Source: Actinomycetota bacterium
GTDB taxonomy: Bacteria; Actinomycetota; Nitriliruptoria; Nitriliruptorales; Nitriliruptoraceae
DNA length: 64,000 nucleotides
Assembly: GCA_019347575.1 (NCBI GenBank)
Contig: JAHWKY010000006.1
Coordinates: 124,001-188,000 of the forward strand
Direction: 5' to 3'
The notes under the pieces: model-generated
The model's input: only the letters and a program-made list of their open reading frames with translations
What the model was told of the DNA's origin: nothing
The model's database searches: none
Position numbers and translations under genes: made by a program
In this document: one piece after another, positions 1 to 64,000 of the stretch
How positions within the stretch are numbered: the stretch's first letter is position 1
Layout of the letters: each line of letters begins with the position of its first letter

Positions 1-432
1 GACTACGACCGCTGGACCGAGTTCGCACCGATGGTCGTCGACGTCGAGGTGGTCCATCCCGGGGACGACGATGGGAACGGCCTGCTCCGGCGCGTGATCT
101 ACCGGCTCCCGTTCGGCCGTCGCGGCGCGGCGCTCGAACTCGTGACCGACGTCGTGCCGGAGCGCGGGTACACCTACACGATGCTCGCGCACCGGCCCGG
201 CAACGATCAGACCGGTCGGGTGGAACTCGAGCCGGTCACCTCGGATCGGACACGGCTGCGGTTCGAGGAGCGCTACCACCTCACCACGTGGCCGTGGCGC
301 TGGTTGGAGGGGCCCATCTACCGCTTCATCAACCGACAGAACGAGCGCTCGATGGCGGCGGTCAGCGACTACCTCACCCGCCACCCGGAGTACCCGGGAT
401 CCGACGGCCGGACCGAGACGGGGTCGCGTTAG
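1..432 (+). CDS. SRPBCC / polyketide-cyclase-like protein, 5' end outside window
   Basis: The reading frame is open from base 1, so the start lies upstream; 143 residues are visible. The visible part shows the second half of a START/SRPBCC-like fold: a beta-rich middle, a conserved FEERYHL strand, then a long C-terminal helix beginning near GPIYRFINRQNERSM. Such proteins bind small hydrophobic ligands or act as polyketide cyclase/dehydrase-like enzymes; the ligand cannot be told from sequence. The gene ends convergently with the next one, overlapping it by 4 bases. The family call is moderately sure, the specific role unknown. Confidence 0.6.
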   Translation, partial: DYDRWTEFAPMVVDVEVVHPGDDDGNGLLRRVIYRLPFGRRGAALELVTDVVPERGYTYTMLAHRPGNDQTGRVELEPVTSDRTRLRFEERYHLTTWPWRWLEGPIYRFINRQNERSMAAVSDYLTRHPEYPGSDGRTETGSR

Positions 433-1007
433 ACGAGGTTGGCGAGCAGGGCCTCGTGGAGCTGCTCGTGGAAGATCCGGCGCCGCACCGACTCGATCGA
501 CGCGCGCAGATCGGACAGCGGCAGATGCGCATGGGCGCAGCTGGGTGGGCAGGACAGCACCACGCGGTACGCGTGCGCGCCGGCGTCGGGCGTGTGCACG
601 ACGACGAGCAGCCGCTGGTGGGTGTAGACGGGATCGGGGTCGACGCCTCCCAGGGCGTTGTGGTGCAGGCCGAAGCGCGCGAGGGCCGCCACGGTGCGGG
701 GGCTCCACTCGGGTGTCGCGAGGTCGAGCGCGAGGTCGAGGATCAGGTCGTTGTCGTGGTGCGGGGCCGGTGCCTCGACGAAGCGTGCCTGTCCCGTGCC
801 ATCGAGGTCGGGACGATCCGTGAGGTCGGCGAGGGCAGCTCGCAGGCGCTGGAGGTGGCGGAGCCGCTCGCCCGGATCGGCGGGACGCTCGGCCGCCGGG
901 AACGCGTGCACGTCGGCGTCGATCACGCGCTCGTGAGCGATGAGCTCCTCGACCGCGTCGTCGGCCACGGCCTCTCGGAACAGCTCGGTGAAGGCCTCAA
1001 GGCTCAC
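429..1007 (-). CDS. Hypothetical protein coupled to acyl-CoA dehydrogenase
   Basis: A 192-residue soluble protein of unrecognised family. The GTG start at 1007 overlaps the TGA stop of the upstream acyl-CoA dehydrogenase as GTGA, so the two are probably translated together; an upstream ATG in the same frame gives only Arg/Pro-rich shadow sequence and was rejected. The C-terminal half has a SCPPSCAHAHLPL segment with two Cys and two His that could bind metal, but no known domain is evident. Tight coupling suggests a role in the same acyl-CoA pathway, which is inference. Confidence 0.65.
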   Translation of the reverse strand: MSLEAFTELFREAVADDAVEELIAHERVIDADVHAFPAAERPADPGERLRHLQRLRAALADLTDRPDLDGTGQARFVEAPAPHHDNDLILDLALDLATPEWSPRTVAALARFGLHHNALGGVDPDPVYTHQRLLVVVHTPDAGAHAYRVVLSCPPSCAHAHLPLSDLRASIESVRRRIFHEQLHEALLANLV

Positions 1008-3244
1008 GTCGAAGGCTCGGGGTCGCGAGGCAGTCCCAGGAGCCGCTCGCCGATGACGTTGCGCTGGATCTCGGACGTCCCGCCCGCGATCGTGAGGCAG
1101 CGGTTGAGCAGGTAGGCGCGCGACCACCTGCCTCCGTCGCCGTCGGTGATCGCGCCGTCCGGCCCCAGCAGCGACAGCGCGAACTCCGAGACGCGCTGGT
1201 CGTGCTCGACGCCGAGGAGCTTGCGTACGCTCGCCCCGGGACCGGGGTCGGCCCCGGCGAGCTGGCGCAGCGTGGTGCGGTGGCTCAGCAGCCCCACCGA
1301 GAGGCCGTCACCGAGCAGGATCGCGAGCTCGTCGCGGATGCGCGGGTCGTCACGTTCGGGCCGGCTCTCCAGGAACCTCAGCAGGCCCTCGACACTGCCG
1401 CCGAAGGTCGTGCCGCTGGCCATGGCGACGCGCTCGTGTGCCAGGGTGTTGCGGGCGACGCGCCAGCCGCTGTCGACGTCGCCGACGACCTGGTCGTCGG
1501 GGACGAAGACGTCGGTGAGGAAGACCTCGTTGAACATCGCCTCGCCGGTCAGCTCCCGCAGGGGGCGCACGTCGACACCGTCGTTCTGCATGTCGACGAT
1601 GAAGTAGGTGATGCCGTCGTGCTTCGGGGCGTCGGGGTTGGTGCGTGCGAGGCAGATCGCGAGGTCCGCCTGCTGGGCGAGCGAGGTCCACACCTTCTGG
1701 CCGGTCAGGCGCCAGCCGCCGTCGACCCGGACCGCCTTGGTCTGCAGCGATGCGAGGTCGGAGCCGGCACCCGGTTCGGAGAACAGCTGGCACCAGGCGA
1801 TGTCGCCGTGCAGCGTCGGGCGGATGTAGCGGTCCTGCTGCTCGGGGGTGCCGTAGGTCAGCAGCGTCGGGATGACCCACTGCCCGATCGCGAGGCTCGG
1901 CCGTCGGATGCCGGCGTCGCGCAACTCGGCCTCGATGACGAGCTGCTCGATCGCGCCTGCGCCCCGCCCCCAGGGCTCGGGCATCTCCGCGACGAGGTAC
2001 CCCGCATCGGCCAGCTCGCGGTGCTGACCGTCCTCGTCGAGGTCGCGCACGCGCTCGACGAAGGCGCGGACCTCCTCACGGAAGGGCGCGGCCTCCTGCT
2101 GCGGCAGTTCCAGCTCGAGCTGTCGCCGCGTGCCGCCGAGTGCCAGGGCGGCCGCACGAGCACGCGCGGCGCGGGGCGCGTCCACGAGCTGGCGCACGGA
2201 AGCTGCGCGGCGCAGGTACAGGTGCGCGTCGTGCTCCCAGGTGAAGCCGATGCCGCCCAGGATCTGGATGCAGTGCTCAGCGTTGCGGAAGGCGTGCTCG
2301 ATCGCGACGGCGCCTGCGATGTTGGCTGCGAGTGCCGCCTGCTCATCGCCTGGCCGCTGGAGGTGTGCTTGCGCTGCGCCATTGGACTCATCGGCGGCAC
2401 CAGCGGCGTCCCACGCGAGTGCCCGCGCCTGTTCGGCGCGCACCAGCATGTCGGCGCAGCGGTGCTTGACGGCCTGGAACTGGCCGATGGGACGGCCGAA
2501 CTGCTCCCGGACCTTGGCGTACTCGACAGCGGTGTCGAGGCACCAACCGGCCACGCCGGCCGCCTCCGCAGCGAACAGCAGCAGCGCGCGGTCGGTGACT
2601 TCTTGCCGCGTCACGCCGTCGAGGACGCGCGCCTCGGGCACCTCGACCCCGTCGAAGTCCGCTCCGCCGACGGGACGGGTCGGGTCGAGGCTGTCGTAGG
2701 TCGTCGTGCCGACACCCTGCGCATCGACGACGAGCCACACCTCGTGGCCGTCGACGTCCTCGGCCCCACCGACGACGAGGACGTCGGCAGTGTCCGCGGA
2801 CAGGACGGGACGGGCCGAGCCACGCAGTCGGAAGCCGCCATCGCTGCGGCTCACGTGCACATCCCCGTGTGCCAGCGCCACGCCGCCGATCGACTCGCCG
2901 CTCGCGAACCGTGGGAGCAGCTCAGCTCGCTGCTCGTCGGAGCCGAAGCGCTCGACGAGGACCGACGCCAGGATCGTCGCCAGGAGCGGACCCGGGGCGA
3001 GCGCGCGGCCGAGCTCCTCGAGCACGCAGGCCGCCTCGAGCAGCCCGTAGCCCGCTCCGCCGTGCCGCTCCGACAGGTGCAGGCCGGTCCAGCCCTGCGC
3101 GACGAGGTCGTCCCAGAACTTCGGCAGGCCGCTGGCCTCACCCTCCGCGTACGCGCGCGGCACCTCGGGCCCGCAGCGCGCGGCCACCCAGCGACGCGCC
3201 GCGTCGTGCAGCGCCTCGTGTTCCTCGGTCACGCCGATCGGCAT
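1004..3244 (-). CDS. Tandem (double-domain) acyl-CoA dehydrogenase
   Basis: A 746-residue flavoprotein made of two acyl-CoA dehydrogenase modules in one chain, each roughly 360-380 residues. Module 1 starts with TEEHEALHDAARRWV and has a GGIGFTWEHD segment. Module 2 carries the FAD/substrate motif WCQLFSEPGAGSDLAS and the C-terminal signature AGGTSEIQRNVIGER. These enzymes form the alpha,beta double bond of acyl-CoAs in fatty acid or sterol/side-chain breakdown. The ATG at 3244 has GGGAGG six bases upstream and is preferred to the ATG 39 bases earlier. Fused pairs are known in actinobacteria; the substrate cannot be assigned. Confidence 0.85.
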   Translation of the reverse strand: MPIGVTEEHEALHDAARRWVAARCGPEVPRAYAEGEASGLPKFWDDLVAQGWTGLHLSERHGGAGYGLLEAACVLEELGRALAPGPLLATILASVLVERFGSDEQRAELLPRFASGESIGGVALAHGDVHVSRSDGGFRLRGSARPVLSADTADVLVVGGAEDVDGHEVWLVVDAQGVGTTTYDSLDPTRPVGGADFDGVEVPEARVLDGVTRQEVTDRALLLFAAEAAGVAGWCLDTAVEYAKVREQFGRPIGQFQAVKHRCADMLVRAEQARALAWDAAGAADESNGAAQAHLQRPGDEQAALAANIAGAVAIEHAFRNAEHCIQILGGIGFTWEHDAHLYLRRAASVRQLVDAPRAARARAAALALGGTRRQLELELPQQEAAPFREEVRAFVERVRDLDEDGQHRELADAGYLVAEMPEPWGRGAGAIEQLVIEAELRDAGIRRPSLAIGQWVIPTLLTYGTPEQQDRYIRPTLHGDIAWCQLFSEPGAGSDLASLQTKAVRVDGGWRLTGQKVWTSLAQQADLAICLARTNPDAPKHDGITYFIVDMQNDGVDVRPLRELTGEAMFNEVFLTDVFVPDDQVVGDVDSGWRVARNTLAHERVAMASGTTFGGSVEGLLRFLESRPERDDPRIRDELAILLGDGLSVGLLSHRTTLRQLAGADPGPGASVRKLLGVEHDQRVSEFALSLLGPDGAITDGDGGRWSRAYLLNRCLTIAGGTSEIQRNVIGERLLGLPRDPEPST

Positions 3245-3304
3245 CGCGCCCTCCCGCTCGGGCGCATCCTGCCACGCACCCACCCTGACACCAACGCGAG
3301 TACG

Positions 3305-5509
3305 TCAGGCGGCGCGCCAGCCTCGGAAGCGACGCAGACGCAGCGAGTTGGCGACCACCGACACGCTCGAGAAGCCCATGGCCGCCGCGGCGATCATCGG
3401 GTTGAGCGCGCCCGCCGCGGCGAGCGGGATCGCCGCGACGTTGTAGAGGAACGCCCAGACGAGGTTGCTGCGGATCGTCCCGAGCGTGCGCCGCGACAGC
3501 GCGACCGCGTCAGCAGCCGCACGCGGGTCACCCGAGACGAGGGTGATGTCGCCGGTCTCGATGGCGATGTCCGATCCGGTGCCGATGGCGATACCCAGAT
3601 CCGCCTGGGCCAGCGCGGGGGCGTCGTTGATCCCGTCGCCGAGGAACGCGACCGTGTGCCCCTCGCTCTGAAGGCGGGCGACGACGTCAGCCTTGTCGCC
3701 AGGGAGCACCCCGGCGATGACCTCGTCGATCCCGACGGTCTCCGCGACGACACCTGCCGTGGTCGGGTTGTCGCCGGTGACGAGCAGCACGCGCAGTCCG
3801 AGGTCGTGGAACGCGGCGACCGCGGCGGACGCTCCGTCCTTCAGCGTGTCCTCGACCGACAGCACCGCGACGGCGACGCCGTCGATCGCTGCGACGACCG
3901 ACGTGCGGCCACGGCTCTCCTGGGCCTGGAGTGCCTCGACGAGGTGATCGCTGGATACCGCCCCCTCCGAGCTCAGCCAACCTCGGCGGCCGACCAGGAC
4001 CTCGTGCTCGTCGACGGTCGCACGGACACCCCGCCCCGGAACGTTGGCGAACGCCGACACCCGGGGGAGGGGGGCGCCATCGAGACGTGCACGGAGTCCA
4101 GCGGCGATGGCGCGCGCGACCGGGTGCTCCGAGGCGTCCTCGGCCGCCGCGATCGGTCGGAGGTCGACGCCGTCGGCGGCGATGACGTCCGCGAGCGACA
4201 TCTCCCCACGCGTGATCGTGCCCGTCTTATCGGTGATGATGGTGTCGATGCGTTTGGTCGCCTCGAGCGTCTCGGCACCCTTGACCAGAACCCCCAGGGA
4301 CGCGCCCCGGCCGGTCCCGACCATGATGGCCGTCGGCGTGGCGAGCCCGAGTGCGCACGGGCACGCGATGACGAGGACCGCGACGGCGCGGGTGACGGCA
4401 TCACCGATGGGCACGCCCGTGAGGAGCGCGAGGGTGAACGCGCCCGCGGCGATGAGCAGCACGATCGGCACGAACACCGCGGAGACGCGGTCGACGAGGC
4501 GCTCGACCGGAGCCTTGCCGCCCTGCGCCTGCGCGACCTGCTCGATGATCCGGGCCAGGACCGTCTGCGCCCCGACGCGAGTCGCTTCCACGATCAGTCG
4601 TCCACCCTCGTTCACGGTCCCGCCGACGAGACCGTCGCCTGGAGCGACGTCGACCGGCACCGGCTCGCCGGTGACCATCGAGGTGTCGACGGCGCTCTCG
4701 CCGGTGACGACGACGCCATCGGTGGCGATGCGTTCGCCGGGGCGGACGACGAAGCGGTCTCCGACGGCTAGCGCCTCGACGGCGACCTCGCGGCCGTCCT
4801 CGAGCCGAGCGGTCTTCGTGCCCAACTCCAGGAGGCGACGGATCGCTTGCGACGACCGGCCCTTGGCTCGATGCTCGAACCAGCGGCCGAGCAGGATGAC
4901 GGTGACGATGACCGCCGCGACCTCGAAGTAGACGTGGTAGTCGGCCGGGTCCAGCGTGAGCGCCGCGAGCGACCACCCGAACGCGACGAGCGTGCCCATC
5001 GAGACGAGGGTGTCCATCGTCACGCTGCCGTGGCGCAGGTTGATGGCGGCGTTGCGGTGGAACTCGCGCCCAGACCACACGATGACCGGCGTGGCGAGGG
5101 CCGCCGCGAGCCACTCCCAGCCCTCGAACTGCAGCGGCATGAGCATGCTGATGAGCAGCAGCGGAACGGTGAGGATCGCGGCGGTGAACAGCGAGCGCAG
5201 CAGCTTGCGGTCGCGATCCCGGTACGCGGCCTCGTCGTCCACCACGTCCGGGATGGCGTAGCCGATGCTCTCGACCTTCGTCCGCATGGCCTGCAGATCC
5301 ACACGCCCCGGGTCGTAGGTCACCACCGCGCGGTGCGTCGCGTAGTTGACGTCCGCCTGCTCGACGCCCTCGACCCTCCCGAGCGCGCGACCGATCCGCG
5401 TCGCGCACGCCGCGCACGTCATGCCCTCGACGGGAAGCGTGATCGCGGTGCGAGCCGGGGTCGGGGCGGACGGAACGGGCGGGGCGGTGTCGGCGCTCAT
5501 AGCGGGCAT
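3305..5509 (-). CDS. copA: Copper-translocating P1B-type ATPase (CopA-like)
   Basis: About 734 residues. In order: one heavy-metal-associated domain with GMTCAACA near residue 30, eight expected membrane helices, the intramembrane motif IACPCALGLATPTA (CPC, typical of Cu+ pumps), the phosphorylation loop DKTGT, an SEHPVARAI motif (HP of the nucleotide domain), TGDN and GDGINDAPALAQAD. The enzyme would export Cu(I) or Ag(I) at ATP cost. Start is ATG 5509 or ATG 5500; neither has a clear ribosome site, and a perfect CsoR-type palindrome ends 8 bases before the first. No CsoR or copper chaperone gene lies beside it. Confidence 0.92.
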   Translation of the reverse strand: MPAMSADTAPPVPSAPTPARTAITLPVEGMTCAACATRIGRALGRVEGVEQADVNYATHRAVVTYDPGRVDLQAMRTKVESIGYAIPDVVDDEAAYRDRDRKLLRSLFTAAILTVPLLLISMLMPLQFEGWEWLAAALATPVIVWSGREFHRNAAINLRHGSVTMDTLVSMGTLVAFGWSLAALTLDPADYHVYFEVAAVIVTVILLGRWFEHRAKGRSSQAIRRLLELGTKTARLEDGREVAVEALAVGDRFVVRPGERIATDGVVVTGESAVDTSMVTGEPVPVDVAPGDGLVGGTVNEGGRLIVEATRVGAQTVLARIIEQVAQAQGGKAPVERLVDRVSAVFVPIVLLIAAGAFTLALLTGVPIGDAVTRAVAVLVIACPCALGLATPTAIMVGTGRGASLGVLVKGAETLEATKRIDTIITDKTGTITRGEMSLADVIAADGVDLRPIAAAEDASEHPVARAIAAGLRARLDGAPLPRVSAFANVPGRGVRATVDEHEVLVGRRGWLSSEGAVSSDHLVEALQAQESRGRTSVVAAIDGVAVAVLSVEDTLKDGASAAVAAFHDLGLRVLLVTGDNPTTAGVVAETVGIDEVIAGVLPGDKADVVARLQSEGHTVAFLGDGINDAPALAQADLGIAIGTGSDIAIETGDITLVSGDPRAAADAVALSRRTLGTIRSNLVWAFLYNVAAIPLAAAGALNPMIAAAAMGFSSVSVVANSLRLRRFRGWRAA

Positions 5510-5516
5510 GCTACAG

Positions 5517-5533
5517 ATACCCCCTGGGGGTAT
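5517..5533 (-). promoter_or_regulatory. CsoR-type copper operator upstream of copA
   Basis: A 17-base perfect palindrome, ATACCCCC-T-GGGGGTAT, lies immediately upstream of the copper ATPase start. It has the TACCC(N)GGGTA shape of operators bound by CsoR-family Cu(I) repressors. Its closeness to the start codon suggests that the repressor covers the transcription start of a leaderless or very short-leader mRNA. The regulator itself is not in this window. Confidence 0.75.
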
Positions 5534-5556
5534 GCAAATCCCACCCAAGCTGGGGA

Positions 5557-6555
5557 TCAGCCGGTCTCGGTGGCGTCGGTGGGGTCGGCGGCGTCGATGG
5601 CGAGGGAACGCCCCGACCGCGGATCGGCGACGGCGAGGCGGAGGTGCCAGCCGGTGTCCTCGCTGCCTTCGTCGAACAGGTACCACTCGAGCTCGGACAG
5701 CCGCGCTCCCAGCTCGTCTGCAGCCGCCCCGTACGGCAGCTCGGTCAGGAGGTGCGCGAACCAGAAGGCGTGGGAGCGCCCCGCCGCCCCACCCCGACGC
5801 CGGCCGTGCACGCCTCCCGACGACGCGACCCAGACGATCCGCGCGAACGCCTCCTGCAGCGTCAGCGGCGTCAGACGCACGACGCCGGCGACGAGCGCGG
5901 CGACCGCGCCTGCCGCGTCACCGGCGCCGACCATGACGTGACACCAGCCCCCGGACTGCTCCACCCAGGGGGTGACGAGGTCGGTAGCGGCCCGCTCGAG
6001 CGCGTCGTCCTCCACCGGTGACGCGGGCGGGGCGTCGATGTACCGGGGCGCGGTGGCGGGCAGCGGTGGTCCGTCCTGCAGCAGCTCGTCGGCGCGGTAG
6101 ACGGGCAGCGCGTAGTCGGGCTCCCACGACGTCAGGTGCAGAGGGAGCTCCAGCTCATCGGGGCGGGCGCGGTCATCATCGCGCAGGTCCTCGCTCCGCA
6201 GGATCCGCTCCTGCGCCACGGTCGCCGCCACGACGGGCGCATCGAGGTGATCCGCGAGGTCGTGCCAGGTGTGGGTGGACGCGGCCACCTCGGTCAGAGG
6301 GCCGAGCGCGAACCGCGCCGCCCCGGGCTCGAGCACCGACGCGGCCAGCCCGCCCGGGGCCTCGAGGGCGATGCGGTACTCGGCGTACTGGGCGACGCCC
6401 CACAGCTGCTTGCCGGTCAGCTCGGCGGCCTCGTTGCAGCGGTCGCGGAGCACGAGCACCGTGTCCCAGTCGCCGCGGTTGACGAGGCGGTCGACCTCAG
6501 CCAGAAGATGGTCGGGATCGCCCCGGTGGAGCAGCTCGCCGAGCGGCGATGTCAC
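5557..6555 (-). CDS. Hypothetical protein downstream of FKBP lipoprotein
   Basis: A 332-residue protein without a recognised domain. The GTG start at 6555 overlaps the TGA of the FKBP gene as GTGA, so the upstream in-frame Arg-rich extension is not coding. The middle is rich in Asp/Glu and ends in an acidic stretch (SELEWYLFDEGSEDTGWHLRLAVAD) that looks like a folded beta-sheet domain. A central Gly/Ala helix (GAGDAAGAVAALVAG) may pack internally; there is no signal peptide. The function is unknown; coupling to FKBP is the only clue. Confidence 0.7.
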   Translation of the reverse strand: MTSPLGELLHRGDPDHLLAEVDRLVNRGDWDTVLVLRDRCNEAAELTGKQLWGVAQYAEYRIALEAPGGLAASVLEPGAARFALGPLTEVAASTHTWHDLADHLDAPVVAATVAQERILRSEDLRDDDRARPDELELPLHLTSWEPDYALPVYRADELLQDGPPLPATAPRYIDAPPASPVEDDALERAATDLVTPWVEQSGGWCHVMVGAGDAAGAVAALVAGVVRLTPLTLQEAFARIVWVASSGGVHGRRRGGAAGRSHAFWFAHLLTELPYGAAADELGARLSELEWYLFDEGSEDTGWHLRLAVADPRSGRSLAIDAADPTDATETG

Positions 6556-7061
6556 GACACCGACAGCAGGTCGACCACGAAGACCAGCGTCTCGTTGGGA
6601 CCGATGTCCGGGGGGACACCGCGTTCGCCGTACGCCATGCCGGGCGGGATCACCAGGCGACGTCGACCGCCTTCGTGCATGCCCTCGACGCCCTCGTCCC
6701 ACCCCGGGATCACATCGCCGGCGCCCAACTGGAAACTGAACGTCGTCCCGCGGTCCCATGACGCGTCGAACTGCTCACCGGTCGTCCACGCCACGCCGAC
6801 GTAGTGGACCTCGACGGTCGACCCGGCGGTCGCCTCGTCGCCCTCACCTACCACGAGATCCTCGACGACCAGCTCGGCCGGTGGGTCGCCCTCGGACACC
6901 TCGACCTCGGGTTTCTGGCCCAGGTCCTGCGTTGGCGTCGGGCCAGCGGCGGTGTCGTCCGTGGTCGCATCGTCGTCGCCGCATCCGGTCGCGAGCAGTG
7001 TGAGGACGAGCAGCGCGCAAGCCCCGAGGAGCCAGGGCGACGATCGTGGACGTGCGTGCAC
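6552..7061 (-). CDS. FKBP-type peptidyl-prolyl isomerase lipoprotein
   Basis: 169 residues. The N-terminus is a lipoprotein signal: charged head, hydrophobic core, then the lipobox LATGC at residues about 23-27, followed by an acidic DDD/Thr linker. The rest is one FKBP domain with VEVHYVGVAW, a GTTFSFQLGAGDVIPGWDEG core and MAYGERGVP, ending at VFVVDLLSVS. It would catalyse proline cis/trans isomerisation for proteins outside the membrane. It is followed with a 4-base overlap by an unknown gene and is divergent from the antiporter gene. Confidence 0.9.
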   Translation of the reverse strand: MHARPRSSPWLLGACALLVLTLLATGCGDDDATTDDTAAGPTPTQDLGQKPEVEVSEGDPPAELVVEDLVVGEGDEATAGSTVEVHYVGVAWTTGEQFDASWDRGTTFSFQLGAGDVIPGWDEGVEGMHEGGRRRLVIPPGMAYGERGVPPDIGPNETLVFVVDLLSVS

Positions 7062-7126
7062 GGGGATGCTCCGGGTCTTTCGAGTCGGGCAGGAGGCTAC
7101 CTACCTCACGGTTAGCCTCGCGCGCC

Positions 7127-8077
7127 ATGGTCCTCATCCCGCTCCTCGGCGTGGTAGCCGGGCTCGTGCTGTTGACCTACTCGGCGGACCAGTTCGTCGT
7201 CGGAGCCGGCCGACTCGCGGTTCGGCTGCGGCTGTCGACCGTGCTCATCGGCGCGGTCGTCATCGGGCTGGGGACCAGCGCACCCGAGCTCGTGGTCTCG
7301 GGACTCGCTGCGGGACGGGGCCTGCTCGACCTCGCGGTGGGCAACATCGTGGGTTCGAACACGGCCAACCTGACCCTCGTGCTGGGCGTCGCGGCGATGG
7401 TCGTCCCCATCACGGTGCACTCGGGGACCTTGAAGCGAGAGGCGCCGATCTCGGTCCTCAGCGTGATCGGGTTCGCCGTCCTGCTGCAGGGCGGGTTGAG
7501 CCGACTCGAGGGGGCGTTCATGCTCGGCGCGCTCGTCGTCGCGTTCGGCGCCATCATCGTCGGGACCCGGACGGGCGACGAGGAGCTCAGCGCGGAGGTC
7601 GAGGAGTTCCTCGAGGACCACACCGCTGGTGCGCGGCTGTGGCCGGACGTGGTCAGGACCCTGCTGGGCCTGGTCGGCACGCTCGTGTCGGCGCAGATCC
7701 TGGTCGAGTCGGCGCGATCGATCGCTACGGACTTCGGGCTCGCCGAGGGCTTCGTGGGCGTGACCATCGTCGCGGTCGGGACCTCACTACCCGAGCTTGC
7801 GACGAGCCTGCAGGCGGCACGGAAGAACGAGACCGATCTGATCGTGGGCAACCTGCTCGGCTCCAACATCTTCAACAGCCTCGCGGTCGGTGGAACCGTC
7901 GCCTTGGCCGGGCCGGGAACGGTGGCCGATCCGTCCCTCGGCAGCGTGGGCGCCGCGATGATGGTGGTCGTCGCGGTCGTGGCCGGGTGGTTCATGATGA
8001 CGGAGCGCGAGGTCGTGCGCTGGGAGGGTGTCGTGCTGCTCGCCGCCTGGGTCGCCCTCCTGCCGTTCCTGGCCTGA
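7127..8077 (+). CDS. Calcium/sodium antiporter, CaCA/YrbG family
   Basis: 316 residues with about ten membrane helices in two inverted halves. Each half carries an alpha-repeat: GLGTSAPELVVS followed by GNIVGSNTANL in the first, and VGTSLPELATS followed by GNLLGSNIFNSL in the second. The two Glu residues in SAPEL and SLPEL are the cation ligands of the family. It would exchange Ca2+ (or K+) for Na+ or H+. The ATG at 7127 begins directly with the first helix. A central acidic loop (GDEELSAEVEEFLEDH) separates the halves, as usual. Confidence 0.92.
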   Translation: MVLIPLLGVVAGLVLLTYSADQFVVGAGRLAVRLRLSTVLIGAVVIGLGTSAPELVVSGLAAGRGLLDLAVGNIVGSNTANLTLVLGVAAMVVPITVHSGTLKREAPISVLSVIGFAVLLQGGLSRLEGAFMLGALVVAFGAIIVGTRTGDEELSAEVEEFLEDHTAGARLWPDVVRTLLGLVGTLVSAQILVESARSIATDFGLAEGFVGVTIVAVGTSLPELATSLQAARKNETDLIVGNLLGSNIFNSLAVGGTVALAGPGTVADPSLGSVGAAMMVVVAVVAGWFMMTEREVVRWEGVVLLAAWVALLPFLA

Positions 8078-8169
8078 TCCAGGACGATCGACCGCCGCTC
8101 AGTACGCTCGCGACTCCGCGGACGGTGAGGCGCCACGTGGCCGAGGAAGAGGCGTACGACTACGGCGAG

Positions 8170-8916
8170 ATGCTCGTCGTGCAGCACGGCGACATCACCG
8201 GCCCGTCCGCGCTCACACCGGTGCTCGACGCCCGCGCGGGGCAACGCCCCTACCGCATCGTGCGCGTCGATCAGGGCGACGAGCTCCCGGTCGACCGCTC
8301 GCGGCTGCGCGGCGTGCTCGTCCTGGGCGGCTACGTGAGCGTGCTCGACGCCCCGCAGCTTCCGTGGCTCGCGGCCGAGATCGAGTGGCTGCGCGAGACC
8401 ATCGAGTTGGGGGTCCCGGCCTTCGGGATCTGCCTGGGCCACCAGCTCATCGCCCAGGCGATGGGAGGCCGGGTCGTCCAACGCCCCCGACCTGAGATCG
8501 GTTTCATCCCGATCGACCGCACCGAGGTCGCCGACGACGACGAGATCTGGGCCGGCTGGCCCAACGGCATGCCCGTGCTGGTCATCCACGACGACGAGGT
8601 CGCCGAGCTGCCGGAGGGGGCCCAGGTCATGGCCACCGGCACCGACGGCTACACCTCGTTCCGTCTGGCTGATGGCCTCAGCTACGGGGTGCAGTTCCAC
8701 CCGGAGACCAGCGCCGAGCTGTTCGCCGAGTGGGCACAGCGGCCCCAGAACGTGCCACGGTTCGATGCTGCGGGTGTCGACGCCGAGACGCTGGTGCTCG
8801 AGGCGAAGCAGCGCGAGCCGTTCCTCCGTGCCGGTGGCCTGGCCCTCGTCGGGCGGTGGATCGACGGCATCGTCGGGCGCGACGATCCCACGCCCCGACG
8901 CGGACGGCGACGTTGA
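8170..8916 (+). CDS. Class I glutamine amidotransferase-like protein
   Basis: 248 residues with the triad glutaminase fold: the nucleophile elbow FGICLGHQL (Cys) and QFHPETS (His, Glu) are present, and the N-terminal GGYVSVLD replaces the usual GGPxSV. Relatives are GMP-synthase-like stand-alone amidotransferases that release ammonia from glutamine or cleave gamma-glutamyl compounds; the partner is not visible. Start is ATG 8170; in-frame GTG codons at 8125 and 8137, the latter with GAGG upstream, would add 15 or 11 residues. It follows the antiporter on the same strand and ends at a bidirectional hairpin. Confidence 0.8.
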   Translation: MLVVQHGDITGPSALTPVLDARAGQRPYRIVRVDQGDELPVDRSRLRGVLVLGGYVSVLDAPQLPWLAAEIEWLRETIELGVPAFGICLGHQLIAQAMGGRVVQRPRPEIGFIPIDRTEVADDDEIWAGWPNGMPVLVIHDDEVAELPEGAQVMATGTDGYTSFRLADGLSYGVQFHPETSAELFAEWAQRPQNVPRFDAAGVDAETLVLEAKQREPFLRAGGLALVGRWIDGIVGRDDPTPRRGRRR

Positions 8917-8919
8917 AGA

Positions 8920-8945
8920 GTTGAGTGCGTGAGAACGTACTCAAC
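8920..8945. terminator. Bidirectional terminator hairpin between convergent genes
   Basis: An 11-bp stem (GTTGAGTGCGT / ACGTACTCAAC, one G-U pair) with GAGA loop lies between the stop codons of the plus-strand amidotransferase and the minus-strand M23 peptidase. Its position between converging genes fits a shared intrinsic terminator, though a U-tract is weak. Confidence 0.65.
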
Positions 8946-8959
8946 ACTTCAGGCTCACG

Positions 8960-10672
8960 TCAGCTGTCGGGGTGGGCGGCCGTTGCCAGCTTGCGCAGGA
9001 CGGTGTCAGCGACCGCCGCAGGGCCACCGATCGCGACGACCTCGGTGACCGTGCCCGCCCGATCGGCCAGCCACGCGTACACGTCGGCGGCGCGTTCGCG
9101 ATCCTGGCCGTGGACGAGCAGCAGCGGATGACCCAGGCTGGCGACCGCCGATCCGGACGCCAGGGCATCGGGGAAGTTCAGACCCGTCGCGAAGTACACA
9201 CGGTCCGGGCTGACCCCCGCATCCGTCAGCGTCTCGGCGGCAAGGGCGAGCGAGGTGCCGTAGCGGTCGGCGCCGGCGAGACGTTGCGTCTCGTGGCCCA
9301 GGTCGCGGATCTGCTCCTCGACCTCCTCGGCGATGGCCTCCGGGCCTCCGGCCAAGCGGACCTCGCCGATGCCATCCGACTCGAGGATCTCGCGGGTCTC
9401 GTCCGGCAGCTCGGTGGGTCGCGTGAGCAGGATCGGGACCTGCTGTCTGGCCGCGAGCACGCTCGAAGCGAGCGCGTCCGGCCAGCCGCGTCCCTCGACG
9501 GGATGCTCGCCGAGGGCCACCAGCGGCGAGACGGTGGAGGGCGGCTCGTCCGCGGAGGCCGACAGGAGCCAGCTCGGCGATGCCACGTCCTCGTCGTCCT
9601 CCGAGGCGGAAGATGGCTCCGACCCGGCTGCCTCGATGCCGTGGTAGGCGAGCACCTCTCGCGCCACGTTCTGCGACAGCTCGTAGCGGTCCGCTCCGCC
9701 GATGCGCCGGATCTGGCTGTGCTCGAGTGCCGTCTCGGCGACCAGCTCGTCGATCACCGCCTCCGGCAGGCGCGACCCGTTCCCCACCAGCACGGCGTAG
9801 CTGGCCCCGAGACGCTCGATCTCGGCGGCGACCTCGTCGGTCACCAGTTCGCCGGTGCCGTCCCACGCCAGCAGCACGGGACCATCGAGCACGGCCGCGA
9901 GGGGCGCGGCCACGAGCGCCTCGGGGTACACGCCTCCTGGCGCGATCACGACCGCGTGGGCGGCGTCGAAGCCCGCGCGGGACAGGGCGACGGAGGTCGC
10001 CACGCGGTCGGCCCCCGCAGTACGGCCGTGGGCGATCATCGCCTCCGGCTCGCCGTCAGCACCCCACCGGTTGCCCGCGTCCCAGGCGGCCTTGGCGAAC
10101 GGGTAGGGGTTGACCTTGGGTGCGCCCCACCCGTGTCCCTCCCACACCTCGAAGTGCAGGTGAGGACCGACGCAACCGGCGTTGCCGGACGACCCGTTGT
10201 AGGCGATGTGCTCGCCCCGCTCGACCCTCACCCCGACGAGTGTCCCGCGAGCACGCAGCTCCTCGACGAGGCGGGGCGCGAACGCCGCTTCGACCCCACC
10301 GACGCCGTCGCAGCCGTTGGGTCGACCCGGCGTGTCGTTGTTCAGGTGGACGTAGAAGTACGACCGCCCGTCGTCGCCCGAGAGCAGCAGGTAGTACGAC
10401 GAGCAGTACTCGCCAGCGGCGCAATCCCCTTCGTAGGCGTCGATCTCGCCCGACCAGGCGGCGTAGATCTCGTTCATCTGGGGCGCCATGATGTCGACGC
10501 CGGTGTGGGCGCGACCACCCCGAGACTCGCCCCAAGAGTCCTCGAACTGCACGTCGCCCGTGTCCTGCACGGGGAACCAGATGACCGTGTCGTCCTCAGC
10601 GGCGGCCGGGCTCGCGATGAGCAGGGCCGCGAACGCGGCCACGATGGCCAGCATGCTCGTCCGGCGTCGCAC
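8960..10672 (-). CDS. Secreted M23 peptidase with cell-wall-binding repeats 2
   Basis: 570 residues. Signal peptide (hydrophobic core ending SPAAAE near residue 26); then an M23/LytM metallopeptidase domain at about 40-195 with the zinc motifs HTGVD (HxxxD) and HLHFE (HxH) intact; then three PF04122 repeats from about residue 218, each recognisable by an R-x-GGADRY/ADRVATS-type start and a VxxVGG/LAGGP turn. It should cut peptidoglycan cross-links while held on the wall by its C-terminal repeats. An acidic Ser/Glu linker (SEPSSASEDDEDVASPS) sits between repeats. The wall ligand in this lineage is unknown. Confidence 0.9.
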   Translation of the reverse strand: MRRRTSMLAIVAAFAALLIASPAAAEDDTVIWFPVQDTGDVQFEDSWGESRGGRAHTGVDIMAPQMNEIYAAWSGEIDAYEGDCAAGEYCSSYYLLLSGDDGRSYFYVHLNNDTPGRPNGCDGVGGVEAAFAPRLVEELRARGTLVGVRVERGEHIAYNGSSGNAGCVGPHLHFEVWEGHGWGAPKVNPYPFAKAAWDAGNRWGADGEPEAMIAHGRTAGADRVATSVALSRAGFDAAHAVVIAPGGVYPEALVAAPLAAVLDGPVLLAWDGTGELVTDEVAAEIERLGASYAVLVGNGSRLPEAVIDELVAETALEHSQIRRIGGADRYELSQNVAREVLAYHGIEAAGSEPSSASEDDEDVASPSWLLSASADEPPSTVSPLVALGEHPVEGRGWPDALASSVLAARQQVPILLTRPTELPDETREILESDGIGEVRLAGGPEAIAEEVEEQIRDLGHETQRLAGADRYGTSLALAAETLTDAGVSPDRVYFATGLNFPDALASGSAVASLGHPLLLVHGQDRERAADVYAWLADRAGTVTEVVAIGGPAAVADTVLRKLATAAHPDS

Positions 10673-10793
10673 CAGGTCGCACTCCGGGTAGGGGGCTGGG
10701 GTGGGTCAGCGTGGCTTCGACGTGCCGACGCGCGGCGTGGCGCCGCGCGTCGAGGCCGCAGCCTGCCGTCGGGTCACGCCGGTTGCAAGTAGC

Positions 10794-10823
10794 GGTCTCA
10801 AGTAGCCCGGAGGGCGAGAGACC
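10794..10823 (+). repeat. Dispersed hairpin repeat, copy 1 (GGTCT arm type)
   Basis: A 30-base unit with outer arms GGTCT and AGACC, the conserved segment CAAGTAGC, and an inner GCCC-GGA-GGGC stem. It is followed by AACCGAGTC and an almost identical second copy 39 bases on. The pair lies in the gap between the M23 peptidase start and the CvpA-CAP stop. Confidence 0.85.
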
Positions 10824-10832
10824 AACCGAGTC

Positions 10833-10862
10833 GGTCTCAAGTAGCCCGGAGGGCGATAGACC
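10833..10862 (+). repeat. Dispersed hairpin repeat, copy 2 (GGTCT arm type)
   Basis: Second 30-base unit, differing from copy 1 at a single base (GCGATAGACC instead of GCGAGAGACC). It is followed by AACCGA-GTCGGCCT-CTCGGTT, a further short inverted repeat that could act as a terminator for a plus-strand transcript or as a spacer hairpin. Confidence 0.85.
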
Positions 10863-10893
10863 AACCGAGTCGGCCTCTCGGTTGGTTCGGCGT

Positions 10894-11937
10894 TCAGCCG
10901 GCGAACTCCTGCGTGACCATCAACCCGAAGGGCCCGGCGACCACACCTACCCCGATACGGCGGAAGTCGGGGTTGAGGATGTTGGCGCGGTGTCCCGGCG
11001 AGTCCATGAGGCCGCGGTGAGCGGTCTCGGCAGTCGGCGCGAGCGCCAGGTTCTCCCCGGCCACGGCGTAGCTGATCGCGGCGGCTCGGATGCGATCGAA
11101 CGGGTCCGAGCACCCCGGCGCGTCAGGTCCGACGGAGCACTCAGGGGTCTCGTGAGCGAAGTAGCCACGCAGGTACATGTCCCTCGCGTGGGCTCTTCCC
11201 ACGTCGGCGAGCGGATCGTCCGCGACGAGTGGCTCCACTCCCGCTGCGGTCCGTGCGTCGTTCAGCAGTTCCAGGACGCGGGACTCCGCCGTCGGATCGA
11301 TCCGCAGCTCCTCTGCGGCGGCTGCCGGGAAGCGGAACGAGCCCGTCGCACCCTCCACCGGCTGACCGAGGTCATCACAGACGGTGGGATCGTGACCGAG
11401 CGTGAAGGCGTCGTTCAGCCGCTGGCTGACCCACAGCAGCACGGGCCGACCGAGGTCGGCGATCATCGCCCCGCCGGTGTGGAACGGGTGCGCGCCAGTG
11501 ATCAGCGCGTGCCCCACCGCGGAGTTGCACACCACCGGGGCTGTCCGCGGACGCGCTCCTGGAGCGGTGACCGCCAGCATGAGCAGGCCAGCCACGAGCA
11601 GCACGCTCCACGTGCCCGCGAACACCGCACCGCCGACGCGATCGACGCGGCGGGTGGCGGCGGGCAGCAGCTGCCGCTGGGTGCCCACCCAGCGCGAGGC
11701 GAGGAACAGCGCCGCGAGGAGCGTGCTGATCGTGGCTCCGACGCCGAGTCCCGTGGCCCACACGTCACCGATCGGCGTGAGGACCTGCAACAGACCACCC
11801 ACCCACGGCCACACGAGGGCGGTGATCACGAGCGCGACGATGAGGCCGACGAGGTCGACCACCTCGACCATGAGCCCACGACGCCACCCACGCACGACGT
11901 ACGCCGCGGCGAACGCGACGATGAGCAGGCTCAGCAC
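10894..11937 (-). CDS. CvpA-like membrane protein fused to a CAP (SCP/PR1) domain
   Basis: 347 residues. Residues about 1-130 hold four hydrophobic helices of CvpA (colicin V production) type, including RGWRRGLMVEVVDLVGLIVALVI. Residues about 215-347 form a CAP domain: LLNDARTAAGVEPLVADDPLADVGRAHA, HETPE, SYAVAGENLA, MDSPGHRANILNPDFRRIGVG, with the His and Glu residues of the CAP cavity. The layout resembles actinobacterial proteins such as MarP, where a CvpA anchor carries an extracellular enzyme, but here the cargo is CAP. The role is probably in the envelope; it is not experimentally defined for this combination. Confidence 0.85.
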   Translation of the reverse strand: MLSLLIVAFAAAYVVRGWRRGLMVEVVDLVGLIVALVITALVWPWVGGLLQVLTPIGDVWATGLGVGATISTLLAALFLASRWVGTQRQLLPAATRRVDRVGGAVFAGTWSVLLVAGLLMLAVTAPGARPRTAPVVCNSAVGHALITGAHPFHTGGAMIADLGRPVLLWVSQRLNDAFTLGHDPTVCDDLGQPVEGATGSFRFPAAAAEELRIDPTAESRVLELLNDARTAAGVEPLVADDPLADVGRAHARDMYLRGYFAHETPECSVGPDAPGCSDPFDRIRAAAISYAVAGENLALAPTAETAHRGLMDSPGHRANILNPDFRRIGVGVVAGPFGLMVTQEFAG

Positions 11938-11986
11938 GGTGGCAGGTCGGGGCCGACGCGGTCAGCGTCGGCCCCTCCCTCGTCGA

Positions 11987-13087
11987 TCAGCCGCTCACCC
12001 CTGCGCCGAGTCCGCCGCCGAGCTGACCGAACAACTCGAACAGGTTCACCTCGACGGCGTCGTCGGGCGCCTCGATGCTGTCGCCGAACTCGTTCAGGTC
12101 GATGACGAGGGCGAGGCGATCGAGGCCCTCAGGGATCTCCGCGTCCTCACCCATCATCTCCGCGTTGAGCTCCGCGAAGGCGAGCACGTCGAAGCCGACC
12201 CGCGAGATGCGGTCACCGTCGATCCAGACGTCGATGGGGAGGGTGAAGTTCTCCGCGTCAGCACCCGCCTCGGCGCGTAGCTCGTCGATCGCGGCGGTCG
12301 GGTCCTGCCCTCCGGTGAGGCCGGCCGCGAGCGGGCCCATGAGCGCGAAGAGCTCCTCGCCGAGGGTGAGCAGCTCCTCACCGGTCGCGGTAGCCCGGAC
12401 CCGCTCGCCGGCGTCCTCCGAGCCGATGTAGCTGACCTCGACCTCCTCCGAGAAGAACTGCTGGAGGCGCTGCTTGACCTGCTCAGCGACCTGCTCGACC
12501 TCGGCCTCGTCCGGCTGCTGTCCGCCCGCGAAGCCCTGCATCATCTCCATGACCTGCCGGACGCCGGTGAGGTGGAGCCACTCGCCCTCGACCGCCGGGC
12601 CCACGAAGTCGAGACCCGATGCCTGCATCTGCTCCAGCCCCGTCTCGAGCTCCGCGGCCGCGGTACCGGTCGTGTCGAAGCGGTCGAGCAGCCCGCGGAC
12701 ATCCGCCCGGACGTAGACCTCCTGGCCGATAGCGCGGATCTCGATCGACTCGTCGCCGTCGATGACGACCGCCATCTCGAACTGGCCATCATCACCGGAG
12801 CCCTGGGAGCGGACGCGCAGCGACGAGTTGGTGATGGCCTCGGCTGCTTCCGGAGGGAGATCGTCGCCACCCTCCGCTGCAAGCGCGGCGAGGTCATCGG
12901 CGTCCGCATCGAGGCGGATGACGGCCTCGATGGCGTCGCTCTCGGCGAGGTTCTGGGCGGCGTCGCTCAGAGCCTGCGAGGGGTTGCTCTCGACGTCGAG
13001 CGAGCTGCCTCCCCCACAGGCAGTGGCGAGCAGCGCTGCAGACGCGACAGAGGCGAGGAAACGCGGCTTGGACAGCATGGAGCGCAT
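11987..13087 (-). CDS. Putative lipoprotein, possibly LppX/LprG-like
   Basis: 366 residues with a lipoprotein signal ending in LLATAC-GGG (lipid-attached Cys near residue 24). The body is acidic and made of repeated amphipathic strands and helices (e.g. NSSLRVRSQG, EIRAIGQEVYVRADVRGLLD, ADAENFTLPIDVWIDGDRISRVGFDV), a pattern seen in LppX/LprG and DUF6612-like carriers of lipids, but no signature was confirmed. The ATG at 13087 has AAGGGGA eight bases upstream. Between it and the downstream sulfur-carrier gene lies a copy of the dispersed hairpin. Confidence 0.6.
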   Translation of the reverse strand: MRSMLSKPRFLASVASAALLATACGGGSSLDVESNPSQALSDAAQNLAESDAIEAVIRLDADADDLAALAAEGGDDLPPEAAEAITNSSLRVRSQGSGDDGQFEMAVVIDGDESIEIRAIGQEVYVRADVRGLLDRFDTTGTAAAELETGLEQMQASGLDFVGPAVEGEWLHLTGVRQVMEMMQGFAGGQQPDEAEVEQVAEQVKQRLQQFFSEEVEVSYIGSEDAGERVRATATGEELLTLGEELFALMGPLAAGLTGGQDPTAAIDELRAEAGADAENFTLPIDVWIDGDRISRVGFDVLAFAELNAEMMGEDAEIPEGLDRLALVIDLNEFGDSIEAPDDAVEVNLFELFGQLGGGLGAGVSG

Positions 13088-13120
13088 CGGGTGGTCCCCT
13101 TCTACGTTGTGCTTCTAGTT

Positions 13121-13150
13121 GTGCTGCCGGCCTCGGGCCGGCTCGAGCAC
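13121..13150 (-). repeat. Dispersed hairpin repeat, long inner-stem variant
   Basis: 30 bases with outer arms GTGCT and AGCAC and a lengthened inner stem CCGGCC-TCG-GGCCGG. Arms and overall plan match the family, but the CTACTTG segment has become GGCTCG, so it is a diverged member. It lies just upstream of the lipoprotein gene on the same strand, in its leader. Confidence 0.6.
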
Positions 13151-13229
13151 GGTCAGATCGATGCCACGGCTGATCAGACGGTCGTGTCAGCGGTTCCCCC
13201 GGGCCAGCCGTGAGCGCGGTCTGCGGAGG

Positions 13230-13520
13230 TTACCGAGCCGCCCCGCAACCGCCAGCAACCGCCGGCACGATCGAGACGACGTCCCCGTCGCTCACGGCCG
13301 TGTCGAGGCCCTGCTGGAAGCGAACGTCCTCGTCACGCACGAACACGTTGACGAAGCGGCGCAGGTTGCCCTCGTCGTCCAGGAGACGCTCACCGAAGCC
13401 CGGGTAGCTGGCCTCGAGCGCCGTGACCGCGGAACGCACGTCGGTGGCCTCGACCGCGACCTCGGACCTCCCGTCGGTCAGCTTGCGCAGCGGGGTGGGG
13501 ATGCGGACCGTGACGCTCAT
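13230..13520 (-). CDS. cysO: Sulfur carrier protein, CysO/MoaD family, with C-terminal extension
   Basis: 96 residues of ubiquitin-like fold. The start (MSVTVRIPTPLRKLTDG) and the segment LRRFVNVFVRDEDVRFQQGLDTAVSDGDVVSIVPAVAGG closely resemble mycobacterial CysO, which ends at the GG that becomes a thiocarboxylate. Here five residues (CGAAR) follow the GG, so a protease such as a Mec-type JAMM enzyme would be needed before activation. The ATG overlaps the stop of the threonine-synthase-like gene by 4 bases. The protein would donate sulfur for cysteine or homocysteine synthesis; activating enzyme and protease are not in the window. Confidence 0.85.
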   Translation of the reverse strand: MSVTVRIPTPLRKLTDGRSEVAVEATDVRSAVTALEASYPGFGERLLDDEGNLRRFVNVFVRDEDVRFQQGLDTAVSDGDVVSIVPAVAGGCGAAR

Positions 13521-14785
13521 GGCTGCTCCTGCCGGCTCTCGAGTTGGGCGAGGAGGTCGTCCAGCGACGGGGCAACGTGGTACGTCGCGCCGGTCGAGGG
13601 AGCGAGCGCCTCGATGGTCTTGAAACCGTTGCCACTGATCACCGCGACGACGCGTTCATCGCGGCGCACGACGCCGGCCCGTGCCAGCTTGAGCAGGTTC
13701 GCGACGGTGACGCCTCCTGCGGTCTCGGCGAAGATCCCTTCGGTCTCGGCCAGGAGACGGATGCCGGCGACGATCTCGTCATCCGTGACGTCCTCGACGA
13801 CCCCGCCGGTCTCCTGGGCGATGCCGACCGCGTAGTAGCCGTCAGCCGGATCGCCGATAGCGAGCGAGCGCGCGATCGTGTCGGGCTTCACGGGACGGAT
13901 GTCCCGCGTGCCTGCCTTGAACGCGGCGGCGACCGGGTTGCAGCCGGCCGCCTGGGCACCCGAGATGCGTGGGGTCGCGCCATCGACGAGGCCGTAGCGC
14001 TGCAGCTCACCGAAGGCCTTGTGGACCTTGGTGAGCATCGCCCCGGACGCGACCGGGATCACGACGTGGTCGGGCAACCGCCAACCGAGCTGCTCCGCGA
14101 TCTCGAACCCGATGGTCTTCGACCCCTCGGCGTAGTAGGGGCGGAGGTTGACGTTGCACAGCCCCCAGCTCTTGTGGTCGGCCACCTCGGCGCAGAGGCG
14201 GTTGACCTCGTCGTAGGTCCCCTTGACCGACACGACGTTCGCGCCGTAGACGGCCGACGCGACGATCTTGGCCTGCTCGAGGTCGTGCGGCACGAAGACG
14301 TAGGCGGTCAGGCCGGTCGCGGCAGCGTGCGCAGCCACGGCGTTGGCGAGGTTGCCGGTCGACGCGCACCCGACGGTCTCGATCCCGAGGGCCCGCGCGG
14401 CGGTGAGAGCGACCGTCACGACGCGGTCCTTGAACGACCCCGAGGGGTTGCGGGTGTCGTCCTTGAGGTACAGCTCACCGAGCCCGAGGCGCGCGGCGAG
14501 GCGCGGGGCGGGGCGCAGCGGCGTGAAGCCGGTCCCGAGGTCGACCCGCACCGCTGGGTCGTCGTCGATCAGGGGCAACAGGTCGGCGTACCGCCACATC
14601 GTCGCCGGACCGCCGGCGATGCGTTCGCGCGAGACGCGCTGGACGATGAGGTCCTCGTCGTAGGCGACCTCGAGCGGGCCGAAGCACACGTCGCAGACGT
14701 GGATCGGTCCGATGTCGGTCTCGGTGCCACACTCGCGACACCGCAGGTTGGTCACGTTGCTAGTCACTGGTATCCCTGTCGCCAT
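13517..14785 (-). CDS. thrC: Threonine synthase-like PLP enzyme under a SAM riboswitch
   Basis: 422 residues, fold-type II PLP enzyme. The N-terminus carries a rubredoxin-like zinc knuckle (LRCRECGTETD...HVCDVCFGPL, Cys-x2-Cys twice); the PLP lysine is in NPSGSFKDR; CASTGNLANAVAAHAA binds the cofactor phosphate. Threonine synthases convert O-phosphohomoserine to threonine. The ATG at 14785 is chosen because it precedes the zinc motif; the large upstream in-frame extension crosses the riboswitch and is not coding. The SAM-I leader and the coupled CysO-type gene are unusual for threonine synthesis and suggest a sulfur-related or branch-point role. Confidence 0.85.
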   Translation of the reverse strand: MATGIPVTSNVTNLRCRECGTETDIGPIHVCDVCFGPLEVAYDEDLIVQRVSRERIAGGPATMWRYADLLPLIDDDPAVRVDLGTGFTPLRPAPRLAARLGLGELYLKDDTRNPSGSFKDRVVTVALTAARALGIETVGCASTGNLANAVAAHAAATGLTAYVFVPHDLEQAKIVASAVYGANVVSVKGTYDEVNRLCAEVADHKSWGLCNVNLRPYYAEGSKTIGFEIAEQLGWRLPDHVVIPVASGAMLTKVHKAFGELQRYGLVDGATPRISGAQAAGCNPVAAAFKAGTRDIRPVKPDTIARSLAIGDPADGYYAVGIAQETGGVVEDVTDDEIVAGIRLLAETEGIFAETAGGVTVANLLKLARAGVVRRDERVVAVISGNGFKTIEALAPSTGATYHVAPSLDDLLAQLESRQEQP

Positions 14786-14846
14786 CCGTGGCAGCGCCGT
14801 GCTGCCGTCTCTCCGTGGCGACCGCTCCCACCCCGGGAAGCGCAAC

Positions 14847-14868
14847 GGCCTCCCGGGACCGGGAGGCC
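14847..14868 (-). terminator. Strong hairpin in the riboswitch expression platform
   Basis: A perfect inverted repeat, GGCCTCCCG-GTCC-CGGGAGGCC read on the minus strand, lies 41 bases after the SAM aptamer and 62 bases before the thrC start. It fits an intrinsic terminator or sequestering hairpin of the riboswitch. No U-rich tail follows, so its mode of action is uncertain. Confidence 0.55.
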
Positions 14869-14908
14869 GTGACCTTCGAACCGACTTCGCGAACGCCGTC
14901 GTCCCAAG

Positions 14909-15058
14909 CTCATCGACCTGCCACCTCGGACGAGGATCCGCCTCGTCGCGGTGTGGCGGTCCGGGTTTGGCACCTTCCCCCGGATCCGGCGGCGCTGCCG
15001 GTGGCGAGGGGGTTGCCGAGGCGTCAACGGGCCCGAGCCCTCGACCTCTCTGGATGAG
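14909..15058 (-). promoter_or_regulatory. SAM-I riboswitch (S-box leader)
   Basis: Minus-strand sequence matches the SAM-I aptamer core in order: P1 5' strand CTCATC (15058-15053), AGAGAGGTCGAGGG, the kink-turn/P3 region GGGCCCGTTGACGCC then TCGGCAACC, GGTGCCAAACCCGGACC, a P4 hairpin (GCCACACC ... GGTGGC, containing GACGAGG/CCTCGTC), and the P1 3' strand GATGAG (14914-14909), which pairs perfectly with CTCATC. The downstream gene is thrC-like, followed by cysO. High SAM would be expected to switch the operon off. It is divergent from gpgS. Confidence 0.92.
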
Positions 15059-15139
15059 TCGCCGTGCGGTACCGTGCCAGCAACGGCGATCGTGTGCAAG
15101 TCCGCGCCGACCCTCCTTCCCGCCCTCCGGAGTTCGCCG

Positions 15140-16117
15140 GTGACCTCGTTCCAAGAGCACGCACGTCGTGCTACCGCTTCGCTCGAGCATCACCAGGCCC
15201 GCACGTGGTCCCACACCGACTTCGCCGCCGACGACCTGCTCGCGCAGAAGAAGGCCGACGGCGCGACGGTTTCCGTCGTGATCCCGGCACGGAACGAGGA
15301 GGCGACCGTCGGACGGGTCGTGTCGACCCTGCGGTCGGCGCTGGTCGACGACCTCCCGCTGATCGACGAACTCGTCGTGGTGGACGGTCACTCCAGCGAT
15401 CGCACGGCGGAGGTGGCTGCGAGAGCCGGGGCTGAGGTGGTGGACCAGACCGATGTCCTGACCGACTTCGGCCCGGGGTCCGGCAAGGGCGAGGCGCTGT
15501 GGAAGGGCCTGTCCGTGACCGGTGGCGATCTGGTCGTGTTCGTCGACGCGGACATCCACGACATCGGCCCACGGTTCGTCACGGGTCTGCTGGGTCCCTT
15601 GCTCACCGATGTTGACGTCGCGTTCGTCAAGGCCAGCTACGACCGCCCTTTCCGCGCTGGTGAGGCCCTCCTCCCCGAGGGCGGAGGCCGCGTCACCGAG
15701 CTCCTCGCGCGTCCGCTGCTGGCGACCTTCTGGCCCGAGCTTGCGTGGTTGAGCCAACCGCTGTCCGGCGAGTACGCCGGACGCCGGGGCCTGCTCGAGT
15801 CGGTCCCCTTCGTCCAGGGCTACGGCGTCGAACTCGCGCTGCTCATCGACATCGTCGAGGCTCGCGGAGCCGCGGCGATCGCCCAGGTCGACCTGGGCCG
15901 GCGCGTCCATGAGCACCAGCCGCTGCACGCGCTCAGCCGGATGGCCGCCGAGATCCTGCACGTGGCGATGGCCCGCCTGGAACGGGCGGGTCGCGCATCG
16001 TTCCGCGATCCCCTCGGGGCGCTGCTGGCACAGCCGGTGCGGGGGGAGGACGGGGCGCTGCGGCTCGACTCCCACGCCGTCGCATGGGCCGAGCGTCCGC
16101 CGCTCAGCTCGCTGTAG
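15140..16117 (+). CDS. gpgS: Glucosyl-3-phosphoglycerate synthase
   Basis: 325 residues, GT81 glycosyltransferase. After a short N-terminal region comes VSVVIPARNEEATVGRVV, then DELVVVDGHSSDRT, PGSGKGEALWKGL and the nucleotide-sugar DxD-like VFVDADIHD, followed by the family signature GGGRVTELLARPLLATFWPEL and QPLSGEYAGRR. It transfers glucose from NDP-glucose to 3-phosphoglycerate, first step to glucosylglycerate or methylglucose lipopolysaccharide. Start is GTG 15140. The DNA for residues about 10-20 (RRATASLEHHQ) is a copy of the dispersed hairpin repeat read in frame, ahead of the catalytic domain. Confidence 0.92.
   Translation: MTSFQEHARRATASLEHHQARTWSHTDFAADDLLAQKKADGATVSVVIPARNEEATVGRVVSTLRSALVDDLPLIDELVVVDGHSSDRTAEVAARAGAEVVDQTDVLTDFGPGSGKGEALWKGLSVTGGDLVVFVDADIHDIGPRFVTGLLGPLLTDVDVAFVKASYDRPFRAGEALLPEGGGRVTELLARPLLATFWPELAWLSQPLSGEYAGRRGLLESVPFVQGYGVELALLIDIVEARGAAAIAQVDLGRRVHEHQPLHALSRMAAEILHVAMARLERAGRASFRDPLGALLAQPVRGEDGALRLDSHAVAWAERPPLSSL
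15168..15197 (-). repeat. Dispersed hairpin repeat inside gpgS coding region
   Basis: GTGCTACCGCTTCGCT followed by CGAGCATCACCAGG matches the family unit (GTGCTACCGCTTCGCT, ACTTGAGCACCAGG) apart from a 3-base loss and small changes. The differences keep the gpgS frame open, consistent with a repeat that was tolerated in the variable N-terminus. Confidence 0.7.
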
Positions 16118-16147
16118 GCCCGCTGCTGGCGCCACCTCACGCGCTCC

Positions 16148-17395
16148 TCACGGCGAGGAAGGCTGCTCCCCCCTGGTGTCGGCGCCCTCGTCTCGCGCTC
16201 GAGGTGCACGCGTCGGGCGCTCAGGTGCCGAGGTGACGTCCGAGGTGTCCGGTGAGGGGTCCTCGTCGACCCCGAGGTCGTCGAACAGTCCCGGCCCCTC
16301 TCGGGCGGCGAGGTGGCTCATGGCCGGCACCCGTGTCACGAGGACGTGGAGCGCCACCAGCTTCGCGGTCGCGATGATGGGGATGACGACGAGCATGCCG
16401 AGGATGCCGTACATCGATCCCGCGACGAGCAGGCCGAGCATGACGGTGACGGGGTGGAGCTTCACCGTCCGGGACATGATGTTCGGCGTGATGAGGTGGT
16501 TATCGATCTGCTGGACCACGGTCATGACGATCACGACCGCCAGAGCCTGGCCGAACCCATCGCCGACCGTCAGCGCCAGGACCACCCCGACGGCGCCGCC
16601 GACGAAGGGCCCGATCAGCGGGATGAGGTTGAACAGTCCGGACAGCGCCCCGACCAGCGCCCAGAAGGGGAGCCCGATGATGGCCAGACCGATCGAGGTG
16701 CCGATGGCCACGAAGGCCGCCACGAACAGCATCCCACGGAAGTACGCCCCGACCGTGACCCCGATGCGCTGGGTCACCTCGAAGAACTCGCCACGCCGGC
16801 CGGGCGGGAGGAAGCTACGGAAGCTCTCGTTGAGCTTGGGGAGGTCCACGAGGAGGTAGAAGGCGAGGATCGGGGCGAGGATCAGGGTCAACAGGACGTG
16901 GAAGACCGCTCCCAGCACCGAGCCCGCCCCCCTGAGCAGCTCGGTGAGCTGCTCGCGGTTGCGCGTGAAGAACTCGCGCAGCCCGTCCTGGACCTCGTCG
17001 GACCTGAGGTCGAAGTTGACCTCGTAGTCCACACCGACCCGGTCGAGCTGGGTGTTGATCGTGTTCTGCAGGTCGGTGGCGATGTCGGGGAAGTCGTCCC
17101 CGAACTCCCCGACCTGGTCGGCCAGCAACGGTCCGACCACGGCACCGATCGCGATGAGCGCACCGAGGAACACCAGGTAGGCGAAGGTGGCACCGAGCCC
17201 GCGTGGGATGCGCCGGGCGTGCAGCCACCGGACCACGGGGTTGAGCAGGTAGACGATGACTGCGGCGAACGCCAACGGCGCGAAGATGATGCCGAACGGC
17301 TCGCGGATGACCCACCAGGCCGCAGCGAGCAGCAGCAGCAGTCCGATCGTGGTCCACGTCGCGTGGAACCACGTCCGCAGCCTCGTGCCGTCCAA
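16148..17395 (-). CDS. AI-2E transporter family (PerM/TqsA) membrane protein
   Basis: 415 residues. About eight membrane helices with the family pattern: N-terminal pair, long extracytoplasmic domain at about 100-170 (DDFPDIATDLQNTINTQLDRVG), then helices containing LILAPILAFYLLVD, the conserved NLIPLIGPFVGG and DNHLITPNIMSRTVKLHPV. The acidic C-terminal tail of about 50 residues is disordered. The family includes AI-2 exporters and Na+(Li+)/H+ antiporters, so the substrate is open. The TTG at 17395 is the likely start, with GGGAGGAG upstream; the ORF extends 24 codons further. Confidence 0.85.
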   Translation of the reverse strand: MDGTRLRTWFHATWTTIGLLLLLAAAWWVIREPFGIIFAPLAFAAVIVYLLNPVVRWLHARRIPRGLGATFAYLVFLGALIAIGAVVGPLLADQVGEFGDDFPDIATDLQNTINTQLDRVGVDYEVNFDLRSDEVQDGLREFFTRNREQLTELLRGAGSVLGAVFHVLLTLILAPILAFYLLVDLPKLNESFRSFLPPGRRGEFFEVTQRIGVTVGAYFRGMLFVAAFVAIGTSIGLAIIGLPFWALVGALSGLFNLIPLIGPFVGGAVGVVLALTVGDGFGQALAVVIVMTVVQQIDNHLITPNIMSRTVKLHPVTVMLGLLVAGSMYGILGMLVVIPIIATAKLVALHVLVTRVPAMSHLAAREGPGLFDDLGVDEDPSPDTSDVTSAPERPTRAPRARDEGADTRGEQPSSP

Positions 17396-17580
17396 CGACT
17401 CCTCCCGTCGCGGCGGCACGCTACCACCCGGTCCACCGTTAGCAACGAGGCGTGTTGTTGCGCCCACGCAACGCTAAAGCGGTGGTCGGACCGGTCGACG
17501 GGGAGGATCGAGGCTCGTGCTGGACCCCTGCACGGGCCCCCCCGAGCGGTCATACTGCGACCGGACCCGGAGGTGCCAGC

Positions 17581-18021
17581 GTGGCCGACAAACGCAAGGT
17601 GCTCGTCGTCGACGACGAACCTGATGTGCTGCTCCTGTGCCGGGTCAACCTCGAGTTCGAGGGCTACGACGTCGTCGAGGCCAGCGATGGCGAACGGGCG
17701 ATGGAGCAGGTGCGAGCGGAGCGTCCCGACATCGTCCTGCTCGACGTCATGATGCCGAAGATGGACGGCTGGCAGGTGCTGGCTGCCATCAAGGACGACC
17801 CCGAGCTCAAGGACATCCCCGTCGTCATGCTGACCGCCAAGGTGCAGGATCAGGACCAGATCCGCGGCTGGTCATCCGGCGCGGCCGAGTACATCACCAA
17901 GCCCTTCTCGCCGCTGGCGTTGTCCCAGGTCCTGCAGGACGTGCTCGACAACGACCCGGAGGAGGAGGAGCGTCGCCGCCGGATGATCCTCGAGAAGCTC
18001 CAGCTCCTCCAGAACAGCTAG
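17581..18021 (+). CDS. Single-domain response regulator
   Basis: 146 residues: one REC domain with the acidic pair DDE (VLVVDDEPD), phosphoacceptor Asp in VLLDVMMPKMDGW, the conserved Thr in MLTAK and Lys in TKPFS. No output domain follows, only a charged coiled C-terminal helix (DPEEEERRRRMILEKLQLL). It may signal by protein-protein contact. GGAGGT lies six bases before GTG 17581, and CATACT about 30 bases upstream could be a -10 element. The stop codon TAG is part of the left terminal repeat of the adjoining insertion remnant, so the present C-terminus may have been set by that insertion. Confidence 0.88.
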   Translation: MADKRKVLVVDDEPDVLLLCRVNLEFEGYDVVEASDGERAMEQVRAERPDIVLLDVMMPKMDGWQVLAAIKDDPELKDIPVVMLTAKVQDQDQIRGWSSGAAEYITKPFSPLALSQVLQDVLDNDPEEEERRRRMILEKLQLLQNS

Positions 18022-18608
18022 TGGTCCGTAACGGGATGGTTTGACGGTTCGGTGTCGCAGGTGGGTGCGATGCTCGGTCCATGGCTGGAACTGGCGGCGC
18101 GGCGAAGGCGTCGCGGACGGTGTTGCGGACGGCGCGGGTGGGGTTTCGTCCGACCCGGGGCCAGGCGCGTCGGTTGTACGGGTTGCTGCGCAGCGGCGGT
18201 GATGTGTGGGCGGCGCTGATCGAGTTGAACCGGGACCGGGTCAGGCGGGGTGGGGCGCCGGTGGTCAACTACCAGCAGCCGGCTCGTGACCGTAGACGAG
18301 CGGGGGACCTCGTCGAGCTGTCCCGACTGCGGCCGGCGCGTCCCCAAACCGTCCGGCCGGATCTTGACCTGTCCGCACTGCGGACAGCCAGCCGCCAGAG
18401 GCGGCGGGATCATCCGCGCTCCGGTGCGGATCGAGCACCGTCGAGCAGGCACCCTGCACGGCGTGACCGACGCCGACACCTGCACGATGTCCGCCGTCGG
18501 TCTGGCCCGGCTCCGGGCCGCCCACCCATAACCCGCGTGGATGGGAGTCGCTCGCCCCCACGGCGAGGATCACGGAACCGACAAGCAACTTCCGTGACGG
18601 AGCACTAG
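18018..18608 (+). mobile_element. Decayed TnpB-bearing insertion element with terminal inverted repeats
   Basis: About 590 bp bounded by imperfect inverted repeats: CTAGTGGTCCGTAACGG (18018-18034) and, on the other strand at 18608-18592, CTAGTGCTCCGTCACGG (15 of 17 bases match). Between them are N- and C-terminal pieces of a TnpB-like protein in different frames. The element is much shorter than an intact one, so it is a deletion derivative unable to move alone. Terminal inverted repeats are not typical of IS200/IS605 elements, so the family is uncertain. Confidence 0.6.
18081..18531 (+). pseudogene. tnpB-like transposase/nuclease remnant
   Basis: Two pieces. From 18081: RTARVGFRPTRGQARRLYGLLRSGGDVWAALIELNRDRV, typical of the N-terminus of TnpB/OrfB proteins. 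From about 18285, in a different frame: RLVTVDERGTSSSCPDCGRRV...ILTCPHCG, the C-terminal zinc ribbon (two CxxC pairs). The RuvC-like core between them, some 250 residues in intact homologues, is missing. An internal deletion with frameshift explains this. Confidence 0.75.
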
Positions 18609-18616
18609 GACGAGAA

Positions 18617-19237
18617 CTACGCGTCGGCGCCCACTACGAGGTGGATCTCGACCCCTGAGCTGAGGTTGTCCGGCTTGGGCTCGACGACGTCGAACCCGAA
18701 CCGTGCAGCGAGCTGCTCGGCCGCCGCCTGGTTCCCCTCGGTGTAGAAGACCGTCGTCCGTTCGTAGCGCCGTACCGCCTTGTTCGCGGCGATGACGCGG
18801 TAGCCAGCCTCCTCGAGCTCGTCCTCGATGCGCGCCGCCGCCTCGCCGCCGTCATCGAGGACCGCGTCGAGGATCTGCACCCGGACGGTGGCCGGGTCGA
18901 CGTCGCCCTCGGCGGCGGGCTGTGGAGAGGCGGGCTCGGTCGGCTGCGGGGAGGCAGCGTCCGTGGGCTGGCCTGGTGCCGTGGGTTGGGCGGTCACCGC
19001 TGCCGTGGGCTGGGCCGTGGGCTCGGTCGGGGCGGGGTCGGTGGGCTGGTCCGCCGGCGCGGTCGCCACCGAGGTCGGCTCGGTGATGACGGGGTCGCCG
19101 GTGTCGGTGCGCACCTGTCCGATGCCCCAGAACGCTGCCGCGACGACGAGCACGAGCGCGGCACCTCCCGCGAGTTGGCGGCCGATCGACAGCAGCAGGC
19201 TGCGGTCGCCAGGGGGGACGTGCCTACCGTCGGACAT
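18617..19237 (-). CDS. LytR_C domain membrane protein with Pro/Thr-rich linker
   Basis: 206 residues. A short cytoplasmic N-terminus, one membrane helix (LAGGAALVLVVAAAFWGIG, about residues 22-42), a low-complexity linker of about 65 residues rich in PT repeats (PTEPTAQPTAAV, QPTEPASPQPA), then a LytR_C (PF13399) domain: VRVQILDAVLDDGGEAAARIEDELEEAGYRVIAAN ... TVFYTEGNQAAAEQLAARFG. The domain faces outside and may bind cell wall or wall polymers. The neighbouring DUF3263 gene on the same strand is a common actinobacterial partner. Confidence 0.85.
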   Translation of the reverse strand: MSDGRHVPPGDRSLLLSIGRQLAGGAALVLVVAAAFWGIGQVRTDTGDPVITEPTSVATAPADQPTDPAPTEPTAQPTAAVTAQPTAPGQPTDAASPQPTEPASPQPAAEGDVDPATVRVQILDAVLDDGGEAAARIEDELEEAGYRVIAANKAVRRYERTTVFYTEGNQAAAEQLAARFGFDVVEPKPDNLSSGVEIHLVVGADA

Positions 19238-19254
19238 CGGTCCTCAGCTGGTGG

Positions 19255-19545
19255 TCAGCGGGCTTCCATCCCGAGCCGCCGCGCGGCCCGCTGACGCTGG
19301 CGAGCGGCCCGCATGCGGCGCAGGCGCTTGACCAGCATCGGGTCGTAGCTCAGCGCGTCGTCGTCGTCGATGAGCCGGTTGAGCAGTTGGTAGTAGCGCG
19401 TCGGTGACAGGTCGAAGCGGTCGCGGATCGCCTGCTCCTTGGCGCCCGCGTACTTCCACCACTCACGCTCGAAGCCGAGGATCGCACGCGAGCGTTCGTC
19501 GAGTTCAGCCAACCTAGCTACCTCCACCGTCGACAGCGCGAGCAT
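19255..19545 (-). CDS. DUF3263 family protein
   Basis: 96 residues from ATG 19545 (an in-frame ATG 8 codons earlier is possible). It matches the actinobacterial DUF3263 pattern: ERSRAILGFEREWWKYAGAKEQAIRDRFDLSPTRYYQLLNRLID, then DPMLVKRLRRMRAARQRQRAARRLG. The central part looks like a helix-turn-helix, so a DNA-binding role is possible but unproven. It lies directly upstream of the LytR_C gene and downstream of tRNA-Thr. Confidence 0.85.
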   Translation of the reverse strand: MLALSTVEVARLAELDERSRAILGFEREWWKYAGAKEQAIRDRFDLSPTRYYQLLNRLIDDDDALSYDPMLVKRLRRMRAARQRQRAARRLGMEAR

Positions 19546-19599
19546 CGCAGCGAAGTTACACGGTTGCAACTAGGTGGCACGGTCCCACAGGGTGTCGTG

Positions 19600-19672
19600 A
19601 GCCGGGGAGGGGGATCGAACCCCTGGCCTGCGGATTACAAAGCCGCTGCTCTTCCGACTGAGCTACCCCGGC
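19600..19672 (-). tRNA. tRNA-Thr (anticodon UGU)
   Basis: Minus-strand cloverleaf: acceptor GCCGGGG with CCCCGGC, D-arm AGCTCAGTCGGAAGAGC, anticodon loop TTTGTAA giving UGU, T-arm ending CCAGGGGTTCGATCCCC. The anticodon stem GCGGC/TCCGC has one C-U mismatch at its inner end. CCA is not encoded; the base after the acceptor is T. Confidence 0.93.
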
Positions 19673-19750
19673 GGGAGACGAAGGCTACCCCCGACCACGG
19701 CGGCTCCACGACGCGGCCGAGCCGCGGATGCGGCGTCGCCAAGGAAAGGG

Positions 19751-20413
19751 TCAGACGTGGACGGTGGAGGCTCGGCGTTCCTTGAGGTGTTGCTCGAGCT
19801 TGCGCTTGATGCGCTGGAGCGCGTTGTCGATCGACTTGACGTGGCGGCCGAGAAGGTCGGCGATCTCCTGGTACGAGCGTCCCTCTACGTACAGGGCGAG
19901 CACGTCGGCCTCGAGCTCCGACAGCAGCTGCTCGAAGCTGGCGCGGAGACGGGCCAGGTCGTCGGAGGCGAGGAGGAGCTTCAGGGGATCGATGTCGCTC
20001 TCGTCAGCGATCGTGTCGCCGACCGTATGACCCGGATCGTCGGAGGTGGGGCGGTCGAACGACACGTACGAGTTGAGTGGCACGTGCTTCTGCCGCGTGG
20101 CCGTCTTGATCGCGGTGAGGATCTGGCGGGTGATGCAGAGCTCGGCGAAAGAACGGAAGGAAGCCCCGTGCTGTGGCTCGTAGTCACGGATCGCCTTGTA
20201 CAGCCCGATCATCCCCTCCTGGATGATGTCCTCACGATCGGCACCCACGAGGAAGTACGAGCGAGCCTTGGCCCTGGCGAAGCGGCGGTAGCGCAGGAGA
20301 AGTTCGGTCAGCGCGTCCTGCGAGCCATCCCGAGCGCGCTCGACGAGTTGCTCGTCTTCCGCCCGGACATCGATCGCGAGTGAGGGGAGCCGTGCCGACT
20401 TCACCGTCGTCAT
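19751..20413 (-). CDS. sigH: RNA polymerase sigma factor, SigH/Spo0H-like
   Basis: 220 residues. Region 2 near residues 25-100 includes LLLRYRRFARAKARSYFLVGADREDIIQEGMIGLYKAIRDYEP and FRSFAELCITRQILTAIKTATRQKH; region 4 near 155-210 includes LSELEADVLALYVEGRSYQEIADLLGRHVKSIDNALQRIKRKL. This closely resembles Bacillus SigH (Spo0H), and the position after rlmB/cysS is the same as in Firmicutes. It would direct polymerase to a stress or developmental regulon. The leader contains a dispersed hairpin copy at 20469. Confidence 0.9.
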   Translation of the reverse strand: MTTVKSARLPSLAIDVRAEDEQLVERARDGSQDALTELLLRYRRFARAKARSYFLVGADREDIIQEGMIGLYKAIRDYEPQHGASFRSFAELCITRQILTAIKTATRQKHVPLNSYVSFDRPTSDDPGHTVGDTIADESDIDPLKLLLASDDLARLRASFEQLLSELEADVLALYVEGRSYQEIADLLGRHVKSIDNALQRIKRKLEQHLKERRASTVHV

Positions 20414-20468
20414 CTACCTGATCCTTCGATGGAGGGGTGGGGGCTGTGCTCAGGACACTCGGCCTGTT

Positions 20469-20494
20469 GTGCTACCGCGCCGCTGCTTGAGCAC
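20469..20494 (-). repeat. Dispersed hairpin repeat upstream of sigH-like gene
   Basis: 26 bases with arms GTGCT and AGCAC, outer conserved ACCGC and GCTTG segments, inner GCGCCGC loop. It lies 55-81 bases upstream of the sigH start, in the 130-base gap between rlmB and sigH, and would be transcribed in the leader. Confidence 0.75.
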
Positions 20495-20543
20495 TCATCC
20501 TGAACGGCCTGTCAGGTGCTCTAACGAGCGGCGGCCGTCTGGG

Positions 20544-21317
20544 TTACTCACCGAGTGCTCCCGGTCCGTGTCGTCTCCGCCAGACCTCGTAGACCGCGAC
20601 CCCTGTGGCAACGGAGGCGTTCAGCGAGCCCAGTTGCCCCGCTACAGGAAGACTGACGAGCGTGTCGCAGTGTACATGGCTCGAACGGGCTAGTCCTCTG
20701 CTCTCCGAGCCGACCACGAGGACCAGCGGTTCGGTCAGCAGATCGCACGAGAACACGCTCTGCGAGGCCGTTACGGACAGTCCGACGCTCCACACGTCGC
20801 GCTCACCGAGTGTGCGGAGAACGTGCGACATGTTCGGTAAGCGCGCGACAGGGAGGTGAGCGAGCGCACCCGCCGCGGCCTTCTCGACGCTCGGCGTCAC
20901 ACTGGCGGCACGACGCCGGGTCACGATCAACCCGTGTGCCCCGGCGACCTCCGCCGTGCGCGCGATGGCCCCGAGGTTGTGCGGGTCGGTGATGCCGTCG
21001 AGCGCGATGAGCAGCGGCGGTTCGCCGCGTCGCTCGGCACGCGCGAGCAGGTGGTCGAGATCGACGTAGGGGAAGGCCGGCGCGATCGCGAGGAGGCCCT
21101 GGTGGGTGTGGCCGTGGGCGCGCTGATCGATGGTCGAACGTGCCACCGCCTCGATCGCGATGCCCGCGGCGTCCGCCAGTTCGTGGATCTCGGCCACGAC
21201 CTCGGTGCGCGACCGGTCGCGGTCGATGAGGATGCGCCGCAGGGGCCGGCCGGCCCGCAGGAGCTCACGCACCGGGTGCAACCCGACCACGATGCGGTCA
21301 CCGTCATCGCGGGTCAC
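20544..21317 (-). CDS. rlmB: 23S rRNA (guanosine-2'-O-)-methyltransferase RlmB
   Basis: 257 residues, SPOUT (TrmH/RlmB) methyltransferase. N-terminal substrate-binding domain, then the three conserved motifs: LDGITDPHNLGAIARTAEVAGAHGLI, LVLVVGSESRGLAR and SLPVAGQLGSLNASVATGVAVYE. It methylates the ribose of G2251 in the P-loop of 23S rRNA using SAM. GTG start at 21317 overlaps the cysS TGA by 3 bases (GTGA), as in many actinobacterial cysS-rlmB pairs. Confidence 0.93.
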   Translation of the reverse strand: MTRDDGDRIVVGLHPVRELLRAGRPLRRILIDRDRSRTEVVAEIHELADAAGIAIEAVARSTIDQRAHGHTHQGLLAIAPAFPYVDLDHLLARAERRGEPPLLIALDGITDPHNLGAIARTAEVAGAHGLIVTRRRAASVTPSVEKAAAGALAHLPVARLPNMSHVLRTLGERDVWSVGLSVTASQSVFSCDLLTEPLVLVVGSESRGLARSSHVHCDTLVSLPVAGQLGSLNASVATGVAVYEVWRRRHGPGALGE

Positions 21318-22795
21318 GAGGTGACACGCTCGAGCGCCGCTCGCGATCGGTCGTGTGGGTGGAGCGGGTCGGCGTACCAGCGCGATCGCTCGGGGCGGTC
21401 CTCGACGACGATCCCGGCAGCGGCGAGCCGATCGCGGATCGCGTCGGCCCGCTCCCAGTCCTTGTCGGCGCGGGCCTCGGCACGCGCGGTCAGCGCGTCG
21501 TCGATGAGGTCGCCGTACCGTTCGCGCACGCGGTAGGCGGAGAACGCCGCGTCCTCCAGATCGAGCCCCAGGACCTGATCGGCGAGGTCCGCGAGCGTGT
21601 CGCCCAACGCGCGGAGGCCAGGTCGGGCGTCGTCGTCGCCCGCGTCAACGCGTTCGAGCAGCTCGTGTCCGGCCGTGACGAGGTCGTGCAGGGCGGCGAT
21701 CGCGCGGGGCGCGTTGAGGTCGGCGTCGAGCGCCTCAGCGAACTCCGCGGCGTGGGGCGCGGCGACCGCGTGGTCGGGATCGATCTCGCCCGCGGCCTCG
21801 TAGCCGAGGGCGAGCGCCGCCTGCAGCAGGAACGTCAGGAACCGCTCGTAACCGGCACGAGCGTCCTCGAGGCGCTCCTCGTCGTAGACGAGCGGGCTGC
21901 GGTGGTGGGCGCTCAGGTACCACAGCCGCAACGGGCCGCGCCCCCACGCCGCCACCGCGTCGCGGAGGGAGACGACGTTGCCGATCGACTTGGACATCTT
22001 GTCGGCACCCATCGCGATCATGCCGTTGTGCATCCAGTAGCGGGCGAACGGCGCCCCGTGCGCGGCCTCGTACTGGGCGAGCTCGTTCTCGTGGTGGGGG
22101 AAGACGAGATCGAGACCTCCGCCGTGGATGTCGAACTCGTGCCCGAGGTGGCGCAACGCCATGGCGCTGCACTCGATGTGCCAGCCGGGTCGGCCATCAC
22201 CCCAGGGCGAGGGCCACGAGGGCTCATCCGGCTTGGCGGCCTTCCACATCGCGAAGTCGAGCGGGTCGTCCTTCGCGTCCGCGCCTACGACGTCATCGCC
22301 CTGCTGCATGTCGTCGACCTGACGGTTCGACAGCTTGCCGTAACCCTCGAAGCGGCGGACCCGGAACAGGACGTTGCCGTCGCGGACGTAGGCCTTGTCC
22401 GCCTCAATCAGCGTGGTGATGAGCTGCTGCATCTCGATGATGTGCCCGGTCGCTCGCGGCTGCACGTCAGGCGGCAGGACCCCGAGCGCGTCCATCACCT
22501 GGTCCCACTCGCGCGTGTAGCGCTGCGCGATGACGGGTGCGGGGACACCCTCGCCCTTGGCTCGGATGATGATCTTGTCCTCGACATCCGTGACGTTGCA
22601 CACGAAGCGCACGTCGTAGCCTGACCGGCCGAGCCACCTCCGCAGCACATCGAAGACGACCTGCCCACGGCCGTGGCCGACGTGGGGTCCCGACTGCACC
22701 GTCGGTCCGCAGACGTAGATCGAGGCGCGCCCGTCCTCGCGAGGCTCGAAGGCCACCTCGTCACGGCGGAGGGTGTCGTAGATGACCAGGCTCAT
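21314..22795 (-). CDS. cysS: Cysteinyl-tRNA synthetase
   Basis: 493 residues. Class I synthetase with Zn ligands in IYVCGPTV, GWHIECSAM and PHHENE; the HIGH signature appears as HVGHGR; KMSKSIGN is intact. The C-terminal helical domain binds the tRNA anticodon. ATG 22795 is the natural start (MSLVIYDTLRRDEV); the upstream in-frame stretch does not resemble the family. MshC is excluded by the full anticodon-binding C-terminus and length. Confidence 0.95.
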   Translation of the reverse strand: MSLVIYDTLRRDEVAFEPREDGRASIYVCGPTVQSGPHVGHGRGQVVFDVLRRWLGRSGYDVRFVCNVTDVEDKIIIRAKGEGVPAPVIAQRYTREWDQVMDALGVLPPDVQPRATGHIIEMQQLITTLIEADKAYVRDGNVLFRVRRFEGYGKLSNRQVDDMQQGDDVVGADAKDDPLDFAMWKAAKPDEPSWPSPWGDGRPGWHIECSAMALRHLGHEFDIHGGGLDLVFPHHENELAQYEAAHGAPFARYWMHNGMIAMGADKMSKSIGNVVSLRDAVAAWGRGPLRLWYLSAHHRSPLVYDEERLEDARAGYERFLTFLLQAALALGYEAAGEIDPDHAVAAPHAAEFAEALDADLNAPRAIAALHDLVTAGHELLERVDAGDDDARPGLRALGDTLADLADQVLGLDLEDAAFSAYRVRERYGDLIDDALTARAEARADKDWERADAIRDRLAAAGIVVEDRPERSRWYADPLHPHDRSRAALERVTS

Positions 22796-22836
22796 GCGGC
22801 CTCCTGCGGGCGGCTGGGAAGGGTATCGCCGGCTCG

Positions 22837-23325
22837 CTACCCGCCTGTCCTCTGGATCGTGACCGTGGCCCAGCACGCGATGCCCTCGCCCCGGCCGATG
22901 CTGCCGAGCCCGTCGGTGGTGGTGAACTTCACCGAGACCGCTCCGAGGTCGGTCCCGAGCGAGCGTGCGAGGTTGACGCGCATCGCGTCGCGGTGGTCCG
23001 ACAGGCGGGGACGCTGTGCGACCACGATCACATCGACGTGCACGATGACGCCGTCGGTCGCCGTGACCTGCGCCACAACCTCCGCGAGGAGCTCGAGAGA
23101 GTCGGCACCCGCCAGCTCCGGGGCGTCAGCACCGAAGCGCTGGCCGAGGTCGCCCAGTGCTGCCGCACCGAGCAGGGCGTCCGCGACCGCGTGCGCCACG
23201 ACGTCGGCATCCGAGTGCCCGGCGAGTCCGGGAGCGTCGGGGACCGTGACGCCGGCCAGGACGAGCGGACGCGGTTCCGACGCGAAGGCGTGGACATCGA
23301 GGCCGGATCCGACGCTCACCGTCAT
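22837..23325 (-). CDS. ispF: 2-C-methyl-D-erythritol 2,4-cyclodiphosphate synthase
   Basis: 162 residues. Metal ligands in GLDVHAF (DxH) and the conserved GHSDADVVAHAVADALLGAAALGDLGQRF are present, as are KFTTTDGLGSIGRGEGIACWA and the C-terminal strand. It makes MEcPP in the non-mevalonate isoprenoid pathway. Its ATG overlaps the end of ispD by 4 bases, so the two steps are co-translated. Confidence 0.96.
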   Translation of the reverse strand: MTVSVGSGLDVHAFASEPRPLVLAGVTVPDAPGLAGHSDADVVAHAVADALLGAAALGDLGQRFGADAPELAGADSLELLAEVVAQVTATDGVIVHVDVIVVAQRPRLSDHRDAMRVNLARSLGTDLGAVSVKFTTTDGLGSIGRGEGIACWATVTIQRTGG

Positions 23326-24023
23326 CGTTCGGCTGCCAGCAGGTCCCGCGCGATCGCGAGATCGCCGGGTCCGGTGATCTTCAGTGCCCGCGCATCGCCG
23401 CTCACGACGCGGATGCGGCCGTCCACCGCGCCGGCAGCGATCGCGGCCTCGACGAGGGCGAGGTCATCGGTGGCGTCCCGCTCAGCAGCGTGCTCGAGCG
23501 TCGTCGCGAGGACGTCGTAGCGCACGACCTGGGGGGTCTGGATGGCCCAGACGGAGTCACGAGGGAGCGTGCCCCTCACCGCGCCATCGGCGACGTGCTT
23601 GAGCGTGTCGGCGACGGGGAGACCAGGGGCAGCCGCGACCACGTCGCCCCCGATGGCGGCGAGCGTCCGCGCGATCACATCCGTGGGGGTGAGGGCCCGG
23701 GCGGCGTCGTGGATGGCCACGACGTCGGTGTCTCGTCGCAGGGCGGCGAAGCCGGCCCGGACACTGGCCGACCTGCTGGCCCCACCGGGGACGAGGGTCA
23801 CGTCGATCCCCGCCTTCTCGAGCACCTCGGCGAAGTCGTCGCGGTAGCCGGGCGTGTGGACGACCACCTGCGTCCCGATGCCGGCGGCGGCGAGGCGACG
23901 TACCGCGTGTTCGAGGAGGGTCGCCTCTGCGAGTTGCACCAGCGCCTTGGGCAGACCCGCCCCCGCCGCGCCGAGGCGCTCGCCGCGACCCGCCGCGACG
24001 ACGATCGCGCACACCGTCGTCAC
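23322..24023 (-). CDS. ispD: 2-C-methyl-D-erythritol 4-phosphate cytidylyltransferase
   Basis: 233 residues. The nucleotide motif VVAAGRGERLGA, PKALVQL, GGASRSASVRAGF and VAIHDAARALTP are typical of IspD, as is the WAIQTPQV segment. It joins CTP to MEP to give CDP-ME. The start overlaps the YacL-type gene stop by 4 bases and the stop overlaps ispF. Confidence 0.96.
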   Translation of the reverse strand: MTTVCAIVVAAGRGERLGAAGAGLPKALVQLAEATLLEHAVRRLAAAGIGTQVVVHTPGYRDDFAEVLEKAGIDVTLVPGGASRSASVRAGFAALRRDTDVVAIHDAARALTPTDVIARTLAAIGGDVVAAAPGLPVADTLKHVADGAVRGTLPRDSVWAIQTPQVVRYDVLATTLEHAAERDATDDLALVEAAIAAGAVDGRIRVVSGDARALKITGPGDLAIARDLLAAER

Positions 24024-25105
24024 GACGTGCCCTCACCCTCCTGGATCACTCCGAACAGCATCCGGCCCATGCGGTTCTGGACCACCGACGTGACGTCGGC
24101 GCTGACCCACTCGCCCTGCAGCTTGGCGGCGCGCTCGACCACGACCATGGTGCCGTCGGGCAGGTAGCCCACCCCCTGGCCTCGCTCACGGCCGGGCTTG
24201 ACGATCTGCACCCTCAGCGTCTCGCCGGGGACCGCGGGCGGCCGCATCGCCTCGGCGAGGCCGTGCAGGTTGAGCACCCGCACCCCGCTGATCTCGGCCA
24301 CACGGGCGAGGTTGCTGTCGACCGTTAGCAGCGTGCTCCCCCGCTCGCGGCACATCGCGGTGAGCTTGGCGTCGACCTCGGCGACCCCGGGGACGTCGAC
24401 ATCCGCGATCTCGACCCCGACCAGAGCCTCGTCCTGCAGGATCCGCAGCGCATCGAGGCCACGTCGTGCCGCGGCCCGCTTCTGCAGGTCCTCGACGTCG
24501 GCGAAGGCCTGCATCTCCTGCAGCACGAACCTGGGGACGACGAGCGTTCCCTCGAGGAACCCCGCCCGGGCGACGTCGACGAGTCGGCCGTCGATGAGCG
24601 CCGAGGTGTCGGCGATCTTGGTCCCGCCGCCACGGCTGGGAGTGGAGACCTGGAGGCGTCCTCTGGCTCCGACGAACCGCAGCAGGTCGCCGCCCCGCGC
24701 CGACCCGACGCGTACGCCCGCGTAGACCAGGGTCGCGAGCACGAGCATCGCGGCGGGGATCGTGAACAGCCGAGACGGGAGCAGCAGCACCGGCCACAGC
24801 AGGAGCATGCCGAACAGCCCCGTCAACGCCCCGCCGACCAGGCCGGCGATCAGCGTCGACGCCTCGACGGTCTCGAGGCGACGTTGCGCCTCGTCGACAC
24901 CTCGCACGAAAAGGCGTCCGGTGGCGCCTCCGACCAGGTAACCGATGAGGGCACCGAGCACCGAGCTGATCAGCCGGATCGGCTCCTCGTCCTCAGCGCC
25001 GACGAGATCGGTGACGTTCGGGGCGAGTGCGAAGCCGATGGCCGTGAACAGCAGGACGATGCCGAGACGGGTGAGCTCGACGATGACCTGAGTGCCCCGG
25101 CGCAT
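24020..25105 (-). CDS. PIN/TRAM-domain membrane protein (YacL family)
   Basis: 361 residues. Four hydrophobic segments in residues 1-125, then a PIN nuclease-like domain at about 160-285 (KIADTSALIDGRLVDVARAGFLEGTLVVPRFVLQEMQ, TLLTVDSNLARVAEISGVRVLNL, with the acidic residues of PIN) and a C-terminal TRAM domain (GETLRVQIVKPGRERGQGVGYLPDGTMVVVE). The order and length match YacL of Firmicutes and its actinobacterial orthologue. It is probably a membrane-tethered RNA-binding protein or RNase; substrate unknown. GTG or ATG start is 13 bases from carD. Confidence 0.9.
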   Translation of the reverse strand: MRRGTQVIVELTRLGIVLLFTAIGFALAPNVTDLVGAEDEEPIRLISSVLGALIGYLVGGATGRLFVRGVDEAQRRLETVEASTLIAGLVGGALTGLFGMLLLWPVLLLPSRLFTIPAAMLVLATLVYAGVRVGSARGGDLLRFVGARGRLQVSTPSRGGGTKIADTSALIDGRLVDVARAGFLEGTLVVPRFVLQEMQAFADVEDLQKRAAARRGLDALRILQDEALVGVEIADVDVPGVAEVDAKLTAMCRERGSTLLTVDSNLARVAEISGVRVLNLHGLAEAMRPPAVPGETLRVQIVKPGRERGQGVGYLPDGTMVVVERAAKLQGEWVSADVTSVVQNRMGRMLFGVIQEGEGTS

Positions 25106-25118
25106 CGCGCCCCGCGAA

Positions 25119-25610
25119 TCAGACGTAGGCTTCGGCGAGCGTCTTCTCCACGAGCGCCTCGGCCTTCTCCTCGTCCTTCTTGATGGCCACGGCCAGCTCG
25201 GAGAGCAGGATCTGCTTCGCCTTGGTCAACATGCGCTTCTCGCCCGCGGACAGCCCCTTGTCCTTCTCGCGCGTCGCGAGGTTCCGCACCACCTCGGCCA
25301 CCTGGTAGATGTCGCCGGAGCGCAGCTTCTCGTAGTTCGCCTTGAACCGTCGCGACCAGTTCCCCGGCTGCTTGCCCTCGGGCTGGCGGAGGACGTCGAG
25401 GACCTGCTCGACCTCCTTCTTGCTGACGACGTTGCGCAGCCCCACCTCGTCACAGGAGTCGCAAGGGACCATGAGCGTGAGATCGCCGTAGGTGAGCCGG
25501 AGAACCAGGTAGTCCCGGGTCTCGCCCTTGAGTTCGCGGTTCTCGACCTTCTCGATGACGGCTGCGCCGTGGTGGGGGTAGACGACCGTGTCACCGACGT
25601 GGAAGGCCAT
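25119..25610 (-). CDS. carD: CarD-type RNA polymerase-binding transcription regulator
   Basis: 163 residues. N-terminal Tudor-like RNAP-interaction domain (FHVGDTVVYPHHGAAVIEKVENRELKGETRDYLVLRL) and a C-terminal helical DNA-binding domain with NWSRRFKANYEKLRSGDIYQVAEVVRNLA and the conserved Trp that wedges the promoter bubble. It stabilises open complexes at rRNA and many other promoters. GAGGAG precedes the ATG. A long leader containing a possible promoter separates it from disA. Confidence 0.95.
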   Translation of the reverse strand: MAFHVGDTVVYPHHGAAVIEKVENRELKGETRDYLVLRLTYGDLTLMVPCDSCDEVGLRNVVSKKEVEQVLDVLRQPEGKQPGNWSRRFKANYEKLRSGDIYQVAEVVRNLATREKDKGLSAGEKRMLTKAKQILLSELAVAIKKDEEKAEALVEKTLAEAYV

Positions 25611-25790
25611 GGACGAACTCCTCTGTCACCAGGTGCGGCATCCGTCGCGGATGCCAACAGCGGACGCGGGCATGGTCGTCGAGGATCGGGTCGGAGTGGT
25701 GGGCGCGGTGCCCGATGGCGGTCGGGGCAGGTGCTGCCGCGGAGTGACTCCCCTCTCCTTCCGACGCCCGATCGGGCTCGACGAGGGGGC

Positions 25791-25820
25791 ATCGTAGCAG
25801 AGCCGCGAGAAGCGCCTCAA
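25791..25820 (-). promoter_or_regulatory. Candidate sigma-70 promoter for carD
   Basis: On the minus strand TTGAGG (25820-25815) and TACGAT (25796-25791) are separated by 18 bases, a fair match to primary sigma-factor promoters. It would give a leader of about 175 bases for carD. Supported only by pattern. Confidence 0.4.
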
Positions 25821-25866
25821 CCGGTTCAGAGGTGGCCTGGAACGCCGTGGAACTTGGCCAGGACGG

Positions 25867-25968
25867 TGTTATCGCTTCGCTACTTGAGCACCAGGACTCG
25901 TGCTACCGCTTCGCTACTTGAGCACCAGGACTCGTGCTACCGCTTCGCTACTTGAGCACCAGGACGAC
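25867..25968 (-). repeat. Three tandem copies of the dispersed hairpin repeat
   Basis: Three 34-base units start at 25867, 25901 and 25935. Each contains GTGCTACCGCTTCGCT then ACTTGAGCACCAGGA; the first differs at two positions (GTGTTATCG). They fill the disA end of the 362-base gap between the disA stop and the carD start. The rest of that gap holds the candidate carD promoter and leader and no further gene. Confidence 0.92.
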
Positions 25969-25972
25969 CGGA

Positions 25973-27043
25973 TCAGACGTAGCGCTCGAGCAGCGACGAC
26001 TCGGCGAGGCGACGTAGGCCGTCCTGGATCGAGCGGGCCCGGGTGTCGCCCACGCCCTCGACCTGGTCGAGATCCTCGAGGGACGCCTCCATGACGCGCT
26101 GGAGGTTGTGGAAGCGCTGCACGAGCTTGGCGATGACGGCTTCGGGGAGACGTGGGATCTTCGACAGCAACCGGTAGCCGCGTGGCGTCACGGAGCGGTC
26201 GATCGGCTCGTCGCTGTCGTAGGCGAGCGCGACCGCGAGGCGGTCGAGGTCGAGCAGCTCGTCGCGGGAGAGCGAGTCGAGCTCGTCGAGGACCGAGCTG
26301 ACGCGCCGCCGCCGGTCGGCGAGGAAATCCTGCACGATGAGCGAGCGCTCCTCCTCGACCTGCGCCATGAGCTCGTCGAGCTGCAGTTCGATGAGCCGTC
26401 CCTCGATCCCGAGCTCAGCCACGTAGCCCTCGACCTCGGACGCGATTCGTCGCACCATCTCGGCCCGCTGCAGCACGATGACGACGTCGCGGAGCGTCAC
26501 GGTGTCCTCGACCTCACGGGCCGACAGCGCCGAGGCGACCTCGTCGAGGCGGTTGCGGTAGCGCTCGAGTGTGGCGAGCGCCTGGTTGGCGCGGAACAGC
26601 AAGGCCGAGACCTCCTCGAGCACGCGCTTGCGCTTGCCGAGGTACAGCGAGACGATCCGCATCGACTCGCTGACCGAGATCACCGGCTTGCCGGTCTGCT
26701 TGGCGGTGCGTTCGGCGCTGCGGTGGCGCGTGCCGGTCTCGTGCGTGACGATGCTGGGGTCGGGCACGAGGTGGACGTTCGCTCGCAGGATGCGCTCGGC
26801 GTCGTCGTCGAGTACGAGCGCCCCGTCCATCTTCGCCAGCTCCGACACACGCTGCGCGGTCGCGTTGACGTCGACGGCGAACCCGCCCGAGGCGATGCCT
26901 TCGACCTCATCCGACCAGCCGATCACCAGGAGCGCGCCCCGCCCGCCGCGGATGATCCGTTCGATGCCCTCGCGCAGCGCGGTCCCCGGCGCGACCATGT
27001 CGAGCACGGCGTACAGCTCGCCGTCACGCTGGGACCGTGCCAC
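25973..27043 (-). CDS. disA: Diadenylate cyclase DisA
   Basis: 356 residues. The DAC domain (about 10-150) has both catalytic motifs, MDGALVLDD (DGA) and GTRHRSAERT (RHR); a helical linker domain follows (about 150-290), and the C-terminus has a RuvA-like helix-hairpin-helix domain (EDLDQVEGVGDTRARSIQDGL) that binds branched DNA. It makes cyclic di-AMP from two ATP and responds to recombination intermediates. radA lies immediately upstream, its usual partner and inhibitor. Three dispersed repeats begin just after its stop. Confidence 0.96.
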   Translation of the reverse strand: MARSQRDGELYAVLDMVAPGTALREGIERIIRGGRGALLVIGWSDEVEGIASGGFAVDVNATAQRVSELAKMDGALVLDDDAERILRANVHLVPDPSIVTHETGTRHRSAERTAKQTGKPVISVSESMRIVSLYLGKRKRVLEEVSALLFRANQALATLERYRNRLDEVASALSAREVEDTVTLRDVVIVLQRAEMVRRIASEVEGYVAELGIEGRLIELQLDELMAQVEEERSLIVQDFLADRRRRVSSVLDELDSLSRDELLDLDRLAVALAYDSDEPIDRSVTPRGYRLLSKIPRLPEAVIAKLVQRFHNLQRVMEASLEDLDQVEGVGDTRARSIQDGLRRLAESSLLERYV

Positions 27044-27130
27044 CGAGCTTCCTCCACCGCGGTCGTGGCGGAGCGTAACGGAGCCCTCCGCTGTGCAGGC
27101 GGACGTCGGCCGGCGGACGGTGGTGTCAGG

Positions 27131-28525
27131 TCAGGCCGCGTCCACCTGTGGCCGTGCGGAGGTGACCTCGCCCAGCCCCTGCAGCAGTGCGGTCGACAGA
27201 TCGCCGACGCGCACCAGCTCGATCCCGTGACCGGGGCCGTCGTAGCGGCGCGGTACCAGCGCCCGAGCGATACCGAGGCGGCCAGCCTCCGCCAGCCGCG
27301 CATCCATGCGCGGGACCGCGCGGATCTCGCCCGCCAGGCCGACCTCGCCGATCGCGATCTGGCGGTCGCGGACCGGCACGCCCACCCGTGCCGATGCGAG
27401 CGCCAGCGCGACCGGCAGGTCGGTGGCCGGCTCGCGCAGACGCAGGCCTCCGACCGCGCTGGCGTAGACGTCCGCCTTGGCGAAGTCCATCCCCGCCCGC
27501 TCCTCGAGCACCGCCACGAGGAGCGAGACGCGGGATCGATCGAGTCCCGCGGCCTGCCGTCGCGGCGAGGCGAGGACGCTGTCGTTGGCCAGCGCCTGGA
27601 CCTCGACCAGCAGCGGCCGCGGGCCCTCGATGGTCACGGTCAGGGCGACGCCCGAGGGGGTGACCTCGTGATCGGTGCGGAAGAGCCGTGACGGGTCGGT
27701 CACCTCGGCGAGCCCGCGAGCGACCATCTCGAAGCACCCGACCTCGCCCGCAGGTCCGAAGCGGTTCTTCAGTCCGCGGAGGAGCCGAAGGGCGTGGTGA
27801 CGATCACCCTCGAAGCTGAGCACGACATCGACGAGGTGCTCGAGGGTGCGCGGACCGGCGATGGCACCGTCCTTGGTGACGTGGCCGACCAGGACGACGG
27901 CGATGCCGGTCGTCTTGGCCAGCCGGGTCAGGGCGGTGGCGCTCTCGCGCACCTGGACCACCGAACCTGCGGCGTTGTCGTGCGCCCCGTGGGTGACGGT
28001 CTGGATCGAGTCCACCACCAGCAGAGCAGGGTCGTGGCGCGCGGCCAGCGCCTCGATGACGCCGACGGAGGTGTCGGCCGCCAGCAGCAGGTCGGGCGCG
28101 TCGATGCCGAGGCGGCTGGCGCGGAGGTGGACCTGCTCGACGGATTCCTCGGCCGACACGTACAGCACCCGTCGTCCATCGGCGGCGACCTGTGCGCACG
28201 CCTGCAGGAGCAGGGTGGACTTGCCGATGCCAGGCTCACCGCCGAGCAAGGTGACCGACCCCGGGACCAGACCGCCCCCCAGTACCCGATCGAACTCGCC
28301 GATCGCCGTGCGGCGCCGGCGCGGAGCGACGGGATCGACGTCGCGCAGGGCCGTGGCGGGCGTGGTCACCACGGCGGGACGAGGGCTGTCGGATCCGGAC
28401 GTGACGACCTCGTCGACCGTGCCCCACTCGCCGCAGGCGCTACAGCGGCCGACCCAACGCGGCTCCTCGTGCCCGCAGGCACGGCAGCGGGCGGTGCGGG
28501 CGGAGCGGGCGGGGCGGCGAGCCAT
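27131..28525 (-). CDS. radA: DNA repair protein RadA (Sms)
   Basis: 464 residues. N-terminal zinc finger (CRACGHEEPRWVGRCSACGEW, four Cys), RecA-like ATPase with Walker A GGEPGIGKSTL, Walker B LLVVDSI, the RadA signature KNRFGP, and a C-terminal Lon-protease-like domain (DVYASAVGGLRL ... GEVGLAGEIR). It drives branch migration in recombination. ATG 28525 starts the zinc finger; longer upstream reading is shadow of mutY. Confidence 0.96.
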   Translation of the reverse strand: MARRPARSARTARCRACGHEEPRWVGRCSACGEWGTVDEVVTSGSDSPRPAVVTTPATALRDVDPVAPRRRRTAIGEFDRVLGGGLVPGSVTLLGGEPGIGKSTLLLQACAQVAADGRRVLYVSAEESVEQVHLRASRLGIDAPDLLLAADTSVGVIEALAARHDPALLVVDSIQTVTHGAHDNAAGSVVQVRESATALTRLAKTTGIAVVLVGHVTKDGAIAGPRTLEHLVDVVLSFEGDRHHALRLLRGLKNRFGPAGEVGCFEMVARGLAEVTDPSRLFRTDHEVTPSGVALTVTIEGPRPLLVEVQALANDSVLASPRRQAAGLDRSRVSLLVAVLEERAGMDFAKADVYASAVGGLRLREPATDLPVALALASARVGVPVRDRQIAIGEVGLAGEIRAVPRMDARLAEAGRLGIARALVPRRYDGPGHGIELVRVGDLSTALLQGLGEVTSARPQVDAA

Positions 28526-28608
28526 CGGGACGTCCTGGTCGGTGACGGGAGCGACCGTAGATCGCAGGTGTGACAGCCCACCGACGGATCTAGGAGGGCA
28601 CAGGCCTC

Positions 28609-29472
28609 CTAGGACGGCAGGACCAGCATCCCGTCCACGATCTCGGCGAGTCCATCCCGCACGAGTCCGGCTACGACCTGGCGGGTGCGCTCGGGCTCGT
28701 CGGGCCAGCCGGCGACCGATGGCGTCGCGTCGAGCGGCACGGCACCCGTGCGGAGGGCGTCGACGAGCCTGCCGCGGCCCTGTCGGTCGGAGCCGTCGAA
28801 CCGCGACTGGCGCCCCGACGTCCCCGCCGAACCGTGGGCCGGGTCCGGCCCGGCCCGGTCGCCGCGACGCCAGGCGCAGTGCGCGGCGATCGGGCACGCA
28901 TCGCAGCGCGGGGCACGCTTGGTGCATACGGTGGCGCCGAGGTCGAGCACGGCCTGGTTCCACTCCCACGCCCGGCCCGGCGGGACGAGATCGTCGGCGA
29001 GCGCCTGGCCTTCGGGGCGGTGCAACGGCCGCCCCGCCACCGCGCGCGCCAGGAACCGGGCCGCGTTCGTGTCGAGCACGCCGTGGTCGCGTTCGAACGC
29101 GAAGACGAGCACGGCGCGGGCGGTGTAGGGGCCGACACCGGGCAGCGCGAGCAGCCGGTCCAGGTCCGTCGGGAGCGCCCCGTGGTGGTCTGCGGCGAGG
29201 ACCTGTGCGCAGCGGTGGAGGTTGACCGCCCGGCGGTTGTAGCCCAGCCCCGCCCACGCCTCGATCACGTCGCCGACCGACGCCGCGGCGCAAGCCTCGG
29301 GCGTGGGGAAGCGGTCCAGGAAAGCGTGGTAGCGCGGCTCCACCCGGGCGACCTGGGTCTGCTGGAGCATCAGCTCGCTGACGAGGATCGCCCACGGGTC
29401 GCGCGTGCGCCGCCACGGCAGGTCGCGGCGTCGCGCCTCGCCCCAGGTGAGCAGCTCGTCGGCCAGCCTCAT
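28609..29472 (-). CDS. mutY: A/G-specific adenine glycosylase MutY
   Basis: 287 residues. The catalytic Glu is in VSELMLQQTQV, the helix-hairpin-helix in LLALPGVGPYTARAVL, the catalytic Asp in VLDTNAARFLAR, and the [4Fe-4S] ligands in C-x6-C-x2-C-x5-C (CTKRAPRCDACPIAAHC). It removes A opposite 8-oxoG. The C-terminal 8-oxoG-recognising NUDIX-like domain is reduced to about 80 residues with a winged-helix look (TRQVVAGLVRDGLAEIVDG). ATG overlaps the PrsW-like stop by 4 bases. Confidence 0.92.
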   Translation of the reverse strand: MRLADELLTWGEARRRDLPWRRTRDPWAILVSELMLQQTQVARVEPRYHAFLDRFPTPEACAAASVGDVIEAWAGLGYNRRAVNLHRCAQVLAADHHGALPTDLDRLLALPGVGPYTARAVLVFAFERDHGVLDTNAARFLARAVAGRPLHRPEGQALADDLVPPGRAWEWNQAVLDLGATVCTKRAPRCDACPIAAHCAWRRGDRAGPDPAHGSAGTSGRQSRFDGSDRQGRGRLVDALRTGAVPLDATPSVAGWPDEPERTRQVVAGLVRDGLAEIVDGMLVLPS

Positions 29473-30230
29473 GCGAACGGGAAGCCCGACAGCTCGAGGA
29501 TCGTGACGGTCAGGTTGTAGAGGGCGTGGACGACGATCGCGACGACGACGAACGGCATCGCGACGGACCAGTCGGGCAAGCCGCGTCCGGCGTGCACGCG
29601 CCCCCACATCCGGGCGACACCGAGGCCCGAGATGAACGCAGCGCCGCCGTGGAGCAGCGGCCCGGCGACCCAGCGCCAGACGACGATCGTGGTGGTGGGA
29701 TCGTCGATGTACACCTCGAGGTAGAGCACGTTCTCGACGACCGCGAAGAACAGACCCGCCAGCAGGGTGATGAGCGGCAGCGTGGCGCGCTGACGGATGA
29801 CCCAGGGATGGCGCTCGACGAGGTAGACCGCGCCGGAGGCCTTCGCCACCTCCTCGATGATCGGCGCGAACAGCACGATCCCCAGGATGGCCGCGAACGA
29901 GCCGTTGCCGATCGACGCCAAGATCGCCCCGACGATCGCGAACGGCCCCGCGGCGAGAGCGGCGAGCGTGATCGCGACCAGCCGGCGGAGGTCACTCGTC
30001 TCGGCCCGGCGCCGCAGGTAGTAGGCGTAGAAACCTGTGTCGACCGCGGCTGCTCCCCGCAGCGCCGGCTCGTCGCCGACGAGCTGCCACGCATCGTCGG
30101 CACGAGCGGTGCTACCGCCTTCGGCTACTTGAGCACCCTGATCGTCGCCCTCGTCGGTATCGGTACCCGGTGTGGGCGCCACGAACCAGGGCTCGTGCTC
30201 GATGCCGTGACGGTCGGGGCGGCGGCGCAT
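29469..30230 (-). CDS. PrsW-family intramembrane metalloprotease
   Basis: 253 residues with about six membrane helices after an acidic N-terminal tail. PrsW motifs are visible: APIIEEVAKA (EE), FFAVVENVLY (E..N), and two membrane His (LLHGG, VVHALYN). Relatives cut anti-sigma factors inside the membrane. The start at 30230 is set by the overlap with the ybjQ stop (TGATG). The N-terminal stretch AQVAEGGSTAR is encoded by a copy of the dispersed hairpin. The target is unknown; no anti-sigma factor gene is adjacent. Confidence 0.85.
   Translation of the reverse strand: MRRRPDRHGIEHEPWFVAPTPGTDTDEGDDQGAQVAEGGSTARADDAWQLVGDEPALRGAAAVDTGFYAYYLRRRAETSDLRRLVAITLAALAAGPFAIVGAILASIGNGSFAAILGIVLFAPIIEEVAKASGAVYLVERHPWVIRQRATLPLITLLAGLFFAVVENVLYLEVYIDDPTTTIVVWRWVAGPLLHGGAAFISGLGVARMWGRVHAGRGLPDWSVAMPFVVVAIVVHALYNLTVTILELSGFPFA
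30109..30136 (-). repeat. Dispersed hairpin repeat inside the PrsW-like gene
   Basis: 28 bases: arms GTGCT and AGCAC, inner stem GCC-TTC-GGC. It is read in frame in the cytoplasmic N-terminal tail, where extra residues are easily tolerated. Confidence 0.85.
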
Positions 30231-30706
30231 CAGGCGGCTCGGGACCTGTCCCGACGCACGATCGCGGTCCCGTAGCAGAGGACCTCGACGGACCTGCTCG
30301 TGCTGCGTCCACCGGTGTCGATCATCGACGTCTCGAAGCGAACGTTCACGACCGCGCTGGCGTGACGGGCCCGTGCGTCGTCGACCATGCGGCGCTTCGC
30401 CTCGCGACGGGCGCGGGACAGAAGGGTCTGGTAGCTCCTGAGCTCACCGCCGACCAGGTTGCGCAGTCCGGCGAGGAAGCTCTTGAGGTAGTCGGTCGAG
30501 ATCACGACCGTCCCCATGACGAGCACTCCGACATCGGCGCCCTCGTCCATCCCGAGGAACGTGCGCGTGTCGGTGACCGGGAAGGCGGCGTGGAGCCGCT
30601 CGGCCGTGTCGAGCTCGCGGAGGTGGTTGCGCTCTCGGACCGCCCCGAGCCCGCCGCCGACGACGAGGAGCACCAGGACCATCGCGAGGGGGACGAGGAG
30701 CTCCAC
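30230..30706 (-). CDS. YbjQ/DUF74-like protein with N-terminal membrane anchor
   Basis: 158 residues. One hydrophobic N-terminal helix (LVPLAMVLVLLVVGGGLG) then a PF01906-type domain: VLVMGTVVISTDYLKSFLAGLRNLVGGELRSYQTLLSRARREAKRRMVDDARARHASAVVNVRFETS. The fold forms pentamers and was once called heavy-metal-binding; the role is unknown. It is 3 bases from a second, soluble paralogue. Confidence 0.85.
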   Translation of the reverse strand: MELLVPLAMVLVLLVVGGGLGAVRERNHLRELDTAERLHAAFPVTDTRTFLGMDEGADVGVLVMGTVVISTDYLKSFLAGLRNLVGGELRSYQTLLSRARREAKRRMVDDARARHASAVVNVRFETSMIDTGGRSTSRSVEVLCYGTAIVRRDRSRAA

Positions 30707-30709
30707 CGA

Positions 30710-31033
30710 TCAGCCGGCGGGGGCTACCACGACGGCGGTGCCGTAGGCGTACAGCTCCGCCGCCCCACCCGCCACCGCCGAGGTGGTGAACCGCACGTTG
30801 ACCACGGCGTTGGCGCCGAGCTGACGCGCCTGACCGAGCATGCGGTCGAGCGCCTCGCGGCGGGCCTCGGTCAGCAGCTCGGTGTAGGCGCGGATCTCGC
30901 CGCCGACGAGGTTCTTGAGGCTGGCGCCGATGTCACGACCCAGGTGCTTGGCCCGGATCGTGTTGCCCTGGACCAGCCCCTTCACCTCGACGATCGTCTG
31001 CCCCGGGATCGTCTCGGTGTTGACCACTATCAC
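30710..31033 (-). CDS. YbjQ family protein (PF01906)
   Basis: 107 residues. Full-length YbjQ pattern: [79 protein letters not shown]. It has no membrane helix. It overlaps the clpC stop by 4 bases and precedes the anchored paralogue, so the two may form mixed rings. Function unknown. Confidence 0.9.
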
Positions 31034-33552
31034 GCTTCCGACTCCCCGTCCGAGCTGCCGGTGCCGGCGAGCTCGACCGGGGGCACGTCGGGCGTGTCAG
31101 GCGAGTCCACCGCCCGGAACACGACCTCGTCCTTGTCGATGTCGACGTCCGCGACGATGAGCTGGCCCGCGCTGAACTCGCCGAAGAGCATCCGCTCCGA
31201 CAGCACGTCCTCGAGCTCGCGCTGGATCGTGCGCCGCAGCGGCCGCGCCCCGAGCTGGGGGTCGTAGCCCTTCTCGGCGAGCCAGCTCTTGAGCGCGTCG
31301 GTGAGTTCGAGGTCGAGGTCCTTGGAGCGCAGCTGGTTCTTCACGCGCTTGATCATCAGGTCGACGATCGACTTGACCTCGTCCTTGGTCAGCGGGTGGA
31401 AGACGATGACCTCGTCGATGCGGTTGAGGAACTCGGGGCGGAAGTGCTTCTTGAGCTCCTCGTCCACCTGCTTCTTCATCTTCTCGTACACCGACGCCTC
31501 GTCGCCGCTTGCCGCGAAGCCGACCGCCGGGGCGGTGAGGTTCTTGGTGCCGAGGTTGGACGTCATGATCAGGATCGTGTTCTTGAAGTCGACCTGATGA
31601 CCCTGCGCGTCCGTGAGCCGCCCGTCCTCGAGGATCTGCAGCAGCGTGTTGAACACGTCGGGGTGGGCCTTCTCGACCTCGTCGAACAGCACGACGCTGA
31701 ACGGCCGGCGGCGGACCTGCTCGGTGAGCTGGCCACCCTCCTCGTAGCCGACGTAGCCGGGAGGCGAGCCGATGAGGCGGCTGACGGTGTGCTTCTCCAT
31801 GTACTCGGACATGTCGAGGTGGATCAGCGCGCCCTCGTCGCCGAACAGGTACTCGGCGAGGGTCTTGGCCAGCTCGGTCTTGCCGACACCGGAGGGCCCG
31901 AGGAAGATGAACGAGCCCGACGGCCGCTTGGGGTCCTTGAGGCCCGCACGGGTCCGGCGGATGGCCTTGGAGACGGCTCCGATGGCGGGCTGCTGCCCGA
32001 TGACGCGCTTGTGCAGCTCGTCCTCCATCTTGAGCAGCTTCTGGCTCTCCTCCTCCGTCAGCTTGAAGACGGGGATGCCGGTCCAGTTGGCGAGGACCTC
32101 GGCGATGGTCTCCTCGTCGACGGTGAGGACCGTGTCCATGCCCTCGGAGCGCCACTCTTTCTCGCGGCTCTGGCGCCGCTCGATGAGCTTCTTCTCCTCG
32201 TCCCGCAGCGACGCCGCGCGCTCGAAGTCCTGGCCGTCGATGGCCGCTTCCTTGGACTTGCGGGTCTCCTCGATCTTCTCGTCGAGGTCCTTGAGGTCGG
32301 GCGGGGCGGTCATCGACTGGATGCGCAGGCGCGAGCCGGCCTCGTCGATCAGGTCGATGGCCTTGTCGGGCAGGAAGCGGTCGGAGATGTAGCGGTCGGC
32401 GAGGTTGCCGGCCGCGACGAGCGCCTCGTCGGTGATGGTGACGCGGTGGTGGGCCTCGTAGCGGTCGCGCAGGCCCTTGAGGATCTCGATCGTGTGCTCG
32501 ATCGTGGGCTCCTCGACCTTGACCGGCTGGAACCGGCGCTCGAGGGCGGCATCCTTTTCGAGGTGCTTGCGGTACTCGTCGAGGGTCGTGGCCCCGATGG
32601 TCTGGATCTCGCCGCGGGCCAGCATCGGCTTGAGGATGCTGGCGGCATCGATCGCACCCTCGGCGGCACCCGCCCCGACGAGCGTGTGCAGCTCGTCGAT
32701 GAACAGGATGATGTCGCCGCGGGTGGTGATCTCCTTCAGCACTTTCTTGAGGCGCTCCTCGAAGTCACCGCGGTAGCGGGACCCGGCGACCAGGGCGCCG
32801 AGGTCGAGGGTGTACAGGTGCTTGTCGCGCAGCGTCTCGGGGACGTCGCCGGCGACGATGCGCTGAGCGAGGCCCTCGACGATGGCGGTCTTGCCGACAC
32901 CGGGCTCGCCGATGAGGACGGGGTTGTTCTTGGTGCGCCGCGACAACACCTGCATGACCCGCTCGATCTCGCGGAAGCGGCCGATGACGGGGTCGAGCTG
33001 GCCCTCGCGGGCGGCCTGGGTGAGGTTGCGGCCGAACTGGTCGAGGACGGTCGAGCCCTCGCGGCTGCCGCCGCTGCTCTCGCCGACGCCGGCGCCGGCC
33101 TTCTGGGGGTCGCCGGAGTAGCCGGACAGCAGCTGGATGACCTGCTGGCGGACGCGGTTGAGGTCGGCGCCCAGCTTCTGCAGCACCTGGGCGGCGACGC
33201 CCTCACCCTCGCGGATCAGGCCGAGGAGGATGTGCTCGGTGCCGATGTAGTTGTGACCCAGCTGCAGCGCCTCGCGCAGGCTCAGCTCGAGGACCTTCTT
33301 GGCGCGGGGCGTGAACGGGATGTGCCCTGCCGGAGGCTGCTGGCCCTTGCCGATGATCTCCTGGACCTGGTCACGGACGGCCTGGAGCGAGATGTTCAGC
33401 GATTCGAGGGCCTTGGCGGCGACACCCTCACCCTCGTGGATCAGCCCGAGCAGGATGTGCTCGGTCCCGATGTAGTTGTGGTTGAGCATCCTCGCCTCTT
33501 CCTGCGCGAGGACGACCACCCGGCGGGCCCTGTCGGTGAACCTCTCGAACAT
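31030..33552 (-). CDS. clpC: ATP-dependent protease ATPase subunit ClpC
   Basis: 840 residues. Double Clp_N repeat at about 1-150 ([33 protein letters not shown] twice), AAA+ module 1 with Walker [10 protein letters not shown], an UVR-type middle segment near 425-460 ([19 protein letters not shown]), AAA+ module 2 with [12 protein letters not shown], and the ClpP-docking loop in the C-terminal part. It unfolds substrates for ClpP. It follows the lysS/subtilase region and begins a run of overlapping genes. Its C-terminal tail is short and acidic. Confidence 0.97.
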
Positions 33553-33813
33553 CTCAGCACTCCCCGCTGCCGGGTCGACTTCCCCACTCTAGGAGAGTCG
33601 TCCAACCAGCAGCCATACTCAACAAGTCTCGTGCGAACTCTCGGGGACGCGACCACCGGCGTTCGGTCTAGGAGTTGCTGGCCGGTGGGACGCCCAGCCC
33701 CTTCTCAACGCGATGGAGGGGGGCGGTGTTCCGACACCTCGAAGGTACCGGTTGGGTGTGCGGAGACCGTGCGGAACCGCCTGGACCTGAGCCGTCGGGG
33801 CTTAGGTGCGGGC
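33553..33813. other. Intergenic region upstream of clpC
   Basis: 261 bases between the clpC start and the end of the surface subtilase. It must hold the clpC promoter. I see no CIRCE, HAIR or clear ClgR box, and no ORF with coding character. Confidence 0.5.
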
Positions 33814-35856
33814 TCAGCGCTCGCCGACGAGGTCGCGGAGGTGGTCCTCCACGGCACGCGTCACGGCGGCGACACCGCCGGCGATGCGCAGGTGGCGCAC
33901 CGCTCCCTCCTGCTCCTCGATGAACGCCCGAGATATGGGCGATCCTTCCAGGCCCTGGCCGTCGATCAGCACGAACAGCCCGGGCGTGGAACCGGCGGCG
34001 GCGCCGGCGACGAGGCCGTCGGCGAAGGCGCGCCCCGTGGCGACCCAGATGGTCGTATCGGGCACGCGGCGGCGCTCGGCCTCCCGTGCCACGTCGACGG
34101 AGGTCGCGTAGCGGTCCTCGCCCGCCAGTCGCCGAACGGTGCCGGCCCGCGCGTCAATGGCGGCTGCGACGCTCTGAGAGACCGACGCGGGTCCACCGAC
34201 GATGGTCGCGTCGACGTCGGGGCTCAGCTGTCCCGCGGTCTCCGGCGGCAGCTGGTCCGAACGCACCAGCAGCACCGGTTTGACCTCGGCGGCCGCGAGG
34301 CCGGAGGCGCTCAGCGCGTCGGGCCAGCCGCGGTTGGGGTCGGTGTCGATCCCCTGGGCGATGAAGACCTCGTCCGAGTCGGGCAGGTTGAAGGCGATCT
34401 GCGCCGCGGTCTCGAAGCGGTTGGCACCCCCGAGCCGCTGGACCCGCACGCCCATCGCGCGCAGGTCGTCAGCGACCTGTTCGGACAGCGCCGCCGGGCC
34501 GCCGAGCAGGACGGCGTCACGGGCCTGTAAGCGCTCGACCTCGGTGGCCGTGGCGTCCGAGAGCCCATCACGGTGTGACAGCAGCAGTGGTCCGTCGAGG
34601 TGCGACGCGAGCGGAGCACCGGCGAGCGCGTCCGCGTACTCGAACGCGGTGGCGATCGTCACCACGTCCGCCCGCGCCCAGGTCGCCCGCGAGACCGCCG
34701 CAGCCGTGGCGATGCGGTCGTCGCCGGCGTGGCGCTCGACGATGCGCGGAGCGTCGAGAGGCTCGGCGGTCGCGGCCTCGGCATCCACGATGCCGTAGCC
34801 GTAGGTGACCGTGTAGCTGCCGCGCGCCCCGCTGCCCGGTGTGCGCGCCGTCCGCTTCAGGATGTCGATCGTGTCGCGCGCCGACCGCCCCTGAGCGAGG
34901 AGCAGCGCGGCGACACCGGCGACGTGCGGGGCGGCCATCGACGTCCCCGCCAGGTACTCGTAGTCCCGCGGCAGCTCGCACACGCTCTGGTGGCCTGCCG
35001 GGTAGGTCGAGGCGATGTCCTCCTCGCAGACGGGGCTGTTCAACCCCCCAGGTGCGGCAACGACGTTGAAGCCGGGCTGCACGGCGAGGTTGGAGTACGG
35101 GGCGCGCTGCTCGAAGCGGTCGGTGGCGACGACGCACACGACCTGGGGATCGAAGGCGGGCTCGCCGCACACCACGCTCGCGTCGTTGCCCGCGGCGGCG
35201 ACCACGACGACCCCCGCCGCGGTCGCTTCCGAGACCGCGTCGCGGACCGGCTCGAAGCCGCCGGTGATGCTGATGAGGGGCGAGTGGGGACCGGCGTTCA
35301 GGCTGAGGTTGATGACGTCGGCGCCGTTGCGCGTGGCCCAGCGGATCCCCGCCGCGATCTCCGCGGTGTTGCCCACCACCTGGTCGTCTTCGCGGTGCAG
35401 CACCTTCACCGACAGCAGGCGCGCATCCGGAGCGACACCGGCGATGCCGACGTCGTTGCCGGCGAGCGCGGCCGCGATGCCGGCGACGTGGGTGCCGTGA
35501 CCCGAGAACGGCGGCTCCTCACCGGAGCGGTAGTCGCCGTTGCCGCAGCCGTCGAAGTCGTCGGCGCAGCCCGAGTACGTGACGCCAGCGACCACGTTGG
35601 CGACGAGGTCGGGGTGGCCCAGGTCGATGCCGGAGTCGACGATGGCGATGGTCGTCCCCGCCCCGGTGCTGCGCTCCCACGCTCCGGGAGCCCGCACCTG
35701 CTCCAGGCCCCACTGTCGACCGCGCAGCGGATCGCCCTGTGCATGCGCGGCCGGTACCGGCACGAGGCCGGCGAGGACCGCGAGGGCGGCGACGAAGGTC
35801 ACGGGGAGCGCTCTCACAACGGTGAAGGTACGTGGCAGCCGATCGGCTCGCGTCAC
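33814..35856 (-). CDS. Secreted subtilisin-like (S8) protease with cell-wall-binding repeats 2
   Basis: 680 residues. Signal peptide ending PVPAAHAQ near residue 40; S8 catalytic domain at about 45-360 with IVDSGIDLGHPD (Asp), SGHGTHVAGIAAAL (His) and LAGTSMAAPHVAGVAAL (Ser); then three PF04122 repeats from about residue 375 (DDRIATAAAVSRATW, NRFETAAQIAFN, EDRYATSVDVAREA). It should be secreted and held on the wall. It sits between lysS and clpC, where mycobacteria carry lsr2. Confidence 0.93.
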   Translation of the reverse strand: MTRADRLPRTFTVVRALPVTFVAALAVLAGLVPVPAAHAQGDPLRGRQWGLEQVRAPGAWERSTGAGTTIAIVDSGIDLGHPDLVANVVAGVTYSGCADDFDGCGNGDYRSGEEPPFSGHGTHVAGIAAALAGNDVGIAGVAPDARLLSVKVLHREDDQVVGNTAEIAAGIRWATRNGADVINLSLNAGPHSPLISITGGFEPVRDAVSEATAAGVVVVAAAGNDASVVCGEPAFDPQVVCVVATDRFEQRAPYSNLAVQPGFNVVAAPGGLNSPVCEEDIASTYPAGHQSVCELPRDYEYLAGTSMAAPHVAGVAALLLAQGRSARDTIDILKRTARTPGSGARGSYTVTYGYGIVDAEAATAEPLDAPRIVERHAGDDRIATAAAVSRATWARADVVTIATAFEYADALAGAPLASHLDGPLLLSHRDGLSDATATEVERLQARDAVLLGGPAALSEQVADDLRAMGVRVQRLGGANRFETAAQIAFNLPDSDEVFIAQGIDTDPNRGWPDALSASGLAAAEVKPVLLVRSDQLPPETAGQLSPDVDATIVGGPASVSQSVAAAIDARAGTVRRLAGEDRYATSVDVAREAERRRVPDTTIWVATGRAFADGLVAGAAAGSTPGLFVLIDGQGLEGSPISRAFIEEQEGAVRHLRIAGGVAAVTRAVEDHLRDLVGER

Positions 35857-35866
35857 GTGGTGGAGA

Positions 35867-37390
<1,524 letters not shown>

Positions 37391-37430
37391 ACGATCCTCC
37401 GGGGCGGGGCGCGAGCGTAGGCGTGACAAG

Positions 37431-37478
37431 TCGGTGTACCGGTCCTCTCGGTCATTACCGAGCCCAGCGGTACACCGA
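37431..37478. promoter_or_regulatory. Nested hairpin between coaX and lysS
   Basis: Outer 11-bp perfect arms (TCGGTGTACCG at 37431-37441, CGGTACACCGA at 37468-37478) enclose an inner 6-bp stem CTCGGT-CATT-ACCGAG (37447-37462). It lies in the leader of lysS. The remaining 37479-37659 holds no recognisable gene or tRNA. It may be a terminator for coaX read-through or an attenuator. Confidence 0.55.
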
Positions 37479-37659
37479 CGCGTCAGCCAACCTCAACGAG
37501 CGTGCCTTGACACACTCACCCCGGAGGCGCCGTGGAACCGGATCCATCGCGCGAACGCGCGGCCTGGCGTACAGGCTCGGCTCGGTGGCTCGCTGCGTTG
37601 GTGTACGCATTCCGTTGCCATCTGGCACCGGATCGCGTACATCGACGCGATCGGGCGGG

Positions 37660-38433
37660 TCAGCGGGCGGTGTTGCGCTCCCAGATGATGCGCAGGCCCT
37701 TGAGGGTGAGCCACGGGTCGTGGTGGTCGATGGTCTCGCAGGCCTCGAGCACCGCCGGGGCGAGCCCGCCCGTGGCGACTGTCGTCGTACCAGGACCGAG
37801 CTCGTCACGCATCCGTTGCACGACCGCATCGACCTGACCGGCGAAGCCGTAGACGATCCCGGACTGGAGCGCGGCTGTGGTGGAGCGACCGATCGCGGAG
37901 GGCGGGGTGAGCGTCTCGACATCCGGTAGTCGGGCGGTGCCCTTCACCAGCGCCTGCGTCGAGGTGTTGACACCCGGGGCGATCGCCCCGCCCACGAACT
38001 CGCCGTCCTTGCTCACCGCGTCGAACGACGTCGCCGTCCCGAAGTCGACCACGACCGCCGGTCCGCCGTACAGCTCGAAGGCCGCGACGGCGTTGGCGAT
38101 CCGGTCTGCGCCGATCTCCTTGGGGTTGTCGTAGCGCAGCGCGATCCCGGTCCGGGTACCTGGCTCGACCAGGATCGGCGGCGAGTGGAAGTAGCGGTCG
38201 GTCATGGCCCGCAGGCGCTCGGTGATCAGCGGCACGACGCTGGCGATGACGACCCCGTGGAGGTCGTCGTCGAGGCCGAGTCGCTCGAACGCGAGGAGGC
38301 CCTGGATCATCAGTGCCCACTCGTCGGAGGTCCGGGCCGAGTCGGTCGAGATGCGCCAGTGGTACGCCAGCTCCGCGCCCTGGAACACGCCGAGGACGGT
38401 GTTGGAGTTGCCGACGTCGACCGCCAGCAGCAC
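37660..38433 (-). CDS. coaX: Type III pantothenate kinase
   Basis: 257 residues, ASKHA fold. LLAVDVGNSNTVLGVF binds phosphate; GADRIANAVAAFELYGGPAVVVDFGTATSFDAVS and GGAIAPGVNTSTQAL are the family motifs. It phosphorylates pantothenate, first step to CoA, and is insensitive to CoA feedback. It is 3 bases from the nadC stop and belongs to the panC-panD-nadC group. Confidence 0.96.
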   Translation of the reverse strand: MLLAVDVGNSNTVLGVFQGAELAYHWRISTDSARTSDEWALMIQGLLAFERLGLDDDLHGVVIASVVPLITERLRAMTDRYFHSPPILVEPGTRTGIALRYDNPKEIGADRIANAVAAFELYGGPAVVVDFGTATSFDAVSKDGEFVGGAIAPGVNTSTQALVKGTARLPDVETLTPPSAIGRSTTAALQSGIVYGFAGQVDAVVQRMRDELGPGTTTVATGGLAPAVLEACETIDHHDPWLTLKGLRIIWERNTAR

Positions 38434-38436
38434 CGG

Positions 38437-40449
38437 TCAGTCCCCGTTCTGCACGCGCGGGTGCCGGGCGAACAGACCCATCTCGCTCGGCGAGCGGGGC
38501 TTGACGGTGGGCACCTCCGAGGTGTCCTCGAGCTCCGACCTCTCGGTCCACTCGTCATCGTCCGGACCGTCGCCGTCGGTCGGCTCCGGTTCCGCTGCCG
38601 TCGCCTCTTGGGCGAACTCGTCGCCGCGTGGCGGCGGTTGGTCGGACGGGGCGACGCCTCCCTCGGTGGTCTCGGGTTCGGGGGCCTCGGGCTCGGGAGC
38701 CTCGGGGTCCGGCGCCGTGGCCTCGGGGATCGCTGGCTCGGCCGGAGCGTCGGCTTCCGGAGAACTGGCCTCGGGGACCGTTGGCTCGGCTCCATCCTCG
38801 GTCTGGGGACGACGGGCAGCGAGCGGCGGCCCGGCGCTCCTCACCGGACCATCGTCGTCGAACACGGACCAGTCGACGTCATCGTCCTCGAGGTCGAGCG
38901 TCCGCTCCAACGCCGCGACGGTCTCCTCGGAAGGGGCAGGCGGCTGCCGTCCAGAGTCGGCTCCGCGCTGGGGTTCCGGCTCGGGCTGGCGCTCCGGTTC
39001 CGCAGGGGGCTCGGACTCGGGTTCCGGCTCGGACTCGGGTTCCGTTTCGGGCTCAGGCTCGGGCTCGGGTGGGCGCTCCGGCTCCGCGGGAGGCTGCGGC
39101 TCGGGCTCGACCTCCGGGGCAGGCGCGGTCTCCGATGGGGCCTCCACCGCGGGTGCAGGTTGCGCCTCGGGGACCCCCTCGGGGGCCGCCTCGGGTACCG
39201 CCTCGGCCTCCACATCCGGCTCGGACGCGGCGTCGGGCGGCATCTGGGGCTGCGGCGCGGAGCGGTTCGGATCGAACAGCGCCCCGCTTGCAGCGACGGT
39301 CCCCGCGTCCGTGGGCGAGGTCGTCGACCGCGGGTGGGGGATGGCGGACGGTGAGGCGGACGGCACCTCGGCGCTCTCGACGTCGAGGGAGACGTCGAGG
39401 TGCTCCGCGGAGTGCGTCAGCGCCCCGACCGAGATGCGGTCGACACCGGCTTCGGCGTAGGCGCGGGCGTTGTCGAGCGTGATGCCGCCCGAGGCCTCCA
39501 GACGGGCATGCCCTGCGGTGAGCTGGACCGCGTGGCGGACCTGCTCGACCGAGAAGTTGTCGAGCAGGATGTCGGTCGCCCCCGCGTCGAGGGCGACCTC
39601 GAGTTCGGCGACCGACGTCACCTCGATCTGCACCGACGTCGCCCCGGCTCGCGACAGCGCCGCCGACACGGCGGTGCGGAGGTCGCCGACGGCGGCCACG
39701 TGGTTGTCCTTGACGAGGATCGCGTCGTGCAGCCCGAGCCGGTGGTTCGCGCCTCCCGCGGCGCGGACAGCGGCCTTCTCGAGCAGACGCAGACCCGGCG
39801 TCGTCTTGCGCGTGTCGCGCACGCTCGCGTCGGTCCCCGCGACCGCCTCCACGTAGCGCGCGGTCGTGGTGGCGATGCCGGACAGGTGGCTCAGGAAGTT
39901 CAGGGCGCAGCGCTCGGCGGTCAGGATCGAACGCAGCGGCCCCTGCAGCGTCGCGATGGTGGCGCCGGCGGCGACGTGCTGGCCGTCTTCGACGACCGGG
40001 CTGACCTCGACGCGAGCGTCGACCTGGCCGAAGACCTCGACCAACGTGGCGACACCGGCGACGACGCCCTCGGTCCGCGCGACGATGCGGGCGGTCCCGA
40101 CGAGTCCAGGCTCGAGCACCGCCAGGGACGTGACGTCTCCACGGTCGCCGAGGTCCTCGGCGAGGGCGCGTGCGACCGCGCGGCGGCTCGCGCGCTGGAG
40201 GTCGGAGTCGTCCAGTTGGGGCTCGTAGACCGGGATGTGCGCCCGGGGGGCGACCGATGACGGCTCGAACGCCGGCTCGGCGACGGGCTCGGGTTCCGCG
40301 GATGGTTCGGGTTCGGCGGGTGGCTCCGCTGCAGCGTCGGTCGGCGCCGGTCCGACTGGGGGGACCTCGTACTCGAGCTCAGCACCATCGGTCGTCCAGT
40401 CGAGAGGCTCGTCGGCCTCGTCGTCCTTCTTGCCCCTAAGCCACCGCAC
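38437..40449 (-). CDS. nadC: Nicotinate-nucleotide pyrophosphorylase with long acidic tails
   Basis: 670 residues against about 280 for the family. Residues about 82-355 are a complete quinolinate phosphoribosyltransferase: [76 protein letters not shown], and [13 protein letters not shown]. Residues 1-80 are acidic and rich in EPEP; residues about 356-670 are a low-complexity Glu/Pro/Ala tail ending in a short ordered-looking [13 protein letters not shown]. The ATG overlaps the panD end by 14 bases. It makes NaMN from quinolinate; the tails are of unknown use. Confidence 0.9.
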
Positions 40450-40816
40450 CCGCGATCTCGACTCCCGTTCGGGTCACCTGGTTCTGTTCGTCCACGAAGA
40501 CCACCGTGGGTTCGTGCTGTCGCGCCTCAGCATCGTCGAAGTCCGCGTAGCTGATGATGATGACGCGGTCGCCAGGATAGACAAGCCGTGCGGCGGCACC
40601 GTTGAGGCCGATGACACCGCCGCCACGCTCGCCGGGGATGACGTAGGTCTCGAGCCGTGCGCCGTTGTCACAGTCGACGATCTGCACCCGTTCGTTGGGC
40701 AGCAGATCCGCGGCCTGCATCAGGTCGGGATCGATCGTGACCGACCCGACGTACGCCAGGTTCGCCTCGGTGACGGTGGCGCGGTGGATCTTGGACTTCA
40801 TCAGCGTGCGTCGCAC
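40436..40816 (-). CDS. panD: Aspartate 1-decarboxylase
   Basis: 126 residues. Self-processing site in AYVGSVTID (Gly-Ser cleavage giving the pyruvoyl group), [14 protein letters not shown] at the start and [21 protein letters not shown] are standard. It makes beta-alanine for pantothenate. GTG at 40816 has GGGAGG upstream and gives the conserved [14 protein letters not shown] start. Confidence 0.96.
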
Positions 40817-40862
40817 GTGGGCCTCCCGTGTCGTTCCGGCTCAGCCGGTTCCAACCGGTGTC

Positions 40863-41807
40863 TCAACTGGTCGCTGCGAGCAGATGCTCCTCGTCCGACT
40901 CGTCCCCGACGACGACGTTGTCGATCAGTCGGGCCCGGCCAACGTAGGCCGCCACGGCCACCAGCCACGAACCTGTCGCGGTCCTCTGCGCCTCCTCGCG
41001 GTCGCCCTCTTGGCGGTCACCGTCGGGGGGCTGCAGCGTGTCGGGGTCGACGACCTCGACGTACTCGGAACGGACGCTGGGGTTCGATGCCAGGGTATCG
41101 CTGACGACCTCCCGCAGCACATCGGGGTCAGGTGAACGCCCCGCATCACGCGCTTCCCTGGCCGCGAGCACCGCCTCCCGAAGGCCCCGCGAGATGGTCG
41201 TGGCCGCGGCCCGCTCGTCGTCGTCGAGGTACGCGTTGCGACTGCTCCTCGCCAGCCCGTCGGACTCGCGCACCGTCGGCACGCCCACCACCTCGACCGG
41301 CACGTCGAGGTCGGCGACCATCCGCCGGATCACCTGCAACTGCTGGAAGTCCTTGCGGCCGAAGAACGCGACGTCGGGCTGGACGAGGTTGAACAGCTTG
41401 GCGACGACGGTCGTCACCCCGTCGAAGTGCCCCGGCCGGCTCGCCCCGCACAGGCCCTCGGTGAGGCCCGCCACCGAGACGGTCGTCCTGACGGGGCGCG
41501 GGTAGACCTCCTCGACCGTCGGCGCGAACACGAGATCCGGGCAGTGGCCACCCAGCGACGCCAGCTGCGCTTCGTCTCCCTCCAGATCGCGTGGGTAGGC
41601 ATCCAGATCCTCGCCCGGTGCGAACTGCAACGGGTTGACGAAGATGCTGACTACGACGAGGTCCGCAGCGGGGCACGCCGCCTCGACCAGCGCGAGGTGC
41701 CCGGCGTGCAGCGCGCCCATGGTGGGCACGAGTGCGACGCGGCGTCCGTCGAGGCGGGCGGTTGCGATCGCCGTGCGCAGCTCGGCGACGGCGACGATCC
41801 GCCTCAT
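40863..41807 (-). CDS. panC: Pantothenate synthetase
   Basis: 314 residues. VALVPTMGALHAGHLALVEAA holds the HxGH adenylation motif; VVSIFVNPLQFAPGEDLDAYPR and FFGRKDFQQLQVIRRMVADL are further signatures, and SRNAYLDDDERAAA lies near the end. It joins pantoate and beta-alanine with ATP. A 30-residue acidic insertion (LQPPDGDRQEGDREEAQRTATG) near the C-terminus is unusual. The start overlaps the DUF2520 stop by 4 bases. Confidence 0.95.
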   Translation of the reverse strand: MRRIVAVAELRTAIATARLDGRRVALVPTMGALHAGHLALVEAACPAADLVVVSIFVNPLQFAPGEDLDAYPRDLEGDEAQLASLGGHCPDLVFAPTVEEVYPRPVRTTVSVAGLTEGLCGASRPGHFDGVTTVVAKLFNLVQPDVAFFGRKDFQQLQVIRRMVADLDVPVEVVGVPTVRESDGLARSSRNAYLDDDERAAATTISRGLREAVLAAREARDAGRSPDPDVLREVVSDTLASNPSVRSEYVEVVDPDTLQPPDGDRQEGDREEAQRTATGSWLVAVAAYVGRARLIDNVVVGDESDEEHLLAATS

Positions 41808-42688
41808 CCTCCGCCTCCCAGGGCTGCCTCCAGCGCGGCCACCTGGTCCTCGGCGAGCGACGGGCGCACCTGGTCGAGGATCACCCGGGTCAGCGCACGG
41901 TAGGCGGTGGCGAGCTCCGGTAGGTCGGCATCGAGGACCTCGAGGTGTCGGGTGATCGTGCCGGCGTCACCGCGGGTGACCGGGCCGGTGAGGGCGGCCG
42001 CGCCGCGTTCCACGGTGTGCCGCGTCGAGGCCGTGACGAGCGGACCGATGAACGCCACCGGGTCGTCGATGCCCGCCGCCAGGAGCAGCCGGCGCGCGAC
42101 CGTGACGACCGCCCCGACCGCGTTGCTGCCCACCGTGAGTCCCGCGTGGTAGAGCAGCCGTGCGGCATCGGGTAGGTCGTGGGGCGTCCCGCCCAGCTGC
42201 TCGACGAGATCGCGCGCCCACGCGCGGTCGGCGGGGCGCGTGGTGACCGCCCAGGCCGCGCCGACCAGGACGTCGGGGTCGGCGGTCGCATCGGGGACCG
42301 TCTGGGCTGGGTGACAGGCGGCGGTGCGCGCTCCCGCGAGGGCGGGGCGCTCGAGCACGTCGAGGCCGAGGGAGCCTGCGACGTGGATCATCCGCTGTCC
42401 CTCGTGCACGGCATCCGCCGCGGCCAGCGCGTCAGCGACCGTGGGGACCGCATCGTCCGGGGTGCTGATCACCACGAGGTCGGCGCCCCGCGCCAGCTCG
42501 GCGAGGTCGCGGTCGCTGCCGCTGCGTGCTCCTGCGAACCTTGCCGTGAACCGTTCACGCGACTCCAGACCGCCGCCGCCGGCGGCGACGATCCGGTGGC
42601 CGGCCCGCGTCAGCCCGGCGGCCAGCAACGTGCCGACCCGGCCGGGGCCGATGACGGTGACGGTGCCTCGAGGCAGCCGGTCGTTCAC
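41804..42688 (-). CDS. Rossmann-like / DUF2520 oxidoreductase next to panC
   Basis: 294 residues. N-terminal NAD(P)-binding fold starts VTVIGPGRVGTLLAAGLTRAGHRIVAAGG; the middle has VHEGQRMIHVAGSLGLDVLER ... AGARTAACHPAQTVPD; the C-terminal all-helical DUF2520 domain includes YHAGLTVGSNAVGAVVTVARRLL and LTGPVTRGDAGTITRHLEVL. It is 6-phosphogluconate-dehydrogenase-like. The GTG at 42688 overlaps the folK stop (GTGA). Its place directly before panC suggests ketopantoate reductase activity, a hypothesis. Confidence 0.85.
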   Translation of the reverse strand: MNDRLPRGTVTVIGPGRVGTLLAAGLTRAGHRIVAAGGGGLESRERFTARFAGARSGSDRDLAELARGADLVVISTPDDAVPTVADALAAADAVHEGQRMIHVAGSLGLDVLERPALAGARTAACHPAQTVPDATADPDVLVGAAWAVTTRPADRAWARDLVEQLGGTPHDLPDAARLLYHAGLTVGSNAVGAVVTVARRLLLAAGIDDPVAFIGPLVTASTRHTVERGAAALTGPVTRGDAGTITRHLEVLDADLPELATAYRALTRVILDQVRPSLAEDQVAALEAALGGGG

Positions 42689-43329
42689 CGCTCCACCCCC
42701 GGGGGCGGACCCACCGGACGCTCCCACTCGTCCGCGAGGAACGCTCCCGGGCCGGGAGGACCGGCGGGGCGCTCGGGGCCCGATCCCGGCAGCCCAGCCA
42801 GGCGCACGTGCAGCTCCACACCCTCGATCGGGGCCATCTCGGCGACGATCGAGCTCAGACGGGTGCCGTCAGGGAGCTCCCCCGCAGGCATGACCTCCAT
42901 CAGCGGCACGAGCACGAACGCGCGCTCGCGCAGCCGGGGATGCGGCACGACGAGGTCCTCGTCGTCGATCGTGCGGTCGCCGTAGAGCAGGATGTCGATG
43001 TCGAGCGTCCGAGGACCCCAGCGCTGCTCACGCGACCGGTCCCGTCCGTGGCGTTCCTCGATCGCCTGGACCGTCGTCAGCAGCCGCTGCGGGGCGAGGG
43101 TCGTGCGCACGGCCACGACCGCGTTGAGGTAAGGATCCTGCTCGATGCCTCCGACCGGCTCGGTATCGTACACCCCGGAGAGCGCGGTGACGTCGATGCC
43201 CTCGGCGTCGTGCAGGTCGCGGACCGCCGCCTCGATCGTGTCCAGTCGCGCCCCGACGTTGCTGCCCAGTCCGAGGTAGGCGTCGACGGGCGTTCGCCGT
43301 CGCGGCCGGAGCAGGTCGCGGAACCTCAC
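42685..43329 (-). CDS. folK: HPPK: 2-amino-4-hydroxy-6-hydroxymethyldihydropteridine pyrophosphokinase
   Basis: 214 residues. DAYLGLGSNVGARLDTI, NAVVAVRTTLAPQRLL, EERHGRDRSREQRWGPRTLDIDILLYG and VVPHPRLRERAFVLVPL are all present. A Pro/Gly tail of about 35 residues follows. GTG 43329 overlaps the folB stop as GTGA. It makes the pyrophosphate used by FolP. Confidence 0.95.
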   Translation of the reverse strand: MRFRDLLRPRRRTPVDAYLGLGSNVGARLDTIEAAVRDLHDAEGIDVTALSGVYDTEPVGGIEQDPYLNAVVAVRTTLAPQRLLTTVQAIEERHGRDRSREQRWGPRTLDIDILLYGDRTIDDEDLVVPHPRLRERAFVLVPLMEVMPAGELPDGTRLSSIVAEMAPIEGVELHVRLAGLPGSGPERPAGPPGPGAFLADEWERPVGPPPGVER

Positions 43330-43688
43330 GTCCGTTCCCGCCGGATGGTCACGGAGATGTCGTGGACCGGGACGGCGACCGGGGCGTCGGGCTTGTGCAC
43401 GGTCACCTCGGCAGCGTGGACCCGGTGCTCCTCGAAGCACGTGTCGAGCACGGCGACGGCCAGGCGCTCGATGAGGTCGTAGGGTCCGCTGGTCGCGGCG
43501 CGGTGGACACGCTCCGACAGCGCGGCGTAGTCCACCGTGTCGTTGAGGTCGTCGGAGGCGCCGGCGGCCGACAGGTCCACCTCGACCACGACATCGATCA
43601 GGAACCGCTGACCCTCCTCACGCTCGCGTGGTAGGACGCCGTGGTACGCGAAGACCTCCATGCCCTCGATGGCGATCCGGTCCAACAC
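43326..43688 (-). CDS. folB: Dihydroneopterin aldolase
   Basis: 120 residues. IAIEGMEVFAYHGVLPREREEGQRFLIDVVVEVD and YDLIERLAVAVLDTCFEEH are typical, with the catalytic Glu and Lys (HKPDAPV) present. It cuts dihydroneopterin to the hydroxymethyl pterin for FolK. Confidence 0.95.
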   Translation of the reverse strand: MLDRIAIEGMEVFAYHGVLPREREEGQRFLIDVVVEVDLSAAGASDDLNDTVDYAALSERVHRAATSGPYDLIERLAVAVLDTCFEEHRVHAAEVTVHKPDAPVAVPVHDISVTIRRERT

Positions 43689-43815
43689 CTCTCCGACCCG
43701 GTACCGACGCCATCGTACGGCCGATCCCCTGTGGCTGGTCCGGACCGCCTACCAGCACGGCTGCCCCGACGCCCTCGCCCCGCCCTAGCTGTAGGAGCGA
43801 CGCCGCACGGGCGGC

Positions 43816-45015
43816 TCAGGTGGCGGTGGCGATGGCGTGGGTGAGGCGGAGCGCACGGACCGTCTCGGCCACGTCGTGGACCCGGACGATGGCAGCCCCG
43901 CAGAGGGCAGCGTGAGCGGCGGAGACCACGCTGCCGATGAGACGTTCCGCCGGCTCCTCGACGCCCGTGATGCGACCCAGGAACGACTTGCGCGAGGTGC
44001 CCACGAGCACCGGGCGTCCGAGCGAGGTGAAGTCTCGCAGGCTGCGCAGCAGCGCGAGGTTGTGGTCGACGGTCTTGCCGAACCCGATGCCGGGATCGAC
44101 GATCACACGGTTGCGGTCGATACCGACGTGGGCGGCACGCTCGACCGTCTCGGCGAGGAAGTCGAACACCTCACCGACGACGTCCGCGTAGCGCGGGTCG
44201 CGCTGCATCGTGCGGGGCGTGCCGCGCATGTGCATCGCGACGTAGGGCACGCCGAGTTCAGCCACGGTCGGCAACATCAGCCCATCGAGAGCGCCTGCGG
44301 AGATGTCGTTGACGAGGGCGGCGCCGCCTTCGACGGCGGTGCGGGCGACCTGAGCCTTCGACGTGTCGACCGACACCATGATGCCGTCGGATGCCAGCGC
44401 CTCGACCACGGGCATGACCCGTCGCAGCTCCTCGGCCTCCGGGACCGGGTCCGCCCCGGGCCGGGTCGACTCGCCACCTACGTCGATCACCTGGGCGCCC
44501 GCCGCGACCAGCTCGCGGGCGTGCTCGATGGCCGCCTTGAAGTCGCCGTCGGGATCGAACAGCACGCCGCCGTCGGAGAAGGAGTCGGGGGTGACGTTCA
44601 CGACGCCCATGACCAGCGGTCCCTGCGAGAACGCGAACGTGCCGACCGCGGTCACGAGGGGAGGTGGCGGCTCGAGCCACGCATCGACGGCGTAGTCGAC
44701 GGTCGCCTCGATCAGCTCGGCCAGCTCGGGTCCACCTGCGCGCCCCGCCGCGCTGGCGATCCGGGAGGGGGTCGAGACGGTACGGAGGCGGTCGCCCTCG
44801 ACGTCGACCTGCCCCCCGCCGGACGCGATGGCGTCGCCGACCTGCTGTGCCTGCGGCAAGCGGCTGATGACGACCCGTACGCCGCCGCCGTCACGGACGA
44901 GCGTGGCGTCCTCGACGCGGACGAACGGGCCCTCGGGGCGGGGGGGGCGGCCGGGCAGAACGGTCCCTTCGGCGGCCGGCGACGGGACCCTACCGCGCGT
45001 CCCCGTCACTAGCAC
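43816..45015 (-). CDS. folP: Dihydropteroate synthase, N-terminally extended
   Basis: Up to 399 residues. The DHPS barrel spans about 130-399: PLVMGVVNVTPDSFSDGG, GAQVIDVGGESTRPGAD, VSVDTSKAQVARTAVEGGAALVNDISAG, VAMHMRGTPRTMQ, VIVDPGIGFGKTVDHNL, VLVGTSRKSFLG and AAIVRVHDVAET. The 100-odd residue N-terminal part (VRVVISRLPQAQQVGDAIASGGGQVDVEGDRL) resembles the extra domain of long-type DHPS; the exact start among several GTG codons is open. It joins pABA to the pterin. Confidence 0.93.
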   Translation of the reverse strand: MLVTGTRGRVPSPAAEGTVLPGRPPRPEGPFVRVEDATLVRDGGGVRVVISRLPQAQQVGDAIASGGGQVDVEGDRLRTVSTPSRIASAAGRAGGPELAELIEATVDYAVDAWLEPPPPLVTAVGTFAFSQGPLVMGVVNVTPDSFSDGGVLFDPDGDFKAAIEHARELVAAGAQVIDVGGESTRPGADPVPEAEELRRVMPVVEALASDGIMVSVDTSKAQVARTAVEGGAALVNDISAGALDGLMLPTVAELGVPYVAMHMRGTPRTMQRDPRYADVVGEVFDFLAETVERAAHVGIDRNRVIVDPGIGFGKTVDHNLALLRSLRDFTSLGRPVLVGTSRKSFLGRITGVEEPAERLIGSVVSAAHAALCGAAIVRVHDVAETVRALRLTHAIATAT

Positions 45016-45253
45016 TGGCGGAGGACGGGATCTCGTCGTGCCGGTGCGGCTGGCAGCCGGGGCCGTCCCCCATCGTCAACGCGCTGATCCGGTCGTCCAC
45101 TTCTCCACATGCTCGTGGATCGGGTCTTGACGTGTCACAGGGCGACGGTACGTTCGGTGTATGAGTTCGACCAGCCGCCACGACGGCCCCGCGCCCGACG
45201 ACGAGCCCTTCGTGGTCCCGGTCGCGCTCGCAGCGGTTGCGTTGGCTGTCTCG

Positions 45254-45315
45254 GGAAACCAGCGCATCCGGTGGTTTCCGAAGTGCAACGGAAACCACCG
45301 GATGCGAGGGTTTCC
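45254..45315. repeat. 62-base cruciform repeat, copy A
   Basis: Inner perfect arms CGCATCCGGTGGTTTCC and GGAAACCACCGGATGCG with a 10-base loop (GAAGTGCAAC), extended outward by GGAAACC and GGTTTCC. Copy B at 45783 is its reverse complement with two small differences, and homology continues 20-30 bases beyond copy A's left side (GTTGCGTTGGCTGTCTC). Confidence 0.9.
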
Positions 45316-45782
45316 GGTAAGGGCCGTCAGCGACGTCTAGGCCGATCCGGCCGCGACCGGGGTGCCGTTGGAGCTGTGGCTGAGCCAGCTCGGCCACGCA
45401 ACCCGAGCCGGCCGGCGCATGCTGCTCAAGGCCGCCACCACGCTGGTGGACATGTCCGCGACGTTCACGGGGTTCCGGGCGGGCCAGATCACCGGGAGCC
45501 AGACCCGCGCCATCGTCGACGCCGCTGCGCGCCTGCGCAAGCACGAGCGCACGCAACTCGATGCGGCGCTGGTCGACGACCTGGCCACGGCCCGCAACGA
45601 GGAGCCCGACGAGATCACCTGGCGAGTGGTGCTGTTCGCTGCCGAGCTGGAAGCCTCCCGCATCGAACAGTCCGAGGCCGAGGCCGAGCCCGCGGTCAAC
45701 CGCACGATGATGCAGCCCCGTCTGGACGGGACCGGCGGCCTCCCCGTCCGGGACGGCCTCGGAGGTCGCTAACGCTGCTTTC

Positions 45783-45845
45783 GGAAACCCTCGCATCCGG
45801 TGGTTTCCCTTGCACTTCGGAAACCACCGGATGCGCCTGGTTTCC
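45783..45845. repeat. 62-base cruciform repeat, copy B (inverted)
   Basis: Reverse complement of copy A, with one substitution in the loop and one extra C. Flanked on the right by GAGAGACAGCCATCGCAACTG, the inverted equivalent of copy A's left flank. A further partial copy of that flank occurs near 46243-46280. Confidence 0.9.
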
Positions 45846-46349
45846 GAGAGACAGCCATCGCAACTGGGTGGCCGTCGCAGTGAGGTGGCGACGCGCTGGT
45901 GGACATCTTCCGCGAGTCCCTGGACGGCCACGGCGGTTGCACGGACGACGATCACGACGCCGACCCCTTCGACAGCGGCGACGGCCCTGACGGCGGCGAC
46001 GGCAACGGCAGCGGCGGCGACGACGGCGACGGTGACGGTGATGGCGGCGGTGGCGACGGAGGCACCGGTGGGGGTGGCGCCACCTGCAAGGTCAAGCCGG
46101 CGCAGCCGCTGGTGCTGGCCACCACCACGCTGCAGGACCTGATCGGGCTGACCCACGGCCCGGGCGAGCTGCTGACGACCCTGACCGGTGGGCGGATCCG
46201 CATCACCAACGCGGCGCTACGCCGCCTCGTCGACGAGGGTTTCCGAGAAAGGGCGTCGCAACCGAGTGGCCGTCGCGCACGATCCGCGACCCGACGCCTC
46301 AAGCGACCCGACAACCGTCAGGAACCGGGCGCCAGACCCCCGAACCCGT

Positions 46350-46371
46350 GAGCCCCACCGCGGTGGGGCTC
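46350..46371. terminator. Perfect 22-base palindromic hairpin
   Basis: GAGCCCCACC-GC-GGTGGGGCTC at the end of the DUF222 remnant. It lacks a U-run; it is likely a terminator for the former gene or bidirectional. Confidence 0.55.
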
Positions 46372-46426
46372 ATACCCATGCTCGCCGGTGGCGGGGAGCA
46401 GCCTGGTGGGCGCCGAGGCTGCCTCC

Positions 46427-46446
46427 GCGCGCTCGTAGGAGCGCGC
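46427..46446 (-). terminator. Terminator-like hairpin after the 46.4-47.5 kb gene
   Basis: GCGCGCTC-GTAG-GAGCGCGC, an 8-bp stem with 4-base loop, ends 2 bases beyond the stop codon of the minus-strand gene. Confidence 0.6.
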
Positions 46447-46448
46447 TG

Positions 46449-47543
46449 CTAGGGGATCTCGGTGATGCGTGGTGCGGCGATCGTCGTCGGGGCGGGCACG
46501 TCCCGCAGGTCCTGCGACGCACGTGCGTCGTGGTCGCCCGGACGCTCCGACCGGGGTCCCGGCGACTCCCGGCGCCCCGGCAGCGGGCGGCCGGTGCCCT
46601 CCGGGCTGTGGGCTTCGGGTCGGCCACCCCGCAGGGGCGTGTCGCGCCCCGCGGAGGGGGCGCGCCCCGGTTCACGTGCGGGCGGGGCGCTGACGATGCG
46701 CCAGCTCGCCTGCGCCGTGGCGTGGATCGTCCCGTTCTCCGACAGCAACGCCGACGCCCCGCGCACGTACGCGTCGTCGGCGTCACCGGCGACGCCAACG
46801 GTCCGCAGCGTCGCGCGGGGCGGCACGTCCTCGAGGTAGGTGACGTCGTAGCTGGCGAGCACCGCCCCGCGCGCGTCGCGATCCTCGAGCTGGGCGCGGT
46901 TGGGCCACAGCGTGGGGCAGCTCAGCACGGCCGCGGTGATCGCGGGGGAGAAGACGCCGTCCTCGCTGGTGTCCTCGTCGGCGAGGAACGAGGTGATGAC
47001 GCTGTCGGGTCCGTGCCAACCCGGCTTCAGTCGCAGCCCCTGGGGGTTGTCGCCACACAGCCAGCAGGTGGTGTGCAGGTCCGTGTCGCCGGAGGGGTCA
47101 TGCTCGGCCGCCGGCAGCGGCACGTCGGCCAGCGCTCGCATCGAGGCGAACCGCGGTGGGAGCTCGGACCGCCCCGCCCGGACCAGGCCGGTGGCGAGGA
47201 CCATGACGGGTTCGTCCTCGGTCGTGGCGTCGGTCCGGCGCCGGATCTCGACGGTGACGTCGTCGCCATCCGTCGACACTGCGGCGTACAGCTCGTCGCC
47301 GACCGGCACGAGCCGATCGACCGCGACCGACAGCGACGCGACGGACCGGGGCAGGCCCGCCCCGAGCCGGGCCGCGTCGAGGATGCCGGCCGCCAGCACC
47401 CCGGGGTGTAGGTAGCCCTGCGGCTCGGCGTAGGCGGTCGCGGGCAGGAAGCTGCGTTCGGTCGCCCCGTCCCGTTCGATCGTCTCCTGACCCCAGCGCA
47501 GGGTCATCATCGGTGGTCCGGTGGTCACCAGGTTCGTCGCCAC
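46449..47543 (-). CDS. Possible hotdog-fold thioesterase-like protein
   Basis: 364 residues. Two repeated beta-rich halves are seen; the second has CWLCGDNPQGLRLKPGWHG and ends YVRGASALLSENGTIHATAQASWRIV. The CWLCGDNPQGL motif recalls acyl-CoA thioesterase proteins with a CxxCG-x-NPxGL signature. The first half (LHPGVLAAGILDAARLG ... LSVAVDRLVPVGDELYAAV) also looks like a hotdog. About 70 C-terminal residues are Arg/Pro-rich and disordered. The call rests on one motif and is tentative. Confidence 0.5.
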   Translation of the reverse strand: MATNLVTTGPPMMTLRWGQETIERDGATERSFLPATAYAEPQGYLHPGVLAAGILDAARLGAGLPRSVASLSVAVDRLVPVGDELYAAVSTDGDDVTVEIRRRTDATTEDEPVMVLATGLVRAGRSELPPRFASMRALADVPLPAAEHDPSGDTDLHTTCWLCGDNPQGLRLKPGWHGPDSVITSFLADEDTSEDGVFSPAITAAVLSCPTLWPNRAQLEDRDARGAVLASYDVTYLEDVPPRATLRTVGVAGDADDAYVRGASALLSENGTIHATAQASWRIVSAPPAREPGRAPSAGRDTPLRGGRPEAHSPEGTGRPLPGRRESPGPRSERPGDHDARASQDLRDVPAPTTIAAPRITEIP

Positions 47544-47729
47544 GTGCAGCCTCCGAGTCGTCGCTGCTCGGTGTCCAGCATGGGGCGCCGATGGCGGCTG
47601 TGCGGGGTGATGTGCCCGTCGACCGGACGGGCCTCGGTAACGGGCTCCTGCGTTCCGACAGGTGGCCCGATGGTGCCAACGCGCGGGTGCGCAGCACCAC
47701 CGCCGCGCACCCGGCGCTACCGGAGGTCG

Positions 47730-49388
47730 TCAGTCCTGCGAGATCGGGGCGGGCGGGAACGGCGCGTCGACCGTGCGGCCCTCGATGAGGTTCGACGGCA
47801 GCGCGACGCGGAAGATCTGGGTGGTCGTGCTCGGATCCGAGGGGCCACCCTCGAGGTCGGGCGTGCGCTCGTAGCCCAAGAACGGCACCGACCACGTCCC
47901 GGTCTTGACCGTGACGTCGCCGCGCGTGTGCACCGGGAAGAAGAACGACGAGTCGGAGGCCGACACGAACAGCCCCAGACGGTGCCCCTCACGCAGGATC
48001 CAGTCCTGCGGCAGCGACTCGAAAGCGACCCCACCGGAGCCGTCGATGAGCTGCGCGCCGCGCTGGATCATCCTCGCGACGCCGTCGGGCCCGACGTCGT
48101 ACAGCAACGTCACCATGTTGGCGAGCGGGTACTCGGTGTCCACGTCCACCGCGACCTCGTACGGACCGCTGAACCGCAGGTCGTACGGGGCGGGCGGGGT
48201 GAAGGTCCACAGACCGTTGCTGGGGTTGCCGGCGCTGTTGCCCTGGTTGTCCACGTAGGTACCGCCGAGCAGCGGGAAGCGGTGCAGCGTCGCGTCGGCG
48301 GGTGGCCACGCGTCCTCGCTGCGCCACTTGCCCTCGTTGTCCTCCACCTCGACCGCCGGCAGGTCGGCTGCCGGGGCGTCCATGAGGTGCTCCTCGAGGA
48401 ACGCCATGGCCTCGTCCATCCAGCCGTCCCGTCCAACACGCGGGGTCGGGTCCTCGGGGTCGTGCTCGGAACCGCGAGCGTGATCGGACTGGTGGAACCA
48501 GGCACGCTTGGGGCTCTCCAGCTCGCTCCACACCGGCAGGAAGTTGTTCGCCTTGGTCTGCATGTCGAAGAACCCGTGGGTCCAGAACACCGGCACGTCG
48601 GTGTCGGCCGCCGGGACCTTCAGGTCACGCTCGCGCCAGTACGGCAGATCAGGCTCGTGGACCTGCTGGTTCGCAGCGTGGTACGCGAAGCAGGCTGGAT
48701 TGATGTAGGCGCCGTTGATCAGCTCTTGCTCGGAGCTGCCGAAGGGGTCGTTCGGTGGGGCGTCGTAGGTGAGGTAGCTGACGTTGATCAGGCGCCAGCC
48801 GGCCGTGAACCCGACGCCGTTGCGGTAGATGCCTTCGTACAGACCGATCAGCGGGGCCTGGATCACCGTCGCCGCGAGCCCCTCGGGGTCCTCGGCGAGC
48901 GCCATGACCTGGGTCCAGGCGTCGTAGCTCTTGCCCCACATCCCGACCTTGCCGGTGGACCAGGGCTGGCTGGCAGCCCACTCGACCGCGGCCTTGGCGT
49001 CCATGCGCTCGCCCCGGCCGCCCATGTCGTAGCAGCCTGCCGAGCCGCCGTAGCCGCGCGAGTCGACCTGGACGTAGGCGAAGCCGCGCTCGAACGGACG
49101 GCCCTCCACCATCATGTCCTCGAAGCGCAGCGTCGGCCCCTCTTGGCCGATGGTCGTGCGGAAGTAGGGCCCGACCGAGACGATGACGGGGAAGGTGTCT
49201 CCCTCTTGGGCCCAGGCGGGGAGGAACACGTCCGCATGCAGCGAGGTGCCGTCGTCGGAGGGGAAGAACTCCTCGGTCCAGGTCCACTCGTTGGTGCGCT
49301 CGACGGTCTGCTCGTTCAGCGATGGCAGCGTGAACGCGACCAGACCGGGCAGCAGGAGCAGTAGCAGCAGGGCGGCGGAGCGACGCAC
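47730..49388 (-). CDS. Secreted CocE/NonD family alpha/beta hydrolase
   Basis: 552 residues. Signal peptide (RRSAALLLLLLLPGLVAF), then an alpha/beta hydrolase with oxyanion segment FPVIVSVGPYFRT, the DSRGYGGSAGCYDM turn, nucleophile elbow GMWGKSYDAW (Ser), and catalytic His/Asp region HGFFDMQTKANN / WFHQSDHARGSEHD. The C-terminal jelly-roll domain (XPP_C type) follows (YEVAVDVDTEYPLANMVTLLYDVGPDG). The group includes X-Pro dipeptidyl-peptidases and cocaine esterase. The substrate is unknown, the site extracellular. Confidence 0.88.
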   Translation of the reverse strand: MRRSAALLLLLLLPGLVAFTLPSLNEQTVERTNEWTWTEEFFPSDDGTSLHADVFLPAWAQEGDTFPVIVSVGPYFRTTIGQEGPTLRFEDMMVEGRPFERGFAYVQVDSRGYGGSAGCYDMGGRGERMDAKAAVEWAASQPWSTGKVGMWGKSYDAWTQVMALAEDPEGLAATVIQAPLIGLYEGIYRNGVGFTAGWRLINVSYLTYDAPPNDPFGSSEQELINGAYINPACFAYHAANQQVHEPDLPYWRERDLKVPAADTDVPVFWTHGFFDMQTKANNFLPVWSELESPKRAWFHQSDHARGSEHDPEDPTPRVGRDGWMDEAMAFLEEHLMDAPAADLPAVEVEDNEGKWRSEDAWPPADATLHRFPLLGGTYVDNQGNSAGNPSNGLWTFTPPAPYDLRFSGPYEVAVDVDTEYPLANMVTLLYDVGPDGVARMIQRGAQLIDGSGGVAFESLPQDWILREGHRLGLFVSASDSSFFFPVHTRGDVTVKTGTWSVPFLGYERTPDLEGGPSDPSTTTQIFRVALPSNLIEGRTVDAPFPPAPISQD

Positions 49389-49584
49389 GGTGGTTCCCCT
49401 CGGTTCGTCCAGCTAGGAGCCTCTCGGGGCCTACTTCGAGGTCGGCCCCCCGAATCCCTTCCTCCGCCCCGTACCGCTCAGGTACGCCGGGTCCCCGCCG
49501 ACAGGAACCAGGACCTGCACCGGCCAGGGAGACGTCGTCACGCCCCCGAAGCGCACAGCCAGCTTCGGCCACGGGTACCGCTCC

Positions 49585-51861
49585 GTGGCCCCGATCGTCG
49601 CGGCCGGGGTCCTGATCACCCTCGTCGCGACGCTGTGGTCGGTGGCGACCGTCGAGGCCCAGCAGCGCGCCCGGCTCGACTCCGCCGCCGAGAACGCAGC
49701 AGCCCGTGTCCGCGACCGGCTGCGCTCCTACACCGTGTTCCTCGGTCAGCTCCGCAACGAGTTCCTGCTCAACGACGTCCTCGGACGCCAGGAGTTCGAA
49801 CGCCGGGTCCGCCTCGCCGTGGAGCAGGACATGATCCGCGGCGTCCAGTCGGTGGAGTGGTCTCCGAGCATCCGTGCGGGAGCGGTGGACAGCTACGTGA
49901 CGTCGGTCCAGCAGGACACGAGCGTGCGGCGCGAGGGCTACCCCGGCTTCGACCTCCGGCCAGCGGTCGAGACCGACGTGCACTACCCGATCGACTACAT
50001 CGTGCCCTACGACGCCAACACCACCGCGCACGGGTTCGACCTCGCGTCCCACGCTCGCCGCCTCGACGAGGTGCATCGGGCACGCGACACGGCAGCGATG
50101 GTCGCGACCCCGCCGGTGCGCCTGGTCCAGGAGCAGGCCGACCAGCGGGGCTTCGTGCTGATGTCGCCGGTCTACACGACCCTCAGCCTCCCCCAGTCGC
50201 TGCAACAGCGTCACGCCACGTTCGCCGGGACCGTCCGCCTCGTGTTCCGCTCCGGTGACCTGCTGGACGAGATCCTGGCTCCGCTGCGGCAGATCGAGAC
50301 CCGCATCCACGATCTCGGTGCCCGCGGAGGGCCCGAAGCTGCGGCGACCGGCGGCACCCTGCTCTACGAGACGACGGCTGACGTCGACGTCGAGGACGGC
50401 GCCGCGTGGGTCGACCTCGACGTCGCTGACCGACGGTGGCGGGTGTTCGTGGTGCCGGGGGCCCGGTTCGCGTCCGGACCCCGCTCGCTGCCGTGGGGCG
50501 TGGCGCTGGTGGGCCTGCTCCTGACCGGCCTCCTGGCGCGGCTCGCCAACGAGCACGTCCGGGCACGGGACCGCGCGCTCAGCCTGGCCGCCGACATGAC
50601 CGAGGACCTGCGTGAGGCGCAGGAGCGGTTGCGGGCGCTGATCGACCACGCGCCGGACGCCACGCTCGTCGTCGCCCGCGACGGCACCATAACGATGGCG
50701 AGCCGCCGCGTCCGGGACCTGTTCGGCTACGACCCCGACGATCTGATCGGCCGGTCGATCGAGGAACTGCTCCCCGAGGAGGCGCGCGGGCTGCACCGAG
50801 CGCACCGCGGGGCGTTCATCGACCGCCCTCGCCCGCGTGACATGGGCTCGGACGGTTCTTCAGCCCGCCCACCCGCCGGCGCCCAGGCGCCGGCGTCCCG
50901 GTCTTCGGCCCGCCCACCCGCCGGCGCCCAGGCGCCGCCGTCCCGGTCCCTGGTCGCGGTGCGGGCGGACGGCTCGGAGTTCCCCGTCGAGATGAGCCTG
51001 GCGCCGGTCGGGGAGGGCGAGCAGCTCGAGGTCATCGCGGCGGTTCGCGACGTCTCAGTGCGGCGGGAGGCGGAGGAGCTGCTGCGTGGGGCGCTCGAGC
51101 ACGAACGCGCCGCTGCCGAACGACTGCGGGAGACCGATCGGCTGCGGGCCGCGTTCCTCGAGACCGTCTCGCACGAGCTGCGCACGCCGCTGGCGGCCAT
51201 CGTGGGCTTCACCGAGATCCTCCGGAGACGGGAAGACGACCTCTCGAAGGTCCAGCTCGCCGACTTCATCCAGCGCATCGACCGCAACGCGCACCGCCTG
51301 CACGGGCTCATCGCCGAGCTGCTCGACTTCAGCCGCATCGAACGTGCAGCCCTGGAAGCCGATCTGCAGCCCGTGGACCTCTCGGAGCTCGTCGTCGGGC
51401 TGACGGCGTCGCTCGCGACGGTCCTTCAGGGACACTCGATCGAACTGCACATTGAGCCGGACGTCACCGTCGCCGCCGACCCGGGGCTGCTCGAGCGGGC
51501 GGTGACCAACCTGCTGACGAACGCCGAGCGCTACAGCCCGCCCGGCACGAAGATCCGGGTCACGGTCGAGGGGCGTGGCACCAGCGGCCTCGTGTCCGTC
51601 GCGGACGAGGGGCCCGGGATCGCGCCCGACGAGCGCAACCTCGTGTTCGAGCGCTTCTACCGCGGGGCGGCGGCACGCACCCGCAACGTCCCAGGGACCG
51701 GCATCGGCCTCGCGGTCGTGCGTGAGGTCATCCAGCTGATGGGGGGCACGGTGGAGGTCGTGCAACCGCAAGACCGACCTGGCGCCACGTTCGTCATCAC
51801 GCTGACGCGCCTGACGACCACGGCCGCCGCCCTGCCCCGCGACGTCGGCCGCGGGGCGTAG
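49585..51861 (+). CDS. Sensor histidine kinase: CHASE - PAS - HisKA - HATPase
   Basis: 758 residues from GTG 49585, the first possible start in frame. A membrane helix at 1-22 is followed by an extracytoplasmic CHASE domain at about 70-270 (GVQSVEWSPSIRAGAVDSYV ... RGFVLMSPVY), a second helix near 300-325, a PAS domain at about 350-490 (RALIDHAPDATLVVARDGTITMASRRVRDLFGYDPDDLIG), HisKA with ETVSHELRTPLAAIVGFTEIL (phospho-His), and HATPase with N, G1 and G2 boxes (NLLTNAERYSP, DEGPGIAPDERN, GTGIGLAVV). A 30-residue repeat insertion splits the PAS domain. No adjacent response regulator. Confidence 0.92.
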   Translation: MAPIVAAGVLITLVATLWSVATVEAQQRARLDSAAENAAARVRDRLRSYTVFLGQLRNEFLLNDVLGRQEFERRVRLAVEQDMIRGVQSVEWSPSIRAGAVDSYVTSVQQDTSVRREGYPGFDLRPAVETDVHYPIDYIVPYDANTTAHGFDLASHARRLDEVHRARDTAAMVATPPVRLVQEQADQRGFVLMSPVYTTLSLPQSLQQRHATFAGTVRLVFRSGDLLDEILAPLRQIETRIHDLGARGGPEAAATGGTLLYETTADVDVEDGAAWVDLDVADRRWRVFVVPGARFASGPRSLPWGVALVGLLLTGLLARLANEHVRARDRALSLAADMTEDLREAQERLRALIDHAPDATLVVARDGTITMASRRVRDLFGYDPDDLIGRSIEELLPEEARGLHRAHRGAFIDRPRPRDMGSDGSSARPPAGAQAPASRSSARPPAGAQAPPSRSLVAVRADGSEFPVEMSLAPVGEGEQLEVIAAVRDVSVRREAEELLRGALEHERAAAERLRETDRLRAAFLETVSHELRTPLAAIVGFTEILRRREDDLSKVQLADFIQRIDRNAHRLHGLIAELLDFSRIERAALEADLQPVDLSELVVGLTASLATVLQGHSIELHIEPDVTVAADPGLLERAVTNLLTNAERYSPPGTKIRVTVEGRGTSGLVSVADEGPGIAPDERNLVFERFYRGAAARTRNVPGTGIGLAVVREVIQLMGGTVEVVQPQDRPGATFVITLTRLTTTAAALPRDVGRGA
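50857..50946 (+). repeat. Two tandem 45-base palindromic units inside the PAS domain
   Basis: Units at 50857-50901 and 50902-50946 each hold CCGCCGGCGCC-CAG-GCGCC and encode SSARPPAGAQAPASR and SSARPPAGAQAPPSR. The inserted DNA keeps the kinase frame. The two units differ at three bases. Confidence 0.88.
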
Positions 51862-51873
51862 CGGCGGGGCTGC

Positions 51874-52377
51874 CTACGCGTCCTCGGTGACGGTCGAGCG
51901 GCGCCGGGTCCACACGAGGCCGCCGATAGCGGCCGCGCCGAGGGCAGCGCCCGAGATCACCAGCCACCGTGCCGGACCGTCGTTGCTGGCCGCGGCGTCG
52001 GTCAGCGCGGCACGCTGGACCCGGTACTCGACGGTCTCGGCCCGCGGGGCGCCATCGTCCGCCGTGCCCGAGATCTCGTAGCTGACCTCGTCCTCGGCGT
52101 CAGCCGGCACGACCACCTGGGCGCGGAACGTGCCGTCCGACTCGACCGGGGCGCTGCTCACGACGGGACCGCCGGTCCCGGGGGTGATCACCACCGTCGT
52201 ACCGGGGCTCCAGTTCGAGCCACAGATCTCGATCGTCGTGCCCGGGGTGATCAGGGTGACCGTCGGGTCCGCGCACTCCCGGCCGGGGCCCGGCGGGTAG
52301 GGTTGCGCCCACGCCGGGGCGAGTACGGCGAGCGCCCCCGTAACGGCGATCGCGATGAACCAGATGCGGTGTGTCAT
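51874..52377 (-). CDS. Exported protein with C-terminal membrane anchor
   Basis: 167 residues. Signal peptide (HRIWFIAIAVTGALAVLAPAWAQ), an Ig-like beta domain at about 35-125 (TVTLITPGTTIEICGSNWSPGTTVVITPGTGG ... GTFRAQVVVPADAEDEVSYEISG), then a C-terminal helix (WLVISGAALGAAAIGGLVW) and RRR tail. It is 14 bases from the next wall-binding-repeat protein on the same strand, so a surface role is likely. Its specific function is unknown. Confidence 0.75.
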   Translation of the reverse strand: MTHRIWFIAIAVTGALAVLAPAWAQPYPPGPGRECADPTVTLITPGTTIEICGSNWSPGTTVVITPGTGGPVVSSAPVESDGTFRAQVVVPADAEDEVSYEISGTADDGAPRAETVEYRVQRAALTDAAASNDGPARWLVISGAALGAAAIGGLVWTRRRSTVTEDA

Positions 52378-52390
52378 GCGCCGTTCCATC

Positions 52391-54064
52391 TCAGTGCCTC
52401 GCTGCTTGTTCGAGCATCTCAGGACAGACGGCCAACTCGCGGCCGAGTGCCACCACCGCCTGCGAGGGTGCCACGCGACTGATCTCGGCGCCCACCCCCG
52501 GTGGGAGATCCCCGCACGTGGGCACCAGCAGGATCGGGCCGGTCGTCAGCGTGCCGCCGACCGCGGCATCCGCGAAGACGTTGTCGTTGTCCGGAGGTGG
52601 CGCCTCCGGCACGCGTCCATCGCGGCTGATGAAGACGAACGGAGCATTGCCGGGGAACGCGAAGCGGCTGATCTCGATCGCCGTCTCGATCCGGGTGTCG
52701 CCACCGAGTCGATCGGTCGTTCGGCCTTGGGCGGCAGCCTCGAGGGTGTCCTCGCAGACCGCGACCACCTCGCCGAGTGCGATCACCTGCTCGGGATCGA
52801 GTCGGTCGATCTCGGCGAGCACGATGTCTGGTACCGGCTGGTCGCAGCGCGGCACGAGCAGGATCGGTCCCTCGGTCAGCACTCCACCGACCACCGCATC
52901 CGCGTAGGGATCGGTGCGCGCGATGTAGACGTGGTCGGCCTCACCGGGGTCGAACTGGAACTCGCTGATCTCGACCGAGGTGCCGATGCGTGTCGGTCCG
53001 CCGAGCCGGCCGGTGTCCCGCCCGGCCGCCGCGAGGAGCAGGGTCTGCTCGCATACGGCCTGCTCGCGGCCCAGCGCGATGACGGTGCCGGGATCGAGCC
53101 GATCGATCTCGGCACGGACGACGCCGGGGATCGGGCCACAGGACGGTACGAGCAGGATCGGTCCGGCGGTGAGCACGCCGCCGGTCACGGCGTCGATGAA
53201 GATGTCGGCGCGCGCGATGAAGACGATATCGACCGGTGGGGTGGGGAACTGCCCCTGGGAGATCTCGACCGCCGTCTCGATGCGGTCCTCGCCACCGAGG
53301 CGACGGGTCGGGCGATCCTCGCCGCCGCTGGTCGGCCCACGGAACTGCGAGGGGTTGTCCGGGTCCTGCGAGTCGGGATCGACGTCGTAGAAGCGGCCAC
53401 CGCCGCTGCCTTCGGCCGGCCTGGTGTCGTACCACATCGCGGGGCTCACCCGGATGGTGGTCGCGTCCCCGATGCAGTCGGGGCCGATGTCGCTGATGGC
53501 GTACGTTGTCGTGCTGGCGCTGGCGGCGCCGTTGCACGACAGGGCCGGATCGTCGCCGCTGATGTCGATGACCTCGCCGATTAACTGGCTGTCGGCGTCG
53601 AGGTGCAGGGTCGCGAAGAACTCGCCCTCCTCGTCATCATCGATGTCGATGAACCACCCAGCGAACGTCGCCCCGTTCCAGTTCTCGTCGCTACCGGGGT
53701 CGGTCGGATCGGCGGGCGTCAGCGCCAGGCTGAGCGTGGGGCCGTAGTTCGCGCAGTGCTGGATGATGTCTGCCCGCGGCTCCTCCTCCGGGACCGGCGG
53801 CGTGCCGAACCGGAAGGTGTCGCCCTCGGCATCTTCGAAGCAGTCGTTGTCCGGCGCAGCCTGGGCGGCCGTGACTGGTGCCGACCACCCGGTAGCGGAT
53901 ACGGCGTGTCCAGCCTGTGCCTGCGCGAGCAGGTCGAGCGTGGTCCGGTCCGCGGTCTCCGTGGCCGCGGCAGCAGGTGCGAGCGCGGCGAGAGCGAGTA
54001 CCAGGGTTGCGATGCTGGTGGTGCGTGCGGCGCCTCGGGTGGCGCGTGATGTGGATGGAGCCAC
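52391..54064 (-). CDS. Secreted protein with three cell-wall-binding repeats 2
   Basis: 557 residues. Signal peptide ends near APAAAATE; an acidic N-terminal domain of about 200 residues has no known fold (DNDCFEDAEGDTFRFGTPP, AGWFIDIDDDEEGEFFATLHLD). Three PF04122 repeats follow from about residue 255, marked by RRLGGEDRIETAVEIS, GRLGGPTRIGTSVEIS and DRLGGDTRIETAIEIS, with Cys residues repeated in each (SCGPIPG, RCDQPVP, TCGDLPP). No catalytic motif is seen, so it may be structural or bind a ligand. Confidence 0.88.
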   Translation of the reverse strand: MAPSTSRATRGAARTTSIATLVLALAALAPAAAATETADRTTLDLLAQAQAGHAVSATGWSAPVTAAQAAPDNDCFEDAEGDTFRFGTPPVPEEEPRADIIQHCANYGPTLSLALTPADPTDPGSDENWNGATFAGWFIDIDDDEEGEFFATLHLDADSQLIGEVIDISGDDPALSCNGAASASTTTYAISDIGPDCIGDATTIRVSPAMWYDTRPAEGSGGGRFYDVDPDSQDPDNPSQFRGPTSGGEDRPTRRLGGEDRIETAVEISQGQFPTPPVDIVFIARADIFIDAVTGGVLTAGPILLVPSCGPIPGVVRAEIDRLDPGTVIALGREQAVCEQTLLLAAAGRDTGRLGGPTRIGTSVEISEFQFDPGEADHVYIARTDPYADAVVGGVLTEGPILLVPRCDQPVPDIVLAEIDRLDPEQVIALGEVVAVCEDTLEAAAQGRTTDRLGGDTRIETAIEISRFAFPGNAPFVFISRDGRVPEAPPPDNDNVFADAAVGGTLTTGPILLVPTCGDLPPGVGAEISRVAPSQAVVALGRELAVCPEMLEQAARH

Positions 54065-54392
54065 GTCTCCCCTCCGTCAGACGTGAGCCCGACCCTAACG
54101 CCTACGTGGGCGGCGTGCACCTACTTTCGGGTTGGCCCCGTCTCGGTAGTCGCCGGTGACGACCGTCGGGCGGCGTCTTCTGGGACCCCCCCCGGGTGGT
54201 GCAACCATCTCGAGCTCCGAGGCGTCTACCTCGGTGGTGGGTGAGCGCGCCGCTTCCCCCTCCTTCCGGACGGCGACCGGCCGGGCTGAGGTCCGCTACG
54301 GCTGTCCCTCCGGTCGGGCCGCGAGGTCCCGGCGCGCCCACCTACCCCTAGCGTCAGCACCAGACGGCCGGACCCAGCACTTGGAGGCGAAC

Positions 54393-54866
54393 GTGTCGAC
54401 CGCGACTATCGATCTGCACGACGTCGAGCGCGAGCACCCCGCCGACCCCTCCGGCGAGCACGCGCCAGCGGGCGGCTCGTTCCTGGCGTTGCGAGGTGAG
54501 GACCCCGCCCCGTTGCACCCCGCCTCCGCGACCGTGACCGACTCTGCTGGTCTACCGCCCTCCGGGCTACTTGAGACCGGAACCCTGCCGCGGTTGGTCG
54601 ACCGCGCGCTGGCTCCGCTCCAGCGGCGCCGCCTCTCGGCCTGGATCGCGGGGGTTCCCGAGCAGGTGTCGGCCATCCCCGCCCAGCGGCACCGGATGAA
54701 ACTGGTCGCGTTCGTGGCGCTGTGGGCGCTCGCGCTGGCCGTCGTCATCCCGTTGGTCGTGCAGGGACTGTTCTCGACGTTCGAACTCGAACTCGACCTC
54801 AGCACACCGGACGAGACGGTTGAGGCACCGGCTCCCGTCGTCGACGACGTTCTCGAGCAGTCGTGA
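54393..54866 (+). CDS. Hypothetical single-pass membrane protein with an in-frame repeat
   Basis: 157 residues. GTG 54393 has GGAGG eight bases upstream. The N-terminal 90 residues are hydrophilic and include GLPPSGLLETG, encoded by a copy of the dispersed hairpin. A helix near 115-135 (LVAFVALWALALAVVIPLVV) is the only membrane segment; the short acidic tail is outside or in cytoplasm. It matches no family I recognise. Confidence 0.6.
   Translation: MSTATIDLHDVEREHPADPSGEHAPAGGSFLALRGEDPAPLHPASATVTDSAGLPPSGLLETGTLPRLVDRALAPLQRRRLSAWIAGVPEQVSAIPAQRHRMKLVAFVALWALALAVVIPLVVQGLFSTFELELDLSTPDETVEAPAPVVDDVLEQS
54549..54578 (-). repeat. Dispersed hairpin repeat (GGTCT arm type) inside coding region
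   Basis: 30 bases: GGTCT ACC, inner GCCC-TCC-GGGC, CTACTTG, AGACC. It is the reverse complement of the 10794/10833 type, with the same arm set, and is read in frame by the membrane protein gene. Confidence 0.88.
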
Positions 54867-54883
54867 CCGCTGGGGAGCGAGGT

Positions 54884-54926
54884 GAGGACGGCCCAGACCG
54901 GGGGGGCGGTGGCCCAGGCCGTCCTC
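54884..54926 (+). terminator. Hairpin after the 54.4-54.9 kb gene
   Basis: GAGGACGGCC at 54884-54893 pairs with GGCCGTCCTC at 54917-54926 around a 23-base G-rich loop. It follows the stop by 18 bases. The rest of the 318-base gap (to 55184) holds no clear gene or motif; it should contain the permease promoter. Confidence 0.5.
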
Positions 54927-55184
54927 GTCGCGCGCCGGTTCCCCACTGGATGGGTGCGCGACGCACGGGTCGATAGCTCCGTCGCAGCGCCGGCTGATGG
55001 GGGCTAGCGAGAACGACGACGTACCCGGGCGATCCCACGCCCCCAACTGGCGCCCCGCGAAGGTACCCAACCCGGCCCGCGCCTGCAGACGCCCCCGGAC
55101 CTCCATCAACCCGTTGCTCTCACTCCGCTTGCGCGCCCCGCACCGAACTGCGAGCGTTCGCGCGGTCTCTCGACGAGGACACCC

Positions 55185-56951
55185 GTGACGGCGGATGGCT
55201 GGCTCACCCTGGTGGTGATCGGCGTCGTCCTCGTGCTGCTCGTGCGCGACCTCGTGCCTCCCGTGGCGGCCATCGTCGGCGCGGTCATCACCCTGCTGTT
55301 GCTGGGGGTCGTCGACGCACGGCAGGCGTTCGCCGGCTTCTCCAACACCGCCACGATCACGATCGCCGCGCTCTTCGTGGTCGCACGTGCGGTCCGGGCG
55401 ACCGGCGGCGTCCACGCCCTCGTCGCTCGAGTGCTGGGCGGCGGCGGCAGCGACCGGCGCGTGCTCGGTCGCTTGGTCGCCCCCGTCGTCGGGGTCTCGG
55501 GCTTCCTCAACAACACCCCCATCGTCGCGACGTTGGCGCCACTGGTACGCAACTGGGCCGAGACCCGCGACCGCCCGCCGTCGCGGTACCTCATGCCGCT
55601 GTCGTTCGCCGCGATCCTCGGCGGGCTCATCACCACCATCGGCACGTCCACGACCCTGGTCGTCTCGGGTGTGATGCGCCAGTCAGGTCTGGACGGGCTG
55701 TCGCTGTTCGAGGTGACCCCGGTTGGTCTCCCCGTCGCCCTCCTGGGGGCGGTCGTGCTCGTGCTCACGGCGCGGTCGTTGCTGCCGGACCGGGAGTCAC
55801 CCACGGAGCGGTTGGCGGCACGCGGGCGTGAGTACACCTTCCGCATGCGGGTCGAGCCGGACGGCCCGGTCGACGGACTCACCGTCGCCACAGCGGGGCT
55901 GCGCAACCTCGAGGGCGTGTTCCTGGCGAGCGTCGACCGCGACGAACTCGAGATCGCCCCGGTGGGGCCCGACGACGTCCTCGTCGGCGGCGACCTGCTC
56001 ACGTTCGTCGGGCGCATCGACCACGTCCGCGACCTGCAGATGCACGGCGGACTCGCGTCGACCGAGGAGGAGCACGTCGACCTCGTCGGTGGCGGCGGGC
56101 ACCGCTTCTACGAGGTCGTGATCGGCGCCACCTCGGGGCTCGTGGGACGGTCGCTGAAGGAGGTCGGCTTCCGCGAGCGCTACGACGGGGCGGTCATGGC
56201 CATCCACCGGGCGGGTGCGCGGGTCGAGGCCAAGCTGGGCCAGGTCCGCCTCCACGTCGGTGACGTGCTGCTGGTGCTGTCCGACCGAGGGTTCGCGGAC
56301 CGGTGGCGTGACAAGAGCGACTTCCTGCTCGTCACCGCCCTGGACGATGCCCCGCAGTCGCGTCCCGCGCAGGCCCGTTACGTGACGGCGGTGGTGATCG
56401 CGATGGTGATCGTGGCGGGGACCGGGGTGGTCCCGATCCTCGAGGCGTCCCTCGGGGCGGTGCTCCTCCTCGTGCTGGGTCAGGTCCTCACCGTGGGAGA
56501 GGCCCGCGACGCCGTCGATCTCGACGTGCTGCTCATCGTCGCGGGATCGATCGGCCTGGGCGAGGCGGTCGCTGTCTCGGGACTGTCGGGAGCCGCCGCC
56601 GACATCGCTGCCGAGATCGGCGGCGCCGCCGGCGCGGTCGGGGCGCTGGCCGTGATCCTGCTCGCGACGCTGCTGCTGACCGAGATGATCAGCAACACCG
56701 CGGCCGCGGCGCTCATGGTGCCGATCGCGATCGAGGTCGCGGTGGGGGTGGGGGCGGAACCGCGCGGGTTCGCCATCGGCGTGGCCATGATCGCCTCGGC
56801 ATCCTTCCTCACGCCGGTCGGCTACCAGACCAACACCATGGTCTACGGGATGGGCGGCTACCGCTACACCGACTACTTCCGCCTGGGGCTGCCGTTGACG
56901 GCCGTCGTGTACGGACTCACGCTCGCCCTCGTGCCTGTCCTCTGGAGCTGA
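55185..56951 (+). CDS. SLC13-type anion permease with TrkA_C domains
   Basis: 588 residues. Two halves of membrane helices (about residues 1-205 and 395-588) with the Ser-Asn-Thr signatures GVSGFLNNTPIVATLAP, GTSTTLVVS in the first and EMISNTAAAALMVPIA, TPVGYQTNTMVYGMGGYRYTDYFRLG in the second. Between them are two TrkA_C-like cytosolic domains (about 215-385; DVLVGGDLLTFVGR, VGDVLLVLSDRG). Such transporters carry sulfate, dicarboxylates or other anions with Na+. The GTG at 55185 follows GAGGAC. Confidence 0.9.
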   Translation: MTADGWLTLVVIGVVLVLLVRDLVPPVAAIVGAVITLLLLGVVDARQAFAGFSNTATITIAALFVVARAVRATGGVHALVARVLGGGGSDRRVLGRLVAPVVGVSGFLNNTPIVATLAPLVRNWAETRDRPPSRYLMPLSFAAILGGLITTIGTSTTLVVSGVMRQSGLDGLSLFEVTPVGLPVALLGAVVLVLTARSLLPDRESPTERLAARGREYTFRMRVEPDGPVDGLTVATAGLRNLEGVFLASVDRDELEIAPVGPDDVLVGGDLLTFVGRIDHVRDLQMHGGLASTEEEHVDLVGGGGHRFYEVVIGATSGLVGRSLKEVGFRERYDGAVMAIHRAGARVEAKLGQVRLHVGDVLLVLSDRGFADRWRDKSDFLLVTALDDAPQSRPAQARYVTAVVIAMVIVAGTGVVPILEASLGAVLLLVLGQVLTVGEARDAVDLDVLLIVAGSIGLGEAVAVSGLSGAAADIAAEIGGAAGAVGALAVILLATLLLTEMISNTAAAALMVPIAIEVAVGVGAEPRGFAIGVAMIASASFLTPVGYQTNTMVYGMGGYRYTDYFRLGLPLTAVVYGLTLALVPVLWS

Positions 56952-56975
56952 GAGATCCCGGTCCGGGCGCTGCGG

Positions 56976-57857
56976 TCAGTCACCGGTAGGGCGGTCGCTG
57001 AGGCCCAGGTTGGCGTGGATCTCGCGCGTCGCGGTCGAGCGGTTCAGCGTGTAGAAGTGCAGTCCCGGCGCCCCGTGCTCCAGCAGCTCGATGCACATCT
57101 GGGTGGCCACATCGACGCCGATGCGCCGCACCTCCTCGGGATGGTCCTCCACCGCGTGCAGCCGCTCGGCGAGGTCGCGTGGGAACGCGGCCCCGCTCAG
57201 CTGCGCGAACCGCTCGATCTGCCCCACGTTCGTGACCGGCATCACGCCAGGGATGACGGGGGTGTCGATGCCGAGGTCGGCGAGGTCGTCGACCATGCGG
57301 AGGTAGTCGTCCGCCCGGAAGAAGAACTGGGTGATGCCGAAGTCAGCCTCCATGAGCTTGGCCGCGAGGTGCTTGCGATCGGTCTCGAGGTCGTCGGACA
57401 GCGGGTGGCCCTCGGGGTGTGCCGCGACACCGATGGTGAAGTCGTCGCCCCCCACCTCGCGTGCGAGACGGACCAGCTCGATCGCGTGACCGAGGTCGCC
57501 GACGGGCGCATCGGGATCGTCACGGGGCGGATCTCCGCGCAACGCGAGGATGTTGCTGACGCCGGCCTCGTGGTAGCGCTGGAGGATGGCGCGGAGCTCC
57601 GCGCGGGTGTGTGCGTACGACGTGAGGTGCGCCATGGGGGGCATCGACGTCTTGTGGAGGATGTCGACCACGAGCCGGTGGGTGCGGTCGCGCGTCGACC
57701 CTGCCGCCCCGTAGGTGACCGAGACGAAGGAGGGAGTCAGCGGCTCGAGCTCGTTCAGCGTCTGGCGGAGGTTGGCGTCACCCTCGTCGGTCTTCGGGGG
57801 GAAGAACTCGAACGAGTAGGTCCGCCCTCGTCGGAGCAGCTCGGCGATGTGGGTCAC
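56976..57857 (-). CDS. metF: Methylenetetrahydrofolate reductase
   Basis: 293 residues, (beta/alpha)8 flavoprotein. FEFFPPKTDEGDANL opens the family; VTYGAAGSTRDRT, NILALRGDPPRDD, GVAAHPEGHP, ITQFFFRADDY and VIPGVMPVTN are all conserved. It makes 5-methyl-THF for methionine synthesis. GTG 57857 is chosen because the upstream reading is antisense to the amidase. The gap of 69 bases to the amidase holds both promoters. Confidence 0.95.
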   Translation of the reverse strand: MTHIAELLRRGRTYSFEFFPPKTDEGDANLRQTLNELEPLTPSFVSVTYGAAGSTRDRTHRLVVDILHKTSMPPMAHLTSYAHTRAELRAILQRYHEAGVSNILALRGDPPRDDPDAPVGDLGHAIELVRLAREVGGDDFTIGVAAHPEGHPLSDDLETDRKHLAAKLMEADFGITQFFFRADDYLRMVDDLADLGIDTPVIPGVMPVTNVGQIERFAQLSGAAFPRDLAERLHAVEDHPEEVRRIGVDVATQMCIELLEHGAPGLHFYTLNRSTATREIHANLGLSDRPTGD

Positions 57858-57926
57858 GGTGTTCCCGGGGGAGGCGTCGGTGGGTGCGTTCCGGCCGCTC
57901 AGGCTACTGCCTAGGCTCGTGGCCTC

Positions 57927-59036
57927 ATGACCTCGTTCACGCAACGCTTCGACGATCCCGGCGGCGACGGGCCGCGCCTGGCGGTCAAGTGCTCCATCGA
58001 CGTGGCCGGGGCCGTCACCTCGGCGGGCAGCCCGATCCTGGCCGACGCCCCGCCCGCCGACCGCGACGCGCCGGTCGTCGCGTTCGCTCGCGCGGCCGGG
58101 GCGCGCATCGTCGGGCACACGGTGATGCCGGAGTTCGGACTGACCGCGACCGGCACCAACCCCCTCATGGGTACGCCCGCCAACCCCTTGGATGAGGGAC
58201 GGCTGCCGGGCGGGTCGTCGACCGGCTCCACCGTGGCGGTCGCCACGGGCGAGGCCGACACCGCCTACGGCACCGACGCCGGCGGTTCGCTGCGGATCCC
58301 GCCCGCGTGCTGCGGGGCGGTCGGCATGAAGACCACGCAGGGGCGCGTCCCGACCGGCGGCGTCCGCCTGCTGACCCCCACGATCGACGTGGTCGGTCCC
58401 ATCGGCGCCGACCTCGCCGGCTGTCTGCTCGGCATGATCCTGCTCGAGCCCGGGTTCGCACCGGCTCCGCAGCGTCGTTGGCGCATCGCGCGCGTCCGTC
58501 CCGCCGACGTCGAGCCGGCCATCGACGCCGCGATCGATGCGCTCCTCGAAGCGGCTGACGATGTCGAGGTCGTCGAAGCGGAGCTGCCCGGCATCCACGA
58601 GGCCTACCGCGCCGGGGCGTTCGTCCTGCTCGCCGAGGCGTGGATCACGACCGGGGCGCTGCTCGCGCAGCGCGTGCGGATGAGCGAGGACATCGCCAAC
58701 AAGCTCGAGTGGAGCCAGCACGTGTCGGGCGAGCAGATCGCTGACGCGGGGCGTGTCCGGGTGGAGTTCCGCGGGGTGCTCGAAGCGGCGCTCGCCGACG
58801 TCGACGCGATCGCGCTACCGACGCTGCCGATCGACGTCCCTCCGGCCGACGCGGGCCTCGAGGCCGACGTCGACCTCAGCCGCCTGACCTTGCCGTTCAA
58901 CCTCTCCGGCCACCCCGCCCTCGCGATCCCGGCGCCGCGCACGGACGGCGAACTCCCCGCCAGCCTCCAACTAGTAGGCCCGTGGTGGTCCGAGGAAACG
59001 CTCTTCGCGATCGCCGGGGCGCTCTCTCTGCCGTAG
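57927..59036 (+). CDS. Amidase signature family protein
   Basis: 369 residues, shorter than typical amidases (about 450). Catalytic residues: Lys in RLAVKCSIDVAG, cis-Ser in LPGGSSTGSTVAVATG, nucleophile Ser in TDAGGSLRIPPACCG; GMKTTQGRVP follows. The usual GGSSGGSA has become GGSSTGSTV. The family hydrolyses amides; GatA is unlikely because gatB/gatC are absent and length is short. Substrate unknown. Confidence 0.88.
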   Translation: MTSFTQRFDDPGGDGPRLAVKCSIDVAGAVTSAGSPILADAPPADRDAPVVAFARAAGARIVGHTVMPEFGLTATGTNPLMGTPANPLDEGRLPGGSSTGSTVAVATGEADTAYGTDAGGSLRIPPACCGAVGMKTTQGRVPTGGVRLLTPTIDVVGPIGADLAGCLLGMILLEPGFAPAPQRRWRIARVRPADVEPAIDAAIDALLEAADDVEVVEAELPGIHEAYRAGAFVLLAEAWITTGALLAQRVRMSEDIANKLEWSQHVSGEQIADAGRVRVEFRGVLEAALADVDAIALPTLPIDVPPADAGLEADVDLSRLTLPFNLSGHPALAIPAPRTDGELPASLQLVGPWWSEETLFAIAGALSLP

Positions 59037-59173
59037 CGAACCCGGCGCAGTCGGCAGCGTGACCGCCCCGAGCACCACGGGGTGTCGGGGTCGGTCGTGC
59101 GGGGCGGGTGTATCTCGGTGTGTGTGGGCCGAAGCCGGGGCGTGGTCGTGGGATGCGGCCTGGTGTGGGGGGT

Positions 59174-60541
59174 TCAGAACGGCAGGGGGTTGCCGTCGTC
59201 GTCGTGATAGGTCACGTCGGGTCCGTCTCGGGGCCGGGACAAGGGTGTGCCGCGTGGGAGCGATCGGAAGGTGCGGCCGCGTCTGCGGGCGATGACCTCG
59301 CCGGTCTTCGCCTCGACCTTCAGTTGCCAGCGGTAGCGGTGCCGAAGGGTGTGGGCGCGGCGTGACAGCAGCAGCAAGTGGTCGGGGCGGTGGTCACCAC
59401 CCTCGCTGATCGGCGGGTCGTGATGGGTGTCGGTCTGTTTGGCGGGCACGGTCGAGCCGGGGAAGCGGTCGCCGCAGTCGCGAGTCAGGATCGCGTAGCG
59501 GGTCTTGGTGGGGATGTTCTCGGCGTGGATGACGTCGGAGACGGCGAGGGGGTTGCCGCCGTCGAAGATCACGATGCGCAGGTCCGCGTCGGTGCCGAGC
59601 GCCTCGAGGGTCCGTGCGGTGATGGTGGGTAGGTTGTCCCCGCGTGTGGTGAGCAGGACCCTTCCGGCCGTGTTGGTGACCACGTCGGCGATGTCGACCC
59701 GGACCAGGATCAGGGGCTTGGCGGGCTTGCCGTTGCCGCCGCCGAGCCATGCGGCCGCCATCTTCTGCAGCCCGTCGGCGCGCTGCTTGCTGCGGGGCAC
59801 GTCGGGGCAGGGAGCTCCGGCAGCGTCATCGAAGGCGTTGAGCAGGGTCGCGAAGCGGGCCGGGTCGGGCTCGTGGACGAAGAAGTCGCCGCCGCCCCCC
59901 AGCCGGGGCAGGGTGATCAGCTTCGCGTCGTCGACGGCGCGATCCTCGCGCTGCTCGAGCTTGCGGATGTCGTCGAGCTCGGCCAGGGCGATCTCGACCT
60001 CCGTCAGCAGCTCATCAGGGGCGTAGCCGTCGAGCCCGTCGTGGTCGTCGGCGGTGGCCTTGAGGCGCGCGTCGAGCCAGGTGCGCTGGTCCTTGGAGCG
60101 TCGCGCGACGCTGCGGCAGATGGCCCGGACCTGCCCCCAGAAGATCTCACCGCGCTCCCACGCCCCGCGCAGCCACGGCAGGTCACCGATCACGTCGGCG
60201 GTGGTCAGCAGCGCGGTGCGGTCGGGGTAGGGCATCCGGGCCAGGTTCGCCAGCGCCAGATCGGGGGTCAGCCCTTCGACCTTCTCGGCCGCCCCGAGCC
60301 GCAGGGCGGTCTCTAGCTTGGCCACCGCGGCACGCATCACCTGCTCGACCTGGCCCAGCACGTCCTCGACCGCCGCCATCGCCACCGTCTCGGGCGCCGG
60401 GTCGGGTTCGGGCACGGCCGCCCCGGCGCCGCCAGGCACCGCACCGTTGCCGGACCCCGCGGAGCCGGCGCGCTCAGCGGGGTCGATCGGGCCGGGGTCG
60501 TGTGGCTTCATGCGGTGCATCCAACCACGGGGGTGTGACAT
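59174..60541 (-). CDS. DUF222-HNH endonuclease-like protein (13E12 repeat family)
   Basis: 455 residues. DUF222 region at about 60-300 (LTPDLALANLARMPYPDRTALLTTADVIG, ILVRVDIADVVTNTAGRVLLTTRGDNLP), then an HNH domain: ILTRDCGDRFPG ... TDTHHDPPISEGGDHRPDHLLLLSRRAHTLRH. The CxxC of many relatives is not seen (TRDCGDRFPGS has one Cys). The family is expanded in actinobacteria and mobile; DNA-cutting is likely but unproven. Start among ATG 60541, 60520 and 60511 is not decided. Confidence 0.85.
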   Translation of the reverse strand: MSHPRGWMHRMKPHDPGPIDPAERAGSAGSGNGAVPGGAGAAVPEPDPAPETVAMAAVEDVLGQVEQVMRAAVAKLETALRLGAAEKVEGLTPDLALANLARMPYPDRTALLTTADVIGDLPWLRGAWERGEIFWGQVRAICRSVARRSKDQRTWLDARLKATADDHDGLDGYAPDELLTEVEIALAELDDIRKLEQREDRAVDDAKLITLPRLGGGGDFFVHEPDPARFATLLNAFDDAAGAPCPDVPRSKQRADGLQKMAAAWLGGGNGKPAKPLILVRVDIADVVTNTAGRVLLTTRGDNLPTITARTLEALGTDADLRIVIFDGGNPLAVSDVIHAENIPTKTRYAILTRDCGDRFPGSTVPAKQTDTHHDPPISEGGDHRPDHLLLLSRRAHTLRHRYRWQLKVEAKTGEVIARRRGRTFRSLPRGTPLSRPRDGPDVTYHDDDGNPLPF

Positions 60542-60651
60542 CGCTCGTACGTACTAGCCCAACCTGACCGCAGAACGTGCGTACGACGCGTACGCCCCGA
60601 TCTTGACGGCACTACGCCCCCTCGAGCGGACGAAGCGACATCACGATCCAG

Positions 60652-63408
60652 TCAACCCCCGTCGGCAACACGGCAGCGGACGTCGACGGCGACGACGCCG
60701 TCGGGGCGCGCGAAGACGGGGTTGAGGTCGAGCTCGGCGATCTCGGGCAGGTCCTCGACCATCGCGTTGATGCGGTAGAGCAGGTCGGAGAGCGCCCCAA
60801 GGTCCACTGGCTCGCTGCCGCGGTAGCCGGTGAGCAGCGGCCGCATCCGCAGTCCCTCGAGCATCTCGGCCACGTCGGCGTCGGTGAGGGGTGTGACGCG
60901 CACGCTGACGTCGCCGATCAACTCGACGAGGGTGCCGCCCATCCCGACCATCACGAGCGGTCCGAACGACTCGTCGTGGCTGACCCCGACGACCATCTCG
61001 ACACCCGCCCCGACCATCTCCTGCACCAGGAAGCGGTCGGCGTGCTCGCCGACGCCGGCGGCCGTGAGGTCGTCGCGCATCTTCGTGACGGCGGCGGCGG
61101 CGTCCTCGGGGGTCGCGATGCCGAGCGCGAGGCCGCCCACGTCGCTCTTGTGGATCGGCGCGGCGACCTTCACTGCGACCGGCGCCCCGAGCTCGCGTTG
61201 GGCCGCCGCGGCCTCCTCCGGGCCGGTCACGATCCGCGAAGGTGCGAGCGGCACGCCGTAGGCGCGGAGGAGAGCCTCGGCGTCGTCGGCATCCAGCCAG
61301 GTCGAGCGTCGTGCCGCGGCTGGAACCGCCTGCGTCGCCTGGCGGGCATGGGGCTGTCCCACGAGACGCTTGCCGGAGGGGTCGGAGTAGGGCGCATCAC
61401 CGAGGGCTTTCTCGACGATGCCACGGGCAGCATCGGCGTCGATGCCGTCGGGGCGCACGACCTCACCCACCGGTCGCTCCCGCCACCGCGCCCAACGGGC
61501 GACCCGACCGAGGGCACGGGCGGCGTCCTCGGGGAAGGCGAAGGACGGGATCCGAGCCGCCGCGAGCTCGGCCGGCACCCCTCGGACTGACATGAACACC
61601 GAGATCACGGGCTTGTGGTCGGGGATGTCGGCGCGCGCGTCCACGATCGCCTGGGCGACCTGCTCGGGGCTCGACGCCCCGGCGGGGATGAAGATCACGA
61701 AGACGGCGTCGACCTCCTCGGCGTTGCCCATCGTGCGCAGCGCACGCCCGTACTGGCCGGCGGTCGCGCTCGCGATGAGGTCGACCGGGTTGCCGATCCC
61801 GGCCTCGGGAGGGAGGAACTCGGACAGCGCGGCGCGGGTGTCGTCGGAGAACGCCGGCACGTGCAGGCCGTTGGACTCACACGCGTCGGCGGCGAGGATC
61901 CCCGGGCCACCCGCGTTGGTGAGGATCGCGACCCGTGGTCCGGACGGCGGCGGTTGGCTCGACAGCAGCGCCGCCACGTCGAACAGCTCCTGGAGCGTGT
62001 CCGTGCGGATCACGCCGGTCTGGTTGAACAGCGCCTCGACCGCGACGTCGCCCCCAGCCAGCGACGCGGTGTGGCTCGCTGCCGCCCGCGCCCCGGCGCG
62101 CGTGCGCCCCGACTTGACCGCGACGATCGGCTTGTTGCGGGAGATGCGTCGGGCGATGCGGCTGAAGCGGCGCGGGTTCCCGAACGACTCGAGGTAGAGC
62201 AGGATCACGTCGGTGTCGGGGTCGTCCTCCCAGTACAGCAGGAGGTCGTTGCCCGAGATGTCAGCCTTGTTGCCCACCGACACGAACGTGGACATGCCCA
62301 GCCCGAGGTCGTCGGCGTGGGTGAGCACGGCGAGGCCGAGCGCCCCGGATTGCGACGAGAAGGCGAGGCCGCCGGGGCGCGGGAACACCTCCGAGAACGT
62401 GGCGTTCATCCGCACCGCGGAGGACGTGTTCATCAGCCCCATGCAGTTGGGTCCGACGATGCGCAGACCGTGCCCGTGCGCGGTCTCCATCAGCTCGCGC
62501 TGCAGCGCCCGGCCCTCGTCGCCAGCCTCGGCGAAGCCGGCCGAGATGATGCAGACCGCGCGCACGCCCAGCTCGCCGGCCTCGTCGACCACCCCGTTGA
62601 CCGCCGGGGCGGGGACGCACACCACGACCAGGTCGGGCACCTCCGGCAGGTCGTGCAGCGACGGGTAGGCGGCGACCGACTGCACCACGGGGGACGACAC
62701 GTTGACCGGGTAGACGGCACCGTGGAACGAGCCCTGCATGAGGTGGCGGAAGACCATGCCGCCGATCGAACCGGGGTCGCGGCTGGCGCCGGCGACCGCG
62801 ATCGACCGCGGCTGGAAGAAGCGGGTCAGCGCCGCTCGCGCCGCACGCTTCTCCTCGGCGGCGACGACCTCGAGGAACTCGGGTGTGGGCTGTAGTCCGA
62901 CCGCGGTGCGGAGCACTCCAGCGACGTGCTCCGGACGGTGCTCGTACTCGAGCCCGACGTCGCGGATCAGCCCCAGCATCCGGCTGTTGGTCGCGAGCAC
63001 GTCCCCCGTGAGGCGCTCGATGCCCTCCCCGTGGGCGAGCTCGGCCAGCGATCTGACGAGAGCGGTGCCGATCCCCCTCGCCTGGTAGGCGTCCTCGACG
63101 AGCGCGGCGAACTCCGCCGTCTGCGGATCGTCCCCACATGCCCACCTGGCGACGCCGACGACCTGCTCGGTCTGGCCCCGCCCCACCGTCGCAGCCAGCG
63201 CGAACTCCCGCGCCTCGTCCAGGTCGGTGAAGCGACCGACGTTCTGGGACGTCAACGTGAACGGACCGAGGAAGCGGTCGCGGCGGGAGCGCTCGGAGGT
63301 GCGGTCCCACATCGCCAGCAGTCGCTCGCGGTCGTCGGGGCGCAGCGGGCGCAGGTGGATCGTCGTGCCGTCAGGCAGCACGTGATCGCGCTCCACCGAG
63401 CTCCTCAT
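60652..63408 (-). CDS. GNAT acetyltransferase fused to ADP-forming acyl-CoA synthetase
   Basis: 918 residues. N-terminal GNAT domain at about 10-175 (LRPLRPDDRERLLAMW, QARGIGTALVRSLAELAHGEG binds acetyl-CoA). A CoA-binding domain follows (FFQPRSIAVAGASRDPGSIGGMVFRHL), then a succinyl-CoA-synthetase-like flavodoxin domain with the phospho-His in ASHTASLAGGD, and a C-terminal ATP-grasp domain (VAVKVAAPIHKSDVGGLALGI, DLNPVFARPDGV). It resembles Pat-type lysine acetyltransferases, with GNAT at the N- rather than C-terminus. ATG 63408 has AGGGAG upstream. Likely a protein acetyltransferase or acyl-CoA synthetase. Confidence 0.88.
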   Translation of the reverse strand: MRSSVERDHVLPDGTTIHLRPLRPDDRERLLAMWDRTSERSRRDRFLGPFTLTSQNVGRFTDLDEAREFALAATVGRGQTEQVVGVARWACGDDPQTAEFAALVEDAYQARGIGTALVRSLAELAHGEGIERLTGDVLATNSRMLGLIRDVGLEYEHRPEHVAGVLRTAVGLQPTPEFLEVVAAEEKRAARAALTRFFQPRSIAVAGASRDPGSIGGMVFRHLMQGSFHGAVYPVNVSSPVVQSVAAYPSLHDLPEVPDLVVVCVPAPAVNGVVDEAGELGVRAVCIISAGFAEAGDEGRALQRELMETAHGHGLRIVGPNCMGLMNTSSAVRMNATFSEVFPRPGGLAFSSQSGALGLAVLTHADDLGLGMSTFVSVGNKADISGNDLLLYWEDDPDTDVILLYLESFGNPRRFSRIARRISRNKPIVAVKSGRTRAGARAAASHTASLAGGDVAVEALFNQTGVIRTDTLQELFDVAALLSSQPPPSGPRVAILTNAGGPGILAADACESNGLHVPAFSDDTRAALSEFLPPEAGIGNPVDLIASATAGQYGRALRTMGNAEEVDAVFVIFIPAGASSPEQVAQAIVDARADIPDHKPVISVFMSVRGVPAELAAARIPSFAFPEDAARALGRVARWARWRERPVGEVVRPDGIDADAARGIVEKALGDAPYSDPSGKRLVGQPHARQATQAVPAAARRSTWLDADDAEALLRAYGVPLAPSRIVTGPEEAAAAQRELGAPVAVKVAAPIHKSDVGGLALGIATPEDAAAAVTKMRDDLTAAGVGEHADRFLVQEMVGAGVEMVVGVSHDESFGPLVMVGMGGTLVELIGDVSVRVTPLTDADVAEMLEGLRMRPLLTGYRGSEPVDLGALSDLLYRINAMVEDLPEIAELDLNPVFARPDGVVAVDVRCRVADGG

Positions 63409-63588
63409 CGGGACTCCCTGTCGGGTCGGGGTTCGTGCGACGAACATCCTGCTCCACGTCACGCTTCGACGCGAACCGCCATCACCCCCCATCTTCCGTA
63501 CCCCTTGTCCGCGCCGGGCGTGGATGCAACGATGCAGTCCACCGGCGCGGCCACGTCGGCCGGGCTCGGACGATCGAGGAGGAGCCGT

Positions 63589-64000
63589 GCGCCCCGACCC
63601 GGAGGCGGACTTCGACATCGATGTCGAGACTGCGGAGGCGACGCTCGAGCGCGTCGAGCGGGGCGACATCTCGACCAACGAAGTCGAACCCGACCTGCTC
63701 GTTCGTCGTGCCGTCGGTGAAGAGGACGGCATGCACCTCGAGGAGGATCAGCCGCTCGCCGAGGACGAGATCACCGAGCACGAGCCGAGCCTGGACGATG
63801 CGGTCCTGGCTTTCATCGACTGCTTCAACGCCCGGGACCTCGATGGTCTGTGCGAGCTGTTGCGCCGCGATGCTGAGGTGCCAGGGCTCGGCAACGACGT
63901 ACCCAACTTCCAGTCAGCGGTCGACGCGCTGTGGTCGCGCAGTCCCACGTGCATGCTCACCCCCGGTCGGCTCGAAGAACGCGAGGTCGCGGTCATGTGG
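63589..64000 (+). CDS. NTF2/SnoaL-like domain protein, 3' end outside window
   Basis: 137 residues visible from GTG 63589, which has GAGGAG just upstream. The first 65 residues are very acidic (DFDIDVETAEATLERVERG, EEDGMHLEEDQPLAEDE); then EPSLDDAVLAFIDCFNARDLDGLCELLRRDAEVPG starts an NTF2/SnoaL-like fold. The gene is divergent from the GNAT/synthetase gene. The domain call is moderate and the role unknown. Confidence 0.6.

Follow-up and report, generated by a model that had tools for sequence, protein, structure and literature searches.

Within the window, by which we mean the whole 64,000-nucleotide stretch that was analyzed, the minus strand carries at 41804..42688 a gene, here regarded as a candidate of the panG type, for a protein with a Rossmann-like and a DUF2520 domain. 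The reading frame starts with GTG at 42688, ends with a stop codon at 41804-41806, and encodes 294 amino acids, in agreement with a preliminary description of this DNA; an alternative, longer reading of 307 amino acids from GTG 42727 runs into folK. The GTG at 42688 overlaps the stop codon of folK by 4 bases (GTGA), and the stop codon of the DUF2520 gene overlaps the start of panC by 4 bases (ATGA), so translational coupling to both neighbors is likely. Downstream on the same strand lie panC for pantoate-beta-alanine ligase (40863..41807; PF02569 with 337 bits and TIGR00018 above its cut-off), panD for aspartate 1-decarboxylase (40436..40816; TIGR00223 above cut-off), nadC (38437..40449; TIGR00078 above cut-off over residues 92 to 356 of 670, with a long, low-complexity C-terminal tail), and coaX for type III pantothenate kinase (37660..38433; PF03309 with 243.5 bits). 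Upstream, also on the minus strand, are folK (42685..43440; TIGR01498 above cut-off, with the match beginning at residue 54), folB (43326..43688; TIGR00525 above cut-off), and folP (43816..45015; TIGR01496 above cut-off). The true start of folK is probably inside the annotated open reading frame, whose first 38 codons overlap folB. The overlaps and the Pfam and NCBIfam assignments of the neighbors also bear out the earlier view of a gene coupled to folK and panC and placed in front of panC-panD-nadC-coaX, and the order folP-folB-folK-DUF2520-panC-panD-nadC-coaX recurs in two relatives from the same family (L059 and L060).

Pfam searches with the encoded protein matched DUF2520 (PF10728; E 7e-29, 100.5 bits against a cut-off of 25) and a Rossmann-like domain (PF10727; E 4e-15, 56 bits against a cut-off of 23), with a further match to F420_oxidored (E 3e-8). 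Numbered on the 294-amino-acid form, the Rossmann-like NAD(P) domain spans residues 4-127 (42308..42679, minus strand) and includes a GxGxxG motif at residues 14-19; the helical DUF2520 domain, which follows it as had been proposed, spans residues 146-268 (41885..42253, minus strand). No match to ApbA (PF02558) or ApbA_C (PF08546) was obtained at E <= 0.001, nor did Pfam reveal the C-terminal KARI domain of IlvC (PF01450).

Conservation was assessed over 115 aligned proteins. The phylum alignment omitted four of 56 sequences, namely, the duplicates L011 and L029 and the fragments L037 and L056; alignment A3, made with the Enterococcus relatives, covers 63 of the 80 Bacillota loci described below. 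D78, H102, G105, H126, G235, and R239 are invariant. Seven polar residues, D78, H102, H126, H181, N189, R239, and D241, are all present in the window protein, are each kept in 113 to 115 of the 115 proteins, and are among the residues invariant in alignment A3. On the minus strand, His102 lies in an HxxG motif (42383..42385) and His126 in an HP motif (42311..42313), both kept in 115/115. His181 in a YHA motif (42146..42148) and Asn189 in an SN motif (42122..42124) are each kept in 114/115, the sole exception in both cases being L051 (Gln and Asp, respectively). The GPxxRGD motif (41966..41974) contains Arg239 (115/115) and Asp241 (113/115, with Glu in two). At position 39, which follows the second strand and may bear on the choice of cofactor, 68/115 relatives have Arg and 12/115 have Lys, but in the window protein positions 37-40 hold glycines.

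Examination of the host genome for the remaining pantothenate genes changed the initial picture in two respects. Ketopantoate reductase had been presented as the one pantothenate step missing, yet panB is also absent from the window, and its single match in the genome is on contig C5. The idea that the genome lacks PanE, which the preliminary description had put forward for checking, was ruled out by two ApbA/PanE-family proteins above the TIGR00745 (apbA_panE) cut-off (147.7 and 163.1 bits versus 141.35), and ilvC was found as well. A bona fide PanE elsewhere had been named as one half of the evidence that would speak against the DUF2520 protein; genes of the ApbA/PanE family do exist, but neither is near panB (C5) or panC (C6), the only ApbA_C matches of a whole-genome search being on contigs C79 and C38. 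Since PanE-family genes and ilvC are present in the genome, the case for DUF2520 must rest on comparison.

One of the ApbA/PanE pair or IlvC could itself carry out the step, with the DUF2520 protein being redundant or having as its substrate some related compound of the same pathway, either a 2-keto acid or a lactone (e.g., ketopantolactone). We consider this unlikely, even though both ApbA proteins of the host not only pass TIGR00745 but also align with solved 2-dehydropantoate 2-reductases. Also in favor of such a route, Corynebacterium glutamicum uses IlvC for the ketopantoate reductase step, and as a control, this species gave no PF10728 match. The surroundings of the two host genes speak against the pair: the ApbA gene on C38 is flanked by CoA-transferase-like and dehydrogenase-like open reading frames (read by eye rather than by family search), and the one on C79 sits on a contig of 6.2 kb. 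Further evidence against it comes from the distribution of these families in two phyla.

For the phylum of the window, Actinomycetota, 197 genomes were drawn evenly, with a completeness of at least 90% requested. DUF2520 was found in 123 of them, panC in 169, ApbA_C in 68, ilvC in 181, and panB in 148 (only one of the 148 panB matches is below the cut-off); for comparisons, panB was counted in 146, with G176 (E 4e-4) and G135 (E 5.5e-11) taken as panB-negative despite weak matches. Nearly all genomes with DUF2520 also have panC (120/123). Gene places, which in both phyla were taken by hand from the search tables, put panC within 3 kb of DUF2520 in 98 of the 106 genomes with a listed panC place, and in 96 of those 98, panC is downstream on the same strand; 14 further genomes with DUF2520 have a panC match of unlisted place and are outside the 106. 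When all listed panC places and only 55 of the listed panB places were entered, DUF2520 was near a pan gene (panC or panB) in 103/108 genomes, the 103 spanning 34 families, and ApbA_C was near one in 1/53, which argues against the ApbA proteins as the main enzymes. Proteins from Arthrobacter and Tsukamurella fell among the sequences of the window's phylum in a tree built with no outgroup, and it is on this basis that the sampled phylum is called Actinomycetota.

Both panB and panC are present in 142 genomes of the phylum. DUF2520 occurs in 100 of these 142 genomes, and 76 of the 100 have it without ApbA_C, a result that counts against the ApbA/IlvC alternative; seven of the 76 are also without IlvC. 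A further 31 of the 142 are without both DUF2520 and ApbA_C, and 30 of the 31 have IlvC, so IlvC is probably enough for the step there. ApbA_C is rarer in genomes with panB, which is present in 37 of the 68 genomes with ApbA_C versus 109 of the 129 without. Mutual avoidance of DUF2520 and ApbA_C was not observed in this phylum (Fisher tests ignoring ancestry: P = 0.83 for the 142 genomes with panB and panC; P = 0.37 for the 169 with panC), and a strict replacement of one by the other is therefore unsupported here. In the window's own family, all seven listed DUF2520 genomes have panB and panC, and ApbA_C is missing from six of the seven, again contrary to ApbA as the main route; the exception is the window's genome. 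Two further members of the family, G094 and G183, are without DUF2520. The former also has no panC or panB match; in the latter, the panC match starts 44 bases from a contig end, so the upstream gene may be missing from the assembly only.

Relatives in a second phylum were recovered by a profile scan of genome contigs, for which an alignment of an Enterococcus faecium plasmid protein and a Monoglobus protein served as the query; a scan of genome contigs with a single protein confirmed no relative. The best 80 of 219 relatives are all Bacillota, judged from titles and tree labels. In 77 of these 80 loci, pan genes are beside DUF2520 (panB, panC, and panD in 64, panB and panC in eight, panB only in four, panC and panD in one); these loci were chosen for their similarity to pan-operon proteins and extend no more than 4 kb to either side. 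In some loci of the Ruminococcus type, the pan genes are inverted to give a divergent layout, and the tie between DUF2520 and pan genes thus survives rearrangement. On the E. faecium plasmid, a DUF2520-panB-panC-panD operon lies between insertion sequences, and no other reductase is annotated within the 8.7-kb stretch. folK, folP, and folB were each found in just one of the 80 loci, and this near-absence of fol genes makes the folate tie of the window look like a feature of its lineage.

Because the 80 loci had been preselected by similarity to a pan-operon protein, the survey was repeated with 149 evenly drawn Bacillota genomes. DUF2520 was found in 74 of them, 73 of which have panC, and panC is within 1.5 kb of DUF2520 in 69 of the 73. 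ApbA_C was found in 52 of the 149 and was near panC in none of the 38 that have panC, as little in keeping with an ApbA-based route as the result from Actinomycetota. Among the 98 Bacillota genomes with panC, 51 have only DUF2520, 16 only ApbA_C, 22 both, and nine neither, so that here the two families avoid each other (Fisher P = 0.004, uncorrected for ancestry). ApbA_C is likewise absent from 26 of 40 genomes picked out of the 80 loci.

Some genomes have DUF2520 and an incomplete pathway. In G060, a genome in a single contig of 3.1 Mb, DUF2520 is present but neither panB nor panC was matched. Its protein is the only one of the 115 in which both His181 (here Gln) and Asn189 (here Asp) are changed; it also has Arg at 234 and Gln at 248, the latter shared with two other proteins. 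Thirteen bases separate the end of the gene from the lysS frame; upstream is a PH-domain gene, with a methyltransferase-like gene on the opposite strand between it and the DUF2520 gene. In Tsukamurella, panC-panD-coaX and a rhodanese gene lie between DUF2520 and lysS. The simplest reading is that G060 has lost the pathway genes and that the reductase was left under altered selection. Although a single case, it agrees with the prediction of the ketopantoate hypothesis. Besides G060, DUF2520 without panB and panC is found only in G193, a draft genome of 93% completeness in which the match is partial. Less readily accommodated are 20 genomes of the phylum with DUF2520 and panC that were counted as panB-negative, including G176 with its match at E 4e-4. 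ApbA_C is present in 18 of the 20, DUF2520 is within 3 kb of panC in 18, and eight belong to one family; H181 and N189 are intact in those of their proteins that were read. Such genomes are odd for a reductase of the PanB product and count against a role with ketopantoate; they would have either an unrecognized ketopantoate-forming enzyme or uptake of ketopantoate.

Taking these results together, we infer that the window gene very probably encodes a PanG-type (DUF2520), NAD(P)H-dependent ketopantoate reductase. The reading is supported by the neighborhood in two phyla, by the co-occurrence with panC, by the presence of DUF2520 in genomes without PanE and sometimes without IlvC, and by the changed residues in a genome without panB and panC; on these comparative grounds, the candidate role given to the gene in the preliminary description appears well chosen. 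The keto group of the PanB product, 2-dehydropantoate, would be reduced by the PanG-type protein to (R)-pantoate. PanC, encoded by the next gene and produced through translational coupling, would join this to the beta-alanine supplied by PanD; CoaX would then phosphorylate the pantothenate. In the predicted active site, C2 of ketopantoate would receive hydride from NAD(P)H that is bound in the Rossmann cleft. His181 and Asn189 of the helical domain, together with His126, may hold and protonate the carbonyl oxygen, and Arg239 may hold the carboxylate. The His126-Pro127 pair presumably resembles the HP motif known from prephenate dehydrogenases. The ApbA/PanE pair of the host and its IlvC would be possible back-ups rather than the main route.

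The fold was examined with an AlphaFold2 model of the window protein, built from 64 sequences (mean pLDDT 87.9, pTM 0.81; residues 37-42 at pLDDT < 50). Among the matches listed in a structure search with the model, 3d1l ranked first (Z 19.8, rmsd 2.9, 243 aligned residues) and 2i76 second (Z 18.0, rmsd 2.8, 233 aligned residues); by sequence too, 3d1l (E 4e-11) and 2i76 (E 1.5e-6) are the nearest solved relatives. The third match was a Rossmann-like protein from C. glutamicum, 3dfu (Z 16.6). Level with it, at Z 15-16.5, came glyoxylate reductase, prephenate/arogenate dehydrogenases, 3-hydroxyisobutyrate dehydrogenase, ketol-acid reductoisomerase, and others. Solved PanE structures are absent among the 50 fold matches listed, which is not evidence of differing folds. 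Matches spread over such dehydrogenases would suit another enzyme of the 6-phosphogluconate-dehydrogenase-like kind (a prephenate/arogenate dehydrogenase, pyrroline-5-carboxylate reductase, or glyoxylate reductase) that is a bystander in the operon, and an Enterococcus relative does have weak prephenate dehydrogenase matches, far below the cut-off. A common fold, however, indicates no particular substrate, the two best matches are uncharacterized proteins, the NCBIfam search gave zero models for the window protein, TyrA included, and the pantothenate neighborhood is found in both phyla; we hold a bystander enzyme to be highly improbable. Least probable of all is a regulator or coordinator that links folate with pantothenate synthesis, a role suggested for Rv3603c by the accessible text of PMC3317503, which proposes a regulatory link and an association of the family with folate genes in Actinobacteria and Firmicutes: the window gene is indeed coupled to both folK and panC, but seven invariant or near-invariant polar residues are expected of an enzyme, and the scarcity of fol genes in the 80 pan-selected Bacillota loci, in which that Firmicutes association does not appear, rules out a folate-linked regulator as the main role.

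With a ketopantoate reductase as the preferred reading, the wider result is that, in the two sampled phyla, it is the DUF2520 family and not PanE/ApbA that goes with pantothenate synthesis. PanE/ApbA is the family by which the step is annotated, yet in these phyla it is hardly ever near the pathway genes, and the family that is linked to the pathway still bears the label "domain of unknown function." A functional name for it would remove what looks like a gap from many reconstructed pathways. It is somewhat more probable than the opposite that DUF2520 (PanG) is the main ketopantoate reductase throughout the Actinomycetota and that most annotated PanE/ApbA proteins do something else. If so, the physiological enzyme for this step in Mycobacterium tuberculosis would be Rv3603c and not the dispensable, unverified Rv2573. 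The dispensability of panE in that species (PMC7770189, in its accessible part) would then have a direct explanation, and another candidate drug target would emerge. The two-phylum pattern is the part worth the attention of specialists; the single gene is another member of the PanG family, a rarely annotated alternative to the textbook enzyme.

Among known systems, Francisella tularensis FTT1388 and Enterococcus faecalis EF1861 were reportedly shown to be ketopantoate reductases by Miller et al. in 2013. The portions of PMC4572677, PMC4207893, PMC5449765, and PMC4494066 at hand support this function for Francisella PanG, and in the first of them, the DUF2520 protein of Corynebacterium ulceribovis is described as homologous to PanG of Francisella (FTT1388), with EF1861 listed as a further homologue. 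By that statement, the window protein belongs to an enzyme family already known, and PanG, which the preliminary description had treated as a separate alternative, is the same family as DUF2520. The tie to proven PanG is drawn from this published statement and from Enterococcus relatives whose identity to the window protein is 19-27%, varying with the alignment used. Homology to pan-operon proteins of E. faecium, E. avium, and E. raffinosus was found; no Francisella or E. faecalis locus was among the matches listed in two contig scans (one giving the best 80 of 219), and no Francisella was among the organisms and rows listed, a listing short of eight organism names, when its PanG was sought via a Legionella plasmid protein. 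The window gene is like PanG of Francisella and Enterococcus in that the Enterococcus relatives sit in a DUF2520-panB-panC-panD operon; it differs in its low identity to the Enterococcus proteins, in its coupling to fol genes, and in a host that also has ApbA and IlvC. YkpB of Bacillus subtilis, a relative of PanE, is also named PanG for the same proposed reaction (PMC11487621, in the text available), and B. subtilis gave no PF10728 match as a control, so the name PanG covers two different families.

Rv3603c of M. tuberculosis (COG5495) is described in the accessible text of PMC3317503 as a hypothetical protein in a conserved operon with panC and tied to folate genes; compared by this description, the window gene shares both the operon with panC and the folate-gene association, and the pan neighborhood of the DUF2520 family is thus an observation already known. 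According to the available part of PMC6710366, an M. tuberculosis strain without leuD and panCD has higher levels of Rv3603c, PanB, and CoaX; the genes Rv3603c and coaX lie on either side of the deleted segment, and the rise in abundance could therefore partly be a local effect. PMC7770189, in the part seen, describes PanE (Rv2573) as unverified and nonessential, with a knock-down causing no loss of growth. The same text applies the tag Rv3603c to coaX, apparently in error. A statement that Rv3603c is a ketopantoate reductase was not found in the accessible text of the one literature library searched. The solved proteins nearest to the window protein by sequence and fold, BF3122 (3d1l) and TM1727 (2i76), are entered as a putative oxidoreductase and a hypothetical protein. 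PanE/ApbA proteins belong to the same broad superfamily of reductases with a Rossmann and a helical domain, and their conserved pair is Lys/Glu. The window protein would share its predicted reaction with PanE/ApbA (PF02558 plus PF08546) but differs from it in its conserved residues, which are His, Asn, and Arg.

Among the 197 sampled genomes of the window's phylum, 20 retain a DUF2520 gene together with panC and were counted as lacking panB. The two genes lie less than 3 kb apart in 18 of these 20 genomes. The 20 include all eight DUF2520-containing genomes (8/8) of family f18. Examples are found at the loci L012, L057 and L058, the last of which, from genome G015, harbors DUF2520 and panC together with nadA, a gene for an FAD-binding protein, nadC and coaX. 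Within the window itself, the matched catalytic region of the nadC frame (38437-40449) is followed by roughly 310 C-terminal residues with a high proline and glutamate content; this tail stops shortly before coaX.

A DUF2520-panB-panC-panD operon flanked by insertion sequences was identified on the Enterococcus faecium plasmid NZ_CP066401.1 (locus L044, 3983-6950), and 105 of the 130 plasmid records with a match to the window protein are from Enterococcus.

The DUF2520 gene of G060, a single-contig genome of the window's phylum in which neither panB nor panC gave a match, is located directly ahead of lysS (locus L051, 5549-6463). The encoded protein is altered at four positions, each of which is highly conserved in other relatives.

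Unusual forms of the protein were also observed. In three Bacillota genomes (G244, G286 and G323), DUF2520 matches are weak or split and lie within long open frames of 409-572 codons, possibly representing a divergent or fused form; here, too, panC is found less than 1.5 kb away. The DUF2520 proteins encoded at L052, L053 and L070 (families f26 and f40) are short, at about 240 residues. No panC, panD or folate gene homologues were found within the L052 and L053 stretches; panC and panD are present in that of L070.

With regard to described systems, coaX is labelled Rv3603c in a passage of PMC7770189. The name PanG has been given to two groups, the DUF2520 family (in Francisella) and, in a passage of PMC11487621, YkpB of Bacillus subtilis, a PanE relative.
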